The notes: generated by a model from the sequence alone, not told the origin. A DNA stretch of 27,102 nucleotides from a virus (IMGVR_UViG_3300045119_000446:1-27102); one strand, 5' to 3'. Numbered from the stretch's first letter, positions 1 to 27,102 are shown. Program-made: numbers and translations.

Positions 1-125
1 GCAAGCGCCTTGGCGATGACGGTCTCTGCCGCGCGCATGTACTGATCCGAGGCAACGCAGTCGCCGTGGAGGTCGATCAGCACCCGCAACAACTCTTCCG
101 TTATGGTGGTGCGGTTATCTGTCAT
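1..125 (-). CDS. Hypothetical protein, N-terminal part (cut by window edge)
   Basis: Only the first 41 residues are inside the window. They begin MTDNRTTITEELLRVLIDLH and stay open to base 1. The ATG overlaps the TGA of the upstream 86-residue gene in an ATGA arrangement. That is the same coupling used at many junctions of this leftward operon and is the main reason to accept it. The visible part looks helical and acidic with no recognisable domain. Function unknown. Confidence 0.6.
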   Translation of the reverse strand, partial: MTDNRTTITEELLRVLIDLHGDCVASDQYMRAAETVIAKAL

Positions 126-382
126 CTGGGAACCAGACTTTGAGACATCTGGACTCCGTCCTTCGTCACCCCGTAGCCGCTGCCGGCGGGCTCTCCGTCT
201 TCGGTCCAAAGCCCGCTGGAGAATTTTGCGAGACCCTTGCGGGCGAGAGACCGACAGGCGCGACGAACCTGTTTGCGATCTAATTTCGTATCCGCGACGA
301 TTGCGGCGAATCCCATATAACAAAAATACTCGCTACCGTTCTCAGCAAGGAAGGCAAGAACTTTGCGCTCTGTATCGTTCAT
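122..382 (-). CDS. Small winged-helix-like hypothetical protein
   Basis: An 86-residue protein starting MNDTERKVLAFLAENGSEYF. The N-terminal half reads like a winged helix: a first helix, then a helix-turn-helix-like stretch around residues 28-52 with 'LDRKQVRRACRSLARKGLAK', followed by a short wing-like strand segment. This suggests a small DNA-binding or regulatory phage protein, but I cannot name a family. It starts 7 bp after the stop of the methyltransferase gene and overlaps the next gene by 4 bp, so it is translated as part of the leftward operon. Confidence 0.65.
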   Translation of the reverse strand: MNDTERKVLAFLAENGSEYFCYMGFAAIVADTKLDRKQVRRACRSLARKGLAKFSSGLWTEDGEPAGSGYGVTKDGVQMSQSLVPR

Positions 383-389
383 GGTGCGC

Positions 390-1157
390 TCACGTTTCCA
401 TCTTTGTGAAGTCGAAAGGCTTGGACCACATTTCGTGCCAATCCTCCTGCTTCGCCGGCTTGGGCTTCTCTATGAACATATCGGGGCGGTCGAGCGCGTC
501 TTGAATGCGGCGACATGCGATGTCGAAATACTTGGGCTCGATCTCGACTCCGATGAATTTCCGTCCCATGCGGGCAGCGGCAACGCCGGTCGTGCCGGAC
601 CCCATAAACGGGTCAAGGACAGTTCCCGTAGTCATCCCAACGCAAAATTTCATCAACGCCACGGGCTTTTGTGTGGGATGCACCTTGTCGCCGTTTGCCA
701 CGTTCTCCTCGCCCTCTCGGACGATGCCGCGCCAAAGCTGGCGATGCACGCGAATAACCTGATCAAGGTTGGTCCATGCAAGCTCGGCATCGCCGTGATG
801 GTCGGGCGCTGTGCCGCAACGCTTGTCCCAGACCAGCCAACCGCGGGCCGGCGGCATGGCCGGGTAGTTATTGGCGCCCCATAGAATGACTTGATCGAAA
901 ACCAGCCACGGCGTCGGGTCGAATGGACGATCGTCTCCTACGATGTCGGACCATTGAGGCTCGGCCGATCGGCGACCGCCGCCCCAAGACAATCCGCTCG
1001 CGCGCCCCCTCCTGTCGGCGCCCTTCCACTGGAAGTTGATTCCATAGGGCGGGTCAGAAATGCAGGCGATCGGACCAGCCCCTAGGTCAATCGTGAGTTC
1101 CATGCAGTCGCCCAGGTAGAGCGTTATGCCCTCGGCTATGGTCTCGATCCGGCTCAT
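390..1157 (-). CDS. DNA N4/N6 adenine or cytosine methyltransferase, beta class
   Basis: A 255-residue S-adenosylmethionine-dependent DNA methyltransferase. The catalytic motif DPPY is at residues 35-38, and the SAM-binding motif near the C-terminus reads '[18 protein letters not shown]' followed by '[11 protein letters not shown]'. Catalytic motif first and SAM motif last is the beta-class order (N6_N4_Mtase family, Pfam PF01555). The short middle region would hold the target recognition part. I chose the start at [10 protein letters not shown] because its ATG overlaps the upstream stop as ATGA. The longer reading frame adds 40 residues that are antisense-like and overlap the upstream gene. 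No cognate restriction enzyme lies beside it, so it is probably an orphan methylase that protects phage DNA from host restriction or affects regulation. The target sequence cannot be told from here. Confidence 0.93.
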
Positions 1158-1360
1158 TTCTGGTTCGCACTTTCCGTATGTGCGGGTTGGATCGGTGCCT
1201 TGCTTCCTGTTCGTTCTCCGTTCGTCCTGCCGGCCGCTGCCCTCAATCGTTCTGCCCGCGCTAGTGCCGGACAACATTTAGAGCACCCACACCCCAACGG
1301 CGACGGAACATAGCCGGCCGCAAATTTGCAGATGATCTCTGGCGTTTGCGTCATCCTCAT
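1154..1360 (-). CDS. Small cysteine-motif hypothetical protein
   Basis: A 68-residue protein starting [20 protein letters not shown]. It carries a compact cysteine cluster, CGCSKCC, around residues 24-30, which might bind a metal ion. The C-terminal half is basic and low in complexity. Both ends overlap neighbouring genes by 4 bp (ATGA), which supports it as a real translated member of the leftward operon. No family is recognised. An alternative start is the second Met at residue 3. Confidence 0.6.
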
Positions 1361-1677
1361 CTCCTCTGGTGCGCAGAACTCTCGGGCGCGGGTTCCGTAT
1401 GTGCAAACCGGACGCGGAACTTAGCCACAACCTTTTGCAGTTTTTCCTGAACCCGGTCGTCCAGCTTGTCGCCCTCGATTCCGAAGCACTTTGCGAGCAA
1501 TTCAAGGTAGACGCGGATATCAGCTATCTCATCTCGGATTTCATCCGTCAGATCAGCGCCGTTCCGCCATCGCTTCTTGATCATGTTGGCGAGTTCACCG
1601 GCCTCGCCACACAGAGCGAGCGCCAGAAACCGCTCTTCCGTATTGGAGTATGCAAGCTCGAATATATTGACTGCCAT
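1357..1677 (-). CDS. MazG-like nucleotide pyrophosphohydrolase
   Basis: A protein of about 106 residues resembling the MazG/all-alpha NTP pyrophosphohydrolase superfamily, which hydrolyses nucleoside triphosphates to monophosphates and pyrophosphate. The metal-binding acidic pattern is visible: 'ALCGEAGELANMIKK' near residues 22-36, then 'DEIRDEIADIRVYLELLAKC' near 44-63. It is a single short domain, typical of phage members. The start is ambiguous because the message reads GTG-ATG-ATG-ATG-GCA. An AGAGG ribosome binding site fits the last two ATGs best, so I took the last. Phage MazG-like enzymes are thought to adjust nucleotide pools or alarmone levels; its role here is inferred. Confidence 0.85.
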   Translation of the reverse strand: MAVNIFELAYSNTEERFLALALCGEAGELANMIKKRWRNGADLTDEIRDEIADIRVYLELLAKCFGIEGDKLDDRVQEKLQKVVAKFRVRFAHTEPAPESSAHQRR

Positions 1678-1698
1678 CATCATCACCTCTGGTTCCCA

Positions 1699-1983
1699 CT
1701 ACTCTCGTGAGCGCGATGCCCCCCCCCACCCTTCTTCCGCAAGCCGCCCCAATTCGACCGAAAGCCGCTTAAGGCCGTCGCGCGAAATGCCGCAGTAAGT
1801 CAGGTCATAACCGCCAACGGCGATGGTGAGATCGTAGAGCGGCTGATCCGGCTTGTCGGGGGAAAGGCTGCGGCGAATGTGCCTTACCAACTCAAGGGTT
1901 TGCCCTTTGTCGTCGGCTTGTCCGGGGTCTTCGCCAAGACGGGCGTAAACGCCGTTCGAAAACTTGGTGTTGCTGAGGATCAT
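1699..1983 (-). CDS. Hypothetical protein
   Basis: A 94-residue protein starting MILSNTKFSNGVYARLGEDP. The middle part 'LYDLTIAVGGYDLTYCGISR' looks like a compact beta-rich fold, followed by a helix 'DGLKRLSVELGRLAEEGW'. It lies between the coiled-coil gene and the MazG-like gene, with a 21-bp gap to the latter. I do not recognise the family. It is accepted from its position, strand and protein-like composition. Confidence 0.6.
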   Translation of the reverse strand: MILSNTKFSNGVYARLGEDPGQADDKGQTLELVRHIRRSLSPDKPDQPLYDLTIAVGGYDLTYCGISRDGLKRLSVELGRLAEEGWGGASRSRE

Positions 1984-2042
1984 GGCTCAATCCGCGTGAG
2001 AGACGGTGATTTCGTTCTTGTCGTTATCGAAGCGGTGATCCG

Positions 2043-2492
2043 CTACACCATAGCGTTGGCGGCGGTGCCGGTGTTCGGCTGGCTGGTCTGGCCGGCACCG
2101 ACCAAAGACGGGTAGCGGGAATTGAGCTTGCTGAGTTCGTCGCTAAAGAATTGGCCCTCGGTCTTGTGCTTCAGTTCATCTCGATAGGCCCGGCCGGTCG
2201 CGTCGTCTCTGTCGTTGTAGATTCCAGGAGGCGGTCCGGGCCGTCTGGGATCGTCCGCCGTCTGCCCCTCGAGAATGGTGTAACCCTCCAGAATCTTCTC
2301 GGTGGCGGCCTTGCGGCTGGCGATACCCTCGTCGATCCGGCGGGCCTCGTCGTTGGCCTGGGCCAGGACGATGTCGGCCACCGACTTGGCCCGGTCGAGC
2401 TCGGCCTGCGCCTTGGTCAACTGATCCTGCGCGGCCTGCACTATGGCCTTGGCCAGATCCTCGCCCAGCTTCACGATGTCGTCTGAGTTCAT
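2043..2492 (-). CDS. Coiled-coil hypothetical protein
   Basis: A 149-residue protein starting MNSDDIVKLGEDLAKAIVQA. Residues about 5-75 form a long charged helix with a regular Ala/Leu/Glu/Lys pattern ('AAQDQLTKAQAELDRAKSVA'), so a coiled coil is likely. The second half is polar and probably flexible. The start eight codons inside the open frame was chosen because its ATG overlaps the previous stop (ATGA). The frame could begin earlier at MELRRRRG, but that part overlaps the upstream gene. Function unknown; a structural or scaffold-like role is possible but unproven. Confidence 0.7.
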   Translation of the reverse strand: MNSDDIVKLGEDLAKAIVQAAQDQLTKAQAELDRAKSVADIVLAQANDEARRIDEGIASRKAATEKILEGYTILEGQTADDPRRPGPPPGIYNDRDDATGRAYRDELKHKTEGQFFSDELSKLNSRYPSLVGAGQTSQPNTGTAANAMV

Positions 2493-2701
2493 GCCTCTTC
2501 TCCGTCGTAGTTCCACGTTTTGAGTTTCAGCTCCAAGCGCCGCTGCTTTAGGGCGTCGGCGATCGCGATCTGATCGACGTCGAATACGGTGACCAGCATC
2601 GCGGCGAGGTCCATGACGTCCTGATCATCCCGCAGGCGCTCGATGCGCCGCCGCGGCACGGTGGCGGCGATCTCGTCGGGGTCTATAGGGGTACGGCTCA
2701 T
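2489..2701 (-). CDS. Small hypothetical protein
   Basis: A 70-residue, highly charged, helical protein starting MSRTPIDPDEIAATVPRRRI and ending NYDGEEA. It contains an amphipathic segment 'DVMDLAAMLVTVFDVDQIAI' in the middle. It begins 4 bp after the membrane protein's stop and overlaps the coiled-coil gene by 4 bp. No domain is recognised. Confidence 0.65.
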   Translation of the reverse strand: MSRTPIDPDEIAATVPRRRIERLRDDQDVMDLAAMLVTVFDVDQIAIADALKQRRLELKLKTWNYDGEEA

Positions 2702-2705
2702 GGCG

Positions 2706-2948
2706 TTAATTTTCTTCTGGCGGCATCAGCAGCACGACTGCCATGACCCCGAACAGGAAGCTGGCGGCGGTCTGCAGGGCTGGAAACCAGCCGCCGGTGG
2801 CCCAGGAATAGCCGGTACCGGTGATTGTCGTCACGGCAATGACCGGGTCCATACGGCGGAACGGGCCATAGAGCGTCTGGCTGCCCCAGTCCTGAATGCG
2901 GTCCACCAGACGCACGAGTCCGAGTGGGATCGGGATTTGCATGGTCAT
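2706..2948 (-). CDS. Small membrane protein
   Basis: An 80-residue protein starting MTMQIPIPLGLVRLVDRIQD. After an amphipathic N-terminus it has two hydrophobic stretches, roughly residues 34-52 ('MDPVIAVTTITGTGYSWATG') and 55-75 ('FPALQTAASFLFGVMAVVLL'), ending PPEEN. Two membrane segments and small size are compatible with a holin-like or other inner-membrane phage protein, but nothing specific proves that. A GGAGG ribosome binding site precedes it, and its ATG overlaps the stop of the 41-residue basic protein. A second ATG two codons in is better spaced from the GGAGG. Confidence 0.7.
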   Translation of the reverse strand: MTMQIPIPLGLVRLVDRIQDWGSQTLYGPFRRMDPVIAVTTITGTGYSWATGGWFPALQTAASFLFGVMAVVLLMPPEEN

Positions 2949-3070
2949 TTCCCTCCACGTTCGCTGCTCTTGACCGGAATGCGTTTACGGCGGCCGTTCT
3001 TGAGGCGGATGACTCGCCAATGGGCCGCCACCTTGTGGCGTTTCTTCTGGTTGGGCCGATGTCTGGTCAT
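2945..3070 (-). CDS. 41-residue highly basic microprotein
   Basis: A short frame encoding MTRHRPNQKKRHKVAAHWRV followed by 'IRLKNGRRKRIPVKSSERGG' and a final Lys. Nearly half the residues are Lys, Arg or His, so nucleic-acid binding is likely. Its TGA overlaps the ATG of the membrane protein gene (AAATGACC), which supports translational coupling. In-frame ATGs upstream could lengthen it to begin MSPSPAGH, but those would run through the GC-rich inverted repeat at 3075-3119. No family is recognised. Confidence 0.6.
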   Translation of the reverse strand: MTRHRPNQKKRHKVAAHWRVIRLKNGRRKRIPVKSSERGGK

Positions 3071-3074
3071 GTGA

Positions 3075-3119
3075 CCCGCCGGGGAAGGGCTCATGTGATG
3101 GATGGGCATCCCCGGCGGG
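3075..3119. repeat. GC-rich 11-bp inverted repeat
   Basis: CCCGCCGGGGA at 3075-3085 is perfectly complementary to TCCCCGGCGGG at 3109-3119, with a 23-bp loop. It lies just downstream (leftward) of the sorted surface protein gene and directly before the 41-residue basic gene. No T-run follows in either direction, so it is not a standard intrinsic terminator. It may be an mRNA stability or processing hairpin, or a weak attenuator. Confidence 0.6.
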
Positions 3120-3127
3120 CCTTGTGA

Positions 3128-3154
3128 GCTGACGGAGCGGGAAGCAACGTCAGC
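3128..3154 (-). terminator. Possible hairpin at 3' end of the sorted-protein gene
   Basis: GCTGACG (3128-3134) pairs with CGTCAGC (3148-3154) across a 13-bp loop, 11 bp past the stop codon of the leftward gene at 3166. There is no T-tract, so at most it is a weak or Rho-assisted terminator or a 3' protective stem. Confidence 0.3.
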
Positions 3155-3165
3155 CTACTCTTGCA

Positions 3166-3831
3166 CTACGCAACGCCACACTGTTTGCGGAGGCTTCGCA
3201 CCAAGCCACCCAAACCAAGCAATCCGGCCGCAAAGAACGGCAGCGCGCCAGGCAGCGGAGTGGTGGCCACCAAGGTGGCGTCGAAGTTCCGCAGCAGCAC
3301 GTTGGCGTTGCAGCCAGAGCCGCACTGATTGACGCCGAGACCGTTGTAAAAGAAGCTGTAGTTGTCGTAACCGCCAGCCAGGGTGTGGAAACCTTCCTGG
3401 CCGCCGGGATCGGTCGAGCTTGCGAGCAGAGTGAACTGGAACGGATGGAGGTCGTTGCTCCCGTACACCTGCCAGCCTTCGTTCTGGGTGGTCGACCCCA
3501 TCTGGAACGTGAAGCTGTTGATGTCCAACAGTCCAAGGATACCGTCCAGGTTCAACTGGACGAAGTTGCCGCCGGTGATTTCGTGATCGCCGGAGGTGTC
3601 GTTGTTGAGGCCGAGGCCATTCTCGTCGCCGCCGCCGTTCTTGCCGAACAAAGCAGTCGCGACATCGCCGGCCGTGAACCCTCGCGCGGTGAGATTGTTC
3701 CCACCAGCGGAGAAGGTCTGCGTAGTACCCAGCACGCCGAGATGGTCCTGGAAGTTCCAGTCAAGCACGGTGGCCGAAGCCGGCACTGCAAGCGCCGCCA
3801 GGATGGCGGTGGTAGCTAGAAGCTTCTTCAT
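3166..3831 (-). CDS. Secreted protein with PEP/VPLPA-CTERM-like sorting tail
   Basis: A 221-residue protein with a clear signal peptide, 'MKKLLATTAILAALAVPASA' (residues 1-20), then a Gly/Asn/Thr-rich beta-type extracellular region. The tail has the tripartite look of PEP-CTERM/VPLPA-CTERM signals: 'TPLPGALPFFAAGLLGLGGL', then a basic end 'VRSLRKQ'. In bacteria such tails are recognised by exosortases and the proteins reach the cell surface or extracellular matrix. Two Cys lie in 'NQCGSGCNAN', and another is near the very end. A GAGG ribosome binding site lies 8 bp before the ATG. It has its own 71-bp leader and no overlap with neighbours, unlike the rest of the operon, so it looks like an added cargo (moron) gene that would change the lysogen's surface. 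No exosortase is present here; host machinery would be needed. Confidence 0.85.
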   Translation of the reverse strand: MKKLLATTAILAALAVPASATVLDWNFQDHLGVLGTTQTFSAGGNNLTARGFTAGDVATALFGKNGGGDENGLGLNNDTSGDHEITGGNFVQLNLDGILGLLDINSFTFQMGSTTQNEGWQVYGSNDLHPFQFTLLASSTDPGGQEGFHTLAGGYDNYSFFYNGLGVNQCGSGCNANVLLRNFDATLVATTPLPGALPFFAAGLLGLGGLVRSLRKQCGVA

Positions 3832-3902
3832 TTCTGTTACCTCATTTGTGTGAAAGGTTTAATTCTCACTCTGTAACCTGTTTCCCGCTGCCCTCCTTCC
3901 CG

Positions 3903-4199
3903 TTATCCATCCACCGTCTCGTGACGCGCGGCCACGTAGTCGATGTAGCCGCCGCCAACAACCCATTCACCGCACAAGCACCATTTTCCGTACCTGATGC
4001 AGCGGATGTCGAGCCCGTAATAGTCACGCAATTGTTGGATCAAGTTTTTGTCCTCGTGGGCGGACGTCCACTGAATCACAATCCCCCGCGAGCCCTGAAA
4101 CGTGTCCCACGCCTTGCGAAGCCTTGTCCCTTCGCGCGGCATCGCGTTGGTGTGCCCCATGCCGTTGCCCTTCATCCGCGCCGCCGAGAGAGACCTCAT
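3903..4199 (-). CDS. Hypothetical protein
   Basis: A 98-residue protein whose C-terminal half looks folded: 'NLIQQLRDYYGLDIRCIRYG', then 'KWCLCGEWVVGGGYIDYVAA'. Several Cys and Trp residues occur there. I placed the start at MRSLSAARMK because that ATG overlaps the upstream TGA as ATGA. A later Met (MKGNGMGHTN) is a plausible alternative. The family is not recognised. The C-terminus could be a small alpha/beta fold, but no function can be assigned. Confidence 0.6.
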   Translation of the reverse strand: MRSLSAARMKGNGMGHTNAMPREGTRLRKAWDTFQGSRGIVIQWTSAHEDKNLIQQLRDYYGLDIRCIRYGKWCLCGEWVVGGGYIDYVAARHETVDG

Positions 4200-4597
4200 C
4201 TCTGGCACCGCCAATATCGCCATCCGTTCTCGCGCGTGTACCAAACGCGCCCGCGCGGGCCGCAGACCGGGTCGCGAGCCCCGCCCTCGGAAGGACGGGG
4301 CTGCGCTTTATCTGAACCGGAATGTAGTATTGGGGTATGGCTGACCACCTCCTCTCGAACCGTCACGGCCGGCAGCTCAATCAGCTCGGCGACCGGCGGC
4401 GGCGGGGGCACCGGCTTCGGCGGAGGCGGCGGCGGCTTCGGGACCGATAGCCGATCCGCCTTCACCAGCGGCGGCTCGGCGAGCAACGACACCGGCGCCG
4501 GCTTGGCGGTGGACGGCTTTGCCGCATATCCGCGCAGCGACACCGTCACCAACAACACCGCGATGGCGGCGACGGTCACGGAATAGATCGCCCTCAT
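4196..4597 (-). CDS. Membrane-anchored or secreted proline-rich protein
   Basis: A 133-residue protein beginning MRAIYSVTVAAIAVLLVTVS, a hydrophobic segment that is either a signal peptide (possible cut after GYA, residue 25) or an N-terminal anchor. A proline-rich stretch of PPPPPPKP type follows at about residues 54-68, resembling periplasm-spanning linkers such as in TonB. The C-terminus has aromatic and Cys residues (DPVCGPRGRVWYTRENGW). It overlaps both neighbours by 4 bp. The layout would suit an envelope-spanning role, possibly spanin- or TonB-like, but that is inference. Confidence 0.65.
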   Translation of the reverse strand: MRAIYSVTVAAIAVLLVTVSLRGYAAKPSTAKPAPVSLLAEPPLVKADRLSVPKPPPPPPKPVPPPPPVAELIELPAVTVREEVVSHTPILHSGSDKAQPRPSEGGARDPVCGPRGRVWYTRENGWRYWRCQR

Positions 4598-4860
4598 AGC
4601 GGCAACCTCGCCGCAGTCGAATAGTCATCCGCTATCTCATCCATCATGGCGATCTCGTGATCGGCCTGCTCCTGTGTCATGCGCCCCTTGGCGACGCTGT
4701 TGGGATAGACCCTTCGTCGCCAGGCCGCCTCGCGCAGCGCGCACTTGGCCTTTTCCTCGTCGGTGAAACGCGGTTCCTCGTCAGCATCAGGTTTTTTCCG
4801 CGGCATGGGCTCACCCTGTGGCTCTGGCTCGGTCGTCTTCCATTTGTCGTAGTTTGCCAT
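4594..4860 (-). CDS. Small charged hypothetical phage protein
   Basis: An 88-residue protein starting MANYDKWKTTEPEPQGEPMP. The N-terminal half is acidic and proline-rich. The second half carries 'CALREAAWRRRVYPNSVAKG' then 'RMTQEQADHEIAMM', a pattern I associate with small proteins found beside recT/exonuclease genes in alphaproteobacterial phages. It starts just after the recT stop, with a GGAAGG-like site upstream, and overlaps the proline-rich gene by 4 bp. Biochemical role unknown. Confidence 0.75.
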   Translation of the reverse strand: MANYDKWKTTEPEPQGEPMPRKKPDADEEPRFTDEEKAKCALREAAWRRRVYPNSVAKGRMTQEQADHEIAMMDEIADDYSTAARLPL

Positions 4861-4861
4861 T

Positions 4862-5902
4862 TCACCGACCTTCCGATTCTCCCTCGTCGGCAAATGTCGG
4901 CATCGGCTGGCCGTCGAAACCGGCTTCCCAAGCGCTTGCCTCGCGCGAATGCCCCGGGTCGCGGTATTCGGGCGGCATGCCTTTGCGCGGGCGGGCGAGC
5001 TCGCGCCAGGTCACGCCGCGCTTATAGGCAACCTCGACAACGTCACCGCGGGCGGTCGGCGCAGGGCGAGGTGGATTGGGTGTGGCCTCGCCCTGCGCCT
5101 CGCCGGCCGCCTCCGGTCCTGACTCCATGGGCGGCGGCGTCTCTGGCTCGGCGGTCCCGGCAAAATGATCAAGCACGTTGCCGAAGGCCGCGCCGCGCTG
5201 GTCGGAGATCGTCTCGACGGGTTCAACGCCGAGCGATTCCGCCTCGTCACGCTGCAAGAACACGTCGATGTCGCTCGATTGCGGCAGCAACTTCGAGAGC
5301 ACGCGCAGCGCCGTTTTCTTCATCATTTCATCGGGCCACTGTTTCCAAGGCGCGTCGTCGCGCGCGGCCCGGCTCATGTTGCGGCGCTTGTTGATGTCGG
5401 CCAGCGACAGGTCGGCAATGAAAACCCCGCCGTCCTTGGTGGTTGCCAGCGAATAGACGCGCCGCACCTTGCGATCTGGATTGTCGTTGCTCGGCACGTG
5501 CTTAAAGTGCTCGCCGTTTTCATCAATCCAGTGTTCGAACACTTCACCGTCATAGACGACGCCGGCGGTGATCCATTTGAATTGCCCGCTGTTGCGGAAC
5601 TTGCGCAGCAATCCCTGATACATGGGAAGGTATTGGGCCTTCTGCTTGTAGGCGACGATCGCCGCGTCCTTGCCGTCCGGCAACAGCCCATCCTGCGCCG
5701 CGCGCATACAGGCGAGCCACAACGAGCGCCGTTCGCATGCGAGCAAGTCGGGGTTCAACTGCACCGCGGTCATCACCGACGAAATGAACCGCTCCGGTTT
5801 CATATGTGGCGGCAATGCCGTGCGCAGGGAATCGACGCGGTCTCGCAGATAGGTGTCGAGCACGACCAGCGGGTGGTTTTGTTTGGTTGCGGCTTCGGGC
5901 AT
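4862..5902 (-). CDS. recT: RecT-family single-strand annealing protein
   Basis: A 346-residue protein of the RecT family, which binds single-stranded DNA and anneals complementary strands during phage recombination, working with a 5'-3' exonuclease. Family features include 'FISSVMTAVQLNPDLLACER' near residues 39-58, 'GLLPDGKDAAIVAYKQKAQY' near 73-92, 'LPMYQGLLRKFRNSG' just after, and 'MMKKTALRVLSKLLPQSSDI' near 190-210. Canonical RecT is about 270 residues. Here a Pro/Glu-rich, probably disordered tail of about 110 residues is added, ending in a short conserved-looking segment. The gene follows the YqaJ exonuclease, the usual partner arrangement. A GAGGAA ribosome binding site precedes the start. 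Confidence 0.93.
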   Translation of the reverse strand: MPEAATKQNHPLVVLDTYLRDRVDSLRTALPPHMKPERFISSVMTAVQLNPDLLACERRSLWLACMRAAQDGLLPDGKDAAIVAYKQKAQYLPMYQGLLRKFRNSGQFKWITAGVVYDGEVFEHWIDENGEHFKHVPSNDNPDRKVRRVYSLATTKDGGVFIADLSLADINKRRNMSRAARDDAPWKQWPDEMMKKTALRVLSKLLPQSSDIDVFLQRDEAESLGVEPVETISDQRGAAFGNVLDHFAGTAEPETPPPMESGPEAAGEAQGEATPNPPRPAPTARGDVVEVAYKRGVTWRELARPRKGMPPEYRDPGHSREASAWEAGFDGQPMPTFADEGESEGR

Positions 5903-5929
5903 CTCATTTCCTCGTTGGTTAAAGATGGT

Positions 5930-5981
5930 GCGCGCCCGGCAATAAGTGTTTGGGCATCATCTGCAGGATGGCCGGGCGCGC
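5930..5981. repeat. 11-bp inverted repeat between exonuclease and recT genes
   Basis: GCGCGCCCGGC (5930-5940) is perfectly complementary to GCCGGGCGCGC (5971-5981), with a 30-bp loop. It occupies most of the 134-bp gap between the two recombination genes. In the leftward transcript it would form a stable stem before the recT ribosome binding site. No T-run is present. Differential expression of the two genes by attenuation, or mRNA processing, is possible. Confidence 0.55.
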
Positions 5982-6036
5982 TTCGCGGTCGCACCTCACG
6001 TTTGGGCTTCAGAAATCATGTGGCGACCGCAAACTT

Positions 6037-6963
6037 TCATTGCTTGTTCTCCGTGCGGTGGTGAATCCGCAATGTTCGAATGTCTTTCGCCGGCACGACG
6101 AACTCTTTGCGATGCTGGCTTTTCCAACTGATGCTCCAGTCCGGCAGGCCGACGACGCTCGACGCGTCTCGCATTTTGAATTTCAGCATCGTTTCGATCT
6201 CGTCTTTGCGCGTCTCGAATCCTTTGATCCCCGTCATGATTTCCTCCCGCTGCTCGAGCAGTGCCGGCAGTTCGTTGTCGCCGCTCAGGTCGACCGTCGT
6301 GCCGACAACCTCGTGCGGCGCGATCACCTTGAGCAATTCGGCGTCCCGGTTATAATCTGCATCGGGTTCGCGCCGGGTGGCGACGTCATCCCAGAACTGG
6401 ACGACCGCCGCTTTGATCCGCTGCTCGGCGGCAGGGTGGCGCGGCACCTCGATGAGGGCCAATGCGAGATCGAAGGCATCGACCCGCAGGACGGCGACGG
6501 CTCCGAAGGCGGCCTCGGTCAGCATCGCTTCGGTGAGGACCTGCAACTGAATCCAAAACGGCACCGTGGCGCCGCCTTCCCAGTCGCGCTCAAAGATGTG
6601 CGGGGCGGCGGTCTTGGTTTGCAAAACGCCAAGGCCGCGCGGATCGCCGTGAATGAAGAAATCGGGCGTTGCGCCAAGCCGCAAATCGGGGTCGCGATAA
6701 TAGGAATTTACCTTCTCGATCTTCCAGTCCGCCCGCTCCTCGCTGACTGCGAGTGCTACCGCCGGCTCCATTAAACGACCGCGCCGCAACACGCGATCAT
6801 CGGCCTGGTCGAATTCGACACCGGAATGTGCGAGGTAAAGTTTGAGCGCCGACGTGTAGGGATGGGCGCCGAAAAGGGCCGCAACGACACTGGCAGTCAC
6901 GTCGGACTTGCGTGGACCATCGAGCCACTGCTGGCGGGTGATGATCGGAATGCGTTCAAGCAT
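6037..6963 (-). CDS. YqaJ-like viral recombinase / exonuclease
   Basis: A 308-residue protein of the YqaJ family (Pfam PF09588, lambda-exonuclease-like PD-(D/E)xK fold), which resects double-stranded DNA ends so that RecT can anneal the strands. Features are 'KSDVTASVVAALFGAHPYTS' near residues 19-38, the conserved 'RGRLMEPAVA' with Glu66, and 'RLGATPDFFIHGDPRGLGVL' followed by QTKT. The core Asp is D101 and Lys is K117. At the E-x-K position the usual Glu reads as Gln (Q115). I chose the start at MLERIPIITR; the open frame continues 20 codons upstream into the operator region, which argues against the longer form. It is the first gene behind the leftward promoter. Confidence 0.9.
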   Translation of the reverse strand: MLERIPIITRQQWLDGPRKSDVTASVVAALFGAHPYTSALKLYLAHSGVEFDQADDRVLRRGRLMEPAVALAVSEERADWKIEKVNSYYRDPDLRLGATPDFFIHGDPRGLGVLQTKTAAPHIFERDWEGGATVPFWIQLQVLTEAMLTEAAFGAVAVLRVDAFDLALALIEVPRHPAAEQRIKAAVVQFWDDVATRREPDADYNRDAELLKVIAPHEVVGTTVDLSGDNELPALLEQREEIMTGIKGFETRKDEIETMLKFKMRDASSVVGLPDWSISWKSQHRKEFVVPAKDIRTLRIHHRTENKQ

Positions 6964-6995
6964 GGGTGTCGCCGCTCCCCGATGTGACGGGGCCA

Positions 6996-7012
6996 CTTTG
7001 CCATCAGCAAAG
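6996..7012. promoter_or_regulatory. Repressor operator O1
   Basis: A perfect 6-5-6 inverted repeat, CTTTGC-CATCA-GCAAAG. It shares its arms exactly with the sites at 7031 and 7470. It lies between the leftward promoter and the exonuclease start. The flank GTTTGAC on its right is shared with the imperfect site at 7435, which suggests duplication of operator units. Confidence 0.8.
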
Positions 7013-7025
7013 TTTGACGTCAATA

Positions 7026-7055
7026 ATTATCTTTGCCTATAGCAAAGGTTTGCAA
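7026..7055 (-). promoter_or_regulatory. Leftward early promoter (PL-like) with operator O2 in its spacer
   Basis: Read leftward, TTGCAA (7050-7055) serves as -35 and GATAAT (7026-7031) as -10, with an 18-bp spacer. The perfect operator CTTTGC-CTATA-GCAAAG (7031-7047) fills that spacer. A repressor bound there would block RNA polymerase directly, the arrangement expected for phage early control. The operon served begins with the exonuclease. Confidence 0.7.
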
Positions 7056-7097
7056 TTTGATGGTTCAATCGTGGGTTTGACGGAAGAATCGGGGGCC

Positions 7098-7415
7098 TTA
7101 ATGGGCCGGCGGTCGGCGCCTCAAGCGCTCAAGTTGATCAGGGGGAATCTTCTTAATTTCCTCTAGAACAGAGCGGGAAGGAGGCGGGCTTTGTAAGTCC
7201 TTCACCCCAACGCCCATAGCAGTAGCAATCCTAAATAGGATTTTGAAGCTTGGGTTGTCTTTGGTTCTATGAATGAGTTGGTTCAAATACGGCTCACTGA
7301 CGCCTGCAGCCTTTGCAATGGCTCGTGGCTGCAAGTCGAGAGCTTTGATCCATTCGCCGATATAGAGCTTTGGTTCGAGCTCCGATGGGTCTTGCTTCAT
7401 GCGGGAATTTTCCAT
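7098..7415 (-). CDS. CI-like XRE-family repressor
   Basis: A protein of about 105 residues with one helix-turn-helix domain of the Cro/CI (XRE) type: 'LYIGEWIKALDLQPRAIAKA' then 'AGVSEPYLNQLIHRTKDNPS' and 'FKILFRIATAMGV', roughly residues 17-70. A short tail 'LEEIKKIPPDQLERLRR' might help dimerisation. There is no LexA-like peptidase domain, so it is unlike lambda CI in induction mode. I chose the start at MENSRMKQDP; the open frame extends 55 codons further, but through the operators and the divergent promoter. MKQDP, six codons on, is an alternative. The repeated CTTTGC-N5-GCAAAG sites on both sides of the gene are its likely binding sites. Confidence 0.82.
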   Translation of the reverse strand: MENSRMKQDPSELEPKLYIGEWIKALDLQPRAIAKAAGVSEPYLNQLIHRTKDNPSFKILFRIATAMGVGVKDLQSPPPSRSVLEEIKKIPPDQLERLRRRPPAH

Positions 7416-7434
7416 GGCCAAGGCCAGCGTGTCG

Positions 7435-7451
7435 ATTTCCTTCCAGCAAAG
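7435..7451. promoter_or_regulatory. Imperfect repressor operator O3
   Basis: ATTTCC-TTCCA-GCAAAG: the right arm is perfect and the left arm matches CTTTGC at four of six positions. It lies 19 bp upstream of the chosen repressor start, so it could mediate autoregulation. It shares CAGCAAAGTTTGAC with O1. Confidence 0.5.
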
Positions 7452-7457
7452 TTTGAC

Positions 7458-7486
7458 TTGACACCGCGACTTTGCTGGTGGCAAAG
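7458..7486 (+). promoter_or_regulatory. Rightward promoter region (PR-like) with operator O4
   Basis: A perfect operator, CTTTGC-TGGTG-GCAAAG, occupies 7470-7486, ending 7 bp before the Cro-like start. A TTGACA (7458-7463) is a good -35 candidate, with a second TTGACT just before it. No good -10 is visible at standard spacing; CAAAGT or AAAGTA near 7482-7488 is the nearest. The operator overlaps wherever the polymerase would sit, which fits repression of the rightward operon. Confidence 0.6.
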
Positions 7487-7493
7487 TAACGGG

Positions 7494-7709
7494 ATGACGA
7501 AGCACCCGCTCGCCGATTGGATCGAGGCGAACACGACGCAGGCCCAGTTTGCTCGTGACGCTCAATGCTCGGAGAGCCACCTGTCACTGATTTTGAAAGG
7601 CCAGCGTGGTGTTTCGCTTTCGTTGGCCCAGCGGTTGAGCGACGTCACCGGCGGCAACATCCCGCCTAAGGCTTTCATCCGGACTTCGGATACCGAAACA
7701 GCCTCCTAA
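7494..7709 (+). CDS. Cro-like / YdaS-type HTH regulator
   Basis: A 71-residue protein starting MTKHPLADWIEANTTQAQFA, with a helix-turn-helix 'RDAQCSESHLSLILKGQRGV' and a third-helix region 'SLSLAQRLSDVTGGNIPPKA'. This is the size and layout of Cro or YdaS-like phage regulators. It is transcribed away from the CI-like gene and is the first gene of the rightward operon. The longer open frame upstream runs antisense through the repressor gene and is not used. Likely role: antagonising the repressor at the shared operators. That role is inferred from position. Confidence 0.8.
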   Translation: MTKHPLADWIEANTTQAQFARDAQCSESHLSLILKGQRGVSLSLAQRLSDVTGGNIPPKAFIRTSDTETAS

Positions 7710-7754
7710 ACGAGGAGTAGAGATTTTCCATGCGCCGAGCATTGCAGCGCGATG

Positions 7755-7781
7755 TTGGGAGGGAAATAAATTTGCTCCCAA
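7755..7781 (+). repeat. Hairpin in the gap after the Cro-like gene
   Basis: TTGGGAG (7755-7761) pairs with CTCCCAA (7775-7781) across a 13-base AT-rich loop. It lies in the 112-bp gap between the Cro-like gene and the next ORF. No T-run follows, so it could be an attenuator, antiterminator target or stability element. Confidence 0.4.
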
Positions 7782-7821
7782 ATGGCTTGGGATGCCCGAA
7801 ATCATTGGTCTTAGGTGACCC

Positions 7822-8187
7822 ATGACTGACATGGCGGCTGCACTGCGCGAGCTCTCGGAGCCATGGGAACGTGGCGACAAAATCAAGGCGGCCATCGCCA
7901 GGGCCGCGCGCGCCGCCGGTCTCTCCTACTGGCGCGCTTTCGACATTTGGTACGGCAAAGCCCGCCGGATCGAGCCCCACGAAATCGACGCCATCCAAAG
8001 CGCACTCGCCAAGCGGCGCAAAGAGGTCACCCGCAATGAGGTCCACGATCTCAGGACCAGGCTCGCCCGACTTGAGGCGCTACTGGTTCAAACGGACGAG
8101 GAATTCCATCGGCCTCATATTGATCGACTGCGGTCACCGGATGGCGGATTGGGCGGAATGGATCGCCCCCTGGCTCGCAGACGATGA
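7822..8187 (+). CDS. Hypothetical phage early protein, possible DNA-binding
   Basis: A 121-residue protein starting MTDMAAALRELSEPWERGDK. The N-terminal segment 'AAIARAARAAGLSYWRAFDI' followed by 'WYGKARRIEPHEIDAIQSAL' looks like a helix-turn-helix (about residues 22-63). A charged helix 'EVHDLRTRLARLEALL' comes next and may form a coiled coil. Placed second in the rightward operon, it could play a CII-like or replication-accessory role, but no family is certain. The last about 20 residues are Gly/Arg-rich and overlap a short frame in another phase. Confidence 0.7.
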   Translation: MTDMAAALRELSEPWERGDKIKAAIARAARAAGLSYWRAFDIWYGKARRIEPHEIDAIQSALAKRRKEVTRNEVHDLRTRLARLEALLVQTDEEFHRPHIDRLRSPDGGLGGMDRPLARRR

Positions 8188-8211
8188 AGACTGAAACGAT
8201 GAGAGCGCGAC

Positions 8212-9435
8212 ATGAGCACTCGTCCGATTGCCGACATCAGCATTGGGAAACGTCATCGAGTTGATTTCGGGGACGTTGACGCACTGGCGCGCAGCATCGA
8301 GTTGGTCGGTCTGCTTCATCCGATTGTCATCCGGCCTGATGGTCGCTTGATTGCAGGAGCGCGCCGAGTGCGTGCGTTCAAACAGTTGGGCCGTGACAAG
8401 ATCCCGGTGACCGTGGTCGATCTCGAAAAGATTGTGTTGGGCGAGTATGCGGAAAATGCCGAGCGCAAGGACTTCACGGTAGCTGAAGCGGTCGAGATTA
8501 TGCGCGCCGTGCGCCCGCTGGAGGAAAAGGCCGCGAAGGAGCGGCAGAAGGAGCACGGCAAGACCGCGCCGGGGAAGAAACACTCCGGGCAAGTTGCCCA
8601 CAGTGTCGGCCGTGCCGCCGACAAGGCGGCGAAGGCGACCGGCAAGAAGCGCCGCACGCTGGAGAAGGCCGAAGCCGTGATTGAAGCGGCAGAGCAGGCG
8701 CCTGAATTGTTTGGCGACCTGGCAGAGCGCCTCGCCGAGGATGGGGTCAAGGTTGAGGCTATTCATCGCGAGATGAAGCAACGACAGGAGCGTGCGACTT
8801 ATGAGGCACGCGCGGAGAGTGGCGGTGACGCCGGCGACCTCATCGCAATGGCGGAAGCGGGCCGGCGGTTCAAGGTTATCTATGGCGATCCACCGTGGGA
8901 ATTCAAAGTCTATTCGGGGCGCGGGAAGCAGCGCAGTGCGGATCGTTATTACGACACAAGTGACCTGGAAAAAATCAAGGCGCTGCCGGTTGGGGCGCTT
9001 GCCGCGGACGATTGCGCGTTGTTTCTTTGGGGCGTCTGGCCGGAAATGCCGGGTGCTCTGGAAGTCATAAAGGCGTGGGGCTTCGACTACAAGACGGTGG
9101 CGTTTGTCTGGGTGAAGACTGGCGACAAGGCCGAAATTGTAACGCTCGATGGTGATGGTCTGCATTGGGGGATGGGGTATTGGACGCGTGCCAATACTGA
9201 ATTTTGCTTGTTGGCGACCAAGGGCGCGCCACTGCGGCTGGCGCAGGATATTCATCAGATAGTGCTCGCGCCTGTCGGCGAGCACAGCGCGAAGCCCGAG
9301 GAAGTGCGAGCGCGCATCGAACGATTGCTGGTCGGGCCCTATCTCGAAATTTTTTCGCGTCGACCTGTGCCGAAGTGGACGGTTTGGGGCAATGAAATCT
9401 TCGCGGACGACTCACCGGCGGAGGCGGCCGAATGA
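8212..9435 (+). CDS. ParB-like domain fused to MT-A70 adenine methyltransferase
   Basis: A 407-residue fusion. Residues about 5-95 are ParB/sulfiredoxin-like: 'IADISIGKRHRVDFGDVDAL', then 'LHPIVIRPDGRLIAGARRVR' with the G-x-R-R pattern of that family's nucleotide-binding box. A Lys/Arg/Ala-rich helical linker follows (about 105-205). Residues about 215-395 form an MT-A70-type domain with catalytic DPPW at 226-229, 'LFLWGVWPEMPGALEVIKAW' and 'WTRANTEFCLLATKG'. MT-A70 enzymes transfer a methyl group from SAM to adenine N6, here presumably in DNA. The ParB part may provide DNA binding or nuclease/NTPase activity. It overlaps the next gene by 4 bp (ATGA), pairing it with a nuclease-like protein. 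Confidence 0.9.
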   Translation: MSTRPIADISIGKRHRVDFGDVDALARSIELVGLLHPIVIRPDGRLIAGARRVRAFKQLGRDKIPVTVVDLEKIVLGEYAENAERKDFTVAEAVEIMRAVRPLEEKAAKERQKEHGKTAPGKKHSGQVAHSVGRAADKAAKATGKKRRTLEKAEAVIEAAEQAPELFGDLAERLAEDGVKVEAIHREMKQRQERATYEARAESGGDAGDLIAMAEAGRRFKVIYGDPPWEFKVYSGRGKQRSADRYYDTSDLEKIKALPVGALAADDCALFLWGVWPEMPGALEVIKAWGFDYKTVAFVWVKTGDKAEIVTLDGDGLHWGMGYWTRANTEFCLLATKGAPLRLAQDIHQIVLAPVGEHSAKPEEVRARIERLLVGPYLEIFSRRPVPKWTVWGNEIFADDSPAEAAE

Positions 9436-9962
9436 CGTTGAGCGAGGGTCAGCTTCGGTTGGGCCGTTTGTTCGAATCCGAATATGAACGGCAGGCGCAC
9501 AAGCGCGGCTATCACGTTGTTCGGCATTGCGATCAGCTCGGAGTGACCGGCACGAAAGCGCCGGTTATGACGGGGCCTTATGCCGGCTATCGGCTACCTG
9601 ACTTCACGTTGCTGGCAAATGGATCGTCGTACTGGAACGAAGTCAAATACAAAAGCCGACAAGCCTATTACGGTCTTGAGCAGGAACATAGGCACGGGAT
9701 CGATCTTCCGAATTGGCGCGACTATCTCGTTATCGAAAAGTTGAGCGGCAATGCCGGCTTTCTCATTATCGGCGAGGGGTCCACCGGTCGCATTCTCATC
9801 GCTTCTTTCAACAAACTTGTGGCCTGCGGCCAGCGACATCGCAGCTCGGCGCAATTTCCAGAAGGAATGATGTTCTGGTCCGTCGGCGTCTTCCGCGACT
9901 GGGGCACCTTTGATCTTCGCACGGGTCAAATGCGTTTCGACTTCGGGAAGGGCTTCACGTGA
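9432..9962 (+). CDS. PD-(D/E)xK nuclease-like protein
   Basis: A 176-residue protein starting MTLSEGQLRLGRLFESEYER. A PD-(D/E)xK-like signature is visible: Glu15/Glu17 in the first helix, then 'AGYRLPDFTLLANGSSYW' with Asp57, then NEVKYK with Glu70-x-Lys72. This is the metal-dependent nuclease fold used by restriction enzymes and resolvases. No exact family is recognised. Translation is coupled (ATGA) to the ParB-MT-A70 methyltransferase, so the pair could act as modification plus cleavage. A resolvase or replication nuclease is an equally fair reading. Confidence 0.65.
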   Translation: MTLSEGQLRLGRLFESEYERQAHKRGYHVVRHCDQLGVTGTKAPVMTGPYAGYRLPDFTLLANGSSYWNEVKYKSRQAYYGLEQEHRHGIDLPNWRDYLVIEKLSGNAGFLIIGEGSTGRILIASFNKLVACGQRHRSSAQFPEGMMFWSVGVFRDWGTFDLRTGQMRFDFGKGFT

Positions 9963-9987
9963 CCGAGATCCTCTCGACGCGACCGAT

Positions 9988-10173
9988 ATGCGCGGCGTGA
10001 GCTGCGACGGCACCTATCGCTACGTGCTGCATGGGCGCGTGCGCGCCTATGAGGCGATTGGGTGGATGTTTGCGGCCGATCTTGGTCCGATCCACGGGGA
10101 ATGGTCTTGTCTCATGTGGTGGCCGTGCCAGTGCAAATGCGTGGAGCCGGAGGCTCTAGGAGGCTTCGCTTGA
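9988..10173 (+). CDS. Small hypothetical protein
   Basis: A 61-residue protein starting MRGVSCDGTYRYVLHGRVRA. It is rich in Trp and Cys at the end ('SCLMWWPCQCKCVEPEALGG'), so it may bind a metal or be membrane-associated. The frame is open further upstream, but that part overlaps the nuclease-like gene, and the Met at 9988 gives the more protein-like product. The ribosome binding site is weak. Family not recognised. Confidence 0.6.
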   Translation: MRGVSCDGTYRYVLHGRVRAYEAIGWMFAADLGPIHGEWSCLMWWPCQCKCVEPEALGGFA

Positions 10174-10174
10174 G

Positions 10175-10297
10175 ATGGCAACTGTGAAAAAGGGAATTCT
10201 GGTTTCTGCCCCGCAATGGTGGAAACACTTGCGCAAGTGGAAGCGTGTGTTCTGGAAACGTCATCGCAAGGCCGAGCGGAACGAGGCGCGGTCATGA
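10175..10297 (+). CDS. 40-residue basic Trp-rich microprotein
   Basis: A short frame encoding 'MATVKKGILVSAPQWWKHLR', then 'KWKRVFWKRHRKAERNEARS'. It starts right after the previous stop, and its TGA overlaps the ATG of the VRR-NUC gene (ATGA). A GGAGG lies about 12 bp before the ATG. The cationic, Trp-rich composition suggests nucleic-acid or membrane binding. No family is recognised. Confidence 0.6.
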   Translation: MATVKKGILVSAPQWWKHLRKWKRVFWKRHRKAERNEARS

Positions 10298-10785
10298 CCA
10301 AGCTCGGCAAGCGACTGATCAAGGCCGCAGATGAAGCTCTCGCCATGGCACGCGGCGAAGCCACCGCGCGGCAACTCAACCTGTTCAAGGGCAAGCGTCA
10401 GCGCGGCCAGCGCGTCGACGTCTCGCCGTCCGAATTCCAACTGCAATGCGAGGTGGCGGATCTGCTGCGGCGGTGGGCGAAGCCGACGTGGGTGTTCACT
10501 CATATCCCACTAGGCGAATATCGGACGCCGGCGACTGCCGCACGTCTGCAGAGAATGGGTGTTACCGCTGGATTTCCCGATTTCATATTTCTTGCTCCAC
10601 AGGGAAAGGGGCCTTTCTTCCTTGAGCTCAAGCGTAAGGGTGGCAAGTTGTCTGAGCACCAGGCGGGATTTGCACTCTGGTGCAAGTTGAATGGCTATCC
10701 GTTTGAGATTGCCGATTCGTTTGAACGTGCGCTTGCCGTTCTACAGGGATGGGGCACGGTGAGAACAGGAGTGAAGATTCAATGA
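10294..10785 (+). CDS. VRR-NUC domain nuclease
   Basis: A 163-residue protein with a VRR-NUC domain, a PD-(D/E)xK-superfamily fold found in phage structure-specific nucleases and in FAN1. Catalytic pattern: Glu47 in 'SPSEFQLQCEVADLL', then 'GFPDFIFLAPQGKGPFFLEL' with Asp96 and the Glu111-x-Lys113 pair, then Gln123 in 'LSEHQAGFALWC'. The first 35 residues are helical and basic. The start was chosen by the ATGA overlap with the 40-residue ORF. It probably resolves branched DNA during replication or recombination. Confidence 0.88.
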   Translation: MTKLGKRLIKAADEALAMARGEATARQLNLFKGKRQRGQRVDVSPSEFQLQCEVADLLRRWAKPTWVFTHIPLGEYRTPATAARLQRMGVTAGFPDFIFLAPQGKGPFFLELKRKGGKLSEHQAGFALWCKLNGYPFEIADSFERALAVLQGWGTVRTGVKIQ

Positions 10786-11345
10786 GCCGCTATCGCTACA
10801 GGGTGAGGATCGATCCCGAGATTCGATTCTGGAAGCGCGTCAGAAAAGACGAATGTTGCTGGGTCTGGACCGGGGCAAAAGATCGGAATGGATACGGTCT
10901 CTTTCTGCTCAACATCAATCCGTCCCCAGACCCAAAGCGTATATGCATCCACGCCCATCGCTATGCGTGGCAACATGCCAACGGCAGGCATCCCGCAGAT
11001 CTGCATGTTCTCCACCATTGTGACAATCCATGCTGTGTGAACCCAGCACACCTGTTTTTGGGAACAAATGCTGACAATGTTGCTGATCGCGACCGAAAGG
11101 GACGGACAGCAAAAGGTGACCGTCACGGTTGGAGCACCAAACCGGAGTGCATGCGTTCAGGCTCTCCTCCGCGGATGTATGGCGAAGAAAATCCAAGCGC
11201 AAAACTGACGGCGGCTGCCGTATGCGCGATCCGCGCGGATCGCCGCGCAGGATGGATCATCGCCAAGCAATACGGCGTTTCCAAAAGTCTGATCAATGCT
11301 GTTCGGCGCCGGGAGGTCTGGCGCGGGAAAGTTGAAGTGCAATGA
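10782..11345 (+). CDS. HNH endonuclease
   Basis: A 187-residue HNH nuclease. The motif region is 'LHVLHHCDNPCCVNPAHLFL' followed by GTNADNVADRD, with His78-His79, Asn87 and His90 as likely catalytic and metal ligands and Cys84-Cys85 nearby. The N-terminal part has 'CCWVWTGAKDRNGYG', usual for phage HNH proteins. The C-terminal 'AKLTAAAVCAIRADRR' then 'IIAKQYGVSKSLINAVRRRE' is a helix-turn-helix of the type seen in homing endonucleases. Its placement among replication genes and its modular HTH tail suggest a free-standing homing endonuclease, although a 4-bp overlap with the VRR-NUC gene shows it is well embedded. Confidence 0.88.
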   Translation: MSRYRYRVRIDPEIRFWKRVRKDECCWVWTGAKDRNGYGLFLLNINPSPDPKRICIHAHRYAWQHANGRHPADLHVLHHCDNPCCVNPAHLFLGTNADNVADRDRKGRTAKGDRHGWSTKPECMRSGSPPRMYGEENPSAKLTAAAVCAIRADRRAGWIIAKQYGVSKSLINAVRRREVWRGKVEVQ

Positions 11346-11375
11346 CTGATCGGGTGACCGTGGGCTGGAGATGCC

Positions 11376-11591
11376 ATGTCGGGTGGAACGCAAAAAGTGG
11401 CGCCGATCCTGGTTCTGCGCGCTCGAGCGGAAGCCCGGGCGCTGCTCTACGGCTGCAATGAATTCGACTACGGCGAAGCGACCGATCCGCTGCTGGCGTT
11501 CGCCTGGCGGGCCGGGCTTATCGACCTGCTGGGCATCTCGGCCTGCGAGGCCATCATCTGCAATCCGTTCGCTAGGTATTTCACCGTATGA
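11376..11591 (+). CDS. Small hypothetical protein upstream of helicase
   Basis: A 71-residue helical protein starting MSGGTQKVAPILVLRARAEA and continuing 'RALLYGCNEFDYGEATDPLL'. A GGAG lies just before the ATG. Its stop overlaps the start of the RepA-like gene (ATGA), so the two are coupled. A small partner or loader of the helicase is possible but only from position. Confidence 0.65.
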   Translation: MSGGTQKVAPILVLRARAEARALLYGCNEFDYGEATDPLLAFAWRAGLIDLLGISACEAIICNPFARYFTV

Positions 11592-13012
11592 GCATCGATC
11601 GCTTCCGGGAAGGTTTGGCGAACTGGCGGGCGGTGCTGGCCAGCCTGGGCGAGGGCGACGTGCCGGCCCGCGCCACGGCCTTCGACGAGGCCGCCAAGGA
11701 CGCCGCCGGCTACGTCGCGGGCGGCCTCCCCATGGCCACCGCAATCGATGCCCTCTACGAGATGGCGCAGGCCCACGGGCTGGTCGCTGCGTTGGGCGAG
11801 GACGGGCTGCAGACCCGCATCGCGGCAGCCTTCGCCGGGGTCAGGCAGGGAACTAGTTCCGCCGGGACCAGTCCCACGGGACCCGGTCCGGGAAACCCCG
11901 GCAACGGGCCCAGGCCCACCGGCTCGCTCCGCATCCTCAGCAAGGCGGACTTCATCAAGGGGTTCGTCCCCCCCGACTACCTGGTCGACGGCATCCTGCA
12001 GCGCCGCTTCATCTACTCCCTCACCGGGCAGACCGGCCACGCCAAGACCGCCGTGGCGCTCCACCTCGCCGAACTCGTCGCCTCCGGCGACTACAACGCC
12101 ATGTTCGGAATGCACCGCGTCGAAAAAGGCCGCGTCCTCTACCTGGTCGGCGAAAACCCCGACGACGTCCGCATGCGCGTCATCGGCAGCGACTGCAAAC
12201 GATCGGACGACCCCAAGCAGGACAACATCTCCTTCATCCCCGGAGTCTTCGACATCGACAAAATGTGGGCCATCATCGAGGCCGACGTCCGCGCCAACGG
12301 CGATGCCAGCCTCGTCATCATCGACACCAGCGCCGCCTATTTCCTCGGCAACGAGGAACTCAGCAACACCCAGATGGGGGCCTACGCCCGCACGCTCCGC
12401 CGCCTCACAACCTTATCCGGAAAACCCTGCGTCCTCGTGCTGTGCCACCCCATCAAATACGTCACCGATCCTTCCCAATTACTGCCCCGCGGCGGCGGCG
12501 CATACCTCGCCGAAATGGACGGCAACCTCACACTCTGGCGAACCAGCAACGATGTGGTCGAGCTCTATTACAACAAAATCCGCGGCCCCGGTTTCGAAGC
12601 CATGTCCTTCAAGCTCGAACCCATCAAGTCACCTTCGCTCGTCGACCAGAAAGGCCGCCAGATATCAACAGTCCGCGCCGTCTCCATCAGCCAACGCGAA
12701 GAGGAACAGGAAAGCGACAGGATCGAGGAGGACGAAGACCGCGTCCTCACCGCCATGCTCAGTCAGCCAGCCGACAACGGCGGCTCGTTCGCCACCTGGG
12801 CCGCCAACCTCGGATGGGTGATGGGGAGCGGTGAGGCCTACAAGAAAAAAGTCGAGCGCCTCATCGCCGACCTCGAAAAGAAAAAGCCCAAACTCACAGT
12901 CAAAATCCGCAACAAATGGCAACTCACCGACGAAGGCAAAGACGCCGCCCGCCAGGCCGTCCTCCGCTTCAACCGGCAACAGAATACCGGTAGCCAAAAG
13001 AACTTGTTCTAA
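11588..13012 (+). CDS. RepA-like replicative ATPase/helicase (AAA_25 type)
   Basis: A 474-residue protein with a RecA-fold ATPase core. Walker A is GQTGHAKT at residues 147-154, 'GRVLYLVGENPDDVRMRV' near 181-198 carries the acidic residue of this family, and Walker B is LVIID at 242-246. The H-P-I pattern in 'KPCVLVLCHPIKYV' follows. These match the RepA/AAA_25 group of hexameric helicases used by plasmids and phages to start replication. The first about 115 residues are a helical region plus a Gly/Pro/Thr-rich linker. The last about 90 residues resemble a small winged-helix domain ending 'KNKWQLTDEGK'-like. The repeat-rich non-coding stretch immediately downstream is a candidate origin for it. 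Confidence 0.85.
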   Translation: MSIDRFREGLANWRAVLASLGEGDVPARATAFDEAAKDAAGYVAGGLPMATAIDALYEMAQAHGLVAALGEDGLQTRIAAAFAGVRQGTSSAGTSPTGPGPGNPGNGPRPTGSLRILSKADFIKGFVPPDYLVDGILQRRFIYSLTGQTGHAKTAVALHLAELVASGDYNAMFGMHRVEKGRVLYLVGENPDDVRMRVIGSDCKRSDDPKQDNISFIPGVFDIDKMWAIIEADVRANGDASLVIIDTSAAYFLGNEELSNTQMGAYARTLRRLTTLSGKPCVLVLCHPIKYVTDPSQLLPRGGGAYLAEMDGNLTLWRTSNDVVELYYNKIRGPGFEAMSFKLEPIKSPSLVDQKGRQISTVRAVSISQREEEQESDRIEEDEDRVLTAMLSQPADNGGSFATWAANLGWVMGSGEAYKKKVERLIADLEKKKPKLTVKIRNKWQLTDEGKDAARQAVLRFNRQQNTGSQKNLF

Positions 13013-13297
13013 GGCCCGGATCGCCCTAGATTCCGGAGTAGGCGGGGAATGGCTGTCACCACCCCCCGCCGCCGCTCAGACTAGGAAGCAGACCCAAAAC
13101 CGGACGTACCAGCCAGTTCGGGTTTTCCTAATCGTCACGGCAATCGCGATGGGTACAGCCATTGCGATTCCTCCGATCTCGGCGGACACGGCACGGCCGC
13201 TCATCGCGCCGGGAGGTGCCTACCCTCCCGGTAGCGCCGCTGGCTCGGCGCCTCGCCTTCTGCCCGCCAAAACCTCAAAATCACCCCAAAAAAAACC

Positions 13298-13496
13298 GGG
13301 ACAGGTTGTCGTTCCAATTCCAATTCGACAACCAGTTGAATGCTGCAATATCACCGCCGGGACAACGGCCCTTGTCCCAGTTTGTCCCAAATACAGTAAC
13401 TAATTATACTACAACAAAAAAGCCTAAGACAACTTCTGTCCCGACGCCCACGCCGGAATCCATACCCGGCAGGGGAGCGGTTTCGGGACGGGACAA
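13298..13496. repeat. Cluster of GGGACAA/TTGTCCC motifs
   Basis: Copies: GGGACAG at 13298, GGGACAA at 13359, TTGTCCC at 13372 and 13382, CTGTCCC at 13436, GGGACGG at 13485 and GGGACAA at 13490. The copies at 13359 and 13372 form a 20-bp inverted repeat (7-6-7). GACAA fragments also occur at 13327 and 13428. The run 'TAACTAATTATACTACAAC' with an A-tract sits between the copies. The pattern resembles iterons flanking a DNA-unwinding element. Confidence 0.6.
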
Positions 13497-13792
13497 GTAC
13501 TAGCCCTATAGGGGGGCTTGGGGGGAAATGAAGTTTTGAAAACAGTAACGCGTACCACGATCGAATTCTCTTACCGGTTGTAATGGGAAAACACCCCCCA
13601 GATATTCCGAGGGCACTGAGATAGACGATCGATGGGGGTGGCCTGGCCAGCGTCCCCGGGGGGGGCGGGGGGGGGCGCACCGGGTGCCGGCGATCAGGAT
13701 CGAGCTGGAAGGAAAGCTTGGCTCGCCGCAACAAAATTGCGCGGGAGGGAGCGAGGATGTTCGCTAGCGCGAGCTGTGCTACGATAGGCGCA

Positions 13793-13821
13793 GCCGGACG
13801 GTGATTGCGTCACCGCCCGGC
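13793..13821 (+). ncRNA. Strong hairpin with UUGCG loop before the next gene
   Basis: GCCGG-A-CGGTGA (13793-13804), loop TTGCG (13805-13809), TCACCG-C-CCGGC (13810-13821). Eleven pairs form with one A/C mismatch. It resembles the UUGGCG-loop hairpins found downstream, with one G missing from the loop, and lies 33 bp before the start at 13855. Confidence 0.5.
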
Positions 13822-13854
13822 CACTTGGCACAGCAACCTGGATTGGAGGTCACC

Positions 13855-14124
13855 ATGCCCGATGGCGATATTGCCGCGAATCCGTTAACAATCCGTCTTG
13901 AGCTGTTCATCGGTCGCCGGCGGACCGGCATCTCGGTCCACCCCGATCCTGACTGGCCCGGCATGTGGCGCGTTCACCGCGGCACCCGCGTATCTGATAT
14001 GGTCAACTTGGCCCGCGCCAAGGATGCCGCCATCGCCTGGTACACTCAGGAGCAGGGCCGCGGCTTGCGCCAGGGTGATACTGCCACGTGGCGTAGGGGC
14101 GTAAAGGCGCCAGACTGGGGCTAG
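13855..14124 (+). CDS. Small conserved-looking hypothetical protein
   Basis: An 89-residue protein starting MPDGDIAANPLTIRLELFIG. Its core is 'SVHPDPDWPGMWRVHRGTRV', then 'SDMVNLARAKDAAIAWYTQE', an alpha/beta pattern I associate with small ORFs of rhizobial phages and genomes. A TTGGAGG ribosome binding site lies 5 bp before the ATG, which decides the start over an upstream GTG in frame. It is the first gene after the candidate origin and is preceded by a strong hairpin. Function unknown. Confidence 0.75.
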   Translation: MPDGDIAANPLTIRLELFIGRRRTGISVHPDPDWPGMWRVHRGTRVSDMVNLARAKDAAIAWYTQEQGRGLRQGDTATWRRGVKAPDWG

Positions 14125-14301
14125 ACGGCTTTATTTCGAGCCGGGCCTCTGGGGTGGCCATCCGTAGCCAAAGCGCACTGGCGGCCCTTAAAACCCGCCA
14201 ATTATCGATCGAAAGCCGGCCACCACTACCACAACACAATGATATCAGCGGCTTAGGTGCTCGCGGCCCACTCGCGTGCTGTGCGCACCGGCCAGCTCGT
14301 T

Positions 14302-14337
14302 AGAACAGATGTAAAACATACCCGTAAGAACAGATGT
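14302..14337. repeat. Pair of AGAACAGATGT direct repeats
   Basis: AGAACAGATGT occurs at 14302-14312 and 14327-14337, 25 bp apart start to start, with similar flanks. The spacing is about two and a half helical turns. The pair could be an activator or regulator binding site ahead of the small-gene operon. Confidence 0.5.
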
Positions 14338-14570
14338 TGAACGTCTGATTTAGTTACAAGCGCAACCAATTGCTCCGAAGCCCACCTGCTCCTGCCGACT
14401 TTTCCCGGCCCGGGCGCGCGTTTGCACAAATCGAGAGCCCCCTCTCATGTTTCCTAAATGGCACAGGGCGAGCGGCGACATTCTTGCTTGATCGTGTGCG
14501 GCTTTGTGCGGATCTTTCCGGTTTTTTCCGGTTGTGCATTTGTTGTTGTTTGATAGATTGTTGATTGCAA

Positions 14571-14588
14571 GCCGGGTTGGCGCCTGGC
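14571..14588 (+). ncRNA. UUGGCG-loop hairpin, copy 1
   Basis: GCCGGG (14571-14576), loop TTGGCG (14577-14582), CCTGGC (14583-14588): six pairs including one G-U. It ends 7 bases before the GAGG ribosome binding site of the gene at 14609. The same loop recurs four more times between here and 17004 on unrelated stems. Confidence 0.7.
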
Positions 14589-14608
14589 ATCAAACGAGGA
14601 GCAAACAA

Positions 14609-14782
14609 ATGACTGAGGGGCAGATCAAATGGGCGCAGCAGCATGACTGGTTTGTTGATGTGCTGGCGAGTGGCGAGGGTGTATTGGTTTGGGATGCTTA
14701 TGTGACGCGCGATGGCGTTCTGCATCAAGACAGTGTGGCGTTTGTGGATTTCCGTAAATTACGGCGGTGGGCGGGATATTAG
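14609..14782 (+). CDS. 57-residue hypothetical protein
   Basis: A small protein starting MTEGQIKWAQQHDWFVDVLA and ending 'VDFRKLRRWAGY'. It is rich in Trp and Asp and probably a small alpha/beta fold; no family is recognised. A GAGGAG ribosome binding site is well placed. The last base of its TAG stop is the first base of stem II of the hammerhead ribozyme, so a terminating ribosome would cover the ribozyme's 5' strand. Confidence 0.75.
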   Translation: MTEGQIKWAQQHDWFVDVLASGEGVLVWDAYVTRDGVLHQDSVAFVDFRKLRRWAGY

Positions 14783-14835
14783 GTCGAAACGGGGCTTTGT
14801 CCCCGTCTGGCGGTTAAGCCGTCACTGACGAGACC
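14782..14835 (+). ncRNA. Type II hammerhead ribozyme 1
   Basis: All conserved parts are present in the type II order. Stem II 3' strand is GGTC (14782-14785), then GAAA (14786-14789). Stem III is CGGGG/CCCCG (14790-14794 with 14801-14805, loop CTTTGT). The UC of the GUC cleavage triplet is at 14806-14807, with predicted cleavage after C14807. Stem I is TGGCGG/CCGTCA (14808-14813 with 14819-14824, one G-U, loop TTAAG). The core CTGACGA is at 14825-14831 and stem II 5' strand GACC (14832-14835) closes with GGTC. Hammerheads cut their own RNA to leave a 2',3'-cyclic phosphate and a 5'-OH. Known bacterial and phage examples are often this open-stem-II form. Confidence 0.93.
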
Positions 14836-14850
14836 AGATGAAACAACGAT

Positions 14851-14870
14851 GGGCGCTTTGGCGAGTGTCC
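14851..14870 (+). ncRNA. UUGGCG-loop hairpin, copy 2
   Basis: GGGCGCT (14851-14857), loop TTGGCG (14858-14863), AGTGTCC (14864-14870): seven pairs, two of them G-U. It is followed by AACAACATAGCGAGGA, whose GAGG is the ribosome binding site of the gene at 14893. It lies 15 bases after the first hammerhead. Confidence 0.75.
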
Positions 14871-14892
14871 AACAACATAGCGAGGATGAACG

Positions 14893-15420
14893 ATGACCAC
14901 CTTAACGAAGATTGACGTAGCGGCATTGCGCAAGTGCGATGACATTTGCGTGCATCTTGGCGCGCGGCATCCGGACGGCCTGGTGCGGGCGATCAAGCGC
15001 AAGGGTTATGGCAACCCCGATCCGTTTGCGACGGACATTGAGCACATTGTCACGGCCAAGGTGGAGATTGATACCTTGCGCGGGCGGCAAGCTCTGGAGG
15101 CTGGCGATGTGCAGTGCTTTGCGATGATTGGCGTTTATCATTCGCAGCATACCGGCCAGTCATCCATCCTCAAGACGCTACGTGCTGGCGACGAAATTAC
15201 ATTCCGATTTTATCCTGACGCCCACACGAACGGTTATGTCGCGATGGGCGGCTTGCATGCCGATGTGCTCTACATGGATGTCCGGCGCGACGGCAAGACG
15301 GTTGCGCGATGGGAGTTGGACATATCGATCACGCCGGCCAATTCGGCTCGCATGTGTCGCGGCGTTCCTAATTCGGAGCATTACAACGAAGAGGCCGAAT
15401 CGGCCCGCAAGGTTGCGTAA
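14893..15420 (+). CDS. Hypothetical protein between ribozyme elements
   Basis: A 175-residue protein starting MTTLTKIDVAALRKCDDICV. The body looks like a beta-rich single domain: 'GLVRAIKRKGYGNPDPFATD', 'FRFYPDAHTNGYVAMGGLHA', 'DVLYMDVRRDGKTVARWELD'. It has no signal peptide or membrane segment. I do not recognise the family. The GCGAGGA ribosome binding site follows hairpin copy 2. It is the first gene downstream of hammerhead 1, so its message would begin at C14807/U14808 after cleavage. Confidence 0.75.
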   Translation: MTTLTKIDVAALRKCDDICVHLGARHPDGLVRAIKRKGYGNPDPFATDIEHIVTAKVEIDTLRGRQALEAGDVQCFAMIGVYHSQHTGQSSILKTLRAGDEITFRFYPDAHTNGYVAMGGLHADVLYMDVRRDGKTVARWELDISITPANSARMCRGVPNSEHYNEEAESARKVA

Positions 15421-15483
15421 GGGCGTGATTGCAGTTGATGGGCGCTCATTTGCGGGCGCCTATCGGCGGCGATCAGGCCGGGA

Positions 15484-15503
15484 GGACATCTTGGCGGATG
15501 TCC
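15484..15503 (+). ncRNA. UUGGCG-loop hairpin, copy 3
   Basis: GGACATC (15484-15490), loop TTGGCG (15491-15496), GATGTCC (15497-15503): seven perfect Watson-Crick pairs. It is followed by ACAACATAGCGAGGA, identical over 15 bases to the segment after copy 2 (14872-14886). The stems differ while the loop and 3' flank are kept, which is the mark of a selected RNA structure. Confidence 0.8.
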
Positions 15504-15526
15504 ACAACATAGCGAGGACAAAGCAT

Positions 15527-15967
15527 ATGGCATACGCAGAACGAAACCGGGCACTAAAGACGCTCCTGGAACAGGCTTTCGGCAAGGGCAAGGTGTCCGT
15601 GAAAGGGCATCGCGGCACGGCGTCGGGATGGGCCACCATCCGCATTGCCCATGCGCCGCGCAACCAGCGTGAGGCGCAGGAATTGCGGGCGCAGGTGTGG
15701 AAACTGATCCGCGCCGGCAAGGTCGAGATTCCGACCTACGGCTATGACGACCCGGGGTCGGACTATGGCTTCGGTAATTGCCTCCATATCCATTTCGAGC
15801 CGTCACGCGAACAGGCCGATTTCCATGGCCCGGAAGCATGGCGGCATCATCTGAGCGCGGCCGACTGGGATGCCCTGCAGGCGCAGGCCGAACCAGCGGC
15901 CAATGAAGAGCCCGCTACCGACCCGTTGGATGATTTCAACTACGTCGGATCGAAACACCACTACTAA
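15527..15967 (+). CDS. Hypothetical protein, possibly LPD29-like
   Basis: A 146-residue protein starting MAYAERNRALKTLLEQAFGK. The segment 'GKVSVKGHRGTASGWATIRI' then 'NCLHIHFEPSREQADF' is reminiscent of small phage and polyvalent-protein domains such as LPD29, but I hold that loosely. The C-terminus is acidic and flexible ('AANEEPATDPLDDFNYVG'). The start follows a GCGAGGA ribosome binding site; a much longer open frame upstream is a shadow of the previous gene. Hammerhead 2 follows 17 bp after its stop. Confidence 0.75.
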   Translation: MAYAERNRALKTLLEQAFGKGKVSVKGHRGTASGWATIRIAHAPRNQREAQELRAQVWKLIRAGKVEIPTYGYDDPGSDYGFGNCLHIHFEPSREQADFHGPEAWRHHLSAADWDALQAQAEPAANEEPATDPLDDFNYVGSKHHY

Positions 15968-15984
15968 GACATGCGGTGGCATAA

Positions 15985-16043
15985 GGACGAAACCGGGCGC
16001 TTGTTATGCCCGGTCGGCCGGTATCGCCGGCCCTGACGAGTCC
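15985..16043 (+). ncRNA. Type II hammerhead ribozyme 2
   Basis: Same architecture as the first ribozyme with different stems. Stem II 3' strand is GGAC (15985-15988), then GAAA (15989-15992). Stem III is CCGGGC/GCCCGG (15993-15998 with 16008-16013, nine-base loop). The UC is at 16014-16015, with predicted cleavage after C16015. Stem I is GGCCGG/CCGGCC (16016-16021 with 16027-16032, loop TATCG). The core CTGACGA is at 16033-16039 and stem II 5' strand GTCC (16040-16043) pairs with GGAC. Every stem is fully Watson-Crick. Both ribozymes are followed by AGATGAA. Confidence 0.95.
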
Positions 16044-16066
16044 AGATGAACTAAGCGAGGAACAAC

Positions 16067-16288
16067 ATGAGTTTTCTTAAATTTGCTGAACGATATCCCA
16101 ACGCCGCGCAAGCTAAGCTCGAGGCGGCTGGCCGCAAGCTTGATGCGTTGCGCAAGCGCGGTATTTGCGCCCATGGTTGGATGCAAGGCCCTCCCGGCAA
16201 GGCAGTCTTGACATGTCTCGACTGTGGCCGGGAATTCGCCTCCAGGGACGAGCACGAAGCGGCGCGCCGCGAAGCACTGTGCAGTTAA
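16067..16288 (+). CDS. Small zinc-ribbon-like protein
   Basis: A 73-residue protein starting MSFLKFAERYPNAAQAKLEA. It has a possible metal site: Cys and His in 'GICAHGW', then CLDC in 'VLTCLDCGREFASRDEHEAA'. This is the spacing of a small zinc ribbon. The GCGAGGAA ribosome binding site lies just before the ATG, 23 bases after hammerhead 2. DNA- or RNA-binding is possible; no family is certain. Confidence 0.75.
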   Translation: MSFLKFAERYPNAAQAKLEAAGRKLDALRKRGICAHGWMQGPPGKAVLTCLDCGREFASRDEHEAARREALCS

Positions 16289-16302
16289 AGGAGCGCCCGA
16301 AC

Positions 16303-16752
16303 ATGACCAAGCGACCATCCTGGATTAGCAATGACCCGAACGCTGTGAAAGTCCTAAAAGCCGCTGATAGGGCCTATGAGAAATCTAGAGCCGACGCTGC
16401 CGGCATCCCGTTAGCCGAAAAGATAGAAGCATATCGGGTCGCGCGCTGCGTTCGGCAAGCGGCTTACAATGACCTGATGGCCGTTGCTCCGGATATGACC
16501 GCAATAGATTTTGTTACGGCATCGAGGGCCAACACTACGGGCAAGGAGAATGCAATGAATGATCCAGACAGCGCGAACGATCAAGGCCCACCGACTGCGG
16601 CCGAGGTTGAGGCCATCTCGCGCGAGCTGATGGAGGCACAAGGCGCGGCGATGGCGCCCGGCCGGCGTGATTTGTTGCAGCGCGCCGCCGTCATGATCGC
16701 GCGATTAGAGCGCGCCTGGCTGGAGGCGAGCGGGCAGAGGGACCGGAGTTAG
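16303..16752 (+). CDS. Hypothetical protein
   Basis: A 149-residue helical protein starting MTKRPSWISNDPNAVKVLKA. A GGAG ribosome binding site lies before this ATG, which I used in place of the longer open frame that overlaps the zinc-ribbon gene. The second half, from MNDPDSANDQ, is preceded by AAGGAG and could be a separate internal start giving a 64-residue product ('EVEAISRELMEAQGAAMAPG'). No domain is recognised. Confidence 0.65.
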   Translation: MTKRPSWISNDPNAVKVLKAADRAYEKSRADAAGIPLAEKIEAYRVARCVRQAAYNDLMAVAPDMTAIDFVTASRANTTGKENAMNDPDSANDQGPPTAAEVEAISRELMEAQGAAMAPGRRDLLQRAAVMIARLERAWLEASGQRDRS

Positions 16753-16769
16753 CTTTGACGGTGGCAAAG
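16753..16769. promoter_or_regulatory. Distant repressor operator O5
   Basis: CTTTGA-CGGTG-GCAAAG differs from the switch-region operator CTTTGC-N5-GCAAAG at one base, and its GGTGGCAAAG matches O4 over ten bases. It lies right after the stop of the 149-residue gene, 254 bp before the secreted protein gene. The repressor may control a promoter here, although no clear -10 is seen. Confidence 0.6.
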
Positions 16770-16775
16770 TGTACG

Positions 16776-16810
16776 AGAATGCGATTGCATTGCAATCGCA
16801 ATCGCATTCT
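16776..16810. repeat. 13-bp inverted repeat of nested GCGATTGC units
   Basis: AGAATGCGATTGC (16776-16788) is perfectly complementary to GCAATCGCATTCT (16798-16810). An overlapping palindrome, GCGATTGCA-T-TGCAATCGC (16781-16799), allows an alternative fold. It sits 6 bp after operator O5. It may be a terminator-like stem without T-run, or a protein site. Confidence 0.6.
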
Positions 16811-16826
16811 GTCACAGCAATGGAGC

Positions 16827-16857
16827 GGGCCGGCGGGATTGGCGTCCCGGCCGGCCC
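16827..16857 (+). ncRNA. UUGGCG-loop hairpin, copy 4 (long stem, no adjacent gene)
   Basis: GGGCCGGCGGGA (16827-16838), loop TTGGCG (16839-16844), TCCCGGCCGGCCC (16845-16857): twelve pairs with one bulged G. GCGAGGAC follows some 25 bases on, as with the other copies, but no usable start codon or ORF comes after it. Confidence 0.65.
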
Positions 16858-16946
16858 TATCCTTCCGCGGGCTAGGTTGCCGCGAGGACCGAAGCAGCCG
16901 GCCCGGCGGACGGAATGATTAAACATTAACAGAGGCCGCCGCTCTT

Positions 16947-16960
16947 GCGCCATATGGCGC
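16947..16960. repeat. 14-bp palindrome
   Basis: GCGCCATATGGCGC is a perfect palindrome in the leader of the secreted protein gene, between hairpin copies 4 and 5. A second inverted pair, TTGCGC (16945-16950) and GCGCAA (16964-16969), surrounds it. It could be a regulator site. Confidence 0.45.
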
Positions 16961-16983
16961 TGTGCGCAATATTACCGGAACCC

Positions 16984-17004
16984 GGGCGGCCTTGGCGGGC
17001 GCCC
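16984..17004 (+). ncRNA. UUGGCG-loop hairpin, copy 5
   Basis: GGGC-G-GCC (16984-16991, bulged G at 16988), loop TTGGCG (16992-16997), GGCGCCC (16998-17004): seven pairs. It is followed after seven bases by GAGG within GCGAGGACAA, the ribosome binding site of the gene at 17024. Confidence 0.7.
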
Positions 17005-17023
17005 AAAATGCGAGGACAATCCA

Positions 17024-17350
17024 ATGAAACCCTTTCGACTCTTAATGCTGGCATGCGTCGTGTTGCTGCCGATTCCCGCGCATGCCGAAGCGCCTCTAAC
17101 CGCAACCGAGCAGAAACAGATAGCTGATCTAACGATGCAAATGAACGTCCAACTGTCCAATGCGGAAAACTATGAAGCAAAATTACAAGCACAAATAGAC
17201 CACGTGAACGCGATAGCCAACAACCGGGTATCTGGTCTGTTGGCCCAGATTCAAATCATAATAGATACCGCCGAAAACCGTGAGATTGTCCGGCGCAGTC
17301 AATGCAGTGTGCCGATGCTGGGGATCGGCTGTCCGCCGCCCGCACGATGA
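17024..17350 (+). CDS. Secreted coiled-coil protein
   Basis: A 108-residue protein with a signal peptide, 'MKPFRLLMLACVVLLPIPAHA'-like over residues 1-21, probably cut after AHA. A long helix follows with Gln/Asn/Ala heptads ('QKQIADLTMQMNVQLSNAEN', 'YEAKLQAQIDHVNAIANN'). Two Cys occur near the end. It would act in the periplasm. With the next two membrane proteins it may form an envelope or lysis-related group, though no spanin or holin motif is definite. The stop overlaps the next start as ATGA. Confidence 0.75.
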   Translation: MKPFRLLMLACVVLLPIPAHAEAPLTATEQKQIADLTMQMNVQLSNAENYEAKLQAQIDHVNAIANNRVSGLLAQIQIIIDTAENREIVRRSQCSVPMLGIGCPPPAR

Positions 17351-17565
17351 TGCCAGACATCAACCCAATTGACGCGCGCGAGCAGACCGTTCGCATCGAC
17401 AAGATGCTGACGGAGATCCATCGCAACTTTGCCGAATCCGATCGCCGGCGGCAGGAAATGCAACATGCGCCGTGGCAAGTCGCATTTGCCGGCATGACCG
17501 CAGGCGCCGCGCTGCTGGCGGCCGGCGTCGCGCTCGGCGCCACCATCGTCAAACTGTTTGGGTGA
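17347..17565 (+). CDS. Small membrane protein, one C-terminal segment
   Basis: A 72-residue protein starting MMPDINPIDAREQTVRIDKM. A charged N-terminal helix ('LTEIHRNFAESDRRRQEM') is followed by one Ala/Gly-rich membrane segment near residues 44-69 ('VAFAGMTAGAALLAAGVALG'). The shape fits tail-anchored or holin-like phage proteins. It overlaps the secreted gene by 4 bp and abuts the next membrane protein. Confidence 0.7.
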   Translation: MMPDINPIDAREQTVRIDKMLTEIHRNFAESDRRRQEMQHAPWQVAFAGMTAGAALLAAGVALGATIVKLFG

Positions 17566-17570
17566 CCGAA

Positions 17571-17795
17571 ATGAAATACGAGGACGACCTCTCGGAAGTT
17601 GAACTCTTTGAATTAGAGCTCTCGCAAGCGTATGCGGCAGAAGAGCATGAACGCAACCGCACCAATCTGTATGCAGTTCTCACCGTGCTTCTGCTGCTCT
17701 TGTCGCCGCTCTTGCTGTGGGCATGGCCCGTTATTGCACCGATTGCATTTGTCGGCTGCATGATCGCGTCATCGCGAAGAACCTCGATCAAATGA
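17571..17795 (+). CDS. Small membrane protein, two segments
   Basis: A 74-residue protein starting MKYEDDLSEVELFELELSQA. The first 30 residues are acidic. 'LYAVLTVLLLLLSPLLLWAW' followed by 'PVIAPIAFVGCMIASS' gives one long or two short membrane segments, with a basic end. A GTG at 17562 overlapping the previous stop would add three residues and fits the coupling pattern here. Holin-like function is possible but unproven. Confidence 0.7.
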   Translation: MKYEDDLSEVELFELELSQAYAAEEHERNRTNLYAVLTVLLLLLSPLLLWAWPVIAPIAFVGCMIASSRRTSIK

Positions 17796-18079
17796 CCCCA
17801 TGCAGGCACGCGCATTGGGAATCTGAGGCAGCGGTCGCAGATGGAATGTGCCCAATCTGCTTGGCGGCCGAACGCGATGACCTGATGAAGGCCAACGCGC
17901 TGTTGCACGCGCTTATCGGCAACCGTGAGGCCGAGATCGAGCAACTGCGGGCGGCGCTCAAACAGATCACGTCGGGAGGTTTGGGCTTGTTCGGATCAAA
18001 ACAGGTTGCCCGTGACGCCCTGGAGCAGAAATCCCCATTGACCCACGTCACCGGCGCGAAAATGAAATTGCGCCCCTAG
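17792..18079 (+). CDS. Zinc-finger-like coiled-coil protein
   Basis: A 95-residue protein starting MTPCRHAHWESEAAVADGMC. Cys4/His6/His8 together with 'CPIC' near residues 20-23 form a plausible zinc site. A helix 'ALIGNREAEIEQLRAALKQI' suggests a coiled coil. Its ATG overlaps the previous TGA. It is the last gene of the rightward run and meets the leftward packaging operon with a 2-bp gap and no visible terminator. Confidence 0.7.
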   Translation: MTPCRHAHWESEAAVADGMCPICLAAERDDLMKANALLHALIGNREAEIEQLRAALKQITSGGLGLFGSKQVARDALEQKSPLTHVTGAKMKLRP

Positions 18080-18081
18080 AC

Positions 18082-18840
18082 TTACTTCTCCCGGCGCAGG
18101 AATGCCGGTATGTCCGGCAACTCGAACGGCGCGGCAGCCGCCTTGGAGGGCTTCGCGGCTGGCTCAGGTGGCGGTTGCTGCCTCGGCTTCTCGGCTGGCG
18201 CCACGGTGACCTGGGATGCCGGGATGTTGAACGGATTGGGATTGCGAACCGGCCCCCCCCGCTTGTGTTGCGGCACGACCACCGGCGCCTCGGGGTTGAG
18301 CTCGTTATGCCGGCCGACCCAATTGCGGATCGTTTGTTTTGGTATCCCGAATTGATCCGCGAGCTCGGCCGGATGCTTCCCGGAGCGGACCAATTCCACG
18401 ACTTGCCGCTTGAATGCCGGCCAGCCGATCTTCGGCCGCCGCACCTGCCGCACCCCCAGCTCGGCCCGTCTTTTCTCGTCGGCGGTCGGCGGCTTCTTGT
18501 GCCGGGCATCGCGGCAGAAGCCATGCACCTGCTCGCGGTAGCCGCCCGCCGTTATGCCGTGGATCCGGTGCGACGACCACCCGAGATCGATCATGATCTT
18601 GGTCAGCCGCTGGTAGTGCTCGGACTTGCGCTTGCCCATCGGCACCTTGAGGATGTCGAGCAGCGACTGCGCCGTGATCCGCTCGATCCCGTCATGATCG
18701 ACCACCCCCTTGGCCCGCTCGAGGACCGGCACCCAGACGTCGCCGTTGCGGTTCTCCAGCCGCACCTTCTCGGAATGAAGCCGCTCTAGCCACGACAGCG
18801 GAAAGTTCGGGACTAGGTCCCCTTGCTGTGCATCGCTCAT
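18082..18840 (-). CDS. HTH protein downstream of the large terminase
   Basis: A 252-residue protein starting MSDAQQGDLVPNFPLSWLER. Residues about 55-105 ('AQSLLDILKVPMGKRKSEHY', then 'LTKIMIDLGWSSHRIHG') resemble the small C-terminal region of VapE/primase-type phage proteins. Residues about 138-176 form a helix-turn-helix ('VVELVRSGKHPAELADQFGI', then 'PKQTIRNWVGRHNE'). The tail is Pro/Ala-rich. The gene begins 3 bp after the terminase stop. It may be a packaging or transcription regulator; a small-terminase role is possible but the gene at 20716 is a better candidate. Confidence 0.7.
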   Translation of the reverse strand: MSDAQQGDLVPNFPLSWLERLHSEKVRLENRNGDVWVPVLERAKGVVDHDGIERITAQSLLDILKVPMGKRKSEHYQRLTKIMIDLGWSSHRIHGITAGGYREQVHGFCRDARHKKPPTADEKRRAELGVRQVRRPKIGWPAFKRQVVELVRSGKHPAELADQFGIPKQTIRNWVGRHNELNPEAPVVVPQHKRGGPVRNPNPFNIPASQVTVAPAEKPRQQPPPEPAAKPSKAAAAPFELPDIPAFLRREK

Positions 18841-18843
18841 GGC

Positions 18844-20301
18844 TCAGGTCCACCCAGCCGCCGTGACGTGCCGCTCGACGGGCCGCTTGCGTGGCACCAA
18901 TCGGCGGGCATATTCTTGCACAAGGTTTCTATTCTGGGCCACCAAACACACATATTGCAAGCAATCGACCACGTGCGAGTAGCCCTCGGCGTCGAACTTC
19001 TCCGGGATTGCCCGCAAGCTCCCTTCCTTGTGGCGCTTGAAACGATAGCCGCCGCTCATGGCGCGGACCAGCATAGGGCATCCGCGCCCGTTGATCACCA
19101 GCGATGGGCCGCCGTTGGTTTGCCGCCCAAGCATGGTCTCCACAGCGCGCAACCGAGCGTCAATGTCATTGGTGGGAGCCGGAAAAGCCGGCAAACCCAT
19201 GCGTTTCAAGGCATCAAAGCTGGTTTCTTCCGCAATGGTTCCCTTGGCCACCCCAGCCGGATCGCCAACAATCATCACCTTCGCGCCGGCGAACTTGTTG
19301 CTGAACAGTCGTGGCCGTATTCTTTCCTCAACCTGTTTTTCCAGGCCGATGTTGACTGCCGGAATCTCCTCGTGAACCAGCAGCCGCCCCTGATGATCGA
19401 CCTGGCAGACCAAGCTCCAAGGATTGCGTCCGAAGTCGATCCCTACGAGGAGGCTGTAACCTGGTATGCAAAAAGTATCGTCCACCACGTGGAAAGAACT
19501 CCGAAACGTTGCCTTGAACACCGCCTCCCCGCTGGGGTCATCGGCATATTCGGCATAGACGTAGCGCCGCACCCACGGATGATCCGAGCCATAAAGCTCA
19601 AGAAACCGCTCGTAATACTTGCGCCCCTGCGCCAGCCGGTCAGGATGGTTGATCGGCAGCCGCGCCGTCTCCTCGGTCTGCAGCAAATGATTTAGATTTT
19701 CCGCGTTGGCCGCCATCCCGGACGGCTGCTGGAAAATCTGGAAGTCTGCCGGCGGCTCAACCATCAGCTTGTGCCAATCAGTCAGAAGCTGCGGCATGTT
19801 GGTGTCCGCGATTATTCCATAGAAGGTCGGTGAACCGCGGTTGCCGGAAGGATACCGCCCGATGCGTCCGGAGATTGGGGCAATCACGTTGACATCGCAC
19901 TCGATTGCCTCGCTGATCCAACACATCGTGAGCTGCATGCTGAGCAGCCGCGCCTGGTCTGCTGCATCTTCCAGCGGGATCAAAATCCACTCGCTCTTTA
20001 CGTCGCCAAAGTCCAGGTAGAACGTGTTCTCGCTCACCTTGAATTCCCCAAGCCCCGCCAACCACGTCACGCAATCCTTGAGTACAGTATCTTTGAGCTG
20101 TCGAAGCGTCTGTCTCACTATGGCGACGCGAGAATACCGATACCCGTCCGGGGCCTTGGCTTGCGCCATGCAGCGGCGCAGCAGTTCTATGACGCAAGCC
20201 GTTGTCTTGCCGCTGCCGACCGGTCCCGCCGCAATCCGCCCGAAGCTGTTCGACTTCATGAAGCGGGAGAGCGTCGGCGGCGCCGTGTAGGTGAGGGACA
20301 T
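18844..20301 (-). CDS. Terminase large subunit
   Basis: A 485-residue terminase large subunit, the ATP-driven motor and nuclease that packages DNA into the prohead. Walker A is GPVGSGKT at residues 26-33. The Walker B region ends 'LTMCWISEA' with catalytic Glu131. The C-terminal RNase H-like nuclease shows Asp289 in 'GYSLLVGIDFGRNPWSL', Asp347 in 'VMIVGDPAG', and a late Asp in 'YSHVVDCLQYVC'. Length is normal for the family. It follows three short genes in a leftward operon, and its ATG immediately follows the TAA of the 60-residue gene. Confidence 0.93.
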   Translation of the reverse strand: MSLTYTAPPTLSRFMKSNSFGRIAAGPVGSGKTTACVIELLRRCMAQAKAPDGYRYSRVAIVRQTLRQLKDTVLKDCVTWLAGLGEFKVSENTFYLDFGDVKSEWILIPLEDAADQARLLSMQLTMCWISEAIECDVNVIAPISGRIGRYPSGNRGSPTFYGIIADTNMPQLLTDWHKLMVEPPADFQIFQQPSGMAANAENLNHLLQTEETARLPINHPDRLAQGRKYYERFLELYGSDHPWVRRYVYAEYADDPSGEAVFKATFRSSFHVVDDTFCIPGYSLLVGIDFGRNPWSLVCQVDHQGRLLVHEEIPAVNIGLEKQVEERIRPRLFSNKFAGAKVMIVGDPAGVAKGTIAEETSFDALKRMGLPAFPAPTNDIDARLRAVETMLGRQTNGGPSLVINGRGCPMLVRAMSGGYRFKRHKEGSLRAIPEKFDAEGYSHVVDCLQYVCLVAQNRNLVQEYARRLVPRKRPVERHVTAAGWT

Positions 20302-20484
20302 TTACTGCGGGCTCGTCATGCCCGGCTTAGCCCGATGCTGCTTGACGGTGCCCTTGGGCGTATCGCGCTCGGGCTTGAACTTGCCGGCATAGCTCTTGCC
20401 CTTGCCATGCTTGCGTTGCCACGCCTTGGCAGGACTGTCGCCGGCCGGTTGCTGCTGCTCCAGCCGCTTGTCACGTGGCGCCAT
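20302..20484 (-). CDS. Small basic hypothetical protein
   Basis: A 60-residue, Lys/Gln/Pro-rich protein starting MAPRDKRLEQQQPAGDSPAK. It is probably unstructured and could bind DNA or capsid parts. It lies tightly between the terminase gene and another small basic ORF, with no spacing on the terminase side. No family is recognised. Confidence 0.6.
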   Translation of the reverse strand: MAPRDKRLEQQQPAGDSPAKAWQRKHGKGKSYAGKFKPERDTPKGTVKQHRAKPGMTSPQ

Positions 20485-20487
20485 GGT

Positions 20488-20715
20488 CTAATCCTTACCG
20501 ATGCCGGGAAACTTGGCCTTCACCTTGGCCCGCACCTTGGCCTTCTCCGCGCTCGAGCCGTGCTTGCTGACCATCGCCAAGGCTAGTCTGGCGTGATTTT
20601 TGTCGGGCACCGGGTAGGAACCGCTCCCCTTGCCCTGCGGGCCCGCGCCCTTGCCGGGCAATGCAAACGCCGACGACGGCAGCCGCTTGCGCTGCCCGCT
20701 CGATAGCTTGGCCAT
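20488..20715 (-). CDS. Small basic phage protein (DUF6582-like pattern)
   Basis: A 75-residue protein starting MAKLSSGQRKRLPSSAFALP. The pattern 'LPSSAFALPGKG...SYPVPDKNHARLAL' and 'SSAEKAKVRAKVKAKFPGIG' matches small phage proteins often seen near structural genes (I recall these as DUF6582, held loosely). Its role is not known. It sits directly downstream of the candidate small terminase with no gap. Confidence 0.75.
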   Translation of the reverse strand: MAKLSSGQRKRLPSSAFALPGKGAGPQGKGSGSYPVPDKNHARLALAMVSKHGSSAEKAKVRAKVKAKFPGIGKD

Positions 20716-21285
20716 CTAGTCCTCCTCCTGCCTCGGGGTTTTCCGCGGCCGTCCCGGCCCGCGCTTCACCACCACCTCGGCGGCAGGCTCGGCGGCAATC
20801 AGGTCGATGTCCTTGGGGCCCATCCTCTCGATCGGCTTGTCGTACTTCTCGACCACCGGCTTGCCCTCGCCGTCCTCGCCCATGTTTATGGTAATCACGA
20901 ATCTTTCGTTGCTCTTGGCCTCCTTGGGGTCGCCGCCGAGCCCGGCATTGCGCGAAAACAGCTTGGCAACCTCGGTCGCCGCCGACAGCGATTCGTCGCT
21001 CATCATCCGCGCGCCCAGCCGCGGCAGCGCCTGCTCCAGATAAGCCGCGCTTGTCAGCTTGATCCGCTCGTTGGTGGACAGCGCCGAATTCCATTCCAGC
21101 GTGATCTGCTCGAACGCGCGCTTGTAGTACGGCAGCTTGGATATCTCGTAAAAGTCCTGCTCGCTGATGCCAAAATCCGCGAAAATAACCCTATAACTGC
21201 GGATCGCCATCGCCATCTCGCGGGCGAGCTTGGCTACGGCAACTTCATCCAAATTTTGATCGGGCGGCTCAGTAGGCTCGGACAT
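20716..21285 (-). CDS. Candidate small terminase subunit with AT-hook
   Basis: A 189-residue protein starting MSEPTEPPDQNLDEVAVAKL. The central helical part ('SYRVIFADFGISEQDFYEIS', then 'SALSTNERIKLTSAAYLEQA', then 'SLSAATEVAKLFSRNAGLGG') is like proteins placed before terminase genes in related phages. The C-terminus has an AT-hook, KRGPGRPRK, which binds the DNA minor groove. First gene of the leftward packaging operon, divergent from the portal gene. The small-terminase call is from position and DNA-binding features, not from a definite family match. Confidence 0.65.
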   Translation of the reverse strand: MSEPTEPPDQNLDEVAVAKLAREMAMAIRSYRVIFADFGISEQDFYEISKLPYYKRAFEQITLEWNSALSTNERIKLTSAAYLEQALPRLGARMMSDESLSAATEVAKLFSRNAGLGGDPKEAKSNERFVITINMGEDGEGKPVVEKYDKPIERMGPKDIDLIAAEPAAEVVVKRGPGRPRKTPRQEED

Positions 21286-21291
21286 CCGCGC

Positions 21292-21319
21292 ACCCTATAA
21301 CATTTCCCGCCAATAGGGT
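21292..21319. promoter_or_regulatory. Divergent control region with 7-bp inverted repeat
   Basis: ACCCTAT (21292-21298) and ATAGGGT (21313-21319) form a perfect inverted repeat with a 14-bp centre in the 37-bp gap between the packaging and portal genes. TATAAC (21296-21301) could be a rightward -10, and the repeat supplies a TATTGG-like -10 leftward. A single regulator bound here could control both late operons. Confidence 0.5.
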
Positions 21320-21322
21320 AGC

Positions 21323-23641
21323 ATGGCGCCCATGGCAACCAACCCACTCGGCCAGCAAGGCGTCCTGCAGGTCGTTCCTCCGGCCGCGCTGGAGGCGCAC
21401 CTCCAGCAGCAACAACTTGCTCGCTCTCAGGCGGCAGCGCCACAACAAGAACCAGCCCCCCCACAGCTCGCCGGATTCATCCGCGGCCAGTTCGAAATCT
21501 TCCGCAATCACCGCAATACCGCCGCCGGCTGGTCCAATCGCCTGCTCGAGGCCCTGCGCACCTTCAACGGCCAGTATTCGCCAACCAAATTCCAGGAGGT
21601 CAAGAAGTTCGGGGGCTCGGAGGTTTTCGCAAGATTGTCCGCCCAGAAGTGCCGCGCCGCCTCCTCGCTCCTGCGCGATATCTACCTCGGCTCCGACCGG
21701 CCTTGGTCGATCCGCCCGCCGGCCGATCCCGACGTGCCGCCCGATATCGTCCAGAAGATCGATGCGCTCATGGCCCACGAGCAGCAGATGATCATGCAGA
21801 CCATGGGCCAGGCCCCCTCCCCGCAGGACGTGCAGATGCGCCGCGCCGCCCTCATGACATCGGCCGCCGACGCCGCCAAGAAGAAGGCCGCCGACCAGGC
21901 CCAGGTCGCCGAGGACAGGATCGAGGAGATCCTGCGCGAGGGTGGATTTTATCACGCCCTGGCCGAGTTCATCGTGGATCTCCCCATCTTCCCGTTCGCC
22001 TGTATCAAAGGACCAACCGTCCGGATCGCCCCCGAGGTCAAGTGGAACAACGGCCAGCCGTTGGTGCGCCAGATCCCGAAGATGGTGTGGAGCCGGATAT
22101 CCCCCTTCGATATCTGGTTTACGCCGGGCGTGGCGGACATCGCCAACGCCAACGTCATCGAGAAATCACGCCTGACCCGCGCCGAGCTCAACGACCTCCT
22201 CGACCTGCCGGGCTTCGACCAGGCCGAGGTCCGCGCCGTCCTCGACGAATACGGCCGCGGCGGCCTCTACGACAATTGGGACACCACCGACGCCGAACGC
22301 TCGGTCCTCGAAAGCCGCGAGAACCCAGCCTGGAACCGCTCCGGCCTCATCAACCAAATGGAGTTCCACGGCAACGTCCAGGGCCGCCTCCTGCAAGACT
22401 ACGGCATGCCCGGCATCGCCGACGAATTGCGCGACTACCACATCGACGCCTACGTCATCGGCAGCCACATCATCAAGGCCAACCTCTCCCCCTCGCCGCG
22501 GGCAAGGCACCCCTATTACATGACCAGCTTTGAGAAAGTCCCCGGCACCCCCGTCGGCAACGGCCTCGTCGACATGATCGCCGATCTACAAGACGTCGCC
22601 AACGCAACGCTGCGCTCGCTGGTCAACAATCTCTCCATTTCCTCCGGACCGATGGTGGTCATAAATGACGATCGCGTCCGGCCCGAGGACAATGTTGAGG
22701 AGCTGTATCCTTGGAAGAGATTTCACGCATCCTCCGACCCGGTTGGCAACAACTCGAAACCTCCCGTTGAATTCTTCCAGCCGCAGTCGAACGCGCAAGA
22801 CCTGCTGACCGTGTTCAAAGCCTTTGTCGATCTAGCGGACGACATCTCAGCAATCCCCAAATACATCGGCGGCCAGCCCGGTGGCGGCGCAGGACGCACC
22901 GCATCCGGTTTGGCCATGCTGATGAACAATGCGAGCAAAGTGCTTCAGACCGTCGCAGCGAACCTGGACCGCGAGTTGTTCGAGCCTGCGCTGCAACAGC
23001 TTGTAGACTTGGTGTTGCTTAGTGATACGACCGGGCTTTTGACTGGCGAGGAAAATGTTTCGGTGCAAGGAGTGAGCGTCGCTATTCAGCGTGAAACCCA
23101 ACGACAGCGTCAGGTTGAGTTTCTTCAAAGCACGGCTAACCCAATTGATATGGGGATCATCGGAATCAAGGGCCGTGGCGCGGTGCTTCGCAGCGTCGCT
23201 CAGACCATTGGGCTCGACGGCGACGAAATCGTACCGTCCGACGACGATCTCGAAAAACTCCAGCAACAGCAGCAAGGCGGCGGCGAGCAGCAGGCCCTCG
23301 CCCAGAAGGTCGAGGCCGGCGTGCAGCAAGGCGTGCAAATGGGCGTCCAGAAAATCGCCTCCGACCTGACCGCCGGGCTTTTGGCGAGCCAAGCCGGCGT
23401 GCCGTCCGGCCAGCGCGGCATCCTTCCAGCCCTGACCGGCGGGGCGCCGTTGGGCCCGCTCGGTGCGCCTGGCGCTCCTGGCGTCGGCGGCATGGACCAG
23501 ATGGCGCGTCAGGCACAGGGCAATCAGCCATCACCATTGTCGCAAGGCAATACCATGCCGACTAGTCTGGTTGGGAATCAGCCCGCGCCTCCGGGCCCTG
23601 GAGCGCGACCGCCGGTTCCGATGGGAGGGCCACCGGGATGA
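21323..23641 (+). CDS. Portal protein
   Basis: A 772-residue portal-type protein, the dodecameric channel at the prohead vertex through which DNA enters. Typical parts are 'FARLSAQKCRAASSLLRDIY' near residues 101-120, 'SDRPWSIRPPADPDVPPDIV' just after, a long helical stem region, 'SPFDIWFTPGVADIANANVI' in the wing, and 'AGRTASGLAMLMNNASKVLQ' near 520-540, a conserved segment in this type. The C-terminus is Gln/Gly/Pro-rich. It is close to P22-like portals by size. The start is uncertain between 21323 and 21332 and no ribosome binding site is evident. It is transcribed opposite to the terminase, which is unusual because the two usually lie in one operon. Confidence 0.87.
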   Translation: MAPMATNPLGQQGVLQVVPPAALEAHLQQQQLARSQAAAPQQEPAPPQLAGFIRGQFEIFRNHRNTAAGWSNRLLEALRTFNGQYSPTKFQEVKKFGGSEVFARLSAQKCRAASSLLRDIYLGSDRPWSIRPPADPDVPPDIVQKIDALMAHEQQMIMQTMGQAPSPQDVQMRRAALMTSAADAAKKKAADQAQVAEDRIEEILREGGFYHALAEFIVDLPIFPFACIKGPTVRIAPEVKWNNGQPLVRQIPKMVWSRISPFDIWFTPGVADIANANVIEKSRLTRAELNDLLDLPGFDQAEVRAVLDEYGRGGLYDNWDTTDAERSVLESRENPAWNRSGLINQMEFHGNVQGRLLQDYGMPGIADELRDYHIDAYVIGSHIIKANLSPSPRARHPYYMTSFEKVPGTPVGNGLVDMIADLQDVANATLRSLVNNLSISSGPMVVINDDRVRPEDNVEELYPWKRFHASSDPVGNNSKPPVEFFQPQSNAQDLLTVFKAFVDLADDISAIPKYIGGQPGGGAGRTASGLAMLMNNASKVLQTVAANLDRELFEPALQQLVDLVLLSDTTGLLTGEENVSVQGVSVAIQRETQRQRQVEFLQSTANPIDMGIIGIKGRGAVLRSVAQTIGLDGDEIVPSDDDLEKLQQQQQGGGEQQALAQKVEAGVQQGVQMGVQKIASDLTAGLLASQAGVPSGQRGILPALTGGAPLGPLGAPGAPGVGGMDQMARQAQGNQPSPLSQGNTMPTSLVGNQPAPPGPGARPPVPMGGPPG

Positions 23642-24033
23642 AATCCCCCAAGAATACCCGCAGTTATCCAAAACAGCACTTCGCGGAGGGCGGCGACGTC
23701 CTATCGCCGGTAGAATTGGCCAAAAAATACCGCACCCCTTCCCCCCAAACGCAGCAATTACGGCAGGCGGTCGAAAAGATCGGGCCAGACGAGGAATGGG
23801 CCTACCGTATCGGCCATGCTTTGAAACAAGCGGGCCGGGGCTATAGCGAGTTTCAAAACGATCCCAACCCGCGAGGTTACGGCCCCGGCACGGGGTTGCC
23901 GAGACCCGGAGCCGTCGAAGATGAAATCCGGGGTTCTGGTAGCATTCCAGATGAACAGCAACAGACATATCCCGTGCCGGACACAACGCCTGCCAGCTAC
24001 AAACGCGGTGGCCCGGTGCGAACAAAACGTTGA
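23638..24033 (+). CDS. Hypothetical protein after portal
   Basis: A 131-residue, hydrophilic protein starting MKSPKNTRSYPKQHFAEGGD. 'DEEWAYRIGHALKQAGRGYS' is the only clearly helical part; the rest is Gly/Pro-rich. Its ATG overlaps the portal stop (ATGA), so it is made together with the portal. A head-completion or scaffold-associated role is possible. Family not recognised. Confidence 0.7.
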   Translation: MKSPKNTRSYPKQHFAEGGDVLSPVELAKKYRTPSPQTQQLRQAVEKIGPDEEWAYRIGHALKQAGRGYSEFQNDPNPRGYGPGTGLPRPGAVEDEIRGSGSIPDEQQQTYPVPDTTPASYKRGGPVRTKR

Positions 24034-24053
24034 TCAACCCAAGGAGTGAAACC

Positions 24054-24437
24054 ATGCCGTCCTATGAGGTTAAATCCCGTGTTACCCACGCCGCCACCGT
24101 CGAGACGATCGAGGCGCTGCATCGCGAGGATGCGGTTCATCAGGTCGTGGCCAACGTCACCGCCACTCCGGGCGACGAGGTCGACGTCCTGACCGTCACC
24201 GAGCTGCCCGGCACGTCCGGCGGCGCGACCGGCGCGACCGGTGCCACCGGCGGGGCGTTCGATGCTTTTGGAACTCAGGCGCACGCGCCGGAAGACAGGG
24301 TGACCCGGGCGCAGCTCAACGAGATGACCAAGGACGAACTGCTGGCGGCAGCCGAGCGGGAGGGTGCCGAGGTCAACCACAACTGGAACAAGGGCGACAT
24401 CGTCGACGCGATCGTCAAGCATCGCAAGCACGCGTGA
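24054..24437 (+). CDS. Small protein with Gly-Ala-Thr repeats and HeH/SAP-like end
   Basis: A 127-residue protein starting MPSYEVKSRVTHAATVETIE. A collagen-like run of GAT triplets (GGATGATGATGG) lies near residues 62-73. The C-terminus 'TRAQLNEMTKDELLAAAERE' then 'NWNKGDIVDAIVKH' has the helix-extension-helix shape of SAP/Rho-N-like nucleic-acid binding domains. AAGGAG sits 9 bp before the ATG. It overlaps the glycosyltransferase gene by 4 bp (GTGA). A virion or DNA-associated role is inferred. Confidence 0.75.
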   Translation: MPSYEVKSRVTHAATVETIEALHREDAVHQVVANVTATPGDEVDVLTVTELPGTSGGATGATGATGGAFDAFGTQAHAPEDRVTRAQLNEMTKDELLAAAEREGAEVNHNWNKGDIVDAIVKHRKHA

Positions 24438-26407
24438 AGCTGGGGTGGAACTGCATACTGCGCAACGAGGCGGCGGTCCTGCCGCGCTGCCTCGCTAGCA
24501 TCATTCCGCATGTCGATTGCGGCATCGTGGTCGACACCGGGTCGACCGACGGCACGCCTGATATCGTCAAGAAAGCGTTCGCCGACGCCGGCAAGCCGCT
24601 GGAGCTCGGTGCGGCCGAATTTATCAACTTCTCGGATGCCCGTAACCTTGCGCTGCTGCTTGCGCGGGCGAGTACGCTCCCGTGGGACTATTTGGTACTC
24701 TCCGACGCCGACATGACTTTGGTCGTCGACGATCCCGACTGGAAGCGGCAGCTCAACGGTGGGCTCGCCTACGACGTGCGGCAGGTTGCCGGAACGCTGA
24801 ACTACTGGAACCGGCGCATACTGAACCGCAATGCTACCGGTGACTATAAGTGCCCCACGCACGAATTTTTAGACGTGCCGACGGCTGGCAATATCGACGG
24901 CATCTGGTTCAAGGACCACGCCGACGGGCACAACAGGCCGGGGAAATTTGAGCGGGACATCAAGCTGCTCGAAGAGATGCTGAAGACTGAGACGAATGAA
25001 GGTCTCATACAGCGCGCCCATTTTTATTTAGGCCAATCATATTTCGATGCCAAAAATTGGGGGAAGGCGGCCGAGCACTACAAGATACGCGCCTCGCTCG
25101 GCGGTTTTGCCGAGGAGCAGTGGAACGCGCAGCTGCATTACGCTCACGCGCTTGGCAATTTAGGCCGCCATGCGGAGTTCCTTTGGGAGATGCTGCGGGC
25201 CTATCAGATGCGTCCGTCGCGGGCTGAAGTGCTGTACGACGCAGCTAGGTTCTTCAGGGAGCGCGGCGAGAACCACTCGAGCCTGCTGTTCTCGGAAGCC
25301 GGCATGCAGATAAAGCGGCCCGACGACCAGCTGTTCGTCAACGACTTCGTCTACAAATCGGGCTGTCGGGAGGAGTTCTCCATCTGTGCCTATTACGCAG
25401 GCGGTAAAATCCGTGACCGCGGCGCGCAGGTCTGCAACGAACTGGCGCTCGAAGGCAGCGAGCAGGCGCGCGGCAACATGTATTGGTATCTGCGCCCTCT
25501 GTCGGAGCACGTCCCGTCGTTCAAGCCCAAGCGGTTGCGCTTCGAGCCGCCCGAAGGCTGGGCCGCCACCAACCCGTCGGTCATCAACTATCAGGGCAAG
25601 CCGCTCGTTCTCGTGCGTACCGTCAACTACACGATCACGCCGGAGGGGGTGTATGCGATCCGGGGTAAGGATGGCACTTGCAGTCCTGATTGGTTTGTCA
25701 ATCCGATCAATACTCGCAATTATCTGGTGCATTTATCCGACGCTTTGGACGTCATCGAGGTAGACGAGCTGCCATTGCCGGAGAATTGGCCGGAACCGAA
25801 GTTTCATCCGGTGCGCGGTCTGGAAGATAGCCGGTTGTTCGAATGGCAGGGCGCCCTGTGGACGATCTCGAACGTGCGCGAGCTCAACGCGGAAGGCTGG
25901 TGCGAGCAAATTATCTCGCCGCTCAACGCGCGTGGCCGGCCTTGGAAGAAAATTCTGCCCAAGGAACGCAAACACGAAAAGAATTGGATGCCGTTGGTCG
26001 ACGGGGACAATTTGCATTTCATTTATCGGCTTGGGACGGCGCTCAAGGTCGATGGCAGCGTGTTCAACAACTATGATCCTGGCTTCGATGCCAGCCACAT
26101 AAGCGGGGGATCGCAGGTCATCGAAGTTCCTGGAGGGCTCCTGTGCCTGGTACATGAGGCGAGGACGATCCCAGGCCGGTCCAACCGCTATTATCAGCAC
26201 CGGTTCGCCCTTATGGTGCATGGTGCGGGCATTCGGCTTTCGCCGCCGTTCGTGTTCCACGACAAGCAGATCGAATTCGCGGCCGGCCTGGCGTATTTCC
26301 CCGACAAGCGGCAGCTGATGGCAAGCTACGGCGTGATGGATCGGGAAGCCTGGACGGCGGCCATGGACCTGGACGACGTGCTGGCGTTCATCGAGGAACC
26401 GCGATGA
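24434..26407 (+). CDS. GT2 glycosyltransferase fused to GH130-like propeller
   Basis: A 657-residue protein read from GTG. Residues 1-170 are a family 2 glycosyltransferase: 'NCILRNEAAVLPRCLASI', the nucleotide-binding 'VVDTGSTDGTPDIV' (34-41 region), and the metal-binding DAD at 91-93. Residues about 190-290 have TPR-like helices ('RAHFYLGQSYFDAKNWGKAA'). Residues about 360-650 look like a five-bladed propeller of the GH130 type: 'HPVRGLEDSRLFEWQGALWT', 'NWMPLVDGDNLHFIYRL', 'GGSQVIEVPGGLLCLVHEAR'. GT2 enzymes move sugars from activated donors; GH130 members are mannoside phosphorylases or hydrolases. It probably makes or trims glycans on the virion or host surface. The start overlaps the previous stop. 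Confidence 0.85.
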   Translation: MKLGWNCILRNEAAVLPRCLASIIPHVDCGIVVDTGSTDGTPDIVKKAFADAGKPLELGAAEFINFSDARNLALLLARASTLPWDYLVLSDADMTLVVDDPDWKRQLNGGLAYDVRQVAGTLNYWNRRILNRNATGDYKCPTHEFLDVPTAGNIDGIWFKDHADGHNRPGKFERDIKLLEEMLKTETNEGLIQRAHFYLGQSYFDAKNWGKAAEHYKIRASLGGFAEEQWNAQLHYAHALGNLGRHAEFLWEMLRAYQMRPSRAEVLYDAARFFRERGENHSSLLFSEAGMQIKRPDDQLFVNDFVYKSGCREEFSICAYYAGGKIRDRGAQVCNELALEGSEQARGNMYWYLRPLSEHVPSFKPKRLRFEPPEGWAATNPSVINYQGKPLVLVRTVNYTITPEGVYAIRGKDGTCSPDWFVNPINTRNYLVHLSDALDVIEVDELPLPENWPEPKFHPVRGLEDSRLFEWQGALWTISNVRELNAEGWCEQIISPLNARGRPWKKILPKERKHEKNWMPLVDGDNLHFIYRLGTALKVDGSVFNNYDPGFDASHISGGSQVIEVPGGLLCLVHEARTIPGRSNRYYQHRFALMVHGAGIRLSPPFVFHDKQIEFAAGLAYFPDKRQLMASYGVMDREAWTAAMDLDDVLAFIEEPR

Positions 26408-26409
26408 TC

Positions 26410-26613
26410 CTATGCAAAGATTTCTTTGAGACGCGCGACCTCGGATTTCGGCACGCGGGTGATGCGGCCGAACTTGATGGTGCGTACCTGATTCATCTCG
26501 ATCGCGTCGCGCATGGTTTTGTACGAGACGCCAATTTCCTCGGCCGCGCCGGGGATGGAGAAAGCGGCGCCAGTGCGCCGCCGCTTTTTCGGTTTGGGCG
26601 CAGAATTGCTCAT
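26410..26613 (-). CDS. Excisionase-like HTH protein
   Basis: A 67-residue protein starting MSNSAPKPKKRRRTGAAFSI. A basic N-terminal arm is followed by a MerR/excisionase-type winged helix-turn-helix: 'GAAEEIGVSYKTMRDAIEMN', then 'QVRTIKFGRITRVPKSEVAR'. Proteins of this type act as recombination directionality factors or small regulators (AlpA-like). It is alone on the minus strand between rightward genes, with its stop 2 bp from the glycosyltransferase stop, and no integrase is nearby. So a regulator role is as likely as excision. Confidence 0.8.
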   Translation of the reverse strand: MSNSAPKPKKRRRTGAAFSIPGAAEEIGVSYKTMRDAIEMNQVRTIKFGRITRVPKSEVARLKEIFA

Positions 26614-26795
26614 AGGCTCACCGCCCTAAAAATGATCTATCTCCAGCATGATACGGAAAATACTGGTGTCAACGTCTATCTGAGGCAAAACGATGGTTGC
26701 CGCCATTGACACGGGAAGACAGCGGCAATGAAGGGCAACATCGGACGCGTGAGGTGTTGTTATTTTCCGGCATCCGACGTGCAGGATCAACCTCG
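26614..26795. promoter_or_regulatory. Divergent intergenic region with two TTGACA boxes
   Basis: TTGACA occurs leftward at 26667-26672 (as TGTCAA) and rightward at 26706-26711. Each could be a -35 for its neighbouring gene, but neither has a good -10 at 16-18 bp. Nothing else stands out in these 182 bp. Confidence 0.35.
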
Positions 26796-27102
26796 ATGAC
26801 TATCCTCGCCGTGACCGGCTTTATCCCAATCCCCGGCCATCCCCGCCCGGCGCAGTACTACGAAAGGCTCGGCGCGCAACTGGCCGCAGCCGACATCAAG
26901 TTGCTGCGCCTCGACACCGCGCTTGAGGCGTGCTGGCTCTACCGGCATCTGCAACGGCACGGGCCGGTGACCCACTCGACCGCCGACAACCCGACCAAGA
27001 ACTCGCTCGCCTACCACATCGTACAGGCGGAGAAGTCCGAGCTCATCGCGGACGCCGCCGAGCTGGTTCCCGGCGCCGACGTCATCGTCTGGATCGATCT
27101 CG
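26796..27102 (+). CDS. Hypothetical protein, N-terminal part (cut by window edge)
   Basis: The first 102 residues are visible, starting MTILAVTGFIPIPGHPRPAQ and continuing 'YYERLGAQLAAADIKLLRLD'. The segment 'NPTKNSLAYHIVQAEKSELI' and final 'PGADVIVWIDL' resemble the HtrL/YibB-like group of glycan-related proteins often near sugar-transfer genes, though I hold this loosely. The frame stays open to the last base. With the glycosyltransferase upstream it may be part of a glycan-modifying cassette. Confidence 0.6.
   Translation, partial: MTILAVTGFIPIPGHPRPAQYYERLGAQLAAADIKLLRLDTALEACWLYRHLQRHGPVTHSTADNPTKNSLAYHIVQAEKSELIADAAELVPGADVIVWIDL

Follow-up and report, generated by a model that had tools for sequence, protein, structure and literature searches.

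Hairpins with a fixed loop and varied stems precede ribosome-binding sites in a group of uncultured soil phages

Known leader structures in phages

Phage T7 has RNase III sites for intercistronic processing and, in the gene 10 leader, a hairpin ahead of the ribosome-binding site (RBS). In the MS2 coat operator and lambda boxB, of which a genome has one or a few, what the protein recognizes includes the identity of the hairpin loop. Here we describe hairpins in an operon of a viral DNA stretch of 27,102 nucleotides (IMGVR_UViG_3300045119_000446:1-27102; 'the window' is this whole stretch). As in T7, processing between cistrons would be combined with a leader hairpin 5′ of the RBS, although the processing here would be by ribozyme rather than at a demonstrated RNase III site. 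If the loops are read in trans, their identity would be part of what is read, as in the MS2 operator and boxB, but the window loops differ from those.

Among named elements, the CUUCGG hairpins found in T4 and other phages come nearest; they carry a fixed six-letter loop on varied stems, lie mostly between genes and occur in many copies in T4 (Tuerk 1988, via PMC8948821). The T4 gene 32 transcript is stabilized by such a hairpin at its 5′ end (PMC8948821, citing Gorski 1985 and Loayza 1991). The window hairpins, too, are intercistronic, repeated and variable in their stems. Unlike them, the hairpins reported here have UUGGCG or UUGCCG loops rather than C(UUCG)G, a variable closing pair, a placement just before the RBS, a lineage-specific loop and ribozyme-type elements upstream. 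Because loop, closing pair and placement differ, we do not count the window hairpins as members of the CUUCGG kind.

In prophages, clustered type II hammerhead ribozymes flank single genes, and cleavage has been shown for three such arrays (Perreault 2011, PMC3088659). The present system is similar in that several hammerheads, two of them in the window, flank single genes of inconstant identity. It differs in its fixed-loop hairpins, which are not seen alongside the hammerheads in the available parts of that report, and in a second upstream element, motif 2, which lacks the hammerhead core. Our search of the open-licence literature turned up neither UUGGCG hairpins in phages nor motif 2, which is weak evidence of absence.

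Five hairpins in the gaps of one operon

The hairpins, RBSs, hammerheads, motif 2 and the conserved non-coding stretch of the operon all lie on the plus strand. Hairpin A (14571–14588; GCCGGG-UUGGCG-CCUGGC, 6 pairs) belongs to the leader of the operon's first gene and ends 7 nt before GAGG (14596–14599), the RBS of a 57-amino-acid ORF (ATG at 14609). Hairpin B (14850–14871; (U)GGGCGCU-UUGGCG-AGUGUCC(A), 7–8 pairs) is followed after 11 nt by the GAGG within a GCGAGGA RBS (14880–14886) of a 175-amino-acid ORF (ATG at 14893). The corresponding distance is 9 nt for hairpin C (15484–15503; GGACAUC-UUGGCG-GAUGUCC, 7 pairs), which precedes the AGCGAGGA RBS (15511–15518) of a 146-amino-acid ORF (ATG at 15527), and 7 nt for hairpin F (16984–17004; GGGC(G)GCC-UUGGCG-GGCGCCC, 3+4 pairs with one bulge), which precedes the GCGAGGA RBS (17010–17016) of a 108-amino-acid ORF (ATG at 17024). 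Hairpin G (16827–16857; 5+7 pairs, one bulge), a long hairpin, has no RBS after it and borders a conserved non-coding stretch on its 5′ side.

A preliminary description of the window had placed five UUGGCG hairpins in the gaps of one operon, four of them ending 7–11 nt 5′ of a GAGG, and both statements are borne out by these positions. The stems, which it called unrelated, are so inside the window, but every stem type is found again in relatives. The gaps do contain the hairpins, yet not as sole occupants, as two type II hammerheads and motif 2 are there too. Rfam has no family matching the hairpins, in agreement with the earlier view that no named RNA family has this form; at the hairpins, motif 2 and 16858–16983, Rfam 15 gave at most weak sub-threshold matches.

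We found no promoter-like site 5′ of hairpin A and no terminator-like site (G+C-rich stem with a T run) at any of the five hairpins, and reject a reading of them as rho-independent terminators. A boxB antitermination hairpin needs a GNRA-like pentaloop, whereas UUGGCG is a hexaloop, and a CsrA/RsmA target hairpin needs GGA in the loop, which UUGGCG lacks; we reject these two readings as well.

The non-coding stretch between hairpins G and F (16858–16983, 126 nt) carries GCGAGGA in an apical loop. It is alike in ten contigs and was found in L125, L126, L129, L152, L165, L167, L171, L189 and L315, in some phages with an optional inserted helix. Its fold as a whole is only mildly better than that of shuffled sequences (z −1.95).

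Pairing at the fixed-loop sites

TTGGCG occurs 48 times in the window versus 29 expected, and because the hexamer is over-represented, the evidence lies in stems and placement rather than in its count. Three of the 48 sites have stems of at least 6 contiguous pairs, to which the two bulged hairpins are added. The other 43 sites (both strands) all have stems of at most 3 contiguous pairs. Among 1,619 TTGGCG sites in unrelated loci, stems reach at least 5 pairs at 1.05% and at least 6 pairs at 0.12% (2/1,619).

Where TTGGCG is followed by AGCGAGGA in the window's relatives (40 sites), at least 3 inner pairs form at 38 sites and at least 6 at 25. None of 119 chance sites with the same arrangement reaches 6. 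Loci without long stems, retrieved from IMG/VR by the TTGGCG...AGCGAGGA pattern, served as the negative control. Across 33 distinct sites picked by loop and RBS alone, the six inner stem positions are paired in 89% of cases, compared with 49% (maximum, 61%) in 2,000 shuffles. All ten relative records have between 1 and 5 copies, on one strand, and a reversed-pattern control gave 0. These results support a genuine RNA element in the UUGGCG hairpins, one whose loop is constrained, whose stems are free to vary and which is tied to RBSs.

Hammerhead ribozymes and motif 2 upstream

A search of the window with Rfam at the gathering threshold gave no matches, and only a permissive search revealed two elements that we predict to be type II hammerhead ribozymes. 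Hammerhead 1 (14782–14843; core CGAAAC...GUC...CUGACGA; 30.8 bits, E = 0.0013) lies just 5′ of hairpin B, about 43 nt of sequence separating that hairpin from the predicted cleavage site after C14807. Hammerhead 2 (15985–16051; 33.7 bits, E = 2.3 × 10−4), with predicted cleavage after C16015, lies just 5′ of the gene at 16067 and is followed by a GCGAGGA RBS and that ORF, without a UUGGCG hairpin. Both copies score below the RF02276 gathering score of 37, as does one relative at 35.4 bits, and the assignment is based on core and context rather than on the Rfam threshold. The core elements CGAAAC, GUC and CUGACGA are present in both, and stem II reads GGUC/GACC in one and GGAC/GUCC in the other, a compensatory difference. 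Both window copies agree with the type II definition of a CUGANGA, GAAA and NUH core in which stems I and III are closed and stem II is open. Related and other loci contain 20 distinct copies.

Motif 2 (15417–15485; 53.8 bits, E = 9 × 10−16), immediately 5′ of hairpin C, consists of a GAUUGC/GCGAUC helix, a long covarying helix and a 3′ GCCG tail, and is apparently an undescribed RNA structure, with no family match in Rfam 15. The local fold, hairpin C included, has a z score of −7.2. Among the matches listed, motif 2 occurs in more than 100 viral contigs, a minority of them by chance; its usual place is after a stop codon and ahead of an RBS, and further copies lie at L127:6521–6583 and in L236, L260 and L257. 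Whole-record searches of G015 and G016 gave 15 matches each, some of which are opposite-strand readings of a palindromic copy already matched, leaving about eleven or more same-strand copies.

Covariation in the inner helix is strong, with 299 double-change cells versus 96 in shuffles. Conservation of the outer helix and of the GCCG tail is not evidence, because the search pattern fixed both, but in a few copies that do not follow the pattern, changes in the tail seem to be compensated. The pairings of outer helix and tail overlap and may therefore be alternatives. Motif 2, which is apparently undescribed, reaches about eleven copies in some genomes and occupies the same slot as hammerheads, is a direct candidate in the search for new ribozymes through gene neighbours, the approach behind earlier classes.

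Relatives and the reuse of leaders

Uncultured soil phages of one group have such a hairpin before nearly every small gene of the operon, mostly with a hammerhead or motif 2 just 5′ of it. Ten IMG/VR loci were retrieved via the 175-amino-acid ORF, and seven of these (L125, L126 and L129–L133) keep four or five UUGGCG hairpins. In L127/L128 and L134, the 175-amino-acid gene is kept and the UUGGCG hairpins are absent; in their place L134, a sister lineage, repeats an RBS hairpin of another kind, GCCUC-GCGGACAACA-GGGGC and variants, at 5971, 6633 and 7657. Homologous loci that keep the genes and lose the hairpins, which the preliminary description held would speak against its reading, thus exist in part, while the other relatives retain the hairpins.

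Leaders recur in new settings. The 5′ arm of hairpin A is identical in L171, L178, L184 and L291, and hairpin C is found again in L129, L165 and L315. The hairpin B leader, mostly after a hammerhead, lies 5′ of at least eight unrelated ORFs, and the module is therefore portable. Conversely, the 175-amino-acid gene has a hammerhead and hairpin B upstream in some phages and motif 2 and hairpin C in others. The hairpin element does not belong to any particular gene.

Near-identical leaders in front of unrelated genes, and one gene behind different leaders across phages, are also what would be expected if the leaders were conserved patches of DNA for the exchange of gene cassettes, with sequence likeness as a by-product. 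We consider such a recombination border very improbable, because the stems differ within a phage and yet pair. In L126, hairpin G has changed from GGGA/UCCC to GGGG/CCCC, a second compensatory change among the sites converts GCCUCU/AGAGGC to GCCUCC/GGAGGC, and hairpin F has altered stems in L125/L126 with pairing retained. Kept pairing argues against DNA homology alone.

Another hammerhead leader of the window's group continues with GCCGC-AUGGC-GCGGC and then an RBS (L125:4019, L129:8649, L152, L167, L171 and L192); the loop of this hairpin in the L129 copy is AUUGGC.

Outside this group, bacterial and archaeal genomes totalling 257 Gb gave 37 matches to motif 2 plus TTGSCG, none with a stem of more than 3 pairs, and we read these as chance rather than as true modules. 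Neither blastn with three leader stretches nor tblastn with the 175-amino-acid protein gave a convincing match in cultured phages. The window terminase shares 48% identity with its Rhizobium phage RHph_TM3_14A counterpart, and the first 50 kb of that phage contains no motif 2 or hammerheads by the patterns used.

Lineage-specific loops

Each lineage has its own loop: the window's group has UUGGCG, and four other phages have UUGCCG. In longer stretches from ten phages, UUGCCG occurs five times in G020 (with one CUGCCG), 3+1 times in G021, twice with an RBS in G022 and three times in G023, on different stems and before RBSs. Three further phages probably have loops of their own, each assigned from few copies: AUGGC in G024 (three; L400:11212, 11418 and 11666), CGUCAA in G019 (three; L401:3041, 4282 and 5416) and CGGCAA in G018 (two; L398:3694 and 4457). 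The independent loop changes are few, because G020–G022 have proteins in common. Among 116 motif-2 copies gathered regardless of downstream sequence, the commonest next loops are UUGGCG (9) and UUGCCG (3). A scan of 367 loci for loops repeated on different stems before RBSs likewise returned mostly UUGGCG and UUGCCG.

One-base loop changes common to all of a phage's copies, on different stems, point to recognition in trans. The loop-binding factor proposed in the preliminary description fits a loop that is nearly uniform within each phage and different between lineages. That proposal missed the hammerheads and motif 2 upstream, which bring processing into consideration. Clustering of phage proteins over the ten compared records gave none common to all ten, and so no phage-encoded loop-binder was identified.

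The loop might instead contact RNA, pairing with the upstream element, with the stretch 16858–16983 or with a host RNA. UUGCCG exactly complements CGGCAA of motif 2, and CGGCAA is itself a loop in another phage. UUGGCG would need CGCCAA, which is absent from the window's motif 2, so pairing between these two is rejected; with no consistent partner found, we regard a loop-to-RNA contact in general as unlikely.

The main rival to reading in trans is a structural one, in which the hairpin separates the RBS from ribozyme structure and protects the 5′ end while the loop serves as a stable or fast-folding cap, a role also proposed for CUUCGG, with no trans factor. The placement of the hairpins, directly followed by an A-rich spacer and then the RBS, agrees with this, and the CUUCGG hairpins of phages offer a precedent, CTTCGG being the second most common loop in the 367-locus scan. 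However, the loop-closing pairs vary (G-C, U-A, C-G and A-U), unlike those of C(UUCG)G, and different phages have fixed different loops, which stability alone does not predict. We therefore see this explanation as possible, though doubtful.

A proposed leader module

Our preferred reading, towards which we lean with some reserve, is a cis-acting, portable leader module in which an upstream cutter is followed by a hairpin that shields or insulates the RBS and whose loop is read in trans. In order, the module would comprise a type II hammerhead or motif 2, the fixed-loop hairpin, an A-rich spacer that often reads CAACA, the RBS and a small ORF. The hammerhead or motif 2 would cut the long transcript between genes, leaving a hairpin near the 5′ end of each piece that may shield it against 5′-end-dependent decay and keep the RBS free of structure from upstream. 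A trans-acting factor, protein or RNA, would read the loop and so tune the stability or translation of the operon genes jointly. The computation shows the stems, the fixed loops and their differences between lineages, the linkage to RBSs, the hammerhead cores and the reuse of modules; the cutting by hammerhead or motif 2, the shielding of 5′ ends and the trans factor with its effect are inferred.

Several observations count against this model or limit it. Hairpin B is about 43 nt away from the predicted cut, stem I of the hammerhead would itself cap the new 5′ end, L127/L128 manage without hairpins, both window hammerheads are under the gathering score, and the ten compared records have no phage protein in common. 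The module is not obligatory, because hammerhead 2 lacks a UUGGCG hairpin and hairpin G lacks an RBS. A more specific version would make motif 2 a new class of phage RNA, self-cleaving or processed in another way, that takes the hammerhead's place between genes, and would have the hairpin bind a regulator peculiar to each phage, its specificity having shifted along with all loop copies of the lineage. This version is speculative and, as a whole, rather unlikely.

If the module is real, some phages assemble the leader of each gene from standard RNA parts (a cutter, a loop-fixed hairpin and an RBS), and the loops would form a phage-specific code that is open to swapping and testing.

Other features of the window

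A direct repeat (CGTTAGAACAGATGTAAAAC / CGTAAGAACAGATGTTGAAC; 14298–14317 and 14323–14342) lies upstream of the operon and may be an operator. The gap 5′ of hairpin G also contains a 13-bp perfect inverted repeat (AGAATGCGATTGC / GCAATCGCATTCT; 16776–16810). Elsewhere, an ORF at 8212–9432 encodes a fusion of two domains, ParB N-terminal and MT-A70 methyltransferase, in that order.
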